Both the position numbers and the translations under genes were made by a program. 64,000 nt of DNA from Shimia aestuarii (GTDB lineage Bacteria; Pseudomonadota; Alphaproteobacteria; Rhodobacterales; Rhodobacteraceae). The stretch's first letter is position 1; the number at the start of each line of letters is the position of its first letter. The DNA lies in assembly GCF_022814865.1 (NCBI RefSeq), contig NZ_JAKVRD010000009.1:62001-126000 (forward strand). Direction: 5' to 3'. This document shows positions 1-64,000 of the stretch, piece after piece. The notes below the pieces were generated by a model. It was not told where the DNA came from and searched no databases. It saw only the letters and a program-made list of their open reading frames with translations.

Positions 1-426
1 TCGCGGGCGGTTTTCCGGGAGGCGTTGCGTCTCTATCCGCCGGTGCCGATGTACCTTCGGGAAGCGGCGCAGGAAGAGGTCTTTCGGGGGCGGAAGGTTC
101 CAAGGGGTGCGCAGGTGATCATAAGCCCGTGGCACCTGCATCGGCATGAGCGGCTTTGGGACAGGCCAGACAGTTTCGATCCCACCCGCTGGGACAGCCA
201 AGAGGGCAGGGCCAGCGCGCGACAAGCCTATCTGCCTTTCTCGGAGGGGCCGCGCGTTTGTCCGGGATCGGCTTTCGCGATGATGGAGGGGCAGTTGATC
301 CTGTCGATGATCTTGCAACGCTACCGTGTCGAACTCGTCGAGGGACGGGAGCCCGTCCCCGTTGCACAGCTCACGGTGCGGGGTCGGGATGGGATTTGGC
401 TCCGATTCCGGCCACGCGGCGACTGA
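1..426 (+). CDS. Cytochrome P450, C-terminal part (cut by window start)
   Basis: The reading frame is open from base 1 and ends at a TGA at 424-426, so only the last ~140 residues are visible. They contain the helix-K ExxR motif (EALR, directly at the window edge), the PERF-like region (DRPDSFDPTRW) and the haem-thiolate loop FSEGPRVCPG, which fits FxxGxRxCxG with the axial cysteine. This is therefore a haem monooxygenase of the P450 superfamily. The substrate cannot be inferred from this fragment. The gene lies directly upstream of the FNR box of feoA, with no sign that the two are co-transcribed. Confidence 0.9.
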   Translation, partial: SRAVFREALRLYPPVPMYLREAAQEEVFRGRKVPRGAQVIISPWHLHRHERLWDRPDSFDPTRWDSQEGRASARQAYLPFSEGPRVCPGSAFAMMEGQLILSMILQRYRVELVEGREPVPVAQLTVRGRDGIWLRFRPRGD

Positions 427-455
427 CGGTTCGTTGCGGAAAGGGATGGTCGCGT

Positions 456-469
456 TTGACTTCTGTCAA
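456..469. promoter_or_regulatory. FNR/Dnr box upstream of feoA
   Basis: TTGAC-TTCT-GTCAA, a 14-bp dyad matching the FNR/Dnr consensus TTGAT-N4-ATCAA with the C/G variant shared by the other boxes in this window. It lies about 50 bp upstream of the feoA start, consistent with activation of iron(II) uptake under low oxygen. Confidence 0.8.
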
Positions 470-519
470 TTCCGATAAAAACAATCGGCATTATGGTGTG
501 AGGGAATCAGGAGTCCCCC

Positions 520-813
520 ATGTCGGAAATTTCTCCCAACCTTGAGGCCGGTCCGGTCGAAGATGTCTTTCCGCTCGTCGCGGCGCGCGTCGGCATGCGG
601 TGTTTGATCCACTCGCTTGGCGATACGCTCGAAAGCAGGCTTGAGCTCTTGGCGGCAGGTTTGGCGCCGGATCAGGAAGTGCAGGTCGTATCGGTCTGCG
701 ACAAGCGCCATTGTGTCTTGGCGTGTGGACAGATCCGGGCCGCTGTCGGTGCGGATCTCGCACGTACGATCTCTTTGCGTAGCTGCCCAAGCTGCGGGGC
801 AACTCGCTCATGA
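520..813 (+). CDS. feoA: FeoA-family ferrous iron transport protein
   Basis: This 97-aa protein has the small SH3-like FeoA fold pattern (residues ~24-85, including the RCLIHSLGD and LAPDQEVQVVS segments). FeoA is a cytosolic partner of the FeoB iron(II) permease. Its stop overlaps the feoB start by 4 bp (ATGA at 810-813), so the two are translationally coupled. The FNR/Dnr-type operator at 456-469 suggests induction at low oxygen, when ferrous iron is the available form. The family call rests on length, pattern and the feoB neighbour. Confidence 0.85.
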   Translation: MSEISPNLEAGPVEDVFPLVAARVGMRCLIHSLGDTLESRLELLAAGLAPDQEVQVVSVCDKRHCVLACGQIRAAVGADLARTISLRSCPSCGATRS

Positions 814-3155
814 GTTGCGGCTCATGTGCCCTTAAGGAGGCAGGAGCCTGCGGGGTCGCCTTGCCGGGGGCGGAGGTGCGTCGGGTCTATCTTCTCGGTC
901 CGCCGAATTCCGGGAAGTCCACCCTGTTCAATCGTCTTACCTTTTCCAACCAAACCATCGGGAACTGGCCCGGCGTAACGGTGGATCGCAAGGCCGGATG
1001 CGTGCGCCTTGGAACAGTGGATGCGGAGATCGTCGACCTGCCCGGGGTTTCAAGCCTTTCGTCACCTTCGGCGGAGCGCATGGACGAGCGGGTCACGCGC
1101 GAGGCAATCCTGACCACGAAATGCGATCTCATCCTCGTGGCTGTCGACCTGTCGGCGCCGCATCGCGGGCTGTCTATGCTCTTGCAGGCGATGGATTGCG
1201 GGCTTCCGGTCCTCGCGGTGCTGACCAAGGCGGACTATTGGGATCCGGCGGTGATAGAAGCGGCGCGACATAGGCTTGAGCGGTCGCTTGGCATCCAGGT
1301 TCTTACCGTGTCCTCACGCCGTCAGGGCGACATGGTCGAAATGCGCAAAGCGCTGGAGATGCTGCTCCTTTTTCCGCCACAGGTTTCAGGCACCCCGGAA
1401 GGCGCCGTAGAAGAGAGCGCGGCGCTGGTGCGAGCACTTGAGGGAGGGGACAGCTTGCTGTCGGTGAACCCAAGTGCCGCGGCGCGGCGTTTGCTCGAAC
1501 GGGACAAGCTGGCCTCGGACCTCGCGACGCCGGACTTGCGCGCGCTGCGGGACAGGTTGTGTGATGCGGCAGAGAAGCGGGATGGGCTTGTTTTGGACGC
1601 GGCGCTTGTGGAGGCGCCCTTGGCGCGGGCTGGGGCGCTTGTGGCAACGCTCGATATGCCGCCGCCCGTGGGGCGTCGGTTCTGGTCGGACCGGATTGAC
1701 CGGATCGCTTTGTCTCAGCGCTGGGGGATGCTTGTTTTCCTGACGGTGATGTACCTTGTGTTCTTCGTCTCCATCAACCTTGCAGCGGTGTTCATCGACC
1801 TGTTTGACGGCCTTGCGCAGGCAGCATTTGTCGATGCGCCCGCGCTATTGCTGTTTCGCCTCGGGATAGAGGGCGGTTTCCTGTCGGTTGCCCTTGGTGC
1901 AGTGGGCACGGGGCTACAGACGGTGGCGACTTTTGCGCCCGTCGTGGGGTTCCTGTTCTTCTGCCAAATCCTGCTTGAGGAAAGCGGATACATGACCCGC
2001 GCCGCAGTAGTCGCGGATCGGATGATGCGGCGGCTTGGCCTTTCGGGGCGTGCATTCCTGCCTTTGATCCTCGGGTTTGGTTGCACGATCCCAGCCATCC
2101 TTGCGACGCGGGCGCTTGATACCCGGTCCGAACGGATCATGACCGCGCTCATGGCGCCGTTCATGTCCTGCGGAGCGCGGCTCCCGGTCTATGCGCTCTT
2201 CGCGGCGGCGTTCTTCCCGACATCGGGACAGAACATTGTCTTTGTGCTCTACCTGCTTGGTGTCGCGGTGGCATTGTTCACGGGATGGATCCTTGCGCCG
2301 CGCTTGTTGCCGGTCTCGCCGAGACCGCTTGCCATCGAGCTTCCGGTCTATCAGGCGCCGGCCATCGGGCAGGGGCTTCGACTTTGCTGGGTGAGACTCA
2401 AGCAATTTCTGAGCGAGGCGGGCAGGACGATTGCGATTGTCGTGACCTTGCTCTCCTTGCTCAATTCCTTCGCGCCGGACGGTTCCATCGGCAACGAGGG
2501 CAATGGCCGCTCAATCCTGGCACTATCGGCGCGGGTCGTGACGCCGGTGCTCGGGCCGATGGGTATTGAGCAGGAGAACTGGCCGGCGGCGGTTGGACTC
2601 GTGACGGGGATCTTTGCAAAGGAAACCGTCGTCGGCACGCTCCAGGCGCTTTATGTGTCAGAAGGTGAGAGTGCTCGAGAGGCGCCCGACCCAGTCTCGA
2701 CGGCGCAGGGCGCTATGCGCGATCTGGCAGGTGCGGGTGCGGGGCTAATAGCCACGCTGGCGGACCCTCTGGGGCTTGATCTCGGACCGATCGAGAGCTT
2801 TGCGGAAGCAGCCAGCGCGCAAGAGGTCGAGGCCTCCCTTTTCACCGAGCTTCGCGGGCGGTTCGATGGGGCGGCAGGGGCGTTCGCATATATGGTGCTC
2901 ATCCTGCTCTATGTGCCTTGTGTGGCGGCGCTATCGACGATCTGTCGAGAGATTGGCGGGCTTTGGGCGAGCATCTCGGCGCTATGGTCCACGCTTCTGG
3001 CCTATGGCGGTGCGGTGATGGCCTATCAGGTCGGGACTTTTTCCCAGCACCCACAAAGTTCGTCCGTGGCTATCGCCATTTTCGTAGGGCTCCTTGCAGG
3101 TGTGGTGGTGCTGGTGCGGTCTTCAGTCGGGCATGCCGCGCCGGAGCGTGCTTAG
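810..3155 (+). CDS. feoB: Ferrous iron transport protein B (FeoB)
   Basis: A 781-aa inner-membrane iron(II) transporter. The N-terminal G-protein domain has G1 GPPNSGKST (residues 30-38), the GNWPGVT G2 region (51-57), VDLPG (G3) and TKAD (G4). It is followed by the helical membrane domain with Gate repeats from ~residue 300 (for example the SGYMTRAA and FGCTIPAI segments, and MSCGARLPVYALF, whose Cys-containing motif is typical of FeoB). The N-terminus carries an unusual short cysteine-rich stretch (CGSC...ACG) ahead of the G domain. The gene is coupled to feoA; its TAG stop overlaps that of the convergent ubiX gene. It probably supplies iron for the haem and Fe-S enzymes encoded nearby. Confidence 0.97.
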   Translation: MSCGSCALKEAGACGVALPGAEVRRVYLLGPPNSGKSTLFNRLTFSNQTIGNWPGVTVDRKAGCVRLGTVDAEIVDLPGVSSLSSPSAERMDERVTREAILTTKCDLILVAVDLSAPHRGLSMLLQAMDCGLPVLAVLTKADYWDPAVIEAARHRLERSLGIQVLTVSSRRQGDMVEMRKALEMLLLFPPQVSGTPEGAVEESAALVRALEGGDSLLSVNPSAAARRLLERDKLASDLATPDLRALRDRLCDAAEKRDGLVLDAALVEAPLARAGALVATLDMPPPVGRRFWSDRIDRIALSQRWGMLVFLTVMYLVFFVSINLAAVFIDLFDGLAQAAFVDAPALLLFRLGIEGGFLSVALGAVGTGLQTVATFAPVVGFLFFCQILLEESGYMTRAAVVADRMMRRLGLSGRAFLPLILGFGCTIPAILATRALDTRSERIMTALMAPFMSCGARLPVYALFAAAFFPTSGQNIVFVLYLLGVAVALFTGWILAPRLLPVSPRPLAIELPVYQAPAIGQGLRLCWVRLKQFLSEAGRTIAIVVTLLSLLNSFAPDGSIGNEGNGRSILALSARVVTPVLGPMGIEQENWPAAVGLVTGIFAKETVVGTLQALYVSEGESAREAPDPVSTAQGAMRDLAGAGAGLIATLADPLGLDLGPIESFAEAASAQEVEASLFTELRGRFDGAAGAFAYMVLILLYVPCVAALSTICREIGGLWASISALWSTLLAYGGAVMAYQVGTFSQHPQSSSVAIAIFVGLLAGVVVLVRSSVGHAAPERA

Positions 3156-3718
3156 CCTTGCCATGCCTGCGCCGACATCGGGCGAAGCTGCAGGAGGTCG
3201 ACGGCGCGCGCCGCGATCTGCCGGGCGATCTCTCCGGTGGTTTCAGGGCACAGGTAGAAGGCCGGGACGGGCGGGAGGATCGTCGCTCCCATCTCTGTAG
3301 CGGATGTCATGTTACGCAGATGGGCAAGCGTGAGGGGGGCTTCGCGCGCCAGAAGAACCAGCGGGCGGCGTTCCTTCAGTTGAACCGAGGCGGCGCGGGT
3401 GAGGAGCGTGTCGTCCAGACCTGTGGCAATGGCGGCCAGGCTGCGCATTGAGCAGGGGGCCACGATCATGCCCGCAAAGGGCGACGAGCCGGAAGCGATC
3501 CTGGCACCGAGATCGGCAATTGGATGCGTCCTCTCCGCGAGGTTCTGCAACTCGTCATGGGCGTTCGGCCCGACTTCGAGCGCGAGGGTGCGTTCGGCCA
3601 TGGTCGAGACGGTGAGGTCAAAAGTGATTTCGAGGCGCGACAGGTGTCGGGCAACCTCCAGACCGAGCAGAGCGCCGGATGCGCCGGCTAGGCCAAGGAC
3701 GACATTTGGCTTATCCAT
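3152..3718 (-). CDS. ubiX: UbiX-type flavin prenyltransferase
   Basis: A 188-aa flavoprotein-fold protein starting MDKPNVVLGLAGASGALLG, with the GxSGA-type nucleotide loop (GLAGASGA) and the conserved PCSM and REAPL segments of UbiX/Pad. UbiX prenylates FMN to make the cofactor of UbiD decarboxylases. The ATG at 3718 is chosen because an AAAGGGA ribosome site precedes it. It overlaps the end of ubiD by 8 bp, whereas an upstream start would extend into a sequence unlike the family. The pair makes an independent decarboxylase/cofactor unit beside the oxygen-independent ubiquinone genes. Confidence 0.92.
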   Translation of the reverse strand: MDKPNVVLGLAGASGALLGLEVARHLSRLEITFDLTVSTMAERTLALEVGPNAHDELQNLAERTHPIADLGARIASGSSPFAGMIVAPCSMRSLAAIATGLDDTLLTRAASVQLKERRPLVLLAREAPLTLAHLRNMTSATEMGATILPPVPAFYLCPETTGEIARQIAARAVDLLQLRPMSAQAWQG

Positions 3719-5207
3719 GCTGATCCCTTTGCCATTCCGAGACGAGGGCGTCGGCGCGATCGAGATGGGCTGGATCATGGGTCATCACTTCGCCCCAGCT
3801 GCGGCGGGTCTCACTGCCGATCTTGTTGGTGGCGTCGATGCCGAGTTTCCCGCAAAGACCCTCTTTGGCAGAAGCGAAATCAAGATAGTCCATCGGCGTA
3901 TCCTTGAGCACCATGACATCGCGGGCGGGGTCCATGCGTGTCGCCATGGCCCAGGCGATGTTATCCCATGAGCGCACGTCGATATCGTCATCCACGACGA
4001 TGATCGTCTTGGTATAGCTGAACTGCGCCAGCATCCCCCAAAGCGCCATCATGACGCGCCGAGCCTGACCGGCGTAACGTTTGTTGATGGCGATCACGGC
4101 CATGCGATAGGAGCAGGCGGCAGGCGGCAGCCAGAGATCGCGAATTTCGGGAATCTGGGCGCGAATGACGGGCAGGGCGAGGGTATTGAACACTTCGCCA
4201 ATGACCGAGGGTTCGTCAGGGGGGCGACCGGTCATCGTCGTGAGATAGAGCGGGTCCTTGCGATGTGTGATCGTCGAGACCCGCATCACGGGGAAGGGCT
4301 CGACCGCGTTGTAGTAGCCCGTGTGGTCCCCGAAAGGGCCTTCGGGTGCCGTGTCGCCCGGATGAACCCAGCCTTCGATCACGATCTCGGCGCGGGCCGG
4401 GACGAGAAGCGGCACGGTCTTGGCATGGGCCAGTTCGCTTCGTGCGCCGCGCAGGACTCCACTGAAGGCCATTTCGGAGATCTGTTCCGGAAGGGGGAGG
4501 GCCGCGGACAGGAGCGTGGCAGGGTCGGCGCCGAGCGCGATTGCCACGGGCATTGGTTCATCGCGCATGTGCCATGTCCGCGCATGGGCCGCCCCGCCAC
4601 GATGGGCGAGCCAGCGCAGGATGAGCCTGTCGGGACCGAGCACTTGCGCACGATAGACGCCGAGGTTGTAGTCGGCGGCCTGAGCCGGATCAGAGCCATG
4701 CGGTCGGGTGTTGACGACCGGCCATGTGATGAGAGGGCCCGCGTCTTCAGGCCAAGGCGTTTGAATTGGTAGGGCTCCCAGGTCCGGGGCGGCCTCGATC
4801 TGCTGCACTGGCGGGCGTTTCATGATGTTGGGGCGGGTCGTCAGCGCGGTGCGCAAAGTCGGCCAGCGTGACATGGCGTCCTTGAGGCCCCGTATCGGAG
4901 CGGGGGCACGCAATTCGGCGAGAAATGCCCCAAGATCCGAGATCGCGGACGGAGCTACACCGAGCCCCGCCGCGACCCGCTCGGATGTGCCGAATAGATT
5001 TGCGACGACAGGAATGGAGGACGCTGCCGCGCCCTGCATTGCTTTGTCAAAGCGCAAGACCGGCCCATCCGCGCGCAGCATCTGCTGTTGGATCGCGGCC
5101 ATTTCATGCCGCAGGTTCACCGGTTCGCGGATATGCAGAACCTGACGTTCCTCCTGCGCCCAAGCAAGGAACGAACGCAGGTCAGGAAATACAGGCAATG
5201 TCCTCAT
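3711..5207 (-). CDS. ubiD: UbiD-family decarboxylase
   Basis: A 498-aa protein of the prenyl-FMN-dependent UbiD family. Typical segments are the FGDHTGYY active-site stretch (after PEGP), MTGRPPDEPSVIGEVFN and the C-terminal KLGIDATNKIG. UbiD removes the carboxylate of 3-octaprenyl-4-hydroxybenzoate in ubiquinone synthesis. It is transcribed divergently from ubiTUV across one FNR/Dnr box (5264-5277), so it is probably induced without oxygen together with them. A decarboxylase for another aromatic acid remains possible, but the ubiTUV neighbours favour the quinone role. Confidence 0.9.
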   Translation of the reverse strand: MRTLPVFPDLRSFLAWAQEERQVLHIREPVNLRHEMAAIQQQMLRADGPVLRFDKAMQGAAASSIPVVANLFGTSERVAAGLGVAPSAISDLGAFLAELRAPAPIRGLKDAMSRWPTLRTALTTRPNIMKRPPVQQIEAAPDLGALPIQTPWPEDAGPLITWPVVNTRPHGSDPAQAADYNLGVYRAQVLGPDRLILRWLAHRGGAAHARTWHMRDEPMPVAIALGADPATLLSAALPLPEQISEMAFSGVLRGARSELAHAKTVPLLVPARAEIVIEGWVHPGDTAPEGPFGDHTGYYNAVEPFPVMRVSTITHRKDPLYLTTMTGRPPDEPSVIGEVFNTLALPVIRAQIPEIRDLWLPPAACSYRMAVIAINKRYAGQARRVMMALWGMLAQFSYTKTIIVVDDDIDVRSWDNIAWAMATRMDPARDVMVLKDTPMDYLDFASAKEGLCGKLGIDATNKIGSETRRSWGEVMTHDPAHLDRADALVSEWQRDQHG

Positions 5208-5263
5208 GTAAGGCTCCGCGGCTGGTGATGCAGCGTGTCTATCAGTGGCAACAGGCGGAGCTT

Positions 5264-5277
5264 TTGACTTTCGTCAA
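5264..5277. promoter_or_regulatory. FNR/Dnr box between ubiD and ubiT
   Basis: TTGAC-TTTC-GTCAA in the 125-bp gap between the divergent ubiDX and ubiTUV units; one site could serve both directions. Confidence 0.82.
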
Positions 5278-5332
5278 TCATCGCGGCGATTTGACGGTCT
5301 ACTCCTCGACGCAGAGCCAAAGAGGGGATGCC

Positions 5333-5875
5333 ATGAGTGACGAGCTACCAGTGATACCGAAGGCGCTCCAGACTGCCATGCGACCGTTGCCATTGGGGCC
5401 GGTGTCGATCCTTCTGACGCGACTTGCCAGACGGGTCGCGGTGCGGCATCCGGATTTGTTTGGCCGCCTGGGGGACTATGCCGGCGCATGTTTCGAGCTT
5501 GATATGATGGACCAGCCTTTCGTGCTCGTCCTCGATCTTGGAAACGGCGCGCCGACCATGCGGGCGCGGCGTCGGAACGCGATCCGGGGCGCAGACGCGA
5601 CGATCCGGGGCCCTGTCGCGGGGTTCCTTGGAATGATGCATGGCACTTGGGATGGCGACGCGCTGTTCTTTTCGCGAGACCTAATGGTAGAGGGAGACAC
5701 CAGCGCGGTGCTCGCTTTGCGCAATGCAATAGACGACGCCGAGCTCGATCTCGTCGAAGAGCTCGGCCTTGGCGAGACCTCGCGAGCGCTCGTTCGCCGT
5801 GCCTTTGGCGTGGCGGAACGAATGACCGGGTTGCCGCTCAACCGACACCAGATGACGATGGATTTCTATTCATGA
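5333..5875 (+). CDS. ubiT: UbiT-like SCP2-domain lipid carrier
   Basis: A 180-aa protein with an SCP2 sterol-carrier-like domain (roughly residues 45-140, with the RGADATIRGP and GDTSAVLALRNAID segments). UbiT is the lipid-binding accessory factor of the oxygen-independent ubiquinone pathway. The ATG at 5333 follows a GAGGGGA ribosome site. Its stop overlaps the ubiU ATG (ATGA at 5872-5875). The order ubiT-ubiU-ubiV, as in enterobacteria and Pseudomonas, supports the assignment more strongly than the weakly conserved sequence alone. Confidence 0.9.
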   Translation: MSDELPVIPKALQTAMRPLPLGPVSILLTRLARRVAVRHPDLFGRLGDYAGACFELDMMDQPFVLVLDLGNGAPTMRARRRNAIRGADATIRGPVAGFLGMMHGTWDGDALFFSRDLMVEGDTSAVLALRNAIDDAELDLVEELGLGETSRALVRRAFGVAERMTGLPLNRHQMTMDFYS

Positions 5876-6852
5876 TGGAACTTGTCTGTCCCGCCGGCAC
5901 CCCGGCGGCATTGCGCACGGCGGTGAAGGCCGGGGCGCATACAATATACTGCGGTTTCGCCGACGAAACCAATGCGCGGAACTTTCCCGGCCTGAACTTC
6001 AGCCGCAAGGAACTTGGCGAGGCGATCATCTTTGCACATGGCCATGGAGCGAAGGTGCTCGTGGCGATCAATACGTTCCCGCGTGCTGGTGGCGAGGAGG
6101 TCTGGCACCGCGCGATTGCGGATGCGGCGGCGCTGGGGGCGGATGCGGTGATCCTCGCCGACCTCGGGCTCTTGGCATATACGGCCGAGCACCATCCGCA
6201 GCTTCGGCGGCATCTGTCGGTACAGGCGGCGGCGGCCAACCCGGATGCGATCAATTTCTATGCGGAAAGCTTTGGTGTGCGCCGTGTGGTGTTGCCGCGC
6301 GTGCTCACGGTGGCGGAGATCCGAGCGATCAATGCCGAGATCGATGTCGAGACAGAGGTTTTCGTGTTCGGGGGGCTTTGCGTCATGGCGGAGGGGCGGT
6401 GTTCGCTTTCCTCCTATGCCACGGGGCGGTCGCCGAACATGAACGGTGTCTGCTCACCGGCGAGCCATGTGGCCTATTCGCAAGAGTCGGGAGACCTTGT
6501 AGCGCGGCTTGGTGGGTTCACGATCCATCGCACCGCAAAAGATCAATCGGCCCCATATCCGACCCTTTGCAAAGGGTGTTTCACCTCACGCGATCAGACC
6601 GGGCATGTGTTCGAAGACCCCACAAGCCTTGATGCGACGAGATTGATCCCCGAGCTCGCGAAGGCGGGAGTGACGGCTCTCAAGATCGAGGGACGACAGC
6701 GCAGCCGGTCTTATGTCGAGAAGGTTGTGCGGGCCTTCCGGGCCGCTGTCGAGGCCGAGGCGCAGGGACAGCCGATGCCGGACGGTATCCTGGCGACATT
6801 GAGCGAGGGTCAGGCGGTCACGACGGGCGCCTATGCCAAGGTCTGGAGGTAG
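5872..6852 (+). CDS. ubiU: UbiU, U32-peptidase-family Fe-S protein of anaerobic ubiquinone synthesis
   Basis: A 326-aa U32-family protein beginning MMELVCPAGTPAALRTAVKAGA, the hallmark N-terminus of the family. It has four cysteines in GGLCVMAEGRC, CSP and CKGC/F contexts that fit the [4Fe-4S] ligands of UbiU. UbiU with UbiV forms the complex required for hydroxylation of the quinone ring without oxygen. It overlaps ubiT by 4 bp and is 3 bp from ubiV, so the three are one operon. The start may be either of two adjacent ATG codons (5872 or 5875). Confidence 0.95.
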   Translation: MMELVCPAGTPAALRTAVKAGAHTIYCGFADETNARNFPGLNFSRKELGEAIIFAHGHGAKVLVAINTFPRAGGEEVWHRAIADAAALGADAVILADLGLLAYTAEHHPQLRRHLSVQAAAANPDAINFYAESFGVRRVVLPRVLTVAEIRAINAEIDVETEVFVFGGLCVMAEGRCSLSSYATGRSPNMNGVCSPASHVAYSQESGDLVARLGGFTIHRTAKDQSAPYPTLCKGCFTSRDQTGHVFEDPTSLDATRLIPELAKAGVTALKIEGRQRSRSYVEKVVRAFRAAVEAEAQGQPMPDGILATLSEGQAVTTGAYAKVWR

Positions 6853-6855
6853 GAC

Positions 6856-7764
6856 ATGGAGCAGAAAATGGACCTCACGGTTGGAGCGAACCCGTTTTTC
6901 TGGGATTTGGAGACCACACGAGGCTTCTATGAAAAACTGGCAAAGGCGCCGGTTGCGCGCGTGGTGATTGGCGAATTGGTGTGCTCCAAGCGATTGCCGT
7001 TCGTGGCAAACGCCTTCCCGGAAGCGGTGGAGACGATGATGGCGGCGGGCAAGGATGTGGCGCTGACGACGCTGGCGCTCGTGACCCTGAAGCGGGAACG
7101 CAAACAGACCGCTGATCTCTTTGATGCGGGCGTCACGGTCGAGATCAATGACCTCTCTGCCTTGCAGCACCTGCCGGACGGGCAGGGCTTCTGGGTCGGG
7201 CCGTTGGTCAATGTCTACAATGAAGGGACGTTGCGATGGCTCGCCGACAAGGGTGCGCAGCGGATTTGCCTTCCGCCGGAGTTGCCGATCGACTCGGTGC
7301 AGCGACTTGCCGAGGTTGGACGGGAGAGCGGCGTGGCAATCGAGGTATGGGGGCATGGGCGCGCGCCTTTGGCGATCTCAGCCCGGTGCTATCATGCGCG
7401 CCTGCATGACCGGATCAAGGACAACTGTCAGTTCGTATGTGGCGAGGATCCGGACGGCCGGGATGTCGACACGCTGGATGCGCAGAAATTCCTTGTCGCC
7501 AACGGTGTGCAGACCTTGTCTCATGCGACGATGAGCATGGCGCGTCAATACGATCTCCTACGAGACGTGGGGGTGAGCGCTTTGCGGCTTTCGCCGCAAT
7601 CGCGCCATTTCGGTGAGATTTGCGAGGGCTATGCGCGGGTGCTAGATGGGCGCGAAGATAAAGACGCGTTTGCAAAGGCGCTTCTGGCGCTGGTCCCGGA
7701 CGGGGCGCTTGCCGATGGCTTCCTGACGGGAGAGTGCGGTGCGGACTGGTCGGGGGCGGCCTGA
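6856..7764 (+). CDS. ubiV: UbiV, U32-peptidase-family Fe-S protein of anaerobic ubiquinone synthesis
   Basis: A 302-aa U32-family paralogue of UbiU (LTVGANPFFW at the N-terminus; GHGRAPLAISARCYHARLH in the centre). Cysteines in GELVCSK, ARC, NCQFVCGEDP and nearby positions fit the UbiV cluster. It is the last gene of the ubiTUV operon, 3 bp after ubiU, and converges on the nir operon's final small gene. Function: Fe-S partner of UbiU in oxygen-independent ring hydroxylation, which provides ubiquinone for denitrifying respiration. Confidence 0.95.
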   Translation: MEQKMDLTVGANPFFWDLETTRGFYEKLAKAPVARVVIGELVCSKRLPFVANAFPEAVETMMAAGKDVALTTLALVTLKRERKQTADLFDAGVTVEINDLSALQHLPDGQGFWVGPLVNVYNEGTLRWLADKGAQRICLPPELPIDSVQRLAEVGRESGVAIEVWGHGRAPLAISARCYHARLHDRIKDNCQFVCGEDPDGRDVDTLDAQKFLVANGVQTLSHATMSMARQYDLLRDVGVSALRLSPQSRHFGEICEGYARVLDGREDKDAFAKALLALVPDGALADGFLTGECGADWSGAA

Positions 7765-7778
7765 CGGTTCAGCCCTTG

Positions 7779-8021
7779 TCAGCCTTGTGAACGCCCCTCG
7801 GCCTCGTTGATCAACCGTGTGACCCAGGCAGCCACCATGCTATTCGCAGGCACCCCGAGCGGAACCGCGGCGAGGAGTGCGTGAAGCGGGGCAAGCACGC
7901 TGACGCCAAAGACCTGAAGCATGAGGAACAAGAGAAACAGGTTGATGGCCACCGCAGCCGCGGTGAACGGGTAGAGCAGTAGCCAAAGGCGCAGGTTCGT
8001 CGGTGCAAAGAGGTTTTTCAT
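7779..8021 (-). CDS. Small membrane protein at the end of the nir operon
   Basis: An 80-aa protein that I cannot assign to a named family. It has two hydrophobic stretches (about residues 10-40, and 42-62 containing the PLHALLAAVPLGVPANS segment) and a charged C-terminus (NEAEGRSQG). It lies 18 bp downstream of nirN on the same strand, so it is probably the last gene of the nir transcript. A role in assembling or anchoring the cd1 reductase or d1-haem machinery is only a guess from position. Confidence 0.65.
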   Translation of the reverse strand: MKNLFAPTNLRLWLLLYPFTAAAVAINLFLLFLMLQVFGVSVLAPLHALLAAVPLGVPANSMVAAWVTRLINEAEGRSQG

Positions 8022-8039
8022 GCGGCGCTCTCCCCGTGG

Positions 8040-9602
8040 TTAGTGGCTTGTGCCGTCGGAGAAGGTGATCTTGTTCCAGACGTTGTATTTCCCGGAGGGC
8101 TTGCGCATGGGCAACCGCCGGATTTCCTCGAGGGTTTCCGCGTCGTAGACGATCACCGCCCCGTCATCCTCCCAGATCGACACGAGGGCATGGCGCCCAT
8201 CGCGGGTAAACTCGATATGGGCGACGGTCTTGCCCGGCGCAGGATCAAGCGTGCGGATGATCTCCAGGCTGTCCTTGTCAATTACATGCAGTTTGTCGCG
8301 GTTCGGTCCAAAGAATACATCGGCCCAGACATAGGGCGTGTTTTCATGGCTGCGCAGAAAGAAGCCAGGGCCATCTGTGTCGATGGTTTTGATCAGGGAC
8401 CAGTTTGCAGTGTCGATCACGCTTAGCCGGCCTTCGCGCAGGTGCGGTGTTGCCATGACTTTGCGGCCGTTGCTGTCCCAACTGATTCCCGAGCCGAGAT
8501 GCGGCATGCCGGGAAGCGGCAATTCCGCGATCTCTCGTCCGACGTCGAGATTGACCACGACCCCCTTGTCGCCGTCGCGGTTCGCACCGATGAGATTGCG
8601 GTAGTCGGGGGTGAAGAAGAAGTCGTCGAGCGGTTCCGAGACCTTGATCCGACGCCGCGCGAAGAGGCCTTCTTCGGCGCCGAGGGACTCTTTCATGTCT
8701 TTCTGGTGGCTATGAACGAAACCGTCGAAGAAAGGGCCGCCGTCTTCGGCCGTGGCGATTTCCCAGATCTCCGGAGCATCCTTCAGAGCGAGGATGAAAC
8801 TCTGACGTTGCGGGGCCTGGTAAACCGCTGAGACGCGGCTTTCGCGGCCGTCATGGGCGGTCACGGTGCGGAGCTGTGCCACGCTGAGGTCTGTGGTCGA
8901 CAGGATGGTGATGCTATGCGGCAGGTAGTTTGCAACCGCGAGCCATTTGCCGTCTGCGCTCATTGCGATGTTGCGGCTATTTATACCGGCGCGGACGCGA
9001 CCGACCTCTTGCAGGGACCAGATGTCATATTTCTGCACCCAGCCATCGCGGGACATGATAAAGACATAGCGCCCGTCGGGGCTGAATTTCGGGCCACCAT
9101 GGACGGCGAAGGGTGTTGGAAAGCGGTCGAGCACATCGAAGGTATCGCCGTCGAGCACGCTCACGTGGTGGTCGCCGGTCTCCACCACCAGCGTGATGTT
9201 CATCGGGTCCACGGAGAAGGATGGGGACGTCGCCGCGACATAGTCGGGGTTCATTTCACGGGTGGCGTCGATCTCTTTTGTTGTCCAGATCGGTGGTGTG
9301 GACAAAGGGGTCGCGATATAGGCTGCGACCGCTGCGATCTCCTCCTCGGAAAGGGTCTGTGCGAAGGCGGGCATCTGGGTGGCGACGCGACCATTGGCGA
9401 TGATGTCGGTCAGTTTGGCGCCGCGCAGCCGTTTGAGCGCCTCCGGGATCAGGGCGGGGCCGGTGCCGCCGAGACGTGTTTCAGCGTGGCAGGAGGCGCA
9501 CAGATCACGGTATATCCCCGCCCCCTCAGGGTCGGCGACAAGGGGGGATGCGGTCAGCGCGAGAGTCAGTGCCAGCGCGCGCAACGGTTTAGAAGAAGAC
9601 AT
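8040..9602 (-). CDS. nirN: NirN, c-type cytochrome/d1-haem enzyme
   Basis: A 520-aa periplasmic protein. It has a signal peptide ([17 protein letters not shown]), an N-terminal cytochrome c domain with CASCH (about residue 35) and a Met ligand region (ATQMPAFAQ), then an eight-bladed propeller like that of NirS. NirN binds dihydro-haem d1 and catalyses the last dehydrogenation in d1 synthesis. The ATG at 9602 gives a typical signal peptide; a GTG 12 bases upstream is possible. It overlaps nirJ by 14 bp. NirS is distinguished from it by position, length and the paired NirF. Confidence 0.93.
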
Positions 9603-10806
9603 GCTCAGGGTCACGGCTCTTGCCTCGGAAAGGGGTCACATTCAGGCGATCACTCTCGTCGATACCGATCTCGGCATTCGAGAGATAGCAGGCCGGATCT
9701 TCGGCCCATGGGTCGCCCGTGATTTGAAGGGCGCGGATACGGGTATTGCCGCCGCAGACGTCCTTGAAAGCGCAGGCCCCGCAGCGGCCCTTAAGGGGGC
9801 GAGGGCGCTGGCGCAGAGTGGCGAGCATCTTGTCGTCCCCGGTCCATATGTCCGAGAATGGGCGGGATTTCACGTCGCCGATCGTGTAGTCGGACCAGTA
9901 GGTGTCGGGGTGGACAGTCCCGAGCGGTGCGATATTGGCGACGCCCAGGCCCGAGGAATTTCCGCCCCATGCCTTGAGATGTGCCTCGACATGGTCGGCG
10001 CGGGCCTCGTCGAAGTTGCGACGCACCCATTTCATGAAATACACGGCATCAGCATCATTGTTTCCGGTCACGATTTCAAGCGGTTCATCTTCGGCCACGG
10101 CAACCCAGGCGCGGTCGATCAGTAGTTCCATGGCGTGCCGGGTTCGGGCGCGTTCTGTATCGTCGCCGCGGTGTTTGTCACCACGCCCGGCATAGACGAG
10201 ATGCGAGAGGTAGAACTTGTCCACGCCCTCGCTATCGCAGAGGTCGAGCATATCCTGAAGCATATGGGCGTTGTCTTCGGTGATGGTAAAGCGCAACCCC
10301 ACTTTGATGCCGCGTTTCTTGGCTTCGCGCACACCTGCCAACGCCTCGTCAAAAGCCCCTTCCTTGCCACGGAACCAATCGTTCATGTCGCCGATCCCGT
10401 CCAGCGAGATACCGACATAGTCAAAACCGAGATCCGCGACACGGCGGGCGGTGTCGCCGACGATCTTGGTCCCGTTGGAGGAGAGCGCAAGGTGGCGAAA
10501 GCCCAGCGATTTCGCGCGCTCGGCCACGTCGAAAAAGAACGGGCTCGAGAGCGGTTCGCCTCCCGAAAGGATCAGGGCAGGGATCTGGAAGGCGTGCAGG
10601 TCATCAACCACCGCGAGCGCCTGCTCACGGTTGAGTTCGCCGGGGAAAGTGACGTCGGCGGAGGAGGTGTAGCAGTGACGGCAGCGCAGGTTGCAGCGCC
10701 GGGTCAGGTTCCAGATCACCACCGGTTTGACCGATCCGGTCGCGACGCGATGCCGGACCGGGGTGGGGTTTGTCAGTTCGTGCATGTATTGCGTCAAACG
10801 GAACAT
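9589..10806 (-). CDS. nirJ: NirJ, radical SAM haem d1 biosynthesis enzyme
   Basis: A 405-aa radical SAM protein. The CxxxCxxC motif is in CNLRCRHC (residues ~40), and a C-terminal SPASM-like set of cysteines lies in [12 protein letters not shown] and DPACYLS. NirJ removes propionate side chains and installs oxo groups on 12,18-didecarboxysirohaem during d1 synthesis. The ATG at 10806 is preceded by GAAAGGAG and lies 2 bp after the nirH stop. The much longer open frame upstream runs inside nirH and was not used. Confidence 0.95.
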
Positions 10807-10808
10807 CG

Positions 10809-11294
10809 CTACGCTCCTTTCTTGAGGCGCATCCCGGTTTTCTTGAGGATGCGTTTCGAATAGAGAATGTCGTTTTTGCGGCAGGCCGAGCCGAGAAGGG
10901 CTTTGATCTCCTCGCGGTAGGTTTCGACCGTCTCCCGGTCGGGGCCGTGGATCATGGCGAACAGATTGTAGGGCCAGTCGGGCAGGGAGCGTGGGCGTAG
11001 ATAGCAATGGCTCACGAAATCGAGCGCACCGATTTGCTCCCCAAGGGTCTCAGCCGCTGTGTCGATTACGTCCCAGACGCTCATGCCGTTGGCGACCAAG
11101 CCGAGCGCATAGTGGTTGGGGGCGATCGCGATGCGGCGGATGATGCCGCTGTCCTGCATCCGGCGCAGGCGAGAGATCACCTCAGCTTCGTCAAGGTCAA
11201 GCCATGCCGCGACCTCGGCATAGGGCGTTGGCGAGAGGGGAAGCCCGCTTTCGGTGGCGATCAGGAGGCGCCGGTCTGTCTGGTCGATGCTCAT
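10809..11294 (-). CDS. nirH: NirH, sirohaem decarboxylase subunit
   Basis: A 161-aa AsnC/Lrp-like protein of the NirDLGH sirohaem decarboxylase. An N-terminal winged-helix ([17 protein letters not shown] to [14 protein letters not shown]) is followed by a ferredoxin-like domain with the [15 protein letters not shown] motif. These domains act as an enzyme rather than as DNA binders. The start at 11294 overlaps the nirG stop (ATGA). Confidence 0.9.
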
Positions 11295-11764
11295 GCCGTG
11301 ACCTTGAAGCCGATAAAGAACTCTTTCAGTTTCGGAAAACGCCGCACGGTGAGGCCGGTGAGCGCTTCGATCCGGTCCGCTGACTCGTGGATTTCGTCGG
11401 CCCTGTCGCAGGCGAGGACGAACCACATGTTGAGCTTGTGGACGCGTTCATAATTATGCGCCACCTCGGGCAGGGCATTGACCAAAGTCATGACCTCTTC
11501 GAATCTCTCGTCCGGTACCTGCATGGCGCAGAGGCAGAAGGCGCCGCCCATAGCAGCGGCATCCATGAAGGGACCAAAGCGGGTAATCGCGCCGATTTCG
11601 CGCAGACGCGCAATGCGGTTTATGAGATCGGTTTCGGAAATGCCAAGAGGCGCGGCAGCTTCCGCGAAGGGGCGCGGCGAGAGCGGGAAACCCTCTTGCA
11701 GCGTATTGAGGATCGCGCGGTCCGTGGCGTCGAGCGTGTCTTGGGGAAGGGGGTTGCGTCGCAT
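11291..11764 (-). CDS. nirG: NirG, sirohaem decarboxylase subunit
   Basis: A 157-aa Lrp/AsnC-like NirDLGH-family protein. It has the family's DATDRAILNTLQEGFPLSPRPF winged-helix start and a C-terminal domain with VHKLNMWFVLACD. It acts with NirDL and NirH to decarboxylate sirohaem to 12,18-didecarboxysirohaem. It starts 3 bp after nirDL and is coupled to nirH. Assigning G rather than H rests on order and on the KLNMWFV versus WPYNLF motif types. Confidence 0.88.
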   Translation of the reverse strand: MRRNPLPQDTLDATDRAILNTLQEGFPLSPRPFAEAAAPLGISETDLINRIARLREIGAITRFGPFMDAAAMGGAFCLCAMQVPDERFEEVMTLVNALPEVAHNYERVHKLNMWFVLACDRADEIHESADRIEALTGLTVRRFPKLKEFFIGFKVTA

Positions 11765-11767
11765 TGC

Positions 11768-12760
11768 TCACGCCGCCTTGCCGTCAGCGCGCGCGAGCGT
11801 CGCGCCTTTTTGCTTGAAGCAGCGCAGGGAAAAGAGCGCCTTGTGGTCAACCCCACGAAGAGGCGGCAGGGCGCGGGCGCCTTGCAGGATGGTCTCGGCC
11901 TCCTCCCGGTCGCGGGCGTGGATCATGGAATAGAGCCGATAGGGCCAGACCCCCGGCACGGTCTTGCGTTGGTAGCACAGGGTCACGCCAGGGTGGCGGG
12001 CCAATGCGGTTCCGGCCTCGGCAATGCGCTCTTCGGGAATATCCCAGACGACCATTGCGTTCGCTGTCCAACCGATGGCGCGGTGACGCACGATCACGCC
12101 GATCCGCGTCAGGATGCCGGCCGTCTCTAGGGCACGGATGCGCGCAAGGATCTCTGCCTCACTTCGAGCGAGTTTCTGTGCAACGTCCTCGAAGGGTCGT
12201 GGCACTAGGGCCAGGCCCTGGCTCAGGGCGTGGAGAATGGGGCGGTCGCTTTCTAGAAGGGCGTTCAGATCCGGTGTGCCTGTTGGCATCAGAGTACGGG
12301 CTTGCCCGCTTAGAGAAAACCCAAGGTCGATATTGAAGGGGCGCACGAGGCGCAGGTCAAGGACCTCAAGCCCGGTGGTCGCGCGAATGCGATCGAGGCT
12401 TTCGGTGAGGGCGGCCTTGTCCGGGGCTGTCGCTACGAACCAGAGATTGACCCTGTCCTCGCGCAGGTAGGAATGATTGACGCCCGGCTCTGCCCCGACC
12501 TGAGCGGCGACCGCGTCAATACGGCTCTCGGGGACAGCGATGGCCGCCAAGGTGGACGCACCAGCGGTATTGGGGCGCACGGTGCCCCCCACACGGGCGA
12601 TGCGTCCGGCCTCCTGAAGCCGGCGCAACCGGATCAGCACGTCGTCCTCAAAGGCACCCAACGTGCGGGCCATCCGGGCGAAGGGGCGTGTCTCGATTGG
12701 GAACTCGCGCTGGAACCCATCGAGAAGAGCTTGATCAAGCGTGTCGAGCCGGGAGAACAT
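11768..12760 (-). CDS. nirDL: NirDL, fused sirohaem decarboxylase subunits
   Basis: A 330-aa protein that is two NirDLGH domains in tandem: residues ~1-150 (NirD-like, with VNLWFVATAPD) and ~170-330 (NirL-like, with WPYRLYSMIHARDREEA). In pseudomonads these are separate genes; the fusion is known from Paracoccus-type alphaproteobacteria. It catalyses decarboxylation of sirohaem with NirG and NirH. It begins 3 bp after nirF. Confidence 0.92.
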   Translation of the reverse strand: MFSRLDTLDQALLDGFQREFPIETRPFARMARTLGAFEDDVLIRLRRLQEAGRIARVGGTVRPNTAGASTLAAIAVPESRIDAVAAQVGAEPGVNHSYLREDRVNLWFVATAPDKAALTESLDRIRATTGLEVLDLRLVRPFNIDLGFSLSGQARTLMPTGTPDLNALLESDRPILHALSQGLALVPRPFEDVAQKLARSEAEILARIRALETAGILTRIGVIVRHRAIGWTANAMVVWDIPEERIAEAGTALARHPGVTLCYQRKTVPGVWPYRLYSMIHARDREEAETILQGARALPPLRGVDHKALFSLRCFKQKGATLARADGKAA

Positions 12761-12763
12761 GGT

Positions 12764-13915
12764 TCAAAGTCCAGGTTGATGAGCGCGGGCGGTGAAGAAA
12801 ATGCCGGACGGGGATTGGGCATCTATCTCGGCTTTGACTTCGAAACTATGCGTATCGTAGACGATGATCTTGTCGTCGTCGCGCGAAGACACCCAGGCCT
12901 CGGCGCCACGCGGAGCGAATTCCATGTGTAGGATCGCCTTGCCGGGTTCGAGGGTCTTGACAACGCTATGCGTGCGGCTGTCGATGACCTGCACGACGCC
13001 GTTGCGGGGCGTGGCGAAATTCACCCAGACATAGGGCGAGGCAGGTTGTGCGATGATGAAGACGGGCTGGCCGTGGACCTTTGTGCGCGCGGTTTCCTTG
13101 AGCGTATCGCGATCGACCCAGAGAAGCTCATGACGACCGACCGCCGGCAGGACGAACTGGCCCTCGGTAAAGGCCCATCCCTGAAGGTGGGGCATCTTGT
13201 AAACCGGCATATCGTCTTCGATCTTGCCGTAGTCTTCGAGGAATTTCCGCGGGGTTGGGAGCTCGTCCCAGAGGTCGATGGCGGTGACACCTTTTTCGCC
13301 GAATAGGCCGATCAGGTAGGTATGGCCATCGTCGGTCACCACTGCGTCGAAGGGGTTCTTGCCCACTTCACCGAGGTTGGTGACGATTGGGGCGGCGCCC
13401 GAGAAATCGCCAAGGAAGGCCTTGCCGCTGTCCCAAACTGTCCAGATGAAGCGGCGGCCCGGCAGGTCTGCGAGGCCGATGGTCTTGCCCTCGGCTGGGA
13501 TGTCGGCCACGAGTGCGAGCGTGTCCGCGTCAAACACCTTGACGCCGCCGGGGGTGTAGTTGGAGACGGCGACAAGCGTTCCGTCGTCAGAGATTGCGCC
13601 GCCAATGGAGTTGCCGGCCTGAATCGTGCGGGCAACGACCTCGCGCTTGAGCAGGTCCACCTTGGTCAGGCCGCCATCGCGTCCGAACACATAGGCGAAA
13701 CGCTCGTCAGGGCTATAGGTCATCGAGGCATGAGACAGGTCGCCAAGGCCCTTGATCTGTGCGATGGCCGCGTGGTCCGAGCGATCGACCAGCAGGACAG
13801 AACCGGTTGCCCGTTCGACGACAAGCCCCAGATCGCCCGTCGCATAGCTGGCATCCTGGGACTGTGCGGTGAGGGGCAGGAGGGCGAGGGCGGTAGCCGC
13901 GAGGAGACGTTTCAT
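12764..13915 (-). CDS. nirF: NirF, haem d1 biosynthesis protein
   Basis: A 383-aa protein with an N-terminal signal peptide (MKRLLAATALALLPLTAQSQDA) and an eight-bladed propeller related to the d1 domain of NirS, but without the cytochrome c domain. NirF is needed for d1-haem synthesis in the periplasm. The ATG at 13915 overlaps the nirC stop (ATGA). No lipobox cysteine is seen, so this version looks soluble, unlike the Pseudomonas lipoprotein. Confidence 0.93.
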   Translation of the reverse strand: MKRLLAATALALLPLTAQSQDASYATGDLGLVVERATGSVLLVDRSDHAAIAQIKGLGDLSHASMTYSPDERFAYVFGRDGGLTKVDLLKREVVARTIQAGNSIGGAISDDGTLVAVSNYTPGGVKVFDADTLALVADIPAEGKTIGLADLPGRRFIWTVWDSGKAFLGDFSGAAPIVTNLGEVGKNPFDAVVTDDGHTYLIGLFGEKGVTAIDLWDELPTPRKFLEDYGKIEDDMPVYKMPHLQGWAFTEGQFVLPAVGRHELLWVDRDTLKETARTKVHGQPVFIIAQPASPYVWVNFATPRNGVVQVIDSRTHSVVKTLEPGKAILHMEFAPRGAEAWVSSRDDDKIIVYDTHSFEVKAEIDAQSPSGIFFTARAHQPGL

Positions 13916-14244
13916 TCTTTCTGCTCCGTCTTGAGAAGGTAGTTCGCAATCCAAAGGGCTTCGTTATCGCTCAACAGCGGGCGCCAAGCTGGCATCGCCG
14001 TGTCGGGCACACCTTCGAGGATGATAAAGGCCAGCGTGTCGGCATCAGCGCCGTCGAGGGCCTCGGGGGTCAGCGGGCTTCCCAACCCGCCCTTCATTGT
14101 TAGCCCATGGCACGAGCCGCAATCCTGGATCAGCATATGTTCCAGTTCGTCCGCGCGGGGCGCGGAGATGCCCTCGGCTTGAGCACTCCCTGAGACTGTC
14201 AGGGTCGCGAGGCCGAAGATCAGACATGCGCGCAGGTCAGGCAT
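13912..14244 (-). CDS. nirC: NirC, periplasmic cytochrome c
   Basis: A 110-aa monohaem cytochrome c with signal peptide (LRACLIFGLATLTVSGSAQA), a CGSCH haem site and a Met ligand in TAMPAWRPLL. NirC donates electrons to NirS or serves d1 maturation. The ATG at 14244 gives a proper signal peptide. It overlaps nirE by 8 bp and nirF by 4 bp. Confidence 0.92.
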   Translation of the reverse strand: MPDLRACLIFGLATLTVSGSAQAEGISAPRADELEHMLIQDCGSCHGLTMKGGLGSPLTPEALDGADADTLAFIILEGVPDTAMPAWRPLLSDNEALWIANYLLKTEQKE

Positions 14245-15019
14245 AGGCAGCAACCAGTTCGGGGCAGCGATGTCCGGCAGCGACAGTGCCATAGAGCGAG
14301 ACCACGTGTCCGATGATAAAGAGCACAGGAGCCGTAAGATCGCTTGTAGCCATGTCGTCAGCAATCTTGTCGAGGGTCGAGACTAGGCGGGCTTCGCGCG
14401 GCGTCGTGGCCGAGGCGATGGCCATGACAGGTAGGGACTCGGGCAGGCCGTTCTTGCGCAGCTTGCGGGAGATATCCCCGATATTCATCGCCCCCATGTA
14501 GACCACAAGGGTTGTGTCTTCGCTGGCAAGGGAAGGCCAGTCGAGATCGAGCGAGGCATCCTTGGCCCGGTGGCCGGTGACATAGCGCACACCAGTTGCA
14601 AGCCCCCGGTGGGTCAGCGGGACGCCTGTCGATGTGGCGGCCCCCTGGGCCGAGGTGATGCCGGGCACGTACTCATAGGGAACACCGGCGAGGCGGAGGT
14701 CTTCGGCCTCTTCGCTGCCGCGTCCGAAAATCAGCGGGTCACCTCCCTTCAGGCGTGCGACGCAAAGCCCCTTGGCCGCGAGGTCCACCAGAAGCGCGTT
14801 GATACCTTCCTGGGGTACCTTGTGGCATTTAGGTTGCTTGCCGACGTCGATCCGGCGTGTGCCCTTGGGCACGAGGGCCATGATTTCAGGCGAAACAAGG
14901 CGGTCATAGACCACCACATCGGCGGTATTGAGTGCTTTCACCGCTTTGAGGGTCAGCAGGTCGGGGTCGCCCGGCCCTGCGCCGATGAGGAAGACTTTGC
15001 CCTTGGTGAGATCTTTCAT
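14237..15019 (-). CDS. nirE: NirE, uroporphyrinogen-III C-methyltransferase
   Basis: A 260-aa SUMT. It has the N-terminal VFLIGAGPGDPDLLTLKA SAM-binding loop, VVYDRLVSPEI, the GGDPLIFGRG signature and GVPLTHRG. It makes precorrin-2 from uroporphyrinogen III, the branch point towards sirohaem and haem d1. It is the second gene of the nir operon, separated from nirS by a 71-bp gap with a strong hairpin (15057-15081) and starting a block of overlapping or tightly spaced maturation genes. Confidence 0.95.
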   Translation of the reverse strand: MKDLTKGKVFLIGAGPGDPDLLTLKAVKALNTADVVVYDRLVSPEIMALVPKGTRRIDVGKQPKCHKVPQEGINALLVDLAAKGLCVARLKGGDPLIFGRGSEEAEDLRLAGVPYEYVPGITSAQGAATSTGVPLTHRGLATGVRYVTGHRAKDASLDLDWPSLASEDTTLVVYMGAMNIGDISRKLRKNGLPESLPVMAIASATTPREARLVSTLDKIADDMATSDLTAPVLFIIGHVVSLYGTVAAGHRCPELVAAYA

Positions 15020-15056
15020 GGCTCTGGCTTTCTTGGCTATCTCAGGGAGGGGAAGT

Positions 15057-15081
15057 GCGGGAAGGGGGACCCCCTTCCCGC
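15057..15081 (-). terminator. Hairpin between nirS and nirE
   Basis: GCGGGAAGGGG and CCCCTTCCCGC form a perfect 11-bp GC-rich stem with a 3-nt loop, 10 bp after the nirS stop. There is no strong T-run on the minus-strand RNA (it reads into ...CACTTCCCCTCCC). It is better read as an attenuator or 3' stabiliser of abundant nirS mRNA than as a full terminator. Confidence 0.7.
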
Positions 15082-15090
15082 GCGGTGGCG

Positions 15091-16890
<1,800 letters not shown>

Positions 16891-16910
16891 TCACGCGTTC
16901 GTGAAGAGCC

Positions 16911-16924
16911 TTGACTTTTGTTAA
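16911..16924. promoter_or_regulatory. FNR/Dnr box between nirS and nirI
   Basis: TTGAC-TTTT-GTTAA in the divergent nirS/nirI promoter region. It is placed to control nirS and could also serve nirI. Confidence 0.83.
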
Positions 16925-16983
16925 GGCTGGAGGGGCACCGTCGGTCGCAGGGTGTGGCAGCGCCCAAGGAGGCGTTTCTTGAC

Positions 16984-19038
16984 ATGCCACGGGAGCCTGC
17001 CATGCGGCCCTTTCTTCGCTCTGTCCTATCCTTGTTGGTTTTGGCGGTTGCCGGTCTCGAAATGCCCTCAGGCGCATGGGCCGGCCCGGATGGCATTCCC
17101 GAACTGACGCTTTCCGAGGCGCAGATCGGGGCCATGCTTGGCGTCCATGCGCCTTTCTCCGTGACCCGTGTAGAGGATGGGGTTCCCGGATGGACCGTAG
17201 CCTCGGGTGAGCGTGTGATCGCCTATATGGCGTCTACATGGGAGGTGGCGGAGTCCGTCGGCTATTCGGGGCGGCCCTTGGATGTCGTGGTGGCGATTTC
17301 TCCGCAAGCAACGATCCTTGGCGCGATCCTGTTGCGCCACAGCGAACCTGTCCTGACGCTCGGGATATCGGATGAGGATATTGAGACCTATGTCTCGCAT
17401 TTCAACGGCCATGATCTGCGCCGCGCCTTCGAGGAAAGTCAGGAGGCCCTGCCCGATGTGATAAGCCGCGCCACGGTTTCCACGGGTGTCATACGGGACG
17501 GTATCCTGCGCACGGCGCGCACCCTGGCCGCAGGACGCGGCCTCATTTCCGTGGGAGCGGGAATTGATCGGCTGACCTATGCAGAAATGGGCTGGGCGGA
17601 GTTGGTCAAGGCGGGTGCGCTTGCCGAGGCGCGGGTGACAATGGCGGAGGCATCGGTCGCCTTTGAGGGGGCGAAGGTACCTGTCGAGAGCGGGCCAGGG
17701 GATTTTCTACAGCTCTGGGCCGGGTTGGTCGATACGCCGAGCGTCGGACAGAACCTGCTCGGCCAGCAGGTCTTTACTAGCGCGGTAGGAAATCTCGGGC
17801 TTGGTGAAACGGCGCTCGTGGTGATCTCCTCGGGTCTCTATTCGCACCGAGGGACCGCCTGGCGACGCAGCGGGGTCTTTGACCGACTGACGATCACGCA
17901 GGGTGAGACACGGTTTCAGCCGACCGAGGACAGGTATCACATGGTCAAACGGCTCCGCGCAGATGGCGCGCCGGAGGTGAAGGAGATCAGCCTTTTCCGA
18001 CTTCCGGCAACGGTCGATCCTTTGAAACCGATCAGGGTGGAGGTGCGTGCGACTCGCCCGGCGGAAACAGGTGGCGAGGTGGCGTTGCAGGTCGGGGCGG
18101 ATTACGTACTTCCTAAATTCTTCCAGACCAGTCCGCCACCTGAGCACTCGCCGCTCTGGATCAGCGCCTGGCGGGACAGCCGCGCCGAAATTATCCTCGT
18201 GAGTGCAATGCTCAGCGCGCTTGGCCTTGTCATGCTGGCGCAGGAATGGCTTGTGCGGCGGCCAAAGCTATGGCGCTATGGGCGGATCGCGTTCCTGTCT
18301 TGCACACTCCTCGTTCTTGGGTGGGGATTGAATGGGCAGCTGAGTGTTGTTCAGGTCGTCGCGTTCCTGCAATCCCTGTTTGGGGGATTCCGGTGGGAAA
18401 CCTTCCTGATCGAGCCGGTGATCTTCCTGCTCTGGGGGTTCGTCGCGCTGGGCGTCCTGTTTTGGGGGCGTGGGATCTATTGTGGCTGGCTATGCCCGTT
18501 TGGCGCCTTGCAGGAGCTTCTCAACGATCTCGCGGTTCGACTGGGAATCCGGCAGATTGCCGTGCCGCAGGCTCTGCATGAGCGGCTCTGGATCCTGAAA
18601 TATACGGCCTTTGTCGCCATAGTGGCGCTCTCGTTTTATTCCATGCACGATGCGCTTGTGCTTGCCGAGGTCGAGCCGTTCAAGACGGCAATCTCCATGC
18701 GCATGATGCGTGCATGGCCGTTTGTCCTGTTCGTCGTGGCGCTCCTTGTCGCCGGGCTGTTCATCGAACGGTTCTATTGCCGGTACCTTTGCCCGCTCGG
18801 TGCAGGTCTGGCGATACCGTCGAAGCTCAAGATCTTTGACTGGCTGCATCGGCGCCCTCAATGCGGGCGGGAATGCCGAATGTGTGAGACCAAATGCACG
18901 GTTGGCGCGATCGATTCTGTGGGACGGATCAACCCCAATGAGTGCGTCCTGTGCCTGCGCTGCCAGGTGATCATGAATGACAGCACACAATGCCCGATCC
19001 TCAAGCGACGAGCGCGCAGCGGCGGCGGGAACGCATAG
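16984..19038 (+). CDS. nirI: NirI, NosR/NirI-family polyferredoxin flavoprotein
   Basis: A 684-aa membrane protein. An N-terminal signal is followed by a periplasmic FMN-binding domain (attachment motif SRAT at residues 161-164, where the family has SGAT), several membrane helices from ~residue 400, two CxxxCP motifs (CGWLCP and CRYLCP) and C-terminal ferredoxin-like clusters (CGRECRMCETKC, CVLCLRC). NirI is needed for nirS expression or activity. The divergent position beside nirS favours NirI over NosR. The ATG at 16984 follows AAGGAGG; the upstream frame overlaps the promoter box. Confidence 0.93.
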   Translation: MPREPAMRPFLRSVLSLLVLAVAGLEMPSGAWAGPDGIPELTLSEAQIGAMLGVHAPFSVTRVEDGVPGWTVASGERVIAYMASTWEVAESVGYSGRPLDVVVAISPQATILGAILLRHSEPVLTLGISDEDIETYVSHFNGHDLRRAFEESQEALPDVISRATVSTGVIRDGILRTARTLAAGRGLISVGAGIDRLTYAEMGWAELVKAGALAEARVTMAEASVAFEGAKVPVESGPGDFLQLWAGLVDTPSVGQNLLGQQVFTSAVGNLGLGETALVVISSGLYSHRGTAWRRSGVFDRLTITQGETRFQPTEDRYHMVKRLRADGAPEVKEISLFRLPATVDPLKPIRVEVRATRPAETGGEVALQVGADYVLPKFFQTSPPPEHSPLWISAWRDSRAEIILVSAMLSALGLVMLAQEWLVRRPKLWRYGRIAFLSCTLLVLGWGLNGQLSVVQVVAFLQSLFGGFRWETFLIEPVIFLLWGFVALGVLFWGRGIYCGWLCPFGALQELLNDLAVRLGIRQIAVPQALHERLWILKYTAFVAIVALSFYSMHDALVLAEVEPFKTAISMRMMRAWPFVLFVVALLVAGLFIERFYCRYLCPLGAGLAIPSKLKIFDWLHRRPQCGRECRMCETKCTVGAIDSVGRINPNECVLCLRCQVIMNDSTQCPILKRRARSGGGNA

Positions 19039-19061
19039 GGCTAGGCCCTAATCTGCGGCAT

Positions 19062-19075
19062 TTGACTTTCGTTAA
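19062..19075. promoter_or_regulatory. FNR/Dnr box upstream of nnrS
   Basis: TTGAC-TTTC-GTTAA, followed by GGAG; 18 bp (TTGACTTTCGTTAAGGAG) are identical to the norC box region. Confidence 0.84.
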
Positions 19076-19144
19076 GGAGTGAAGCAGCCGCAGCTGCGAA
19101 GAGAGAGTGAGCACAGTCCCCAGAGCGAACTACAGGAGAAAGAC

Positions 19145-20329
19145 ATGACGGGTTTTGGGCGCCTCTTCACAGCCGGGTTCCGTATCTTCTTTCTCGCGGC
19201 AGGGATCTTCGCGGTTCTTAGCATGATCGTCTGGGAGGGATGGCTTGCCATCCATGCGGCGGGCGGCATGGTCAGCGAGATGCCTTTCTTCATGGCACCG
19301 CATCTATGGCACGCGCATGAGATGGTCTTTGGCTACGGCGGAGCGGTTGTGGCGGGTTTCCTTCTGACGGCGGCGCCGAACTGGACCGGGGCCAAGCTCG
19401 GGTCAGTGCCATTCTTCGCGACCCTGTCGGCGTTTTGGCTCGGTGGTCGGCTGGTCGTGTTCTGGTCGGGTGCCTTGCCTGAGTGGCTTGTTGCTCTTTG
19501 CGATCTAGCGTTCCTGCCTGTCCTTGCCATCCGTATTCTGCAATTGCTGCTCAAACGTCCCAAGCCACAGCAGCTTATCCTTTTCCTCGTGATCCTCTTC
19601 TTCTGGAGTGGCAATCTGATGATGCATCTCGAATGGGGCGGCGTGATCGACGATGGTGCCTGGATCGGAGTGCGGATCGGGCTTGTGTCCCTGTCGGGGC
19701 TGATCCTGATCCTCGGTGGACGCGTGACGCCAGCCTTTACCCGCAACGCGATGCTGCGTAGCGGGCGGGAGCAGGGCCTTCCGGGCGAACCTGACTGGCT
19801 CGCGCGCGTGGCGACGGTTGCGGCGCTCCTTTCGCCGGCGGGGCTCTTGCTCGGAGTGCCGGAGGAGATCTGGGCATCCGTTCTGATCGTGGCGGGCGGG
19901 CTGGGGCTTGCAAGGCTGACCGGCTGGCAGGGGCGCTGGGCGCTACGCGAGCCGATCCTGTGGGCGCTCCACCTGTCCTATTTCATGAACGCACTTGGTC
20001 TCATTCTTTTCGGTCTGGCGACGCTTGGAGCCGGGTCGGAAGTCGCCGCACTGCATGTCCTGGCGATCGGTGGCATTGGCGGGATGACCCTTTCGGTCAT
20101 GACACGGGCGGCGCTTGGGCATACAGGTCGCGCGCTCAAGGTGCGCAGCGAAGTGGTCTTGGCCTATGCACTATTACCGCTTGCCGCATTGGCGCGGTTT
20201 GTCGGATCGGCCCTTCCCGAGTTCTACTATGCAGGGGTCCTGACCTCCGGCGGGCTTTGGATCCTGGCATTCACACTCTTCAGCGTGAGCTACCTGCCGG
20301 TCCTGCTCGGGCCGCGGCTCGACCGTTGA
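19145..20329 (+). CDS. nnrS: NnrS-family haem-copper membrane protein
   Basis: A 394-aa polytopic protein of the NnrS family. It has the conserved APHLWHAHEMVFGYGGAVVAGFLLTAAPNWTG segment near the N-terminus (shortened: HLWHAHEM and LLTAAPNW), further His residues (LHVLAIGGIGG) and about 12 hydrophobic helices. NnrS binds haem and copper and protects cells from NO stress. The ATG at 19145 follows AGGAGAAAG. Its FNR/Dnr box is 70 bp upstream. The following nirX starts 12 bp after it, so they are probably co-transcribed. Confidence 0.93.
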   Translation: MTGFGRLFTAGFRIFFLAAGIFAVLSMIVWEGWLAIHAAGGMVSEMPFFMAPHLWHAHEMVFGYGGAVVAGFLLTAAPNWTGAKLGSVPFFATLSAFWLGGRLVVFWSGALPEWLVALCDLAFLPVLAIRILQLLLKRPKPQQLILFLVILFFWSGNLMMHLEWGGVIDDGAWIGVRIGLVSLSGLILILGGRVTPAFTRNAMLRSGREQGLPGEPDWLARVATVAALLSPAGLLLGVPEEIWASVLIVAGGLGLARLTGWQGRWALREPILWALHLSYFMNALGLILFGLATLGAGSEVAALHVLAIGGIGGMTLSVMTRAALGHTGRALKVRSEVVLAYALLPLAALARFVGSALPEFYYAGVLTSGGLWILAFTLFSVSYLPVLLGPRLDR

Positions 20330-20341
20330 TAGGAGGCGTTC

Positions 20342-21235
20342 TTGAAGGTTTCGCGTCGGCTTTTCCTTGGCCTATCTGCCAGTGCCCTCGCGGCGCCATG
20401 GGGTGTTCGCGCGTCTGCGGAAAGTCACGTGGCGCGTTGGCGCGGGCGCGCATTCGGAGCGGATCTTTGGATCGAGGTCGTGGACATGCCTGCCGCGCAG
20501 AGGCGCAGGCTGTGGAAAGATGTGAAGCGTGAGATCGGCCGCATTGCGACGCAGGTCTCGCTCTATCAACCTTCAGAATTGCGACGGCTCAACGAGACCG
20601 GGATCCTCCGGAATCCCACGCCTGACATGCTTGAGCTTTTCGAGTGGACCGATCGTTTGCATCGCGCGACAAATGGGGTCTTTGATCCGACAGTTCAGGT
20701 GCTTTGGCAGGCCTATGAGGCGGGGGGCGATGTCGTGGCGGCACGGGAGAAGACCGGCTGGCACAAAGTGGCATTCTCAAGAGAGCGCATCCGGTTGCGT
20801 CCGGGTATGAGCCTCACCTTCAATGGCATTGCACAAGGATATGCCGCGGATCGCATCGCGACACTGCTGCAATCCTCGGGGATTGAAGATGCCTTTGTCG
20901 ATATGGGCGAGATCCATGCGCTTGGGTGCGCTGCGGATGGCAGGCTCTGGGAGGTTGGAATCGCGCGGGCGAACGGGGCCTTGGTCGCCACGCTGCCCTT
21001 GAGCAATCGGGGCCTCGCGACGTCCTCGCCGGGGGCTACGCGGGTCGGCAGGCAGAAGGCGTATCACATCATGCATCCGCAGGGCCGGCACCCGAAATGG
21101 GACACCGTTGCCGTATCCGCCCGCGAGGCGGTGCTGGCGGATGGGCTCGCAACGGCGTTCTGCCTGATGGACCGGGAGGAGATTGCCGCCTGCCTGTCCC
21201 GTTTGAATGATGTGCAAATCGCTTTCCTCGACTGA
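20342..21235 (+). CDS. nirX: NirX/NosX-type FAD:protein FMN transferase (ApbE family)
   Basis: A 297-aa ApbE-family protein with an RR-containing export signal (KVSRRLFLGLSASALAAPWG, Tat-like). Family motifs include the FDPTVQ segment, LTFNGIAQGYAADRI, the DMGEIHALG stretch and the C-terminal VLADGLATAF. It attaches FMN to a Thr of periplasmic RnfG/NosR/NirI domains, here most likely NirI. It starts with TTG at 20342 preceded by TAGGAGG. It lies between nnrS and norC, and the neighbouring NirI makes NirX the better name than NosX. Confidence 0.9.
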   Translation: MKVSRRLFLGLSASALAAPWGVRASAESHVARWRGRAFGADLWIEVVDMPAAQRRRLWKDVKREIGRIATQVSLYQPSELRRLNETGILRNPTPDMLELFEWTDRLHRATNGVFDPTVQVLWQAYEAGGDVVAAREKTGWHKVAFSRERIRLRPGMSLTFNGIAQGYAADRIATLLQSSGIEDAFVDMGEIHALGCAADGRLWEVGIARANGALVATLPLSNRGLATSSPGATRVGRQKAYHIMHPQGRHPKWDTVAVSAREAVLADGLATAFCLMDREEIAACLSRLNDVQIAFLD

Positions 21236-21257
21236 GCGCTGCTATTCCGCTCTGCAA

Positions 21258-21271
21258 TTGACTTTCGTTAA
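21258..21271. promoter_or_regulatory. FNR/Dnr box upstream of norC
   Basis: TTGAC-TTTC-GTTAA, 67 bp before norC, followed by AAGGAG. It is almost identical to the nnrS site. Confidence 0.84.
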
Positions 21272-21337
21272 GGAGCGACTCGGGGCGGAAAGACAGGTTC
21301 GGGCCAGTCAACAACTGCCAAGGGAAGGACACTCGCA

Positions 21338-21790
21338 ATGCGCGAAGTCATGACCAAGAGCATGGCCCGCAATATCTTTTATGGCGGTTCCCTGTTCTTT
21401 ATACTCATATTCATCGGGCTATCCGCCCATTCACACCGCTACATCGTCACGACCTCGACGAACAAGGCGACGCTGACCGAGAGCGTCGCGGCGGGGAAAC
21501 ACATCTGGGAAAAACACGCCTGTATCAATTGCCACACGCTTCTCGGGGAAGGGGCCTATTTCGCGCCGGAGCTTGCCAATGTCATGACGCGTTGGGGGGT
21601 CGAGGATGATCCCGAAGGCGCGTTCGACATGCTCAAGGGCTGGATGGATGCGATGCCGACCGGCATCGAGGGGCGCCGCCAGATGCCCAACTTCAACCTA
21701 ACGGACGAGGAATACCGCGAATTGGCGGACTTCCTGCTCTGGACGAACACGATCCGTGCGCAGGACTGGCCCCCGAATGATGCGGGTTGA
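21338..21790 (+). CDS. norC: NorC, cytochrome c subunit of NO reductase
   Basis: A 150-aa membrane-anchored cytochrome c. It has one N-terminal helix (NIFYGGSLFFILIFIGLSA), CINCH with the LLGEGAYFAPEL continuation, and a Met ligand in RRQMPNF. It passes electrons to NorB in the cNOR complex that reduces NO to N2O. The gene starts the norCBQDEF operon, 12 bp ahead of norB. Confidence 0.97.
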   Translation: MREVMTKSMARNIFYGGSLFFILIFIGLSAHSHRYIVTTSTNKATLTESVAAGKHIWEKHACINCHTLLGEGAYFAPELANVMTRWGVEDDPEGAFDMLKGWMDAMPTGIEGRRQMPNFNLTDEEYRELADFLLWTNTIRAQDWPPNDAG

Positions 21791-21802
21791 GGAGAAACGA
21801 CA

Positions 21803-23176
21803 ATGAAATATCAAACACAGAAAATCGCCTATGCGTATTTCCTGGTCGCGATGATCCTCTTCGCGGTTCAGGTGTCCATCGGCCTCGTCATGGGGTGGAT
21901 CTATGTGGACGGGAACTTCCTGTCCGAGATCCTGCCGTTCAATATCGCGCGCATGCTGCATACCAACAGCCTTGTCGTCTGGTTGCTTCTCGGCTTCTTC
22001 GGCGCGGCCTATTACCTTGTGCCGGAAGAAAGCGAGCGCGAGATTCACTCGCCGAAACTGGCCTATCTTCAGCTCGGCATTCTCGTTCTCGGCACCGCCG
22101 GTGTTGTTGTGACCTATCTCTTCAATCTATTTGACGGGAATTTCCTTCTCGGCAACGAGGGGCGCGAGTTCATCGAACAGCCGCGCTGGGTCAAGGCGGG
22201 GATCGTCGTTGCGGCGCTGATCTTCCTCTACAACATCTCGATGACGGTGCTCAAAGGCAAGAAAACCGCGATCACCAACATCCTGCTTCTGGGGCTTTGG
22301 CTCTTGTCGCTGTTGTTCCTGTTTTCCTTCTATAACCCGGCGAACCTTGCGCTCGACAAGCAATACTGGTGGTACATCGTGCATCTCTGGGTCGAGGCGA
22401 CCTGGGAGTTGGTGATGGCCTCGATCCTCGCCTTCCTGATGCTCAAGTTGACCGGGGTTGACCGTGAGGTCATCGAGAAATGGCTTTATGTCATCGTTGC
22501 CACGGCGCTCTTCTCGGGCATCCTCGGCACCGGCCACCACTATTACTGGATCGGTACACCCGGTTACTGGCAGTGGATCGGGTCGATCTTCTCGACGCTC
22601 GAAGTCATCCCGTTCTTCGGCATGATGGCATTCGCCTTCATCATGGTCTGGAAAGGGCGTCGGGACCACCCGAACAAGGCAGCCCTTTTGTGGTCGCTCG
22701 GTTGCGCGACGCTGGCTTTCTTTGGCGCAGGCGTCTGGGGCTTCCTGCATACGCTGCACGGCGTGAACTTCTACACCCACGGCACACAGATTACGGCTGC
22801 GCATGGCCACCTTGCATTCTTCGGTGCCTATGTGGCCCTGAACCTCGCCATCATCAGCTATGCGCTTCCGGTGCTAAAAGGGCGTGATCCCTATAACCAG
22901 GTGCTCAACATGGCGTCCTTCTGGCTCATGTCGGGCGGTATGGTCTTCATGACCTTCACCCTGACCTTTGCCGGTACTGTTCAGACGCATCTGCAACGCG
23001 TCAATGGCGAGTACTACATGGACGTGCAGGACCAGCTTTGGATCTTCTACGTGATGCGTTTCGGATCCGGTGTCGCGGTCGTGATTGGTGCCGCATTGTT
23101 CATTTATGCCATGCTGGCCAGCCGAAAAGCCGAGATCATCGCGCCCGGCAAACCGGCAAGCACCCCAGCGGAGTGA
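21803..23176 (+). CDS. norB: NorB, catalytic subunit of NO reductase
   Basis: A 457-aa haem-copper oxidase-superfamily protein with 12 expected helices. The conserved HTNSLVVWLLLGFFGAAYY start of the core (with the low-spin haem His), the WVEATWELVMASI segment (with the Glu residues typical of NOR), GTGHHYYWIG (two metal-ligand His) and HGHLAFFGAYV (haem ligands) are all present. It reduces NO to N2O at a haem b3-FeB centre. Its stop overlaps the norQ start by 1 bp. Confidence 0.98.
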   Translation: MKYQTQKIAYAYFLVAMILFAVQVSIGLVMGWIYVDGNFLSEILPFNIARMLHTNSLVVWLLLGFFGAAYYLVPEESEREIHSPKLAYLQLGILVLGTAGVVVTYLFNLFDGNFLLGNEGREFIEQPRWVKAGIVVAALIFLYNISMTVLKGKKTAITNILLLGLWLLSLLFLFSFYNPANLALDKQYWWYIVHLWVEATWELVMASILAFLMLKLTGVDREVIEKWLYVIVATALFSGILGTGHHYYWIGTPGYWQWIGSIFSTLEVIPFFGMMAFAFIMVWKGRRDHPNKAALLWSLGCATLAFFGAGVWGFLHTLHGVNFYTHGTQITAAHGHLAFFGAYVALNLAIISYALPVLKGRDPYNQVLNMASFWLMSGGMVFMTFTLTFAGTVQTHLQRVNGEYYMDVQDQLWIFYVMRFGSGVAVVIGAALFIYAMLASRKAEIIAPGKPASTPAE

Positions 23177-23997
23177 TGGATATGGACGGATCATTCAACA
23201 AACAAGCGGAGGGGGCGGCGCATGGCGCCCCCTTCTACCAGCCGCAGGCCGACGAATGCGCGGTCTTCGAGGTCGCCTACGAGAACAGGCTTCCGCTCTT
23301 GCTCAAGGGGCCGACCGGATGCGGCAAGACGCGTTTCGTTGCGCATATGGCCGCTAGGCTTGGTCGCCCGCTCTATACGGTTGCCTGCCATGACGACCTG
23401 TCCGCGGCGGATCTGATCGGGCGCTACCTACTCAAGGGGGGAGATACAGTCTGGGTCGACGGACCGCTGACCCGCGCTGTGCGTGAGGGAGCGATCTGTT
23501 ACCTCGACGAGGTCGTCGAGGCGCGCAAAGACGTCACGGTTGTCCTGCACCCGCTGACGGATGATCGCCGCATCCTGCCCATCGACCGCACCGGTGAGGA
23601 GCTCGAGGCGGGGGACGGATTCATGCTCGTGGCGTCTTACAACCCGGGATACCAGAATATCCTCAAGACTCTGAAGCCATCGACGCGCCAGCGTTTTGTG
23701 TCGGTCGAATTCGATTTCCCGGCACCGGCCCACGAGACTGCGGTGGTGGCGCGCGAATCCGGCTTGTCGGAGGACCGTGTTGCGCCGCTCGTGCGTCTTG
23801 CAGGCAAGTTGCGCGACCTGACGGGGCAAGACCTCGAAGAGGGGGTGTCGACACGCCTCGTCATCTATGCCGCCACACTGATCCGGCAGGGTATGCCCGT
23901 CGAACGCGCCATCAACGTCGCGATGATCGAACCGCTCAGCGATGACCGGGACGTGAAACGTGGGCTCCTCGATCTTGTCACCGCGATCTTTGGGTGA
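23176..23997 (+). CDS. norQ: NorQ, MoxR-type AAA+ ATPase
   Basis: A 273-aa AAA+ protein with Walker A GPTGCGKT (about residues 47-54), Walker B-type CYLDEV and sensor region VASYNPGYQ. NorQ with NorD matures NorCB, probably for insertion of the non-haem iron. The ATG at 23176 overlaps the norB stop (TGATG); a second ATG two codons on is also possible. Its end overlaps norD by 4 bp (GTGA). Confidence 0.95.
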   Translation: MDMDGSFNKQAEGAAHGAPFYQPQADECAVFEVAYENRLPLLLKGPTGCGKTRFVAHMAARLGRPLYTVACHDDLSAADLIGRYLLKGGDTVWVDGPLTRAVREGAICYLDEVVEARKDVTVVLHPLTDDRRILPIDRTGEELEAGDGFMLVASYNPGYQNILKTLKPSTRQRFVSVEFDFPAPAHETAVVARESGLSEDRVAPLVRLAGKLRDLTGQDLEEGVSTRLVIYAATLIRQGMPVERAINVAMIEPLSDDRDVKRGLLDLVTAIFG

Positions 23998-25967
23998 GGC
24001 ACGTGGGACACGAGATCGAAATCGAACCGTGGGAACCCGAGGAAACTGTCGGGAAACTTTGGCATCGATATGCCAGCCGTCTGGACGCACCTGATGTCCA
24101 CGACGGAGCCCGGGTCGGCCTTTCCGAGGTCGGCGGACGGCTGGCGATCTTATTCAGGGGACTTGGCGGCGATCCCGCCGTCGAGATCAAAGCCGTCGCA
24201 GATGAGGTGAGCCAGCACCGGCTCTCTTTGCGCCGACGGCTCGGGACATGGGCCGAAGCCGTGCCGCAGACAAGCTTTGACGGAGCGGCTCTGCGCCTGC
24301 CAGAGAGCCTGGCGGTTTTTCCTGCGCGCGAGGCGAATGCCGCGCTCTACGTTTGGCTTGTGGCGATCGTGTCGCAGGCGCCTGTGGCCGAAGACTTGCC
24401 AGATGACCCGTTGCAGGCCGATCTCAAAGCGCTTTGGCGCGTCATGAAGATGGTCGAAGCCGCCCTAGAGGCCGCGCCCGGTTTCAAGGGCCTTTACAAT
24501 GATCTCTGTGCGGCGAGCCTGGCCTTGCGCCAGACACCGGCGCTCCCCCTCTGGGAGAACGCGGTCGAGGCGGTGATCCGCCGGATGCTTGGCGACGTGC
24601 GCGCGCTTGATGATCGCGAACAGGTGCTTTTTGAGGCGATCAGGACCGGAAAGACCGAGTATTTCACCGCCCCCCGCGGCTACCGCCCGTTTCGACCGGT
24701 GGCCCTTTGGCCGGTTCTGCGTGAAATGGGGCGCTCCGAGGCGACGGCTGTCGAGACCTGCGAGACGGAAGGCACGCCGGAAGAGGGCGACGGCACCACG
24801 GCCAAACGCGCCAAGCGCCGCAAGGCCGACCAGATCGAGCGCAATGACAGCTTCATCCTGCACAAGTTTGAAGCGATCCTGAGCTTTGCCGAGTTTGTCA
24901 ATCTCAACCGCAGGATCGAGGAAGACGACAATGACGACGCCAAGAAGGCCGCAGATGACCAGGATGAGATCGGTCTCGGGCAGATGAGCCGCGCCCCGGC
25001 GACCAAGCTCAAGCTGCACCTCGACCTCGCGCCTGAGGATGTTGACCGTGAAACCCTCTCGGACACACATACCTACCCGGAATGGGATGTGAGGAAAGGG
25101 CGCTACATGCCGAACCATACGCGCGTCCTTGTCCGGCGGGCCGAGGCCGGGGTCGATGTCCCGGCCTTTCGCAGCGATCCGCACGCTGTTGCGCGTATCC
25201 ATGCCGTCAGGCGGCGGTTTGAGGCTTTGCGGCCCGGCCGCATCTCGACGGTCGGACACCCGGATGGTGACGAGTTAGATATGGAGCGCGCGGTGCGCTC
25301 GCGGGTTGACCTTTTGGCGAGCGGTGAGGGATCAGACCGGGTTTGGCGGCAGACCCGCAACGAGGCGCGCGACCTTGCCATTTCGCTCTTACTCGATGTG
25401 TCGCGTTCGACCGAAGCGGCGATCCCGGGACACGGGCATGGGGGACGGTCCGTGATCGACGTGGAGCGCGAGGCGCTTGCCGCTTTTGCTTGGGGGATCG
25501 AGGCTTGTGGCGACGATTGTGAGATCAATGCCTTCTCGTCGCTGAAACGCCAGCGCGTGTTTCTGCAACAGGTCAAGGCGCTCCATGAGCCGATGTCGGC
25601 CGATGTCGAAGCGCGGATCGGCGCGCTGACGCCGGGGTTCTATACCCGTTTGGGGGCCGCGATACGCCATAGTTCCGCCGAGTTGTCCCGGCAGGCGCGG
25701 CGGCGGCGCTTATTGCTCATCATCACCGATGGCAAGCCAAACGATCTTGACCACTATGAAGGGCGTCACGGCATCGAAGACAGCCGCATGGCTGTTCAGG
25801 AGGCGAGACGCGCGGGACATGCGGTGTTCGGGGTGACCGTGGATCGCAATGGCAAATCTTGGTTTCCGCGGATTTTTGGGCGGGGCGGTTTTGCACTTGT
25901 TCCCAACCCTGACAAGCTTGTCGAGGCGTTGCCGAAAATCTATAGCGAGATCGTGGGGCGCGGATGA
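23994..25967 (+). CDS. norD: NorD, von Willebrand A-domain maturation protein
   Basis: A 657-aa protein with a C-terminal vWA domain (about residues 460-650) carrying the MIDAS-like LLDVSRSTE and a later TDGKPND. The middle part is acidic and charged (EEDDNDDAKKAADDQDE). It works with NorQ in activating NO reductase. It starts with GTG at 23994 overlapping the norQ stop, which is the coupling expected for this pair, and its own stop overlaps norE. Confidence 0.93.
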   Translation: MRHVGHEIEIEPWEPEETVGKLWHRYASRLDAPDVHDGARVGLSEVGGRLAILFRGLGGDPAVEIKAVADEVSQHRLSLRRRLGTWAEAVPQTSFDGAALRLPESLAVFPAREANAALYVWLVAIVSQAPVAEDLPDDPLQADLKALWRVMKMVEAALEAAPGFKGLYNDLCAASLALRQTPALPLWENAVEAVIRRMLGDVRALDDREQVLFEAIRTGKTEYFTAPRGYRPFRPVALWPVLREMGRSEATAVETCETEGTPEEGDGTTAKRAKRRKADQIERNDSFILHKFEAILSFAEFVNLNRRIEEDDNDDAKKAADDQDEIGLGQMSRAPATKLKLHLDLAPEDVDRETLSDTHTYPEWDVRKGRYMPNHTRVLVRRAEAGVDVPAFRSDPHAVARIHAVRRRFEALRPGRISTVGHPDGDELDMERAVRSRVDLLASGEGSDRVWRQTRNEARDLAISLLLDVSRSTEAAIPGHGHGGRSVIDVEREALAAFAWGIEACGDDCEINAFSSLKRQRVFLQQVKALHEPMSADVEARIGALTPGFYTRLGAAIRHSSAELSRQARRRRLLLIITDGKPNDLDHYEGRHGIEDSRMAVQEARRAGHAVFGVTVDRNGKSWFPRIFGRGGFALVPNPDKLVEALPKIYSEIVGRG

Positions 25968-26530
25968 GCGAGACTGCCACGCAAGAGACGGGAAGCGGGC
26001 TAGATGCCCTCCCGGGCGATTTGATGATGTGGGTTCTCATCATCTCCGAGCTCTTGGTCTTTGGGGCGGGGTTGCTCGCGTTTCTTGGTGTCCGGCTGAC
26101 TGACCCGGTCGGTTTCATGGAGGCCCAAGCCCACCTGCACCGAACAGGGGCAGGGGTGAATACGGTCGTTCTGGTAACTTCGGGCTGGCTTGCGGCGCTT
26201 GCTGTCAAGGCCGTCGAGAGAGGCAACGTCTTGCGCACGCGGTTCTACCTTGTCGCGGCCGCCCTTTTGGGGGTGGCGTTCTTGTGGATCAAGGGGGTGG
26301 AATACGCTGCCAAGGAGGCGGCTGGGATCACTTTCGAGACCCATCCTTTCTTTACCTTCTACTACCTCCTGACCGGATTTCATGCGGTTCATGTCGTGGC
26401 CGGGATCGTGATCCTTGGTCTCGTCGGATGGAAGGCAACGCCTCGCAATGTCGAAACGGGGACGGCGTTCTGGCACATGGTGGACCTGGTCTGGGTCCTC
26501 TTGTTTCCCATCATGTATCTCTTGGGGTGA
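25964..26530 (+). CDS. norE: NorE, cytochrome oxidase subunit III-like membrane protein
   Basis: A 188-aa protein of the oxidase subunit III family with five hydrophobic helices. Typical segments are the GDLMMWVLIISELLVFGAGL start, FYYLLTGFHAVHVVAGI and FWHMVDLVWVLLFP. NorE is an accessory protein that improves NO reductase activity but is not part of the catalytic core. The ATG overlaps the norD stop (ATGA). Confidence 0.93.
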   Translation: MSETATQETGSGLDALPGDLMMWVLIISELLVFGAGLLAFLGVRLTDPVGFMEAQAHLHRTGAGVNTVVLVTSGWLAALAVKAVERGNVLRTRFYLVAAALLGVAFLWIKGVEYAAKEAAGITFETHPFFTFYYLLTGFHAVHVVAGIVILGLVGWKATPRNVETGTAFWHMVDLVWVLLFPIMYLLG

Positions 26531-26534
26531 AGCG

Positions 26535-26780
26535 ATGAGTGCGACTGCTGCCTGGGGTCTTTTGATTGCCTTCTCGATGCTCTCTACGCTGATCGCTTGG
26601 AGCGACGCAAACGGACCCGCGGTTGCGCTTGCAATCCTCGTGCTGGCCTGGGGCAAGGCGCAGGCGATCCTTCGGGTTTATCTCGGCTTGTCCCGGGCAC
26701 CGGGCTGGCTGCGTGGATTCGCGCTTTTTCTTGGTTTATTCATGGTTTTTGCGATGGGTTTGGCCGTTGCGGGCGGTTGA
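26535..26780 (+). CDS. norF: NorF-like small membrane protein
   Basis: An 81-aa protein with two or three hydrophobic helices. The composition (ILVLAWGKAQAILRVYLGLSRAPGWL) resembles NorF and oxidase subunit IV-like proteins. It begins 4 bp after norE and precedes nnrU by 12 bp. The assignment rests on size, topology and position in norCBQDEF order. Confidence 0.8.
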   Translation: MSATAAWGLLIAFSMLSTLIAWSDANGPAVALAILVLAWGKAQAILRVYLGLSRAPGWLRGFALFLGLFMVFAMGLAVAGG

Positions 26781-26792
26781 GGAGTATAGGGC

Positions 26793-27476
26793 ATGGGGTG
26801 GATCGAGTTCGGGGTTTCGATGGTGATCTTCATGGCGTCGCATCGGATACCCGCGGCCTTTGGGGTCAAGCGGGCCCTTGTGAGCGCGCTTGGGGCGAAG
26901 GGCTACATGCTTGCGTTTAGCCTTTTTTCCACTGCTCTTTTGGTCTGGGTGATTTCGGCGGCGGGCCGTGCGCCTGTGGTGGCGCTTTGGGATCAGACCA
27001 GCATGGCGCGTTGGGCCGTGAACCTTGTCATGCCCGTCTCGATCTTGCTTGTCGTTTTTGGCACGGCGGCTGCGAACCCTTTCGCGTTCGAGGGGCGCCG
27101 AGCGGGATTTGATCCGGTCAGGCCCGGCATCGTCGGGGTGACGCGCCAACCGCTTCTTTGGGCGCTGCTTCTTTGGTCGGGGGCGCATATCTGGGCCAAT
27201 GGCGACTTGGCGCATGTGCTCCTGTTCGGCGTGTTCGCGTTTTTCTCCGTCGTCGGGATGCGTCTGGTGGAGCGGCGCAGGCGGCAGGACATGGGAGAAC
27301 CCGCATGGGCAGAGCTTGCTGCGCGGACGAGCGTGTTGCCCCTAGCAGCGCTTCTTTCGGGGCGTTGGAAGCCACGCAGCGGCCCGTCCTTGGCGCGGCT
27401 TGTGCTGGCTTGTCTCATATGGATCACGGCCTGGCACGCACATGTGCCGGTCATCGGTGTCTATCCCGGACCCTGA
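26793..27476 (+). CDS. nnrU: NnrU-family membrane protein
   Basis: A 227-aa polytopic protein of the NnrU family, distantly related to isoprenylcysteine methyltransferases. Features are the FMASHRIPA start, TAAANPFAF and the GIVGVTRQPLLWALLLWSGAHIWANGD region (shortened: VTRQPLLWAL, GAHIWANGD). NnrU is linked to nitric oxide metabolism, with an unknown biochemical role. It is the last gene of the nor run and overlaps the convergent DUF4202 gene by 16 bp. Confidence 0.9.
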   Translation: MGWIEFGVSMVIFMASHRIPAAFGVKRALVSALGAKGYMLAFSLFSTALLVWVISAAGRAPVVALWDQTSMARWAVNLVMPVSILLVVFGTAAANPFAFEGRRAGFDPVRPGIVGVTRQPLLWALLLWSGAHIWANGDLAHVLLFGVFAFFSVVGMRLVERRRRQDMGEPAWAELAARTSVLPLAALLSGRWKPRSGPSLARLVLACLIWITAWHAHVPVIGVYPGP

Positions 27477-28036
27477 TCTCGGAATGCCTTGGCGAACTGC
27501 TCTGGAAGATCGAATTCCCTGAGGACCCGCGCGCGCGCCTCGGCGGACATCTTGCGCGCGGTGCGCATCACGATCTTGTCGAGCGCTTCTGCGGATTGTG
27601 TGTCAGCGAACGGGGCAAAGTACCATGTCAGGAACACGAAACAGGCGATGTCTTCTAGGGCCTGCACTTCGGGATCGCGTTTCAGCCGTTCTTTGCGTAG
27701 CATTGCGGCCACGCGCGCTGCATCGTCTTCCGAGTAGTCCGCCTCTCGCATGATCCCGGCAATGCGCTCACCATGCCGACGGCCTTGTTCCTTGCGCCAT
27801 TCCAAATAGCCGATCCGTCCGAGCGGGTAGTCACTGCGCGGCAGCAGCCAGCGCTCAACATGCTGTCCACGTGCCGCGATCTGTAGATGTTCAGAAGCTT
27901 CGGGGAACAGGCGTTTAGCCTCGGCGCTCATGCGGTGCCCATAGAGACGTTCCGCAGGCTCACCGTTTTCGCGTTTCGGGTCTTGCGAATTGGCCGCATC
28001 AATCAAGCGCAGCGCAGTTTCGAGGCGGGCGCTCAT
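27461..28036 (-). CDS. DUF4202-family protein coupled to dnr
   Basis: A 191-aa soluble protein resembling the DUF4202 family (N-terminal ALRLIDAANSQDPKRENG; ERWLLPRSDYPLGRIGYLEWRKEQ; RMREADYSEDDAARV-like helix). No function is known to me. The ATG at 28036 overlaps the stop of the upstream regulator (ATGA), implying translation coupled to it; an ATG at 28048 would also work. Its 3' end overlaps nnrU. Pairing with a Crp/Fnr regulator in a denitrification island suggests a role in that regulon, but this is inference. Confidence 0.85.
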   Translation of the reverse strand: MSARLETALRLIDAANSQDPKRENGEPAERLYGHRMSAEAKRLFPEASEHLQIAARGQHVERWLLPRSDYPLGRIGYLEWRKEQGRRHGERIAGIMREADYSEDDAARVAAMLRKERLKRDPEVQALEDIACFVFLTWYFAPFADTQSAEALDKIVMRTARKMSAEARARVLREFDLPEQFAKAFRDQGPG

Positions 28037-28737
28037 GCTGTGTGCCATGAACTTGCAGGATCTTCTTCGATGAAATCGCGAAGGGCCTGCATGTCCTCGA
28101 TGTCTGCAAGGTTCTGCTTGATGCGCACGCCGCATGTCTTGAGTTTGCCGAAGGCCCTGCTGAGGCTTTCGGGTTTCATGCCTAGGCGGCCTGCGATGAG
28201 CACCTTGTCATAGGGCAGAACAACACTCTGGCGGCCCATCTGGTCTTCACCGCAAAGCTCGACAAGGAACTCGGCGACCCGTTGCGCGCCGGTGCGTGCT
28301 TGAAGCGCCTCAATCTGAGACACGAGCGAGTGAAGATGTGCGAACGTTGCAGAGAGGATCGCGATGGCCACAGTCGGATCCTCGGAGATGGTGGCAAGCA
28401 TGTTGGCTGCATCGACGCGCAGCACCGTGCAGTCCGTGGCGGTCTCAGCCGAGACAGGATAGGTGTCTTTGCGAAACGCGACGGCTTCGCCAAAGCTGTT
28501 GCCTTTGGTGAATGTGCCGACAACGGCCTCGGCACCATTGGGGGTAATCCGATAGAGCTTTACCCAGCCATCAAGCACGATATAGATCGCTTTCGACACT
28601 TCGCCCTGCAAGAAGATCGTCGCACCACGCTTCATCTCCACCGGCGTGGCCTTGGCCAGAATCTTCTCTTGAAGAGCTTCTGGTATGCTCTTCAGAAGCA
28701 GAGAATTCTTGGCAATCTGTTGATGGCTCTGAAGCAC
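28033..28737 (-). CDS. dnr: Dnr-type Crp/Fnr transcription regulator
   Basis: A 234-aa Crp/Fnr-family activator: cyclic-nucleotide-like sensor domain (FLQGEVSKAIYIVLDGWVKLY), dimerisation helix and C-terminal HTH with recognition helix KPESLSRAFGKL. Its E-x-x-S-R arrangement is the FNR type that reads TTGA half-sites. It lacks the N-terminal cysteine cluster of oxygen-sensing FNR, so it fits the NO-responsive Dnr/NnrR group. The start is uncertain: GTG at 28737 matches family length and follows AAAAGG; a TTG at 28803 is the alternative. It is the likely activator of the five boxes in this window. Confidence 0.9.
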   Translation of the reverse strand: MLQSHQQIAKNSLLLKSIPEALQEKILAKATPVEMKRGATIFLQGEVSKAIYIVLDGWVKLYRITPNGAEAVVGTFTKGNSFGEAVAFRKDTYPVSAETATDCTVLRVDAANMLATISEDPTVAIAILSATFAHLHSLVSQIEALQARTGAQRVAEFLVELCGEDQMGRQSVVLPYDKVLIAGRLGMKPESLSRAFGKLKTCGVRIKQNLADIEDMQALRDFIEEDPASSWHTA

Positions 28738-28810
28738 TTCGCACCTTTTCGTTCGCTCTTCCGTCTGCACAGAGACACCCGCGCCGGAATTCCAAGTCCA
28801 CAATGCCGCC

Positions 28811-28828
28811 TTGAGAGAGATTACTCAA
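28811..28828. promoter_or_regulatory. Palindrome TTGAG-N8-CTCAA in the dnr upstream region
   Basis: A perfect 5-bp inverted repeat with an 8-bp spacer. The half-sites resemble FNR half-sites, but the spacing is four bases too long for a normal box. It lies in the 268-bp gap between dnr and the divergent hemolysin-family operon. Function unproven. Confidence 0.35.
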
Positions 28829-29005
28829 GCGCGGCCATCGGCCGGTGATCGGAAGAGTTCACCGCTGCGCAGCGAATAAACTTTCGTCGTATCGGGTCGA
28901 ATGCCCCGGAGATTGCGACCTTCGTCCAATGGCGTGCGCCGCGAAAAGGTCCGAAATCTCACACATGTCAGGCACGACCAGCCGCGATGTTGTGGAGATC
29001 GGAAA

Positions 29006-29584
29006 ATGAGAACACTCGTTGTTGAGAACGGCGACGCAGAGGGGGAGGCGCTCTACCAAGATGCCCTAGGGCATATCCAACGTAGCTATCGCGCGACGTT
29101 TGGCGCAGAGGGAGAAGCGCGCCCGGCGCGGTTGGTCGTTACGCTTGCGCCAAATGGTGAGATCTCCTGCGCCGCCGGAATCCGGCGTAGCGACGAGGGA
29201 TTTTTCTCGCAGCAGTATCTCGATACCCCTGTCGGAGAGTTGATCGGGCGGATCAGTGGTCGCGCTGTGGACCCTAGCGAAATCCTTGAGGTTGGCGCTC
29301 TTGCCTGCGCCACGCCTTTTGCTGCCTACCCTACACTTCGCGCCGTGTTCGATTGGGGCCGCGCACGGGGCATTTGTTGGGGGCTATTCACAGCGACGGA
29401 CGACGTGCGTCGTCTGATCCGACGGGCGCGGATTTCGCCCATTCTGCTGGCGCAGGCGGATGCCGCACGGGTGTCAGACCCGGTGCAATGGGGATCCTAC
29501 TACACACATGACCCTTGGGTTTGTGCGTTTCGAGATCCAGAGCAAAGTGTGGGTGCAGATCTGTCGCGGGCGGAGATGGCGTGA
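29006..29584 (+). CDS. Thermostable-hemolysin-family (GNAT-like) protein
   Basis: A 192-aa protein resembling the thermostable hemolysin family, which belongs to the acetyltransferase-like fold. Features are an early YQDALGHIQRSYRATFGA segment, VTLAPNGEISCAAGIRRSD, FFSQQYLDTPVGELI and EVGALACATP followed by an FDWGRARGICWGLFTAT stretch. The historical name reflects cloning phenotype; a role as an acyl- or aminoacyl-transferase is plausible. The ATG at 29006 follows GGAG. It overlaps the next gene by 1 bp and opens a five-gene biosynthetic-looking operon. Confidence 0.75.
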   Translation: MRTLVVENGDAEGEALYQDALGHIQRSYRATFGAEGEARPARLVVTLAPNGEISCAAGIRRSDEGFFSQQYLDTPVGELIGRISGRAVDPSEILEVGALACATPFAAYPTLRAVFDWGRARGICWGLFTATDDVRRLIRRARISPILLAQADAARVSDPVQWGSYYTHDPWVCAFRDPEQSVGADLSRAEMA

Positions 29585-31017
29585 TGACGCAATATGTCTT
29601 CGACGCGGTATCACAACACGCGCGTGTCTCGCCGGGCCGTATCGCGCTTGATGACGGACAACGGCGGATTTCCTATGCCATGTTGGCGACTTTCCTGGAC
29701 GCGACCGGTGAGGCGCTTGCGGGGGATTCTAAGGTGCTTGGGATCGCGTGTTCGGATCCATTAGATGCGGCGTTGGCCGATCTTGCGCTAAGCTATCATG
29801 GGCATACCGTGGTGCATCTGCCACCGTTCTTTTCCGAGGCGCAGATCGCGCATGTCGTGACAGCCGCGGGGATCAAGGGTGTCGTCGGCGCCTCGTTTCC
29901 GGGCGTCGAAAACCTCACGCTGGCGGCGCCGGACGCGGCTCCACCTTTGAAAGTGAGGTTGGCGCCCGCAAAAGCGGGGGGGCGGCGGATCATCTTCACC
30001 TCTGGTTCCTCGGGGCAGCCCAAGGGTGTTGTCATTGCAGAAAAACAAACGGCAGCGGCCCTAAACGGGTTGGAGCGGGCAATCGAGCCGGACCCGGCAG
30101 ATGTTCATCTTTCGCTACTGCCTATGGCGCAGCTTCTCGAACAAATTGCCGGTCTCTATCTGCCATTGTGTGCCGGGGCGCAGGTGCGGTTCTGCGCTCA
30201 GGCGCTTCCGGCCATGTTTGGCGGGCCGATGGAGCCGGTGCTTGACGCCTTTGAGGTGGCGCATCCGACGACCACGATCCTTGTCCCGGCGTTCCTTTCC
30301 CGGCTTGTCGCGGCACTTCGGGAAACTGGGAAGAAGGCGCCTGAGAGCCTGCGGTTTGTCGCGGTGGGCGGTGCAGGATCTGCGCCTGCGCTTTTGACCG
30401 AAGCGATGTCTGTGGGGCTTCCCGTCTATGAGGGTTACGGGCTTTCGGAGTGTTGTTCTGTGGTGGCCATGAACCGGCCCGGGGATATGCGCCCCGGTAC
30501 CGTCGGACAGTGCCTCGAAGGCATCGACGTGCGGATCGAGAATGGCGAGATTGTCGTTTCCGGGCCGACAGTCATGGAAGGCTATCTTGGCCAGCCATCG
30601 GTCACGGGAGACTGGCATACTGGCGACCTTGGCCGGATCGAGGACGGGCGTTTGATCGTCGCAGGGCGCAAGGATTGGCTCATTGTGACACCGGAAGGGC
30701 GCAATATCAGCCCTGAATGGGTTGAGGCCTGTCTCGGTGCAGACCCACGTATTCCCGCGTCTGGCCTATGCCTCGCATCGGATGGACAGCTCGAGATCAT
30801 TGCCGCTTTGGCGGCGAAGGTCGACCGGGGCGAGGTTGCAAAGCGCCTCGCCGACCTACCGGTCTATGCCCGGCCAGCGCGGGTCATCTTCGTACCAGCT
30901 TCGCTTCCGGGGCTTCTCAAACCCGGTGGGGGCATAGACCGGAGCCAGCTTGCCGAGATTTCCAGGAACTGGCCCGCAGCCCCCCTTTCCTATGACATCA
31001 AGGAGTGTGTCGCATGA
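29584..31017 (+). CDS. AMP-dependent synthetase/ligase relative lacking the A10 lysine
   Basis: A 477-aa member of the adenylate-forming family: P-loop TSGSSGQPKG (A3), YEGYGLSE (A5), TGDLG (A7) and GRKDWLIVTPEGRNISPEW (A8). The C-terminal A10 motif, normally PxxGKIxR with the catalytic Lys, reads KPGGGIDR here, so Gly stands where Lys is expected; a Lys lies four residues earlier. The enzyme may use that Lys, catalyse only thioester or amide transfer, or have altered chemistry. The ATG at 29584 overlaps the upstream TGA; its own stop overlaps the SDR start (ATGA). Substrate unknown. Confidence 0.85.
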   Translation: MTQYVFDAVSQHARVSPGRIALDDGQRRISYAMLATFLDATGEALAGDSKVLGIACSDPLDAALADLALSYHGHTVVHLPPFFSEAQIAHVVTAAGIKGVVGASFPGVENLTLAAPDAAPPLKVRLAPAKAGGRRIIFTSGSSGQPKGVVIAEKQTAAALNGLERAIEPDPADVHLSLLPMAQLLEQIAGLYLPLCAGAQVRFCAQALPAMFGGPMEPVLDAFEVAHPTTTILVPAFLSRLVAALRETGKKAPESLRFVAVGGAGSAPALLTEAMSVGLPVYEGYGLSECCSVVAMNRPGDMRPGTVGQCLEGIDVRIENGEIVVSGPTVMEGYLGQPSVTGDWHTGDLGRIEDGRLIVAGRKDWLIVTPEGRNISPEWVEACLGADPRIPASGLCLASDGQLEIIAALAAKVDRGEVAKRLADLPVYARPARVIFVPASLPGLLKPGGGIDRSQLAEISRNWPAAPLSYDIKECVA

Positions 31018-31820
31018 CAACAACAAGACCTGTTGCCCTGATTACCGGGGCCGGATCAGGAATCGGGCGAGCGCTTGCGCATGAGGCTGCGCGAAACGGG
31101 TTTGATCTTATACTTGTCGGTCGCCGCCGTGCCCCGCTTGAGGAAACGGCGGCCCTGCTCAGGGCGCAGGGCCGCACAATGCTCATACCCGCCGATATCA
31201 CGCGGGCGCAGGACCGTGAGAGGCTTGTCGAAGCTGTGGGAGCGCGGCTTGACCTGCTTGTGAACAACGCCGGGAGTCTTTGTGTCGGGCGGTTGACCGA
31301 CATGAGCGACGAAGATTTGTCGCGTGTGGTGGGCACGAACCTGACTGCAACACTTCAGCTTACTCGCGATCTTGTGCCCGCCCTGACGTCGGCGCGTGGG
31401 CGGATCGTCAATATTGGATCGATGTTCGGGATGATCGGCTTTCCCTATTTCGGGGCCTATTCCGCGACCAAGTTCGCCTTGCGGGGGCTATCGGATGCGC
31501 TTCGTCGAGAGCTTGCGGAGTATAAGATCGCGGTCACCTACGTGGCGCCGCGTGCGACCCGCACCCCGGCCCAGAGCCAGTTTGCCCATCTTGTCGAACC
31601 CTTTGGCATGAAGATGGACAATCCCGAGCATGTCGCAAAGCGTGCGTGGGATGGGGTCATGGCGGGCAAGAACATGGTCTATCCCGGCTTTGGCGAACGC
31701 CTCTTTGCCTATGTGCAGGCGCTATTCCCATCTCTCATTGATCGCGCATTGACCCACAAGGCGGGCACGCCACGTGCGCAGGCCGCTCTTAATACCTTCA
31801 ACACACAGAAAGAAACCTGA
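31014..31820 (+). CDS. Short-chain dehydrogenase/reductase
   Basis: A 268-aa classical SDR: TGAGSGIG cofactor loop (residues ~12-19), NNAG, catalytic Ser in IGSMFG and the YSATK active-site motif. The Arg-rich region after the first beta strands (VGRRR) favours NADPH. The segment VAPRATRTPAQ replaces the common PG-T motif. It is translationally coupled to the ligase upstream and 3 bp from the oxygenase downstream. Probably it reduces a ketone or acyl intermediate made by its neighbours. Confidence 0.92.
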   Translation: MTTTRPVALITGAGSGIGRALAHEAARNGFDLILVGRRRAPLEETAALLRAQGRTMLIPADITRAQDRERLVEAVGARLDLLVNNAGSLCVGRLTDMSDEDLSRVVGTNLTATLQLTRDLVPALTSARGRIVNIGSMFGMIGFPYFGAYSATKFALRGLSDALRRELAEYKIAVTYVAPRATRTPAQSQFAHLVEPFGMKMDNPEHVAKRAWDGVMAGKNMVYPGFGERLFAYVQALFPSLIDRALTHKAGTPRAQAALNTFNTQKET

Positions 31821-31823
31821 GCT

Positions 31824-32684
31824 ATGAGTTACAATATCATTCGCCCAGAGCATGACGCACAATCGCCAACCGAGGCCGGCGTCCTGTCGAAGATACGCGG
31901 CGACCTTGAGCGCGATGGATGGACCCTATTGCGCGGGTTTCATCCAGATATGGCGGCGTTCAGCGCTTTGACTACGGCGCTTTGTAAGAAGATCACCTTT
32001 GATCCGGCGCGGGAATATGGCGACGCACAGACCCAGAAGGTCGATGCTGGCACAGGTCCGATCGGGCTTCATACTGAGAATGGCAACACGCCAGTCTGCC
32101 CCGACATCGTCGCCTTCTATAGCCCCGTTGCCGCCTTTGAGGGGTCGCAGACGACGGTGTGCGACGGGCGCGCAGTCTATGAGGCTATGGATGAGGCGCA
32201 GAAGACGCGCTGGCAACAGCCGATGATGGTTGAACGCTACCTGCCCGAAGACCTTTGGAAACGCTATCTTGCGAATGAGCACCCGGCGATCACGCGCCCA
32301 GAGGAGGTCACGCCGCGCCATATCGAGGAGTTCCGCGCAGCAATCCCGAACCAGGATTTCGACCTGCTCGAAGACGGCGGTATCAACTACCGACTGACGG
32401 TTTCGCCTGTGCGGGCCTCGTCGCTTTCCGGAGGGCAGGGCTTTGCCAATGCGGTGCTTGGTCCATCGCACAACTATGCGCCGCCGCGGTATAGCTTTGG
32501 CCCGGACGAGATCATTGAGCAGGATGAGATCGAAGAGCTTCGTTCGCTTGCCGAGACCTACACGCAAGAGATCAACTGGCAGGACGGGGATATCGCCGTG
32601 CTCGACAATACCCGCGTGATGCATGGCCGCCGCGCCATCGTCGACAACAATCGCCAACTTTTCATTGGCATGGGCAACCTCTGA
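31824..32684 (+). CDS. TauD/clavaminate-synthase-like Fe(II)/2-oxoglutarate oxygenase, HxE type
   Basis: A 286-aa member of the TauD/TfdA and clavaminate synthase-like oxygenases. The metal triad appears as H83-T-E85 (in LHTENGN) and H267 (in VMHGRR), with an Arg ten residues later for 2-oxoglutarate. The HxE in place of HxD is the pattern of amino-acid beta-hydroxylases such as VioC and AsnO, suggesting an amino-acid or aminoacyl substrate. It begins 3 bp after the SDR. The exact reaction cannot be told from sequence. Confidence 0.88.
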   Translation: MSYNIIRPEHDAQSPTEAGVLSKIRGDLERDGWTLLRGFHPDMAAFSALTTALCKKITFDPAREYGDAQTQKVDAGTGPIGLHTENGNTPVCPDIVAFYSPVAAFEGSQTTVCDGRAVYEAMDEAQKTRWQQPMMVERYLPEDLWKRYLANEHPAITRPEEVTPRHIEEFRAAIPNQDFDLLEDGGINYRLTVSPVRASSLSGGQGFANAVLGPSHNYAPPRYSFGPDEIIEQDEIEELRSLAETYTQEINWQDGDIAVLDNTRVMHGRRAIVDNNRQLFIGMGNL

Positions 32685-32727
32685 TCCCGTGCAGCGACTT
32701 TCCAATAGCAGACTGGAGACAAGACAG

Positions 32728-33123
32728 ATGACACGTATCACTTCGCTTATCCTGATGGCGGTATTCGCTGCTGGAGCGGCTGTCGCCGACCCGATTGAAG
32801 GGCTTTGGCGCACGGCCCCCGACGATCACGGCGATATCGGCTATATCCGCGTGGCGCAGTGCGGATTGACCTTCTGCGGCACGCTTGAACGTGCGGAGAA
32901 TGCGCAAGGTGACGCCATTCAGCCAGATACGATTGGCCGCAAGATCGTGTGGGATCTGTCTGAGACGAAGGGCGGTCAATATGAGGGACGCATCTATGCC
33001 CCGGACCGGGACAAGGAATACATGTCGAAGGTTGAGCTTGCGGGCGACCGAATTTCCGTCAACGGTTGTGTCCTCGGCGGCCTGATCTGTCGCAATGGTG
33101 GGCATTGGGCGCGCGTGCAGTAA
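32728..33123 (+). CDS. DUF2147-family secreted protein
   Basis: A 131-aa protein with a clear signal peptide (SLILMAVFAAGAAVADP) and the DUF2147 pattern: GLWRT near the start of the mature part, paired cysteines (QCGLTFCGTLE) and the C-terminal NGCVLGGLICRNGGHWARV. Such proteins are periplasmic beta-rich proteins of unknown role. The ATG at 32728 is chosen for the signal peptide. It is 43 bp after the oxygenase gene, probably the last gene of that operon, followed by a hairpin at 33159-33180. Confidence 0.85.
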   Translation: MTRITSLILMAVFAAGAAVADPIEGLWRTAPDDHGDIGYIRVAQCGLTFCGTLERAENAQGDAIQPDTIGRKIVWDLSETKGGQYEGRIYAPDRDKEYMSKVELAGDRISVNGCVLGGLICRNGGHWARVQ

Positions 33124-33158
33124 CACGGTCTGATTTTGCCGACTGGCAAGAAACCACT

Positions 33159-33180
33159 CAGGTCGCCCATGGGCGGCCTG
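33159..33180 (+). terminator. Hairpin after the DUF2147 gene
   Basis: CAGGTCGCCC and GGGCGGCCTG pair over 10 positions (one G-T wobble) with a 2-nt centre, then TTCTGCTT. It is a candidate terminator of the hemolysin-family operon, 36 bp after the DUF2147 stop; the T-run is weak. Confidence 0.5.
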
Positions 33181-33277
33181 TTCTGCTTGCCCCTGGGGAA
33201 GGAATGGCGCACATCTCTTGGGGCGTCGTATTTCCGATGCCAAAGACCCAAGGCATTTCGCGCGAAGGGATAGGTCC

Positions 33278-33787
33278 ATGAAGGACAGGACACTCAAACT
33301 CGTTACGCTCTTCCTTGTCAGTAGCGTCATCTTTTTCCTGTTTGATGTGGCAAGCGATATCTACGATCGGGTGATCGCAAACACTGGAACCAATGCGCTC
33401 GACCTGATCCATCTTGCCTTCGAGATCTTCTCGGCGGTGGCGCTTTTGGTGGCGATCAAGATCCTTGTGCAGCGGATGCTCTGGCTGAGTGCGCAGAACA
33501 AGGAAAAGGCCGAGTCCCTCAAGTTTCTACGCGGCGAGATGGATGCTTTTGTGCGCGAGAAGTTTGAGGGTTGGGCCTTGAGCCCGGCGGAGCGCGATAT
33601 TGCGATGTATATGCTAAAAGGGCTTAGCATTTCGGAGATCGCTGTCGCGCGATCCACTGCGGAAGGCACAGTCAAGGCGCAGACGTCTAGCATCTTTCGC
33701 AAGACGGGTGTGACCTCACGGATGGAGCTGATGAGTGTTTTCATGGATGAATTCCTCGACGTGGGTCAGGCGCTCCACAGCAACTAG
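33278..33787 (+). CDS. Membrane-anchored LuxR-type HTH regulator
   Basis: A 169-aa protein with two predicted membrane helices (LKLVTLFLVSSVIFFLFDVA; LIHLAFEIFSAVALLVAIKI), a short coiled segment, then a LuxR/GerE-type HTH at residues ~100-155 (LSPAERDIAMYMLKGLSISEIAVARSTAEGTVKAQTSSIFRKTGV, cut here: LKGLSISEIA and EGTVKAQTSSIFRK). There is no receiver or ligand domain, so any signal would be sensed at the membrane. The ATG at 33278 has an AAGGGATAGG ribosome site. It could control the operon upstream. Confidence 0.88.
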   Translation: MKDRTLKLVTLFLVSSVIFFLFDVASDIYDRVIANTGTNALDLIHLAFEIFSAVALLVAIKILVQRMLWLSAQNKEKAESLKFLRGEMDAFVREKFEGWALSPAERDIAMYMLKGLSISEIAVARSTAEGTVKAQTSSIFRKTGVTSRMELMSVFMDEFLDVGQALHSN

Positions 33788-33935
33788 ATCCCGTTTGTCG
33801 AGGTTCTGAAAGCGGCTCATCTCGCATTGCGCAGGGTCGCGTCACGCCGCACGCGTGGGTGAGGTGGCTAGCCGTGACCGAACTGTGCTTTGTGCTCAGA
33901 AACGAAAAGCGCGCGGGCGGCTCACCCGGTTCTCG

Positions 33936-34358
33936 TTACGCGATGCCGCGCAGAAGCTCGATGAGTTTGTCTGCGTCAGCTTTGCCGAGCAGAGATTCAA
34001 ATGCTGCGTCTTGGTCCTGAACCTCTTGGCGCACCTGCAGCATCCGCTTTTTGCCAAGCGCCGTGGCGAGCACATTGATTTGTCTATGATCCGCCTGCGC
34101 GACCTGACGGTGTACCAGACCATCCGAGACCATGCGGTCGACCAGCTTTGTCAGGGTAGGGGGATTCATCAGCACGATCTCTGCGAGCTGCCCCATCGTA
34201 AGCCGTTGGTCCGTCTCGAGCGTTTCGAGAATCCGCCAAGCTTCGATCTGGATGCCGTGTTCCTTTAGGCGGGCATTCAAGGAGGCGGACATCTTTCGAT
34301 GTGCCGCAGCCAGAGCATACGACAGATAATCCTGGATTGGGTTTGCGCTCGATTCCAT
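33936..34358 (-). CDS. MarR-family transcription regulator
   Basis: A 140-aa MarR-type protein: QIEAWRILETLETDQRLTMGQLAE (winged-helix start), MNPPTLTKLVDRMVSDGLVHR (recognition helix) and the wing DHRQINVLATALG. Regulators of this type often respond to aromatic or acyl ligands. The ATG at 34358 has GGAG upstream; a GTG at 34367 is an alternative. It is divergent from the amide locus and therefore its most likely regulator. Confidence 0.92.
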   Translation of the reverse strand: MESSANPIQDYLSYALAAAHRKMSASLNARLKEHGIQIEAWRILETLETDQRLTMGQLAEIVLMNPPTLTKLVDRMVSDGLVHRQVAQADHRQINVLATALGKKRMLQVRQEVQDQDAAFESLLGKADADKLIELLRGIA

Positions 34359-34459
34359 GGTGGTCACTTCTCCACGATACTCGGAATTTATTTGACTTGG
34401 AAACTAAGATCAATTGGTATGTAGCGGTTCCTGATCCGCTAGGGAAGGGTTGAACCAGT
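34359..34459. promoter_or_regulatory. Divergent control region of marR and the amide locus
   Basis: 101 bp between the MarR gene and the AmiC-like gene. It is AT-richer than its surroundings and contains TTGA and TCAA ends 22 bp apart (34392-34413) around a CTTGG/CTAAG-like core. It is a reasonable place for a MarR operator, but the dyad is imperfect. Confidence 0.35.
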
Positions 34460-35572
34460 TTGAACACGCTACCAGTTGTTCCAACCGAGCTTGAGGAGCT
34501 GCGCGATGATCCAGTGTTGCGCGGCAAGGGCACCTATCGCATTGCGCTCCTCATTCCCCTTTGTGGTGCAGCCGGCCTTTGGGCCCCGTCCTGTATCTCG
34601 AGCGCGCAGGTCGCCGTCGAGGAATTGAACAGGGCGAACGGGATTGATGGCCGCAAGGTCCAGCTCATTATGATTGATGCGGCCATGGAGGCGAGTATCT
34701 CGATCGAAGAGACCGTCAACGACCTGATCGAAACGAATTCCATAGATGCGATTGTCGGAATGCACATCAGCGCGATCCGTCAACGTCTCAGCAAGATTGT
34801 TCGCCAGCGCATCCCCTACATCTATACGCCGCTATATGAAGGCGGAGAGCGTACGGACGGTTTGTTTGCTATTGGTGAAACACCGCAAAAGCAACTCGGC
34901 CCATCGATGCAGCATATTCAGAACGAGTATCGCCCGCGCAGTTGGGCCTTGATCGGAAATGACTACGTGTGGCCCAGAACATCGCATAGTTATGCCAAGG
35001 CCAAGATTCAGGAAATGTCGGTCGGTCTCGCATATGAAAAGTACCTCCCGTTTGGCCTCAAGAGTATGAGTATGTTCGTCGAGGAGATCTCCCGATCCGG
35101 CGCGGAAGCCGTGCTGATCTCCCTCGTCGGACAAGATGCTGTCGCCTTTAATCGGGCTTTCGGAAAGGCCAAGTTGCACGATCGGATGGTGCGATTGTCC
35201 TGCGCGATCGAAGAGAACGGGTTGCTTGGTTGCGGTGCACAGAACAGTAAGAGATTGTTCGCGGCATCGTCCTACTTTGGGGCTCTACCGACGGATGCGA
35301 ACCTCGCCTTCAAGGAAAAATACTACCGCGTCCACGGAGATCAGGCCCCTGTGCTGAACGCCCTCGGACAGTCAACATACGAAGGGGTGCATTTCCTCGC
35401 AGGATTGATGCAGGGCCATGCTACCGTTTGGCGCGAACATAGCGTCTCACCTTCCTTGCCAGTGATTCACAGAAGCGGTCGCAAGCGCGCGTCATCGAAC
35501 AAGAGCGAACGGGCTCCGATCTATCTTGCGCGGGCGGATGAGCTTCAGTTTGAAGTTATAAAAGAGTTGTAA
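34460..35572 (+). CDS. Cytosolic AmiC/UrtA-like amide-binding sensor protein
   Basis: A 370-aa type I periplasmic-binding-fold protein of the AmiC/FmdD/UrtA branch: YRIALLIPLCGAAGLWAPSCISSAQVAVEELNRANGIDGRKVQLI at the start (shortened: LIPLCGAAG and NGIDGRKV), YIYTPLYEGGE and NALGQSTYEGVHFLAG. It has no signal peptide, so it should stay in the cytosol as AmiC does in amidase control. It begins with TTG at 34460 (an upstream TTG runs into a stop). No AmiR/ANTAR partner is visible; a MarR gene is divergent. It may sense the transported amide. Confidence 0.8.
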   Translation: MNTLPVVPTELEELRDDPVLRGKGTYRIALLIPLCGAAGLWAPSCISSAQVAVEELNRANGIDGRKVQLIMIDAAMEASISIEETVNDLIETNSIDAIVGMHISAIRQRLSKIVRQRIPYIYTPLYEGGERTDGLFAIGETPQKQLGPSMQHIQNEYRPRSWALIGNDYVWPRTSHSYAKAKIQEMSVGLAYEKYLPFGLKSMSMFVEEISRSGAEAVLISLVGQDAVAFNRAFGKAKLHDRMVRLSCAIEENGLLGCGAQNSKRLFAASSYFGALPTDANLAFKEKYYRVHGDQAPVLNALGQSTYEGVHFLAGLMQGHATVWREHSVSPSLPVIHRSGRKRASSNKSERAPIYLARADELQFEVIKEL

Positions 35573-35593
35573 AACATATATTTAAACGTTAAA

Positions 35594-35630
35594 GATTTCC
35601 AATTCAAATTATTTACTTGAAATGGAAATC
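35594..35630. repeat. 14-bp inverted repeat upstream of the flotillin gene
   Basis: GATTTCCAATTCAA and TTGAAATGGAAATC pair in 13 of 14 positions across a 9-bp AT-rich spacer. It follows the AmiC-like stop by 21 bp and precedes the flotillin start. It may be an operator or a terminator hairpin; there is no T-run after it. Confidence 0.6.
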
Positions 35631-35692
35631 AAATTCTCCCACGCTTTCCAGAACGAATGGATCGCGGACCGCTCTGGCCGACGATCGGTCAC

Positions 35693-37306
35693 ATGGGGAG
35701 ATATGCCTTGCTTTGGGTTGTCCTGCTGGTTCTGCTGGTAATCGTCGCGTTGGTCGCGATTTGGTTTCTTCAACGCTATTATGCAAAAGCCACTCTCGAT
35801 ACCGCACTGGTGAGAACGGGTTTTGGCGGATCGCGTGTCATTACGGATGGCGGGTGCCTGTCGCTGCCTATCTTGCACCAGGTGCAGAAAGTTTCGATGG
35901 GCGCGCTCACCTTCGGTATCAACCGCGAGGGACGTGATGCCGTCCTGACCCGCGACAAGATGCGGGCCGATGTTCAGTTTGAATTCGAGCTTCGCGTTGC
36001 CCCGACCAAGGAGGGCATCTCAACCGCGGCGCAGGCGTTGGGATCGCGGATTGCCCGTGGCGGCGACACGGTCAAGGATGTCTTTGCCGGCTCTCTTGTC
36101 GATGCGATCCAACGGGCCGCCGCGGTGCGCACCCTCGAAGAGATTCACCTCGACCGCTCTGGTTTCTCCGATGACGTCGCCAAGGCGATTGAGGCTCAGG
36201 CGGCCAAGTTCGGCCTCACGCTTGTGTCGGCCTCCCTCCTCGCCGTGGATCAGAGCGACCTGAGCCAGTGGAACGAGAATAACGCCTTCAACGCACAAGG
36301 GATGCGGCAACTGGCGGAGTTGGTGGCGGATCAGCGCAAGGAACGCATTCGCATCGAGACGGAGGCCGAAGTCGCCGTGCGCGAAAGCCACCTTGCCCAG
36401 CATCAGCGACAACTCGAACTGCAACGCGCTGAGCGTGAAGCCGAGATCGCCCTTCAAGAGCATCTTGCCAAGCTTGAGGCCGACGCCAAGTCCCGAGAAG
36501 ACCGGGCGCGCGATGAAGCCAAGCTCGCCAGCGAGACAACCCGGATTGAGAATGAGAAGCGCATGAAGGCAACGCAGGTCGAAAGCGACGAAGCGCTGCG
36601 CAAGGCCGAGATGGCCGCTATTCGGATGCTCGAGGAAGAGAAGATCAACAACGACATCCGTATCGCCAAGAAACGTGCCCAAGAAGCCGAAGCACGCGCC
36701 GAAGAAGAAGAGGCGCGGGCAAAGGTCATCCTTGCCGCCGAGAGTGTGCAGGCCCAGAAGGAGCGCGCCATTGCAGAGCGCGAACGCGAGATCGCCCACA
36801 TGAAGCAGGAAAAAGAGCTTTCGCTCGAAGGTGCCAAGGTCAAGCGCGATGTCGAGACGCTTCTTGAGAAGGCCAAGGCCGACGCCGCAGTGAAGACCAA
36901 GGCCAGCGAGGCTGAGCGTGCCCGAATGGAAGCGGAGGCCGCCGGACGTGTGGCGTTGAACCAGGCCGAGAATACGCTTGGTGACGCCGTGATCCGGATG
37001 CGTCTCGAAGAGCGCAAGCTCGATCGCCTCCCAGAGATCATGACCCAGATGATGAAGCCGGTTGAGAAGATCGACTCGATCAAGATCAACCAGATTTCCG
37101 GCGCGGGCAGTGTGTCTAATGGATCGGGCGAAGGCGTTGATGGCGCATTCGGCGCCGCCATGGACCAGATCCTAGGCATGGCCGTGCGCTTGCCTGCGAT
37201 GAAACAGATGGGCGAGGAGATCGGGCTTGATTTCGATGCCAACCTCGCCGGGCGGACCGCGGACTACGCCAACCGTATCAAAGACAAACCAAAGACCGAG
37301 AAGTGA
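35693..37306 (+). CDS. Flotillin-like SPFH/band 7 membrane protein
   Basis: A 537-aa protein: one N-terminal membrane helix (LLWVVLLVLLVIVALVAIWFL), an SPFH domain (about residues 30-210, with the DKMRADVQFEFELRVAP and SLLAVDQSDLSQW segments) and a long charged coiled coil with many EAR/AEA repeats (about 220-440), ending in a Gly/Ser-rich tail. Flotillins scaffold membrane microdomains. The ATG at 35693 puts the helix at the terminus; an ATG at 35657 is possible. Its place between an amide sensor and an ABC transporter, all on one strand, is unusual. Confidence 0.9.
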   Translation: MGRYALLWVVLLVLLVIVALVAIWFLQRYYAKATLDTALVRTGFGGSRVITDGGCLSLPILHQVQKVSMGALTFGINREGRDAVLTRDKMRADVQFEFELRVAPTKEGISTAAQALGSRIARGGDTVKDVFAGSLVDAIQRAAAVRTLEEIHLDRSGFSDDVAKAIEAQAAKFGLTLVSASLLAVDQSDLSQWNENNAFNAQGMRQLAELVADQRKERIRIETEAEVAVRESHLAQHQRQLELQRAEREAEIALQEHLAKLEADAKSREDRARDEAKLASETTRIENEKRMKATQVESDEALRKAEMAAIRMLEEEKINNDIRIAKKRAQEAEARAEEEEARAKVILAAESVQAQKERAIAEREREIAHMKQEKELSLEGAKVKRDVETLLEKAKADAAVKTKASEAERARMEAEAAGRVALNQAENTLGDAVIRMRLEERKLDRLPEIMTQMMKPVEKIDSIKINQISGAGSVSNGSGEGVDGAFGAAMDQILGMAVRLPAMKQMGEEIGLDFDANLAGRTADYANRIKDKPKTEK

Positions 37307-37358
37307 CGGGCGAACCGTCCAGAACCCCAACCGGACCTACAACAGGAAGGAAAATGAA

Positions 37359-38579
37359 ATGTCACTGAACCGCCGAAACTTCTTGGCAAGCACCGCGGCC
37401 TTCGCAGGCGCAACGATACTGCCCCGAGTGGCCCTTGCCGCTGACACGATCAAGATGGGGTCGATCCTCGACACCTCTGGTATTTTCGATGCCTATGGCA
37501 AACCGATGGACATGGCGATGCGCCTCGCCGTCGATGAGATCAATGCCTCTGGTGGCCTTCTCGGCAAGCAGGTCGAGGTCTCTGCCTACGATACGCAATC
37601 GGACATGGCGCTCTACTCGCAATACGGCCAGCAATTGACCCGCCAGGACAAGGTCGATGTCGTGCATGGCGGTATTCTTTCCGCTTCGCGCGAGGCCATT
37701 CGCCAGACGATGCGCAAGACCAAGACGCTCTATTTCTACAACGTGCTCTACGAGGGCGGTGTCTGTGACCGGAACATCTTTATCAACGGTGTCACCCCGG
37801 CCCAACAGGTCGAGGCCCTCGTGCCCTACGCCATGGGTAAATCCGGCAAGAAGGTCTACATCCTCGCGGCCGACTATAACTATGGTCAAATCACGGCGCG
37901 TTGGATTCAGAAATTCGTGGCCGACAATGGCGGCGAGACCGTCGGCATCGATTTCTTCCCGCTGGATGTGAGCGACTTTGGCTCGACTATTGCGAAGATC
38001 CAGTCGGTCGGCCCCGACCTCGTTATTGCCCCCCTTGTTGGTGGCGCGCACCTGTCGTTCTTCCGCCAATGGGCCGCCGCTGGCATGAAGGACCGTATTC
38101 CTCTCGCTTCGACGACGCTCGGCGTCGGCAACGAGCACAAGGTCCTGACCCCGGAAGAGGGCAACGGCATCATGGTCGCCTACAACTACAGCCAGGAACT
38201 CGACACCCCCGAGAACGCCGCCTTCAAAGAGAAATGGGCCGCCGCCTATGGCGATAGTAACCTGATCCACGAGATCTCTGTATCGCACTATCAGGGCATC
38301 CTGACCTGGGCCGAAGCGGTCCGGCAAGCGGGCTCGCACGAACGCGACGCCGTGATCGAAACGCTTGAGTCGGGCCTTTCGATCAATGGCCCGGCAGGCA
38401 AGGTCACGGTCGATCCCAAGACACACCACGCCGTTCTCGACGTGCATCTCATGGAGTTCGAGAACCAAGGTATGAAAGTCGTCGAAACGCTTCCGCAACG
38501 CCAGCCGATCGACACCCAGGCCGTCTGCGATCTCGAGGCCAATCCGAACGACAATACGCAATACGAGATCGAAATCTGA
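37359..38579 (+). CDS. Amide/urea-type ABC transporter substrate-binding protein
   Basis: A 406-aa type I binding protein of the UrtA/FmdD/AmiC group. It has an RR-containing export signal (NRRNFLASTAAFAGATILPRVALA), IKMGSILDTSGIFDAYGKPM, and LYFYNVLYEGGVCDRNIF, where the YEGG and Cys mark urea/short-chain-amide binders. It is periplasmic and starts at an ATG after AGGAAGG. It is a distant paralogue of the sensor at 34460. A GC-rich hairpin follows it, as is common after highly expressed binding proteins. The ligand is probably an amide. Confidence 0.9.
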   Translation: MSLNRRNFLASTAAFAGATILPRVALAADTIKMGSILDTSGIFDAYGKPMDMAMRLAVDEINASGGLLGKQVEVSAYDTQSDMALYSQYGQQLTRQDKVDVVHGGILSASREAIRQTMRKTKTLYFYNVLYEGGVCDRNIFINGVTPAQQVEALVPYAMGKSGKKVYILAADYNYGQITARWIQKFVADNGGETVGIDFFPLDVSDFGSTIAKIQSVGPDLVIAPLVGGAHLSFFRQWAAAGMKDRIPLASTTLGVGNEHKVLTPEEGNGIMVAYNYSQELDTPENAAFKEKWAAAYGDSNLIHEISVSHYQGILTWAEAVRQAGSHERDAVIETLESGLSINGPAGKVTVDPKTHHAVLDVHLMEFENQGMKVVETLPQRQPIDTQAVCDLEANPNDNTQYEIEI

Positions 38580-38595
38580 CCTCCCACAGATTTTG

Positions 38596-38618
38596 GCGGG
38601 GCGGCCACGTCGCCCCGC
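38596..38618 (+). terminator. Hairpin between binding protein and permease genes
   Basis: GCGGGGCG and CGCCCCGC form a perfect 8-bp stem with a 7-nt loop, 16 bp after the binding-protein stop and 45 bp before the permease ATG. No T-run follows. It probably limits read-through or protects the upstream mRNA, raising binding-protein yield. Confidence 0.6.
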
Positions 38619-38662
38619 TGACCTTGGCTGCTCTTCCCCTATTCCAACGGACTCTCATTCCC

Positions 38663-39529
38663 ATGGATTTAACCGTCGTCATACTTGTCGAAATGCTCTA
38701 CGCGGTGGCCTCGCTGGTCCTCATCAGCGCCGGTCTCGCGGTTGTCTTTGGCATGATGAAAGTGATCAACCTCGCGCATGGCGAGTTCATGATGATGGGC
38801 GGATACGCGACCATCACCGCCGTGAACCTCGGTGTGAACATCTTTATTGCAATGCTTGTGATCGCGCCGATCGTCGTTGGGTTGATCGGTCTCGTGGTGG
38901 AACGGTTGGTGATCCGCCATCTCTACGGGCGGCTCGTCGATACGATGCTGGCCACCTGGGGGCTGAGCCTCTTCTTCATCGGCCTTGCCACCATGATTTT
39001 CGGCAATACGACGACCGGCATCTCGACGCCGATCCCCGGTTTTGCCATCGGCAACTACCAGATCAACGGCTACAACTTCTTCATCATCGTGGTCGCCATC
39101 CTGCTCCTGATCGGGATGCTGACGATCCTCAAGGCGACACGCGCCGGGCTGATCGCGCGCGGCACGATGCAACGCTCCGACATGGCGGCGGCGCTGGGCT
39201 ATAGCCCCGACCGCATCTACATGGCGACCTTCTTCTGCGGCTCTGCCCTCTCCGGGCTGGCGGGCGCGGTCCTAGCCCCTCTGGTCGGCCTCGTCCCGAC
39301 ATCGGGCGGGGCCTATATCGCCAAGGCCTTCATCACGGTGATCGCGGGTGGTCCCTCCCTCATCGCGGGACTCTTCTCGAGCGCGGGCATCTTCGGTGTC
39401 GTGAACCAAGTCTTCACCTTCGCCGTCTCTCCGGTCATCGGCGAAGTCGCCCTTCTCGTGGCCGCCGTCGTCCTTCTGCGTCTTCTGCCGCAGGGCATTA
39501 CCGGCAAATTCTTCAAGGGGAAGCTGTGA
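38663..39529 (+). CDS. ABC transporter permease (LivH/UrtB-like)
   Basis: A 288-aa polytopic permease of the branched-chain amino acid/urea type, with about eight helices. It has the conserved VFGMMKVINLAHGEFMMMGGY near the N-terminus (shortened: MKVINLAHGEFMM), GLIARGTMQRSDMAAALGY as the EAA-like coupling loop and GGPSLIAGLF. It is inner-membrane. The start ATG at 38663 has only a weak ribosome site. Its stop overlaps the next permease's ATG. Confidence 0.93.
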   Translation: MDLTVVILVEMLYAVASLVLISAGLAVVFGMMKVINLAHGEFMMMGGYATITAVNLGVNIFIAMLVIAPIVVGLIGLVVERLVIRHLYGRLVDTMLATWGLSLFFIGLATMIFGNTTTGISTPIPGFAIGNYQINGYNFFIIVVAILLLIGMLTILKATRAGLIARGTMQRSDMAAALGYSPDRIYMATFFCGSALSGLAGAVLAPLVGLVPTSGGAYIAKAFITVIAGGPSLIAGLFSSAGIFGVVNQVFTFAVSPVIGEVALLVAAVVLLRLLPQGITGKFFKGKL

Positions 39530-40566
39530 TGCAAGGGAGCCTTTCAAGAGACGCCATCACCACCATCCTCGTCACCGCGGTCCTGATCTGGGTCATGCCG
39601 TTCCTCATCGGCACCTATACGCTGACCGTCCTGATCGTCTATGGAATGCTCGGGCTGAGCCTCGGGTTGATTTGGGGCTTCGGCGGAATCCTCTGCTTTG
39701 GTCAGGCTGCCTTCTTCGGTCTGGGTGCCTATACCTATGCCATCGCCGCGATCAATATCGGGGAAAGGACGCTTCCGATGATCCTCGCCGTACTCGTGCC
39801 GGGGCTCTTTGCGGCGCTTCTCGGGGCGATGATGTTCTATGGACGGCTGAACGACGTTTACCTTGGCGTCATTACGCTGGTGGTCACGCTGATCCTTTTC
39901 AAGTTCATCAACTCGACCGCGGGACCGCAATACGTGATCGGCAACGCGCGTCTTGGTGGGTTCAACGGCATCCCCGGCTTCCAGACCCTGAACATTCCCG
40001 GTCGCCCGGATGCCTACATCTGGGGCGATAGCTATTTCTATGTCTGTGCAATCCTGCTCGGTCTGGTGTTCTTCCTCGTATCCGCCCTGCTGCGATCGAG
40101 CTTCGGCCGCATCGCCGTTGGCATCCGCGAGAACGAAACCCGCATGTCCCTCATGGGATATGACGTGCGCATTCGCAAAACCGTTCTCTTCGCGACCGGC
40201 GCAGCCATCGCGGGACTGGCGGGCGCGCTTTTCGCCAACTGGGCCGAGATCGTCACCCCGAGCCTGTTTTCCCTCGGCCAATCCGCCGAGATCATCATCT
40301 GGTGCATCGTCGGCGGGCTTGGCACGCGCTTTGGCCCGATCCTTGGTGCCGCCGGGCTGGCCTACCTGAAATTCCTCTTGGGGCAACAATCCATGATCGA
40401 CAACACGCTGATCACCGGTCTGATCCTCGTCCTTTTCGTTCTCTTCCTGCCCAAAGGCGTCGTCCCGGCGTTGGCAGGTCTGTGGAAGGTGAGCTTTGGC
40501 CGCCGCCCCCTGGGCCGCATCCACCAGCAACGCCGCATGAGAAACAGGGAGCGTCAGAATGGCTGA
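39529..40566 (+). CDS. ABC transporter permease (LivM/UrtC-like)
   Basis: A 345-aa polytopic permease. It has the GLSLGLIWGFGGILCFGQAAFFGLGAYTYA region near the start (shortened: FGGILCFGQAAFFGLGAY) and the coupling loop SSFGRIAVGIRENETRMSLMGYD. It forms the heterodimeric membrane channel with the preceding permease. The ATG at 39529 overlaps that gene's stop by 1 bp (a GTG one codon earlier is possible). It overlaps the ATPase gene by 8 bp. Confidence 0.93.
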   Translation: MQGSLSRDAITTILVTAVLIWVMPFLIGTYTLTVLIVYGMLGLSLGLIWGFGGILCFGQAAFFGLGAYTYAIAAINIGERTLPMILAVLVPGLFAALLGAMMFYGRLNDVYLGVITLVVTLILFKFINSTAGPQYVIGNARLGGFNGIPGFQTLNIPGRPDAYIWGDSYFYVCAILLGLVFFLVSALLRSSFGRIAVGIRENETRMSLMGYDVRIRKTVLFATGAAIAGLAGALFANWAEIVTPSLFSLGQSAEIIIWCIVGGLGTRFGPILGAAGLAYLKFLLGQQSMIDNTLITGLILVLFVLFLPKGVVPALAGLWKVSFGRRPLGRIHQQRRMRNRERQNG

Positions 40567-41275
40567 AACTGTTCTCGAAACCCATGGCCTCACGATGCGC
40601 TTTGGTGGCGTGGTCGCATCCAACAATGTTGATTTTAAACTCCGCGCGCGGGAGTTGCGCTGTCTGATCGGCCCGAACGGAGCCGGGAAATCCACCTTCT
40701 TCAAATGCGTCACCGGATTACAGACCCCGACCGAGGGCGAAGTCTACATGCGCGGCATCGAAACGACCCAATGGATGCCGCATCAAATCGCCTCGCTCGG
40801 TGTTGGCATCAAGACACAGACGCCGAACGTCATGGATAGCCTGAGCGTGTTCGAGAATATCTGGCTCGCCGCGCGCAGGTTTCATGATGTGCAAGACGCT
40901 AACCGGAAGACGCAGGAAATCATTGATCGTCTCGCGCTTGGATCAATCGCACGGGATGATCTTGGACGTCTCGCCCATGGCGAACGGCAGCGGGTCGAGC
41001 TTGGCCTCGTGGCGGTCGGCGATCCGTGGCTGGTGTTGCTCGACGAACCTGCTGCGGGGATGAGCGCCGAGGACGTGGAACGTATGACGGCCATCATCCA
41101 CGAACTCAACAAGACCGCGGCGATCATCATTGTCGAGCATGACATGCAGTTCATTCGCTCGATTGCCGAAATGGTGACGGTTTTCCACCAGGGAGAAGTG
41201 TTGATGGAAGATCACGTAGACCGTGTCATGTCGGACCCCACGGTTCGCAATGTCTATCTTGGAAAGAAGGCCTGA
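40559..41275 (+). CDS. ABC transporter ATP-binding protein (LivG/UrtD-like)
   Basis: A 238-aa ATPase: Walker A GPNGAGKST (about residues 38-46), Q-loop region GIKTQTPNV, Walker B LVLLDEPAAGMS and H-loop IIVEHDM. The signature reads LAHGERQRVELG instead of LSGGQ, a known variation of the UrtD type. It energises uptake with the second ATPase, which is fused to an amidase in the next gene. Its stop is 1 bp before that ATG. Confidence 0.93.
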   Translation: MAETVLETHGLTMRFGGVVASNNVDFKLRARELRCLIGPNGAGKSTFFKCVTGLQTPTEGEVYMRGIETTQWMPHQIASLGVGIKTQTPNVMDSLSVFENIWLAARRFHDVQDANRKTQEIIDRLALGSIARDDLGRLAHGERQRVELGLVAVGDPWLVLLDEPAAGMSAEDVERMTAIIHELNKTAAIIIVEHDMQFIRSIAEMVTVFHQGEVLMEDHVDRVMSDPTVRNVYLGKKA

Positions 41276-41276
41276 G

Positions 41277-43634
41277 ATGACGGAAGACGCGACAGAGATT
41301 CTAAAGGTCAAAAGCCTCTCCGGCGGCTATGGCAAAGTGCCGATCCTGCACGGGATCGACTTCGCCGTCGGCGAAAACGAGGTGGTGGGCATCCTTGGCC
41401 ACAACGGCATGGGCAAGACCACCCTGTTGAAGACGCTCATGGGTTTTCTGCCCGCAGGGTCTGGGGCGATCCGGTTCCACTCCACTGACATCACCGGCAT
41501 GTCGCCCTTCGAACGCGCAGGGCTTGGCCTCGGCTATGTACCGCAGGGGCGGGGTATCTTCCCTCAGCTTTCGGTGCGCGACAATCTGCGCTTTGCCTGG
41601 CACGAGTATGCAGGTGCCTCCGAGCAGGATGTCATGGAGGCCGTGCTCTCGGATTTTCCGCGCCTGCGCCCGCTTCTCGATCGCGATGGAGGTGCCCTCT
41701 CAGGGGGCGAGCAACAACTGCTCGCGCTTGCCCGCTGCCTGATGGGCGATCCGGACTTCCTCTTGTTGGACGAGCCAACCGAAGGCATTCAGCCCTCGAT
41801 CATCGAGGAGATGGGCGAAACCCTCCTTGCGCTGCGCAAGAGCCGTGGCCTTTCCATCCTCCTCGTTGAACAGAACTTCGATTTTATCGCTGACCTTTCT
41901 GACCGCGTGCTCGTTCTTGAGCGTGGCCGTATCACCGGCGCGTTGAGCAAGGTCGATCTCTCGGATCAAGCCAAGGTCGATCAGTTCCTCGGCTTCGGCG
42001 CCGCGCGATCCACCCGTGGCCAGGCAGGGGGCTCTCAGAAAATCAAGTCCACTCCGACAACACCTTCTCAATATCAGGCGGCACAAGCGACCGAGCCGGC
42101 TGCCGCAACTGTGGTGACCAACATGACCATTAGACGACCGACCCTCTCGCAGATGCGCGACATGTCCAGCCGGTTCGGAATGAACCTCTCGGATGCAGAC
42201 CTCGAGGAATACCGCGAGATCATCGAACCCTACATGCAGGCCTATGACCGGCTCGACGCGATGCCGGATTACCTGCCCGAGGTTCGTTACCCTCGCAGCC
42301 CCGGTCATTTTCCGAACCCATCGGAGAACCCCCTCAATGCCTGGTATGTAAAGACCGAAGTACGGGGCGCTCCGGATGGCAAACTGCGCGGCAAACGCAT
42401 TGCGCTAAAGGATACGATCTGCCTCGCGGGGGTGCCGATGATGAACGGTTCCTCCATCATGGAAGGCTATACGCCCGAAATCGACGCCACCATCGTCACC
42501 CGGATGCTCGACGCCGGGGCCGTCATCGCAGGCAAGGCACATTGCGAGAATTTCTGCCTCTCGGGTGGGTCTCACACCAACGCCAAAGGCCCGATCCATA
42601 ATCCGTGGAAGCGTGGTTACATGGCGGGCGGTTCTTCTGGTGGATCTGCCGCGCTCGTCGCGTCGGGCGAGGTCGACATGGCCATTGCCGGTGATCAGGG
42701 TGGCTCGATCCGCATTCCGGCTTCGAATTGCGGCGTCTACGGCATGAAACCCACCCATGGCCTTGTCCCTTACACTGGTGCGATGCCGATTGAGCAAACC
42801 ATTGACCACCTCGGCCCGGTCACCAACACGGTTGCCGATAATGCGCTCCTGCTCGAAGTGCTTGCCGGTGAGGACGGTCTTGACCCGCGCCAGTACAAAC
42901 CCACGCTCTATAGTTATACCGAGGCGCTGGGACGTGGAGCGCATGGGTTGCGTATTGGTATCCTCAAGGAAGGGTTCGCCCACGACAACTCGGAGTCCGA
43001 CGTGGATGCCAAGGTCATGCAGGCAGCTGACCGCTTTCGCGAGCTGGGCGCGCGCATTGAGGAGGTGTCGATTCCAGAACACTATACCGCCATGGATGCC
43101 TGGACAGCGATCACACTTGAGGGGCTTCAGGACGGGATGATGTGGGGCAATTCGACGGGCACCAACTACAAAGGTCTGTTCCTGCCCTCCATGACCGATC
43201 ACATGTCGCAATGGCAGGGCCGCGCGGATGAGCTTAGCCACTCTCTGAAAGCCTGTATGTTCGTCGGGGAATATTTCCAGCGCCAGTATCGGGGGCGCTT
43301 CTACGGCAAGGGGCAGAACATCATGCGGCTTTGCAACGACCGCTATATGGCGGCGCTCAAGCAATACGACCTTCTGCTGATGCCGACTTTGCCGATCAAG
43401 CCGCAGCCGCATCCGCCCGCCGATTGCTCGCTAAGCCTATATGTGCAGCGCGCTTTTGAAATGGTCGCCAACACCGCACCGTTCAACGGTGGTCTACCTG
43501 CTATGAGCATCCCCTGCGGCCTGAGCGAGGGGTTGCCCATCGGCATGATGTTGGTCGGTCCACACTATGGCGAAATGAAGATCTACCAAGCAGCGGATGC
43601 CTTCGAAAAATCGGGCGATTGGCGCAGCATGTAA
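41277..43634 (+). CDS. Fusion of ABC ATPase (LivF/UrtE-like) and amidase-signature hydrolase
   Basis: A single 785-aa frame. Residues ~1-245 are a complete ABC ATPase: Walker A GHNGMGKT (41-48), signature LSGGE (141-145), Walker B LLLDEP (162-167), LVEQN (196-200). A ~40-residue Ala/Gln/Thr/Pro-rich linker follows. Residues 283-785 are an amidase-signature enzyme with K378, S453 (GGSSGGS) and S477 (DQGGSIRIP) as the Lys-Ser-Ser triad, at spacings 75 and 24 as in FAAH. No stop or ribosome site separates the parts, so hydrolysis may be tied to the transporter's cytosolic face. The acyl-CoA synthetase gene follows 12 bp later. Confidence 0.9.
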   Translation: MTEDATEILKVKSLSGGYGKVPILHGIDFAVGENEVVGILGHNGMGKTTLLKTLMGFLPAGSGAIRFHSTDITGMSPFERAGLGLGYVPQGRGIFPQLSVRDNLRFAWHEYAGASEQDVMEAVLSDFPRLRPLLDRDGGALSGGEQQLLALARCLMGDPDFLLLDEPTEGIQPSIIEEMGETLLALRKSRGLSILLVEQNFDFIADLSDRVLVLERGRITGALSKVDLSDQAKVDQFLGFGAARSTRGQAGGSQKIKSTPTTPSQYQAAQATEPAAATVVTNMTIRRPTLSQMRDMSSRFGMNLSDADLEEYREIIEPYMQAYDRLDAMPDYLPEVRYPRSPGHFPNPSENPLNAWYVKTEVRGAPDGKLRGKRIALKDTICLAGVPMMNGSSIMEGYTPEIDATIVTRMLDAGAVIAGKAHCENFCLSGGSHTNAKGPIHNPWKRGYMAGGSSGGSAALVASGEVDMAIAGDQGGSIRIPASNCGVYGMKPTHGLVPYTGAMPIEQTIDHLGPVTNTVADNALLLEVLAGEDGLDPRQYKPTLYSYTEALGRGAHGLRIGILKEGFAHDNSESDVDAKVMQAADRFRELGARIEEVSIPEHYTAMDAWTAITLEGLQDGMMWGNSTGTNYKGLFLPSMTDHMSQWQGRADELSHSLKACMFVGEYFQRQYRGRFYGKGQNIMRLCNDRYMAALKQYDLLLMPTLPIKPQPHPPADCSLSLYVQRAFEMVANTAPFNGGLPAMSIPCGLSEGLPIGMMLVGPHYGEMKIYQAADAFEKSGDWRSM

Positions 43635-43646
43635 GGGAGGATCGAC

Positions 43647-45398
43647 ATGTCCATCTTGAACGAAAGTCTGGCGACGCGCATCTCTGATTGGTCATCAGAG
43701 AGCGGGGCGGCGGTGCACAGCATCGCTCCCCAAGACGGGCAGTCCTATGTCCGTGGTCCGGCGACCCCGCCATTGGCCTATATCACCATCCCGCAGCTTT
43801 TGCGGGATGCGGTTTCTAGGTTCGGCCCCCGCGATGCCGTCGTTTTCTGCGAACAGGGGATCCGGCTAAGCTATTACGATCTCGACCGCGCCGTGGATGA
43901 GTTGGCCTCCGGGCTGCTCGCGCTCGGTCTTGAAAAGGGCGACCGGGTCGGGATCTGGTCTCCCAACCGCTTTGAGTGGGTGTTGACGCAGTTCGCGACT
44001 GCCCGTGTCGGCCTTGTCCTTGTGAACATCAACCCGGCCTATCGCTTGGGGGAGTTGGAATACGCTTTGAACAAGGTGGCCTGCAAAGCCCTTATCGCGG
44101 CCAAGTCCTTCAAGACGTCCGACTATGCCGGTATGATCCGCAATCTCGTCCCTGAATTGGCGACCTGCGCACCAGGGCGTCTGCGTTCAGCGACACTGCC
44201 GCATTTGAGAAATGTCATCATCATGGATGACACCCCCGGTGCCGGAGCTTACGCTTTTGAGGATTTGAGGAAACTAGGCGGCCCGGCTCAGCAACTCCGC
44301 ATCCCCGAAATCGACAAGACGCTCGACCCCGATGACGCGATAAACATTCAATTCACGTCTGGCACGACTGGGATGCCGAAGGGTGCGACGCTGTCGCACT
44401 ACAACATCGTCAACAACGCTCGCTACGTGACCGACCGTATTCGCCTCTCCGAGGCGGATCGGCTCGCGATTCCAGTGCCGCTCTATCATTGCTTTGGTAT
44501 GGTGATGGGCGTCCTTGGCGCGGTCAGCAAAGGAGCCACCATGGTCTTCCCGAGCGAAGGGTTTGATGCGGCGCAGACGCTTGATGCGCTGTCCAAGGAG
44601 CGTTGTACGGCGGTCTATGGGGTGCCGACCATGTTTGTGGCGATGCTAGAAGACCTCGATCATACTCCGCGCGATCTTTCCAATCTGCGCACAGGCATCA
44701 TGGCGGGCGCGCCATGCCCTGTCGAAGTGATGCAGCGCGTGAATTCTGAAATGAACATGGATGAGGTGACGATCTGCTATGGCATGACGGAAACCGCGCC
44801 CGTTTCGTTTCAGAGCTTCGTGGATGATCCGACAGAGAAGCGCTGCGAGACTGTTGGGCGCGTGCATCCCCACCTCGAGGTCAAGATCGTCGATCCGGAG
44901 GGCCGGATTGTCCCAGTCGGCAGCCAGGGCGAACTTTGCACCCGTGGCTATTCGGTCATGAAGGGCTACTGGGAAGATGCGGACAAAACCGGCGAGAGCA
45001 TCGTGGACGGTTGGATGCATACCGGCGACCTTGCCGTGTTCGACGAAGAGGGCTTCTGCTCCATCGTCGGCCGCGTGAAAGACATGATCATTCGGGGCGG
45101 AGAGAACATCTACCCGCGCGAGATCGAAGAATACTTGATGCGGCACCCGAAGGTGAGTGATGTGCAGGTCTTCGGGATTCCCGATGAGAAATTTGGCGAG
45201 GAAGTCTGCGCTTGGGCGATTGCGAAGCCCGGCACCGATTTGAGCGAAGAGGAACTTCGCGAGGCGTTGAAGGGGCAAATTGCGCACTACAAGGTTCCGC
45301 GGCACTTTCGCATCGTTGACGAGATCCCCATGACGATCACCGGCAAACCTCAGAAATACATAATGCGCGACATGATGGCCGATCTTCTCTCGGCCTAG
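43647..45398 (+). CDS. Acyl-CoA synthetase (AMP-forming)
   Basis: A 583-aa fatty-acyl/carboxylate CoA ligase. It has the P-loop [61 protein letters not shown] and the A10 motif TITGKPQK with its lysine present, in contrast to the ligase at 29584. Similar to short- and medium-chain ligases of the AlkK/FadK-like group. It has an AAGGGAGG ribosome site. As the last gene of the amide locus it probably activates the carboxylate released by the fused amidase. Confidence 0.93.
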
Positions 45399-45486
45399 AT
45401 GCAATAGGTGCTGCGAACACCTGCGCAGGCCGAATGATCGAACATCCCAAGAGGGAGGGTGCCCGCTTTCGTGAGGTGAAAGTGCT

Positions 45487-45500
45487 CTGATCTACGTCAG
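45487..45500. promoter_or_regulatory. FNR/Crp-like site upstream of the nrd riboswitch
   Basis: CTGAT-CTAC-GTCAG is a near-palindrome with FNR spacing, differing from TTGAT-N4-GTCAA only in the outer bases. It lies 66 bp before the riboswitch start. It may add oxygen control to nrdHIEF; the evidence is sequence resemblance only. Confidence 0.4.
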
Positions 45501-45526
45501 CGCAGAAAGAAATTTGCGCCGGGCGC

Positions 45527-45571
45527 CCTCCATATATTGACACCAACCCGCCATCACCCCCTATATGGTGT
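45527..45571. promoter_or_regulatory. Possible pair of NrdR boxes
   Basis: Two imperfect matches to acaCwAtATaTwGtgt: CCATATATTG centred at 45534/45535 and CCCTATATGG (followed by TGT) centred at 45563/45564. The 29-bp centre spacing is slightly short of the usual ~31. NrdR would repress nrd transcription at high (d)ATP. Confidence 0.45.
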
Positions 45572-45740
45572 TGCTTCGGTTCCTTCGATTCTGATCGGAG
45601 GCTAAGAGGGAAGACGGTTCAAAGCCGGCACTGCCCCCGCAACTGTAAGTGGAGAGCGCGGTTGAATACGCCACTGAAAGTACGCTTTCGGGAAGGCCAG
45701 CCAAGCATAAATCCACGAGTCAGGAGACCTGCCGCAAGCA
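45566..45740 (+). ncRNA. Cobalamin riboswitch upstream of nrdHIEF
   Basis: It has the class consensus elements in order: AAGAGGGAA (45605-45613), AAAGCCGGCACTGCCCCCGC followed by AACTGTAAG, GGGAAGGC (45690-45697), and the B12 box GAGTCAGGAGACCTGCC (45717-45733). Cobalamin binding should repress the downstream class Ib RNR genes. The leader then holds short hairpins (for example GGGC-GGAT-GCCC at 45782-45793) before the nrdH ribosome site, a possible expression platform. The 45399-45565 segment before it holds only the putative operators. Confidence 0.95.
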
Positions 45741-45836
45741 CGACTTGATGACCACGAACGGAGGGTTCGGGGGCGTGCATTGGGCGGATGCCCGGCACTG
45801 CGTCCTCGACTCGTACAAAAAAGAGAGAGAGGACAG

Positions 45837-46058
45837 ATGAGCATCATTGTGTATTCCAAACCCGCATGTGTGCAGTGCACCGCAACCACCCGCGCGCTGG
45901 ATGCCAAAGGGGTTTCCTACGACGTTGTCGATCTGACGCAGGATGACGCCGCGATGACGCATGTCACCGAACTGGGATATCGACAGGCGCCAGTCGTCGT
46001 CGCGGGCGGTGATCATTGGTCCGGGTTTCGTCCCGACATGATCGCGCGTTTGGCCTAG
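45837..46058 (+). CDS. nrdH: NrdH-redoxin
   Basis: A 73-aa glutaredoxin-like protein with CVQC active site (residues 10-13) and the AAMTHVTELGYRQAPVVVAG region; the C-terminal SGFRPDMI matches NrdH. It reduces NrdE. The ATG at 45837 follows AGAGAGGACAG. It is the first gene behind the cobalamin riboswitch. Confidence 0.95.
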   Translation: MSIIVYSKPACVQCTATTRALDAKGVSYDVVDLTQDDAAMTHVTELGYRQAPVVVAGGDHWSGFRPDMIARLA

Positions 46059-46061
46059 GGG

Positions 46062-46471
46062 GTGTCTGAGCGGCCACCGATGCTTGTTTACTATTCATCG
46101 GCATCGGGAAATACCCACAGGTTCGTGTCGCAGCTTGAGTGGCCGGCCCTACGAATTCCGGTCGAGGTAGAGGCCTCGCTACAGGAACCCACTTTGCCTT
46201 ATGTGCTGATCTGCCCGACCTATGCGGATGGAGAGGGGCGTGGTGCAGTGCCCAAGCAAGTGATCCGGTTCCTGAATGACCCGCAGCGACGCGGCCTGCT
46301 TGTCGGGGTGATCGGCAGCGGAAACAGAAATTTCGGTGCGACCTACGCCCTTGCGGGTCGCATCATCTCACAGAAATGCAATGTGCCTCAGCTATACAGT
46401 TTTGAGTTGGCGGGCACGCAAACCGACATTGCCCGCGTGCGCGCTGGGCTCGTGACGCTAGGGGAAGAACT

Positions 46472-46490
<19 letters not shown>
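46062..46490 (+). CDS. nrdI: NrdI flavodoxin-like protein
   Basis: A 142-aa flavodoxin-like Nrd[14 protein letters not shown] phosphate loop, [21 protein letters not shown] and [17 protein letters not shown]. It supplies the oxidant for assembling the Mn(III)2-tyrosyl cofactor in NrdF. It starts with GTG at 46062, 3 bp after nrdH, and overlaps nrdE by 19 bp. Confidence 0.97.
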
Positions 46491-49583
<3,093 letters not shown>

Positions 49584-49603
49584 AAGGTGCCAATAAACTA
49601 GGA

Positions 49604-49627
49604 GGGACGCGCAGGTTGCGCGCCCCT
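49604..49627. terminator. Bidirectional terminator-like hairpin between nrdF and the reductase gene
   Basis: GGGACGCGCA and TGCGCGCCCC pair as CGCGCA/TGCGCG plus GGG/CCC with one mismatch around a GGT loop, followed by TTTCTT on the plus strand. It lies in the 47-bp gap between two converging genes. Confidence 0.65.
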
Positions 49628-49630
49628 TTC

Positions 49631-50713
49631 TTAAACATCAACTGTGACCTTGCCGATTGGATTTGAGCAGCAGGCTAGAATATACCCGGCCTCGATATCG
49701 TCTTCGGAAATACCGCCATTGTGGACCATATGGACCTCGCCTTCGGTTTTCTTGATCTTGCAGGTGCCACAGACCCCGAACGTACAGCCGGAGGGGATGT
49801 TCAGCCCGACCGAACGTGCGGCCGCGAGGACTGTGTCGGTTTCCACCACCTTTGCCGTCACACCTGAACTGCTGAAGGTGATTTCGGCCTTGCTGTCATC
49901 ATCCGGAATTACATCGTCAAGCTCTGGTTGTTCCGCGACAGTTTCGACCGGCGCACCAAAGCTCTCCTGATGGTAGTTCTCCATATCGAACCCGAGCCCT
50001 ACCAAAGCCTCGCGCACCGCCGTCATAAATGGCTCAGGGCCGCAGCAGTAGACCTCGCGCTCGAGGTAGTCCGGCGCCATGAGACCGAGCATAAGTTGAT
50101 TGAAGAACCCCTGATAGCCGGTCCAAGGGCGGAAGGGATCGGGTTCTTCAACCACGAACTTCAGATCCAAGCCGGAGGTTCGACTGGCCATCTGTTCCAA
50201 GCGTTGGCGATAGATAATCTCGGAAGGACGTTTGGCGCAGTTGATGAACACCACGTCCAGATCGCGCCCTTCATCCCACATGCAGGTGGTCATGGACATC
50301 ATCGGTGTGATCCCCGATCCCGCTGAGAGGAACAGAAATTTCTCTGCCTGACTGTCCGCGTTCGAGAACAAACCCGCAGGCCCAATAGCCTTGAGTCGCA
50401 TTCCCGGTTTCAGGTTGTCGAGCATCCAGCGTGTCCCGATACTATCGGTTTGCGCCTTCGCGGTGATGGTAATCGTACGCGGGCGCGAAGGCGAAGACGA
50501 GATCGTATAGGTGCGATGCACAACGCCACCTGGCTGTTCCGGCGCAGGGATTTCCAGGGTCAAAAACTGACCCGGATCATAGGAGAACTGTGCTCCGGAA
50601 GGCGAACGAAATGAGAAGCTAGCCGTGTCCGCCATTTCGGGCACGACCGAGACACATTCCAGCATCTCGTTGTCCAGCCAGAGCGCAGAGGAGAAAGAGG
50701 AAGATGAGATCAT
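49631..50713 (-). CDS. Ferredoxin-NAD(P)H oxidoreductase partner of the Rieske oxygenase (GbcB-like)
   Basis: A 360-aa reductase: FAD-binding RTYTISSSP (about residues 70-78), NAD-binding FLSAGSGITPMMSM and CCGPEPFM, a linker, and a C-terminal 2Fe-2S ferredoxin domain with CTFGVCGTCK and a late Cys in ILACCSNP. It passes NAD(P)H electrons to the Rieske oxygenase. The start ATG at 50713 is 4 bp after that gene, with the ribosome site GGAG inside the preceding stop region. It resembles the reductase of glycine betaine, stachydrine or carnitine monooxygenases. Confidence 0.9.
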   Translation of the reverse strand: MISSSSFSSALWLDNEMLECVSVVPEMADTASFSFRSPSGAQFSYDPGQFLTLEIPAPEQPGGVVHRTYTISSSPSRPRTITITAKAQTDSIGTRWMLDNLKPGMRLKAIGPAGLFSNADSQAEKFLFLSAGSGITPMMSMTTCMWDEGRDLDVVFINCAKRPSEIIYRQRLEQMASRTSGLDLKFVVEEPDPFRPWTGYQGFFNQLMLGLMAPDYLEREVYCCGPEPFMTAVREALVGLGFDMENYHQESFGAPVETVAEQPELDDVIPDDDSKAEITFSSSGVTAKVVETDTVLAAARSVGLNIPSGCTFGVCGTCKIKKTEGEVHMVHNGGISEDDIEAGYILACCSNPIGKVTVDV

Positions 50714-50717
50714 TTTT

Positions 50718-52240
<1,523 letters not shown>

Positions 52241-52348
52241 TTTTTTCAGAGTGGTCCGAGGGCGGGCCCATTGCTGAAATGCAAGCGACATCTTCAGGTT
52301 CAAAAGCGCGCTGCTGCACGGAAATTGCCTTGCGGCGAAAGTGATGAC

Positions 52349-53695
52349 CTACGCAGCGCTGGAAGTCGCATGTTGAAATGGCGATTCGGAGGGGGGAGGG
52401 AAGTTTGGGTGAGATTGCTCGCGACCTTCGGGGTCTCGTGACATCTCCCGGAGGTGACAGCCGAGCAAGATGAGCGCGGGCCAGAGCATGTAAGCTTCGA
52501 TTTCGAGGTTCTCGCCAAAAGAAAGTAGAACAAGGGTCATGAGAATACCGAGTGGCAGACGGCCCCTTGGATTGCGGGCGCCGTCCATAAGCACAACGGC
52601 GAGGTGGGCCAATAGCGGAACCAACAAGGCGAGAAAGCCCACGAGACCTTTGACGAAGAGCAAGCCAAACCATGTGTGGTGGCTGCCGATTGGCATGTAT
52701 TCCACGAGATGCGGTCCCGGTTGAACGGTGCCGTGACCAAACCAAACGGCATCGGTCTCCCATCTTTCGCGCGCAATGCGTTGAAGCGTTTCTCGCACGC
52801 GCGTGCTATCGGCGCGCGCTGCCTTGAAGCCATGTATGCCGGCCTTTCCGAGATCAAGCGCTGTCGCACCCCAAGTGGCGAAGCTTGCCGTGACAGCCGA
52901 TAGGGCCAGCCAGGCCCAGCTCTTGATGACGAGTGGCAGCAACCTTGGTCCGAATGTGCAACAGACCAGACCAACGAGCCCCATACGTGATTTTGAGGCA
53001 AGGATCATTAGAACCCCAGCGCCTAGCCCCGCCAGCATCCAGCCGCGATGCCTCTCTTCAAGGGCGAAGAGGACCGACAATACGCCGAGCAGTGCCGCGA
53101 AAGGCGACCATGGTGCGTAGAACTGCCAGCGAGGTGTCCAGCTCGCAGGGTCGAAGGTAAATAGGTAGACCGAGAAATACTCCGGCCCCGGTCCACCGAC
53201 CGCCTTCAGCGGCGAGGTGAAAATTCGCTCGGGCAAACCGAGGTAAGGGGCAAGCAGCAAGATCGGTGCGATGAGCAAGGTCCAGAGGCCAAGCACGCAT
53301 TGCGCGCGTATCAGGAGCTCGCGTCGGATGGGCAACACCGCTCCAACCAAGGGAAACAGGGCAAGGAGTGCCCAACCCTTGGCCCAACCAATACTCGATT
53401 TGATCGTCTTCTTCAGCCCCAAGCCCCAGTCGATATGACCGATCCATAGGGCGATCAGCATGACACTCATTCCGATGATCCAGAGCCAGACGATCCAGGG
53501 CACTGGACCGGTCGGCCATAGATCGCGACGGATGGCTTTGCCGAGGTAGAGGGATAGCGCCGCTAGTCCCGCAAGCACCCAAGCGAGGACTGGCCCGACC
53601 ACGTAGAGTGCCCCGAAGGCATAGAACACCCAAGTGAGTGTCAAGCTATGCCATATGAGGGACTCGGCAGGATTGCGCGGTCGGAGCGGATGCAT
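52349..53695 (-). CDS. O-antigen ligase/polymerase-like membrane protein
   Basis: A 448-aa polytopic protein with roughly ten hydrophobic helices and a large loop (GIHGFKAARADSTRVRETLQRI to GSHHTWFGLLFVKGLVGFLAL, where the HHTWF part resembles the H-x-x-x-x-G motif of WaaL/Wzy-like proteins). It probably polymerises or ligates polysaccharide repeat units at the periplasmic face. Its ATG overlaps the stop of the Wzz-like gene (TGATG). Which of the two activities cannot be told. Confidence 0.82.
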   Translation of the reverse strand: MHPLRPRNPAESLIWHSLTLTWVFYAFGALYVVGPVLAWVLAGLAALSLYLGKAIRRDLWPTGPVPWIVWLWIIGMSVMLIALWIGHIDWGLGLKKTIKSSIGWAKGWALLALFPLVGAVLPIRRELLIRAQCVLGLWTLLIAPILLLAPYLGLPERIFTSPLKAVGGPGPEYFSVYLFTFDPASWTPRWQFYAPWSPFAALLGVLSVLFALEERHRGWMLAGLGAGVLMILASKSRMGLVGLVCCTFGPRLLPLVIKSWAWLALSAVTASFATWGATALDLGKAGIHGFKAARADSTRVRETLQRIARERWETDAVWFGHGTVQPGPHLVEYMPIGSHHTWFGLLFVKGLVGFLALLVPLLAHLAVVLMDGARNPRGRLPLGILMTLVLLSFGENLEIEAYMLWPALILLGCHLREMSRDPEGREQSHPNFPPPSESPFQHATSSAA

Positions 53696-55164
53696 CACCG
53701 TTCCTTCGGCGTATTCAGCAGGCGGGAAACGAGCGGTTGGCGCACCCAAGCGAGAAACAGCCCCATGCACAACATGAAGGTGGCCGCGATCCCCGCAGCC
53801 AGAGCGAGTTTGCGTCTCGGAGACGAAGGGTGTTCGGGGCGGGACGGGTTCTCAAGGACCTGAATCAAAGGATAGGACGCATAGACGTCGGTTTTGGTCG
53901 ATTGAGTGCGGGCAATGGCCGAGGCAAATACCGCTTCGGCAACAGCAAAATCGCGCTGCCGATCTTCAAGCTCGGCTGCCAGACTAGCTAAGGCCGTTAG
54001 CCGATCTTCTTCCTCGTCAACGCGTTCTGCCATAGCCATATATTGACGGGCGAGCCCGGCGCGGTGGGCGTTCTCGCGCACGAGTTCGCTCAGAAGCGCG
54101 GCTCGCTGTCCTTCCGGCGCTCTGTCGAGATGTGGTAGGTCTTCCATCGTCAACCCTGTGACCGCCGCGGCCCTGGTACGCGCGGCATTTGTCGCCGCGT
54201 CATAGGCGTCTTGCGCTTTCAGGCGGGTTGGATGGCGCGCGCCAAACGTGGTCGCGGCTTGTGCAAGGACAGCGGCATGAATGGACACCTCTTTCAACAG
54301 TTCAAGATAGGGGGCGTCAGCATAGAGCTTAAGCGTCATCGCTGCGGACTCGGGTGGCAGGTTGAGCGCGGTTTCCAGAGCGCTGACCTTCACAGCCTGA
54401 TGCTCCAGTTCGTTCTCCAGAGAGCTCAGTTCCTGCTTTAGGCGATCGTGGGCCGCGAGTTGCGCGCGGTACTGATCCGCGTTGGTGAGGCCACTTCGGG
54501 CCTGCAGTTCGTTGATCGCGGCGCGTGTGTCGCGCACGGACTGGGTATAATCTTCGATCGCTGAGTTGCCGCTTTTTTCGCGCGTGGCGAGTTCATCAGA
54601 GCGCAGCTGATCGATCTCGTCAAAGAACGCTGCGATGAGTGCGTTTCCATAGAGTTGTGCGGCCTCGGGATCCCCGCCTTTGACCTCGATGTGAATAAGG
54701 CTGGTTTGATCGACCAGTGTGACTCTTGGCCTTTCTAGTTCGTGATGGCTTAGGCCAAGGCTTGCCGCCGCCGTTTCCAGAATGCGATCTGCGCCGATCA
54801 GGCGTTTGTAGGTCTCAGTCGGGCTGACAGAGCCGTTCGAGAAGGCGGAATTGGCGTAGGACGAAGCGTGGCCAATCTCGTTGAGATTGACCGAAGCGGA
54901 TGCACCGGATCCAGGTAGGATCAGGGAAGCGTGGGAACTGAACTTGAGCGGCGCCGTCGCAAGGTATCCCATGATCGGCGCCCAAAGAGCGCTGGCCCCG
55001 AGAAAAAACACTGCTGCGTACCGCGGCAGGCGGCCAGCGTCCGAAAGCCGTCCCCCCGTTAGGATGCGACGCCAACTTAGCGAGCGCAAAGGGCGGCGAC
55101 AAATGGACAGCCACCGCAGTGGGTTTGTGGAGCTGACGGTTTCGATATGATCCGGGGAAGTCAT
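53695..55164 (-). CDS. Wzz/GumC-like polysaccharide chain-length protein
   Basis: A 489-aa protein with an N-terminal cytosolic stretch, one membrane helix (AAVFFLGASALWAPIMGYLA), a long periplasmic coiled-coil region (about residues 195-430) and a second helix near the C-terminus (LALAAGIAATFMLCMGLFLAWV). It lacks a tyrosine-kinase domain. Such proteins set polysaccharide length. The N-terminal part before the helix (~45 residues) is longer than usual. Coupled to the ligase-like gene. Confidence 0.85.
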   Translation of the reverse strand: MTSPDHIETVSSTNPLRWLSICRRPLRSLSWRRILTGGRLSDAGRLPRYAAVFFLGASALWAPIMGYLATAPLKFSSHASLILPGSGASASVNLNEIGHASSYANSAFSNGSVSPTETYKRLIGADRILETAAASLGLSHHELERPRVTLVDQTSLIHIEVKGGDPEAAQLYGNALIAAFFDEIDQLRSDELATREKSGNSAIEDYTQSVRDTRAAINELQARSGLTNADQYRAQLAAHDRLKQELSSLENELEHQAVKVSALETALNLPPESAAMTLKLYADAPYLELLKEVSIHAAVLAQAATTFGARHPTRLKAQDAYDAATNAARTRAAAVTGLTMEDLPHLDRAPEGQRAALLSELVRENAHRAGLARQYMAMAERVDEEEDRLTALASLAAELEDRQRDFAVAEAVFASAIARTQSTKTDVYASYPLIQVLENPSRPEHPSSPRRKLALAAGIAATFMLCMGLFLAWVRQPLVSRLLNTPKER

Positions 55165-55283
55165 GCAAGAGTCCTCTTTATGGTTAAGAGGACTACGCTG
55201 ATCACGGGCTTCAAGTCATTCGGCCAAGGGGATACGTCACCGCGCGAAAGACGAGATGGCTACCCCTTCGGATAGCAGGCAGC

Positions 55284-55898
55284 TTAGAGCAAGCCTTCTT
55301 CCTGCGCCATCAAGGCCGCTTGGGTCCGGTTATTGGTGCCGAGTTTGCGATAAAGCGTTTTCACATGCAGTTTTACCGTCGGTTCGGAAAGGTCGAGGTC
55401 GCGGGCAATTTCCTTGTTGGATTTGCCTTCGGTCAGTCCGCGCAGCACCTGTTTCTCACGGGGCGTAAGTTTACGGGCGAGCGGATGCTGGGATTCGGGT
55501 TCTTCAGAGGTCATGAACCCGGCAGGCAAGTATTGCTCACCCATCGCCATGAAGCGAATGGCGTTTACAAGAGAGCGGGCAGGAAGCGTTTTGGGTACGA
55601 AACCCGCAGCTCCGAGATCAAGTGCTCTTTCTGCAAGCGATCGCGTCGCTTCTCCCGTGAAAAGGGCGACCCGCTCGGTGTTGTCCATGGCGATGGCCAT
55701 TTCGAGGCCTTTGAGACCGTTCATACCGGGCATCTTGAGATCGAGCAGGACAAGATCAAAGGGGCCTTCCGCCTTGATGATCTTCGCGGCGGTGTTGAAA
55801 TCCGGCGCCGTCGTGACTTCGATTCCACCTGCTGCCTTAATATAAGCGACCAACGTATCGAGAACCAACTCGTGATCATCTGCAATCAATATCTTCAC
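55284..55898 (-). CDS. LuxR-family response regulator
   Basis: A 204-aa response regulator: receiver domain with DDHE (acidic pair), phosphoacceptor Asp in LLDLKMPG and Lys in VPKTLPA, then a LuxR HTH (LTPREKQVLRGLTEGKSNKEIARDLDLSEPTVKLHVKTLYRKLG, for example SNKEIARDL and PTVKLHVKT). The GTG at 55898 follows CGGAGTAACC. It may take phosphate from the hybrid kinase at 59091 and control the surrounding polysaccharide genes, which is inference. It is divergent from the glycosyltransferase fusion gene. Confidence 0.92.
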   Translation of the reverse strand: MKILIADDHELVLDTLVAYIKAAGGIEVTTAPDFNTAAKIIKAEGPFDLVLLDLKMPGMNGLKGLEMAIAMDNTERVALFTGEATRSLAERALDLGAAGFVPKTLPARSLVNAIRFMAMGEQYLPAGFMTSEEPESQHPLARKLTPREKQVLRGLTEGKSNKEIARDLDLSEPTVKLHVKTLYRKLGTNNRTQAALMAQEEGLL

Positions 55899-56144
55899 GG
55901 GGTTACTCCGAGTTAACTTACGTACCTGATACTGGGAGATTGCGGCGGATTGAAGATCAGGATCCTGCGTTTTACCTATCCTTGCGTATAGATACATCTC
56001 CCTCTGGGATCATCATAATGCCCTATGGGATGAGCTTTCAACCACCCGCGTCAAGAACTGTCCCTTCGCCCGGCTATCGCCAAGTCGCAGGGACCATCAT
56101 GGTTACCGGACACTGCTTAACTGACATGTGCCGGAGATCACGTC

Positions 56145-57518
56145 ATGCATTTCGAACCCGCCAGACATCTATACTACGGCTCTGTCGCTGCGACCCCGCA
56201 TGCCCTGCCGACATGCAGAATCCTGGGGCAGCGCGTTGTGAGTGCGTCTGCGGATCGCGTTGTGCGCACCTTGCTGTCTCCTGGGCGCCGAAGCGTCTTT
56301 TTTCTCAACGCACATTGCGCGAATATCCGCGCAGAAGACCCGGCCTATGCCGCTGCCATGGCGCGTGCGGATTTGGTCTTGCCTGATGGAATTGGTGTCG
56401 AACTTGCGGCACGGATGCAGGGAGAGCAAATCGCCGAAAACCTGAACGGGACGGATTTCACGCCGCGCCTTCTGCGTCAGGCTGCGGAGTGGGGGCTATC
56501 GGTCTTTCTTCTTGGTGGTAAGCCCGGTACTGCAAGGGCAGCAGCGGCGCGCCTTTGCCTCGACATTCCTGGTTTGCAAGTTGCAGGAACGCGGGACGGA
56601 TATGGCGATGTGGCGCGTCCTCTCGATGTGATCGAAGAGATCAATGCGTCGGGTGCGGACATCGTGCTCGTTGCGATGGGAGTCCCGCGTCAGGAACTTT
56701 GGATCGATGCGCATCGACAGTTGATCGATGCTCCATTGGTTCTCGGCGTTGGCGCGCTTTTTGATTTCCTTGCTGGCAATGTGAGACGGGCTCCGCACTG
56801 GTTGCGAAAGCGGCGGATGGAATGGGTATGGCGGCTCGCGATGGAGCCGCGCCGCATGGCCAAACGCTATCTTGTCGGAAATGCCACTTTCCTGATGCGG
56901 GCCTGCGTTCATGCGGCACGGCAGATGGATTCGCAACGTTGCTTGGATATTGTGATCGCAAGCTTAGGTTTGGCGGTGTTGGGCCTTCCCATGCTGACAT
57001 TGGCCGCGTTGATCCGGCTCGACAGCAAGGGCCCGGCCTTGTTCAAGCAGATACGCGTTGGCAAGGACGGCCGCACGTTTGGTGTCTACAAGTTTCGCTC
57101 GATGCATGTGGACGCAGAGGCGCGCCGCGCGGCTCTACTCGCGAAATCTGATCGCGAAGGGGTGTGCTTTAAATCTCGAAATGACCCGCGTGTCACACGG
57201 ATCGGAAAGTACCTGCGCCGTCTTTCGCTTGATGAATTGCCTCAACTTCTCAACGTGTTGAGGGGTGAGATGTCTGTGGTTGGGCCACGCCCCGCGTTGC
57301 AGGAAGAGGTCGATAAGTACCCGTCCCGCGCCATGGGCCGTCTTGCAGTGAAGCCCGGCATCACCGGTTTGTGGCAAGTGTCTGGGCGGGCGGATATCGG
57401 TTTTGACAAGATGATCGACCTCGATCTCGCCTATGTGCGCGCGCGTTCCACGCTACTCAACTTAATCCTGATTGCTCTGACCTTCCGCGCCGTTTTCTCG
57501 GGGCGTGGAGCCTACTAA
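56145..57518 (+). CDS. WecG/TagA-type glycosyltransferase fused to sugar-phosphate transferase
   Basis: A 457-aa protein of two parts. Residues ~30-240 are a WecG/TagA/CpsF glycosyltransferase (NAHCANIRAEDP, LPDGIGVELAARM, GADIVLVAMGVPRQELWI). Residues ~265-457 are a bacterial sugar transferase (WcaJ/ExoY-like) with one helix, the VYKFRSMHVDAE, RIGKYLRRLSLDELPQLLNVLRGEMSVVGPRPA and LAVKPGITGLWQVSGR motifs (each shortened in practice). It starts polysaccharide repeat-unit synthesis on undecaprenyl phosphate and may also add the next sugar. The 246-bp upstream gap holds the divergent promoters. Confidence 0.92.
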   Translation: MHFEPARHLYYGSVAATPHALPTCRILGQRVVSASADRVVRTLLSPGRRSVFFLNAHCANIRAEDPAYAAAMARADLVLPDGIGVELAARMQGEQIAENLNGTDFTPRLLRQAAEWGLSVFLLGGKPGTARAAAARLCLDIPGLQVAGTRDGYGDVARPLDVIEEINASGADIVLVAMGVPRQELWIDAHRQLIDAPLVLGVGALFDFLAGNVRRAPHWLRKRRMEWVWRLAMEPRRMAKRYLVGNATFLMRACVHAARQMDSQRCLDIVIASLGLAVLGLPMLTLAALIRLDSKGPALFKQIRVGKDGRTFGVYKFRSMHVDAEARRAALLAKSDREGVCFKSRNDPRVTRIGKYLRRLSLDELPQLLNVLRGEMSVVGPRPALQEEVDKYPSRAMGRLAVKPGITGLWQVSGRADIGFDKMIDLDLAYVRARSTLLNLILIALTFRAVFSGRGAY

Positions 57519-57541
57519 TTCCGAATGAGAGGAAAAACGTT

Positions 57542-58429
57542 ATGAAACCTGTAAGAAAAGCCGTCTTCCCCGTCGCTGGTATGGGAACCCGTTTTCTGCC
57601 TGCGACAAAGACAGTTCCGAAGGAAATGCTACCGCTCGTGGATCGGCCCTTGATCCAGTATGCGGTGGACGAGGCGCGTGCCGCTGGAATCGAGGAATTC
57701 ATCTTTATCACGTCGCCGGGCAAGACGGCGCTCGAGAACTATTTCGGGGCAGCGCCCGCCTTGGAGCGTACCTTGTCGGAGAAAGGCAAGACGGGACCAC
57801 TCGAAGCGCTTCGCCCGTCGCATGTCGCGGAAGGCGCGGTGAGCTTTGTGCGCCAGGAAAATCCCAAAGGGTTGGGGCATGCAGTGCTATTGGCGCGGCG
57901 CCTCGTTGGGGATGAACCTTTTGCCGTAATCCTGCCAGATGATCTGATCCGCGCCCGCACGCCGGCTCTCAAACAGATGGTCGAGGCCCATTCAAAGAAC
58001 CGCGGCCATATGATTGCGACGGAAAGCGTATGCGATGATCGGATCAGCTCCTATGGGGTTGTCGATATTGAGCGCCGCGAGGGTGCGGTGCAAATCTTGC
58101 GCGGGCTGGTGGAAAAACCGCGCCCAGAAGAAGCCCCGTCGCAGTCCGGTGTCGTGGGGCGCTATATCCTCGAGCCGAGTATTTTTGAGCGGCTCGCGGT
58201 GCAAGGTCCGGGTGCGGGTGGCGAAATCCAACTGACCGACGCAATTGCGGCGGATATCGCGGAAACGGGTGTCAACGGTTTCGAGTTCGACGGGGAGCGC
58301 TTCGATTGTGGGTCCGTTTCCGGTTTCTTGAATGCCACGATTGCCTACGCTCTTGATCGTCCCGACCTGATCGACAATCTGCAAGGCTTCTTGCGAGGGC
58401 GCGCGACCGGCCTGTCGCAAGCCGCTTGA
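57542..58429 (+). CDS. galU: UTP-glucose-1-phosphate uridylyltransferase
   Basis: A 295-aa nucleotidyltransferase: KAVFPVAGMGTRFLPATKTVPKEMLP N-terminal signature (shortened: GMGTRFLPAT and PKEMLP), PKGLGHAVLLAR and VVEKPRPEEAPS-type sugar binding (GLVEKPRPEEAPS). It makes UDP-glucose for polysaccharide synthesis. It starts 23 bp after the glycosyltransferase fusion and is followed by a perfect hairpin at 58442-58475. Confidence 0.96.
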   Translation: MKPVRKAVFPVAGMGTRFLPATKTVPKEMLPLVDRPLIQYAVDEARAAGIEEFIFITSPGKTALENYFGAAPALERTLSEKGKTGPLEALRPSHVAEGAVSFVRQENPKGLGHAVLLARRLVGDEPFAVILPDDLIRARTPALKQMVEAHSKNRGHMIATESVCDDRISSYGVVDIERREGAVQILRGLVEKPRPEEAPSQSGVVGRYILEPSIFERLAVQGPGAGGEIQLTDAIAADIAETGVNGFEFDGERFDCGSVSGFLNATIAYALDRPDLIDNLQGFLRGRATGLSQAA

Positions 58430-58441
58430 GCCAGAGAACAA

Positions 58442-58475
58442 GACAGAACCCTATCCGTATGGATAGGGTTCTGTC
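58442..58475 (+). terminator. Perfect 15-bp stem after galU
   Basis: GACAGAACCCTATCC and GGATAGGGTTCTGTC are exact inverse complements around GTAT, 12 bp after the galU stop. It is a very stable hairpin without a clear T-run. It is likely the end of the polysaccharide transcript, or a separate mobile or regulatory palindrome. Confidence 0.75.
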
Positions 58476-58546
58476 CGCATGCCCGACTTAAACCGATGCT
58501 GTCCCTCGGGCATGATCGGTCCGATTTCCTATTGGAGAAGCAAATC

Positions 58547-59053
58547 ATGTTGCGCTTTTTGATGTTCCTCGGCCTGTCTTTGGGTGTGTTGGTCGGGCCT
58601 GCCGTTGCAGATGAGGTGCCACGTCCCGAAGGCGAGGTTCTCCTGACGGTGTCGGGTGAGATTGCGAACACCAACGCTGAAGGTGCCGCGCAGTTCGATA
58701 TGGATATGCTTATGGCGATGCCAGCGACGCGGTTTCGTACGACGACGCTTTGGACCGAAGGCGTCAAGACCTTCAAAGGGGTCTCCTTGATCGAGCTTCT
58801 GGAAGTGGTCGGAGTGAATGGGAAGACGCTTCGGGCCACTGCGTTGAACGACTACTCGATCGAGATTCCCGTAGACAGCATTCAAGCAGGCGCACCGATT
58901 GTTGCCTACGAGATGGATGGCGAAACGATGTCACGCCGTCAGAAGGGGCCTCTTTGGATCGTCTATCCCTATGACAGTGATGAAGATTTTCGCACGGAAG
59001 TGATTTACTCCAGAAGCATCTGGCAGCTCGACCGGATCGAGATCGTGAAATAA
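58547..59053 (+). CDS. Molybdopterin-oxidoreductase-fold periplasmic protein lacking the Mo-cysteine
   Basis: A 168-aa protein with signal peptide (MLRFLMFLGLSLGVLVGPAVA). Its mature part resembles the sulfite-oxidase-like molybdopterin-binding domain: TLWTEGVKTFKGVSLIELLEVVG, LNDYSIEIPV and GPLWIVYPYD. The mature protein contains no cysteine, so the metal ligand of true enzymes is missing and a catalytic role is unlikely. It lies 37 bp before a hybrid histidine kinase gene and is probably its periplasmic sensor partner. Confidence 0.83.
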   Translation: MLRFLMFLGLSLGVLVGPAVADEVPRPEGEVLLTVSGEIANTNAEGAAQFDMDMLMAMPATRFRTTTLWTEGVKTFKGVSLIELLEVVGVNGKTLRATALNDYSIEIPVDSIQAGAPIVAYEMDGETMSRRQKGPLWIVYPYDSDEDFRTEVIYSRSIWQLDRIEIVK

Positions 59054-59090
59054 CGCTGGACGCATCCAGTGGAATGCGGACCATGGGCTT

Positions 59091-61673
59091 ATGAGGAAGC
59101 GCGGTTCATTTCTAGGTCATTTTCGCCGATATAGCCTGTGGCTCAGTTGGGCGGCGGGCTTTTCGGTCCTATTGTGTTTCGTGGTGCTGGTGTTCCTGAC
59201 CAGCAGAGTGATCCTTGGTCTGGAACAGCAGCGCACCGCCAGTTCCGACAATGTGCAATGGACGTTGACCCAAGTTGAGGTCGAACATCTGGCCTTTCTG
59301 AACGCGCTTGAACAGCATCTCCATGCGGAAGGTGGGCCGGTGCCTGTGCCTCAAGATCTTACGAAGGTGCGCCGGCAATTCGATGTCTTCTATAGCCGAG
59401 TCGATACCTTGTCGCGGGCGCAGCTTTATGAGCCTTTGCGGCAGACGTCCGATTTTGGACGTCCGCTTGCCAAGGTCACAGGGTTCCTGGATCAAGCGGT
59501 CCCGCTGATCGACGGGCCGGATCAGGGCTTACAGAACGGAATCGTCGAACTCTGGCAGGAGGCTCATGCGCTGCGTTCGCAGGTGCGTTTGTTATCCTTG
59601 CACGGTTTGGCCTATTTCGCAGGTCAGTCAGATCTTCAGCGTGCGGAGACAACGGCCACACTGACGCGGTTGGCGATTTTGTCTATTGGCCTCTTGGTAG
59701 TATTGGCCCTGGCCAGCATCTACCTCATCTATATCAACCGAATTACTCAACGACGCGGCGATGATCTGGTGAAAGCCAACCAGAGGATGAATACCATCCT
59801 GTCGACTTCGCATGACGCGGTGATTGTCTCTGATGAGAGTGGAAAAGTCATTGAATTCAATCGCGCCGCAGAGAGCATCTTTGGCTATGGCGCGGACGAG
59901 GCGAAAGGCCGTTCAATAGGCGATTTGATCGTGCCTCCCGAGTTGCGGGACCTACATGCTGCGGGCATCAAACGGATGCGCCACGGTGGCGAACGGCGCG
60001 TGGTCGGACACGGGCGCGTGCAATTGCAAGGCATGCGAAAAAACGGAGATGTCTTCCCTGTAGAACTCGCATTGCAGTCGGCTCCGCTCGCCAATGGGGA
60101 GATCATCATCGGATTTCTGCGCGACATTTCTGAAACGGTTGCGGCGCAGGAAGAGCTTATCGCGGCCCGAGACAAGGCGCTCGCGGGTGAGCGGGCCAAG
60201 TCGGATTTCTTGAAGGTGATGAGTCATGAAATTCGCACACCTCTGAATGGCTTGCTTGGCAACTTGTCGCTCCTAAAGAACCTCAACCCATCGCGGCAGC
60301 AGGTGCAGATCATTCAGAACATGGATCTGTCCGGCCAGCTTCTTCTAACCCATGTCGATACAGTTCTTGATATCGCACGTTTTGAGGCCGGCAAACTTTC
60401 GGTTCAGCGTGAACCGATTGATCTCGGGGTCTTGATGCAAGAGCTTGTCGATAGCCAAAGCGGCAACGCCGCCCAGCGTGGCAATAGCATCGAATGGCAA
60501 TGGTCTGGCCCTGCAAGACCATGGGTTGCAACCGATGCCCAGCGCTTGCGGCAGATTCTTCTAAACCTTGTCGGAAACGCCATAAAATTCTGTGAGAATG
60601 GGCGCATATCGCTCGAAGTTGAGGTCGCTGAGGAGAGCGCACCAGGGCAACACCCTGTCTATGAATTCCGGATAGTCGATACCGGCGTCGGTATTGCGGA
60701 AGAGCATCAAGACGAGATATTCGAAGACTTTCACACTCATGATCCTTCTTTTGAGCGTTCTGCTGGTGGGACCGGTCTCGGTCTGGGGATCGCGCGCCGC
60801 TTTACACAAGCGATGGGCGGCGAAATAGGGGTCGAGAGCAGTGTTGGAGAAGGGAGCGTGTTCTGGGTGCGCTTGCCTCTTGAAGTGGTTGATGCCGCGC
60901 GGAGACCGTCTGCACACGAGGCGCAACTATCTGACCTGCAATGTCTCGACCTTCTTGTTGTCGAAGACAACGACATCAATCTCGCAGTGATCCGCAAGAT
61001 GCTCGAGATTGACGGACATAAGGTCACCACCGCGAAGAACGGGAAGGAAGGCGTGGATGCTGCCTATGGTCATCGGTTCGACGCCATCCTCATGGATGTC
61101 AGTATGCCGGTTATGGATGGACCGACCGCAGCGCGGCATATTCGTGCGGGAGAGGGCCGCTCAGTGGATGTTCCCATTCTCGCGGTTTCTGCGAATGTGC
61201 TCCCCGAAGCGGTTCAAGGGTTTCGCGATGCTGGGATGACCGCTTTTGTTGGAAAACCCCTCGCGCTTTCCACACTGCGCAAAGCGCTGGCGGCGCTGCT
61301 TGGAGGAAAGCACCCAGTCGGGGAAGGCAGCGCCCGAGAGATGCATGAGCCATTGAATGCAATGCGCGAGGACCTTGGTCCAGATGCGTTTGACCGCTTC
61401 GCAGAGCGATTTGTGGCGGAGGCAGACGCGATGCTTGGGGATCTCGGGCGTTCGGATTGGGCCGAAGGTGATCTCGACACGCTCGCATCGCAGAGCCACA
61501 GGTTGGCGGGCTCTGCGGCGATGTATGGGTTTCTTGAGCTCCGAGATGTCTTGGTCAATATCGAAATGGCGGCCAAGGACAATGATCGTGAGGTGCTTGC
61601 ATCTCTGGCAGGGGCCGCGAGTACGGCTTGGGAAGATGCGCGCGCAACGGTCTTGCGCGCGCGTCAGGCTTAG
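59091..61673 (+). CDS. Hybrid sensor histidine kinase with PAS, receiver and Hpt domains
   Basis: An 860-aa membrane kinase. Two helices (about residues 22-43 and 193-215) flank a periplasmic sensor region, followed by PAS (~230-350), HisKA with H379 in MSHEIRTPLNG, HATPase (GTGLGLGIA), a receiver domain with D669 (MDVSMPVMDG) and a C-terminal Hpt with H803 (SHRLAGSAA). This allows an internal phosphorelay to an external regulator. Together with the molybdopterin-fold protein it makes a periplasmic sensing pair. Its stop overlaps that of the convergent exporter gene. Confidence 0.94.
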   Translation: MRKRGSFLGHFRRYSLWLSWAAGFSVLLCFVVLVFLTSRVILGLEQQRTASSDNVQWTLTQVEVEHLAFLNALEQHLHAEGGPVPVPQDLTKVRRQFDVFYSRVDTLSRAQLYEPLRQTSDFGRPLAKVTGFLDQAVPLIDGPDQGLQNGIVELWQEAHALRSQVRLLSLHGLAYFAGQSDLQRAETTATLTRLAILSIGLLVVLALASIYLIYINRITQRRGDDLVKANQRMNTILSTSHDAVIVSDESGKVIEFNRAAESIFGYGADEAKGRSIGDLIVPPELRDLHAAGIKRMRHGGERRVVGHGRVQLQGMRKNGDVFPVELALQSAPLANGEIIIGFLRDISETVAAQEELIAARDKALAGERAKSDFLKVMSHEIRTPLNGLLGNLSLLKNLNPSRQQVQIIQNMDLSGQLLLTHVDTVLDIARFEAGKLSVQREPIDLGVLMQELVDSQSGNAAQRGNSIEWQWSGPARPWVATDAQRLRQILLNLVGNAIKFCENGRISLEVEVAEESAPGQHPVYEFRIVDTGVGIAEEHQDEIFEDFHTHDPSFERSAGGTGLGLGIARRFTQAMGGEIGVESSVGEGSVFWVRLPLEVVDAARRPSAHEAQLSDLQCLDLLVVEDNDINLAVIRKMLEIDGHKVTTAKNGKEGVDAAYGHRFDAILMDVSMPVMDGPTAARHIRAGEGRSVDVPILAVSANVLPEAVQGFRDAGMTAFVGKPLALSTLRKALAALLGGKHPVGEGSAREMHEPLNAMREDLGPDAFDRFAERFVAEADAMLGDLGRSDWAEGDLDTLASQSHRLAGSAAMYGFLELRDVLVNIEMAAKDNDREVLASLAGAASTAWEDARATVLRARQA

Positions 61674-62902
61674 TCGTTAAGCAAGAGCGTTGCAGCGCCA
61701 ATCGTGCCGATGACACGACCGATTTCGGCAACGCTCGTCACCGCGCTATCATAGCAGGCGATGGCATCCCCCGGGAGAACATAGGGGTCGTAGTCATCCC
61801 GGTCACCACGCCGCAAGAGGTTTTCGATACGGCGTTCAATAACAACCGAGACACCGGTCACCGGGTTGCGCGAAAAGAGCACCGCACTACGGTTTGCGTT
61901 TGTTGTCTTTGCTCCGCCGACGCAGTTGGTATTCACAACAGCCTGCATAAACCGTGTGCCGTAAGGCACTTGGCGAGATTCACGGCCAATCGCAGACGGC
62001 GCATTTCCAGTTGCGGGCTGTGTCAGGTTGGATAGGTAAAGCGAGACGCCCGGCGGGCTAATCGGGCTTGGTCGCATCAGGTTGTCCTGAAAACACATGC
62101 GGCTTTTGACGACGATTTTGTCGCCGGTGAGCATCATAATGTCAGTGGGGTCAGTGCCATCAAAGACACCGCGTAGGTCCATCTGGTAGATTCGGCCCTG
62201 TCGGTGAAGCTCTACCGCAGAGAGATCCGCATCCGGACGCACACCACCAGCCGCACGTAGGGCAGCAGAAAGATTGCGCCCTTCCGTCGAGGCACCCATG
62301 GCTTGCTGTCGTCCTGTGTCCATCGCGTCGCCTTGTACGCCACCGATCTCTACGGCATGCGGTTCAAATACCGCGCCGACAACTCCGACGGAGACAGATG
62401 CGAAATCCGTGATGCGAACGGCAATCCGCGGAAGCGTTTCGTAGAAGTTCTCTGCCACAAGTGCCTGGGCGAGGGCGGCTTCGACCTCTGCGGTTGATCG
62501 ACCCTGAGCCGGGATCGGCGGCAGATAGGGGAGTTTCAGGTTGCCATCGCGCGAGACCACATAGGCTTTGGACAGCAACTCGTCTCCATCGACCGTAACC
62601 TGTACGAGGTCATTGCGCGATAGCTTCTCTCCGAGAAGGCTATTGAGGGAGGGACCGCTCCATTTGCCGATATCTGAGTTGCGCCCGCCGCCGATCTCTG
62701 GTCGGCAGTTGGCTGTATTCATGGAGGCGGATTGGAGAAACGCGGTCTCGTTATCCGTCTGTGACGTGGCGCGATACTGTGCCTGATATCCAGCCCCGCG
62801 CGAGACTTCTTCGATATTCGCAGGGGTCTTCATACTGCTGCACGCTGCGAGCGTGACACAGCTCACAGCACTGAGCAAGCATACCTTGATGTGCGCTTTC
62901 AT
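61670..62902 (-). CDS. Wza/KpsD-like polysaccharide export lipoprotein
   Basis: A 410-aa outer-membrane polysaccharide export protein. It has a lipoprotein signal (VCLLSAVSCVTLAACSS, with the LAAC lipobox), a Poly_export domain (RNDLVQVTVDGDELLSKAYVVSRDGNLKLPYLP, shortened: NDLVQVTVDGDELLSK) and SLBB-type repeats (SVGVVGAVFEPHAVEIGG; LSAALRAAGGVRPDADLS). It forms the exit channel for capsule or exopolysaccharide. The ATG at 62902 follows AAAGGAGCC. It converges on the hybrid kinase with a 4-bp overlap. Confidence 0.9.
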   Translation of the reverse strand: MKAHIKVCLLSAVSCVTLAACSSMKTPANIEEVSRGAGYQAQYRATSQTDNETAFLQSASMNTANCRPEIGGGRNSDIGKWSGPSLNSLLGEKLSRNDLVQVTVDGDELLSKAYVVSRDGNLKLPYLPPIPAQGRSTAEVEAALAQALVAENFYETLPRIAVRITDFASVSVGVVGAVFEPHAVEIGGVQGDAMDTGRQQAMGASTEGRNLSAALRAAGGVRPDADLSAVELHRQGRIYQMDLRGVFDGTDPTDIMMLTGDKIVVKSRMCFQDNLMRPSPISPPGVSLYLSNLTQPATGNAPSAIGRESRQVPYGTRFMQAVVNTNCVGGAKTTNANRSAVLFSRNPVTGVSVVIERRIENLLRRGDRDDYDPYVLPGDAIACYDSAVTSVAEIGRVIGTIGAATLLLND

Positions 62903-63106
62903 AGCTAGCGGCTCCTTTGATGGATCTGCCGCTTGAGTAGCGCGTGCTCTTTCCTGATTGCAGATTGGCATAGGGATTGCGCACCGCTCCATTCGGATAG
63001 GTGCCCCTCCTTGTGTCTTTCCAGCCTCTCCTACCGGGCCCGCGACCCAACGGACGCAACAAGGTAAATCCTTCATCACCCGAAGCACCTGTCTGGAAGA
63101 CACCTC

Positions 63107-64000
63107 ATGATCATGAACCATCTGAATGCCGCATTTGCGCGCCAGTTCTTTGCCTACGCTGTCTCAGAAACGGCAGCAAAGGCGTCGCGCCTTTTTGTCG
63201 TGGTCGTTGTGGCGCGCATGATGGATGCCGAAGCGATCGGCATCGCCGCTGCTGCATTGGCGGCTGGCGATATTCTCAAGGCGCTAACCGAGAACGGGGT
63301 CGGGCAGAGGATTATTTCAGCGACAGAAAGCGAACTCGCATCGCGTTGCGCGACGGCGCGCCGGATCTTCTGGTTCTGGTGTGGTGCGCTTTTCCTGGCG
63401 CAGAGCGCGATTGCTTTGACGCTTTATATCGTGGGCCAGACGCAGATGGCGGCACTTCTATTCGTTCTTTCGCTCGAATATCTCTTCATGCCAGCTGGCC
63501 TCGTGCAGGCAGCGCTCGCAATGCGCGAAGGCAAGTTGCAGCAGACCGCAGCGATTGCAGGTGGGCAGGTGGTCTTCGCCAATATTGCCACGAGCCTTCT
63601 CGCGCTTGCCTGGGCTTCGCCATTGGCAATGGTGTTGCCGAGGGTCTTGTCCGCTCCGATCTGGCTTGTCCTGATGCGCCGCTTGCGACCGTGGCAACCT
63701 GTTCCGGACGTCAAGCACGCGCCCTTGCGGCCCTTTTGGGAATATGGTGTCGCCGTCTTGGGTGTCGAAGTGGTGAAGGTGATGCGGCTCCAAGCGGACA
63801 AGCTTGTGGTCGGAACCATGCTCGGCGCCGAGACCCTCGGCATCTACTTCATGGCCTTCAATGCCGGGCTAGGGCTTGCCACGTCTTTCACGCAGGCCTT
63901 CTCGGTGGTTCTCTTTCCACACCTCTGTGCCGCAGACGATCGCCTAGGCGCTTTGCGTCATGGGCTTCTGGTGTCGCTTGCTGTTTTGACACCGCTTGTC
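63107..64000 (+). CDS. Wzx-like oligosaccharide flippase, N-terminal part (cut by window end)
   Basis: Open to base 64000; 298 residues are visible. It is a polytopic membrane protein of the oligosaccharide flippase (MATE/MVF-related) family. The start region AVSETAAKASRLFVVVVVARMM, then GVGQRIISAT and the RLQADKLVVGTMLGAETLGIYFMAFNAG segment (shortened: DKLVVGTMLGAETLGIY) are typical of Wzx. It moves lipid-linked repeat units across the inner membrane. The start is ATG 63107 or 63113. The 204-bp gap before it, to the exporter gene, holds divergent promoters. Confidence 0.87.
   Translation, partial: MIMNHLNAAFARQFFAYAVSETAAKASRLFVVVVVARMMDAEAIGIAAAALAAGDILKALTENGVGQRIISATESELASRCATARRIFWFWCGALFLAQSAIALTLYIVGQTQMAALLFVLSLEYLFMPAGLVQAALAMREGKLQQTAAIAGGQVVFANIATSLLALAWASPLAMVLPRVLSAPIWLVLMRRLRPWQPVPDVKHAPLRPFWEYGVAVLGVEVVKVMRLQADKLVVGTMLGAETLGIYFMAFNAGLGLATSFTQAFSVVLFPHLCAADDRLGALRHGLLVSLAVLTPLV

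Follow-up and report, generated by a model that had tools for sequence, protein, structure and literature searches.

A LivF-type ABC importer ATPase fused in frame to an amidase, with a ribosome-binding site and start codon conserved at the domain border

In the window, by which we mean the whole 64,000-nucleotide stretch of Shimia aestuarii DNA analysed here, a single gene encodes a LivF/UrtE-type ATPase of an ABC importer followed by an amidase (Table 1). The translation from 41277 to 43634 on the forward strand runs in one frame through 785 codons and gives 785 residues free of stops. The ATPase–amidase fusion is almost certainly real, and it is old, conserved, and present in many marine bacteria. 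At the end of the linker between the two domains, the gene carries a ribosome-binding site and an in-frame start codon. We propose that one gene with two translation starts supplies both a tethered and a free amidase, an explanation that we consider likely as a whole on the patterns of conservation described below. Fusions of enzymes to transporters and nested starts are each already known, and their combination here is new.

Table 1 Features of the fused gene and its operon in the window
Feature	Position	Strand	Basis
UrtA/AmiC-like binding protein, no signal peptide by eye	34460..35572	+	Peripla_BP_6; PDB matches including AmiC
Flotillin/SPFH protein, Band_7 and Flot	35657..37306	+	Pfam
Periplasmic substrate-binding protein of the importer, UrtA/AmiC-like	37356..38579	+	Profile and PDB matches
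Permease 1, LivH/UrtB type	38660..39529	+	Profile matches
Permease 2, LivM/UrtC type	39526..40566	+	Profile matches
First ATPase, LivG/UrtD type, expected partner of the fused ATPase	40559..41275	+	Profile matches
LivF/UrtE-type ATPase half of the fusion, residues 1–238	41277..41990	+	Profile matches, alignment
Linker, residues 239–282 (44 residues), starting where unfused LivF proteins end	41991..42122	+	
Internal ribosome-binding site GGTGA (42113–42117) and start ATG (42123–42125), in frame with the fusion	42113..42125	+	
Amidase, PRK07235 type; second half of the fusion and predicted free 503-aa product	42123..43634	+	Profile, PDB match
Acyl-CoA ligase, AMP-binding	43647..45398	+	Profile matches

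Pfam places ABC_tran at residues 24–168 of the 785-residue protein, over its cut-off, and Amidase at residues 361–767. The NCBIfam model for PRK07235 amidases (NF005565) matches residues 283–784 with 752.4 bits against a cut-off of 545, covering positions 1–505 of its 506. The NCBIfam equivalog model for UrtE, the urea transporter ATPase, matches residues 9–238 with 256.7 bits, below its cut-off of 285.8. The preliminary description had read a complete ATPase and a complete amidase in this frame, and translation, Pfam, and NCBIfam all confirm it. The gene is present in a single copy in its own genome.

The active-site motifs of both halves are intact. In an alignment of 45 of the 98 fusions, the Walker A, LSGGEQQ, and Walker B motifs of the ATPase half are invariant. 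In the same alignment, residues K378, S453, and S477 do not vary and provide the Lys-Ser-Ser set of amidase signature enzymes, as had been proposed from the letters of this one gene. These residues align with residues 96, 171, and 195 of a solved Rhodococcus amidase (PDB 3A1K), which we take to be the catalytic residues of that enzyme. The Rhodococcus structures (PDB 3A1I and 3A1K) can be aligned over residues 294–778 of the fusion. The amidase half thus resembles the PRK07235 amidases from its first residue to its last and shares the catalytic positions with them; unlike the fused form, the PRK07235 amidases, the Rhodococcus amidase among them, are free enzymes. Membership of the family predicts amide hydrolysis by the fused amidase. 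In Rhodococcus, the amidase gene sits beside nitrile hydratase; a search for the nitrile hydratase alpha subunit (PF02979) gave no match in the genome of the window, and the controls were likewise without a match, so this negative has little weight against the reading of the locus as a nitrile-degradation operon.

We compared the full-length protein with one genome per species and kept the best 80 of 148 loci. A single uninterrupted frame runs across both domains in 80 of these best 80 of 148 loci, two of which (L055 and L079) have contigs that end inside the amidase. This set favours fusions because the query was the full-length protein. Within it, the question raised earlier, whether close relatives all encode two proteins at this point, is answered in favour of the fusion. 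A sequencing or assembly artefact, such as an error that hides a frameshift in the linker, has a negligible chance of explaining the frame and is rejected, since the frame is intact in all of these 80 other assemblies. In addition, two complete Sulfitobacter plasmid records (L208 and L209) carry the fusion frame as a single 793-aa CDS. RefSeq names this frame simply 'amidase' in both records, a name under which the transporter half is easily overlooked. The whole operon lies on the plasmid in these records, which may bear on the patchy presence of the fusion, found in 2 of 25 genomes of the genus sample.

Unbiased counts were obtained with the amidase model alone as the query. In the family of the window, it finds 52 places in 46 of 394 genomes, and 36 of these places lie in open frames of at least 782 codons. 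Thirty of the family-level places were fetched, of which 20 are confirmed fusions and 10 are not. The amidase, fused and unfused together, occurs in 53 of 385 genomes of the class sample and in 22 of 398 genomes of the phylum sample. Among the six amidase places of the phylum sample that fall outside the Alphaproteobacteria, none is a fusion. A contig titled Halieaceae, a gammaproteobacterial name (L015), has the fusion with an amidase 90% identical to that of the window, which may reflect horizontal transfer or mis-binning. Two long open frames were tried as further fusions and rejected: a 1072-codon frame in G481 (L117, L169) contains no LivF and runs antisense to a neighbouring amidase gene, and a 768-codon frame (L104) failed on inspection.

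The linker of the window is rich in Ala, Gln, Pro, Thr, and Ser. The preliminary description had it as about 40 residues, without a stop and without a ribosome site. The first two points hold: the linker has 44 residues and its frame is open, as it is in all 98 fusions. The third does not, as the end of the linker carries a conserved ribosome-binding site and start codon. Most window-type genes have GGTGAC-N5-ATG at this place, and many distant fusions have AAGGA or AGGAGG about 8 bases ahead of the ATG. We compared the site in 79 window-type and 19 distant genes (L170–L186, L074, and L076), the latter group not being one clade in the joint tree described below. The start codon is ATG in 77, GTG in one, and ATC in one of the 79 window-type genes, and ATG in 19 of the 19 distant genes.

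The match of the site to SD motifs resembles that of genuine starts. In the window-type genes, an SD 5-mer precedes the internal ATG in 62 of 79 cases, as against 111 of 2520 other in-frame ATGs of the same genes; in the distant genes, the counts are 13 of 19 against 20 of 610. The corresponding counts for an SD 4-mer are 67 of 79 against 626 of 2520 and 17 of 19 against 112 of 610. A 5-mer is missing from 17 of the 79 window-type genes, and any 4-mer from 12 of the 79 window-type and 2 of the 19 distant genes. At true starts of the same operons, the 5-mer rate is.43 for LivG (n = 76),.70 for the CoA ligase (n = 77), and.14 for PermM (n = 50), the other two operon genes having given no usable rows; at the fusion's own first (LivF) start, it is.035 (n = 57). 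The internal site is as good as the true starts of the same operons.

Codon choice around the site is also conserved. In the window-type genes, the third base of codon −4 is G in 73 of 79, a level reached by 1 of 692 other columns, and the amino acid at this codon is variable (Thr, Leu, Ala, Val, and others). A constraint at the protein level does not explain the site. Val at −3 is encoded by GTG in 60 of 64 window-type genes, compared with a mean of.41 and a maximum of.76 over 27 other Val columns. Lys at +4 is encoded by AAA in 62 of 68, compared with.52 for the best of 16 other Lys columns. In the distant fusions, Arg at −4 is encoded by the rare codon AGG in 12 of 12 cases, compared with a mean of.03 and a maximum of.17 over 33 Arg columns. 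Thinning of the rows to less than 88% identity gives p-values of 5e-7 (codon −4), 2e-9 (Val), 7e-6 (Lys), and 1e-13 (Arg). With thinning to less than 82% identity, 15 window-type rows give.04 (codon −4),.001 (Val), and.02 (Lys) and 8 distant rows give 3e-8 (Arg, AGG in 5 of 5). All of these values serve as guides, the thinned rows being still related. Judged by itself, the site of the window does not stand out: a score as high is reached by 23% of synonymous shuffles and by 20% of the 35 other in-frame ATGs of the gene, and the codon at +4 reads AGA instead of AAA. Taken singly, 25% of the window-type and 21% of the distant rows reach p<0.1.

Judged by these comparisons, the old amidase start is kept inside the fused frame under selection on codon choice, and the internal start is likely used for translation. 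A competing reading is that only the full fusion is made and that the SD-like stretch acts as a translational pause, during which the ATPase half folds before the amidase emerges. The position of the motif at the domain border agrees with such a pause, and so does L034, in which GGTGA is retained though ATC replaces ATG. However, a pause requires no correctly spaced start codon, and 97 of the 98 fusions keep ATG or GTG. In addition, codon +4 shows an enrichment of AAA like that of gene starts, and relatives in which LivF and amidase are split use this exact place as a gene start, with the ribosome site of the amidase at the same place as the internal site of the fusions. We regard the pause as unlikely.

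The set of 98 linkers (the window, the best 80 of 148 loci, and 17 chosen distant fusions) ranges from 37 to 74 aa, that is, 111–222 bases, and includes no in-frame stop; the other two frames contain a stop in 77 and 34 of the 98, and base-shuffled linkers contain one in 60%. The full-length protein and the free amidase thus both seem to matter. The fusion could instead be a passive by-product of stop-codon loss, with the work done by the free amidase and no special role for the tethered copy. The conserved internal start suits this reading, as does one draft genome (L105/L187; L187:7173-9591, near a contig end) in which the frame is broken in the linker and the amidase start and its ribosome site are kept. 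However, this is the sole broken frame among 99 fused-clade genes inspected (the 98 and L187), and in linkers as widely diverged as these, stops would be expected repeatedly if the full protein served no purpose. The by-product reading is improbable, slightly more so than the pause. A third reading, in which the full protein is made and a protease then cuts the linker and separates the two functions, is highly improbable: 82% of linker residues are P, A, S, T, Q, G, E, K, or R, a make-up that is easily cut, but no common motif was seen by eye in the linker middles among the 80 fused loci (best 80 of 148), and cleavage leaves the conservation at the codon level unexplained.

As had been supposed for related amide loci, more distant relatives encode LivF and amidase as two adjacent genes. 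An amidase directly after a separate LivF gene was called at 26 places outside the fused genes, one of which (L091) is in fact a second amidase that follows a fused gene. In the split operons, LivF terminates exactly where the fused linker would begin. In 14 split operons with a related LivF, 52–372 bases separate the LivF stop from the amidase ATG (52–181 except in L201). The fused linkers span 111–222 bases. This anatomy fits a likely origin of the fusion by loss of the LivF stop codon, by which the spacer would have become the linker.

In a joint tree of 37 thinned rows (23 fused, 13 split, and one frame-broken), the split rows lie on one side of a branch with support of 100/99. A tree of the amidase alone separates fused from split with support of 96/94, and in a wider amidase tree of 76 rows, the fused/split branch receives 91 by SH-aLRT, below its star. 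In a tree of LivF alone, fused and split rows are not separated, and the split rows L197, L203, and L205 (long branch) attach elsewhere; the LivF tree is less clear because these three have a LivF of another type. Among its other 34 rows, one branch sets the 10 split rows apart (98/96), and the test does not reject a single clade (p-AU 0.137). Probably, the fused genes form a single lineage. When the LivF tree is rooted by L197, L203, and L205, the fusion would be the older state. The wider amidase tree and the anatomy of the junction point from split to fused, a direction that is probable, not certain.

The window-type operon has the order AmiC-like sensor, flotillin, binding protein, two permeases, LivG, LivF–amidase, and CoA ligase. 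It contains the complete set of a HAAT-type ABC importer: a binding protein, two permeases, and two ATPases. The binding protein, the permeases, and LivG all score below their curated Urt cut-offs. Assignment by family establishes that the importer belongs to the branched-chain amino acid/urea/amide class and has a LivG/LivF pair, and the UrtA/AmiC-like binding proteins together with the amidase suggest an amide as its substrate. The product of the first gene is probably a cytosolic amide sensor. Its gene is found in 69 of 71 window-type loci with room for it (absent in L058 and L078) and in 4 of 17 distant fusions. A LuxR-type gene at 33218–33787 has no match in the flanked loci, whose flanks mostly stop short of that position. 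The split amidase of Paracoccus methylovorus is followed by a gene for a binding domain and by an ANTAR gene, an arrangement like that of AmiC/AmiR.

The second gene encodes a flotillin, with Band_7 at 57.3 bits (cut-off 23.6) and Flot at 101.6 bits (cut-off 27). Where the sequence leaves room for it, 72 of 72 window-type fused loci have it, as do 17 of 17 distant fused loci. The CoA ligase, named in the preliminary description as the next gene, is found there in the window and in 77 of 77 window-type loci with room, and in 14 of 17 distant fusions. The split LivG-LivF-amidase operons (Paracoccus methylovorus plasmid p1; L188–L202) have the same order and a homologous importer and amidase. They differ in that LivF and amidase are separate and in their neighbours: the flotillin HMM finds nothing in L187–L207 (21 loci, of which L187 and L206 lack room and are uninformative), including the 14 split operons, and the same 14 have no CoA ligase related to that of the window, apart from L200, where an AMP-binding relative (31%) follows the amidase. 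LivF in these 14 is at least 50% identical to that of the window, and 13 of them have at least 3.7 kb upstream of the binding protein (1.5 kb in L200). Because the fused genes are probably one lineage, the association of flotillin with the fusion counts as one joint event followed by retention.

In the mechanism that we propose, translation from 41277 would yield a subunit of the 85-kDa class. It would be the partner of LivG in an importer of the amide/urea type and would hold the amidase at the cytosolic side of the membrane. Translation from 42123 would yield the free 503-aa amidase. The Rhodococcus amidase, the solved relative, is a dimer. Because related amidases are dimers and each importer built on a LivG/LivF pair contains a single LivF, the free amidase would complete a dimer on each tethered copy. 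The imported amide would then be hydrolysed at the membrane to ammonium and a carboxylate, and the acid would be converted to its CoA ester by the product of the next gene. The flotillin, inherited together with these genes, may gather importer, amidase, and CoA ligase in one place. That tethering matters for coupling uptake to hydrolysis has, in our judgement, slightly less than an even chance. The fuller proposal, in which the two amidase forms exist by design, dimerise cytosolically, and join a flotillin-scaffolded assembly of importer, amidase, and CoA ligase for one amide, is tentative, and we lean against it.

If the mechanism is true, an importer has the first enzyme of the pathway that it feeds built into it, and a single gene sets the dose of tethered and free enzyme through its two starts. 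The physical coupling of uptake to the first catabolic step, an old question, would become testable in a few edits. In addition, a bacterial flotillin would gain a definite cargo to test, namely one transporter. In peptidase-containing ABC exporters (C39 domain), a hydrolase is fused to an ABC transporter subunit, but there the cargo is a peptide and the hydrolase is N-terminal, whereas here the ATPase of an importer bears a C-terminal amidase. A literature search, with most subscription journals outside its reach, found no described fusion of an ABC importer ATPase to an amidase. The nested start has a parallel in Cas11d within cas10d of type I-D CRISPR: passages of the source describe a second gene fused to the end of the first with its start kept, and a long and a short product of one gene, proven experimentally, in a defence complex (PMC10212523). 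The proposed genesis is the same; here the nested in-frame start is conserved and the short product is predicted from sequence, in transport and catabolism.

Several loci show other arrangements of these genes. In L153–L155, L164, and L165 (also L151 and L156), a PRK07235-type amidase lies between two substrate-binding-protein-like genes and a LivH-like permease, with no adjoining LivF. In L010, a transposase-like open frame (by eye; L010:1-843) lies upstream of the binding-protein gene and runs to the end of the contig, with a short piece of flotillin on the opposite strand; the region looks rearranged. Two tandem amidases of the PRK07235 family occur in L172:6324-9307 and L195:8855-11898, and in L172, the second amidase follows the fused gene at the usual place of the CoA ligase.
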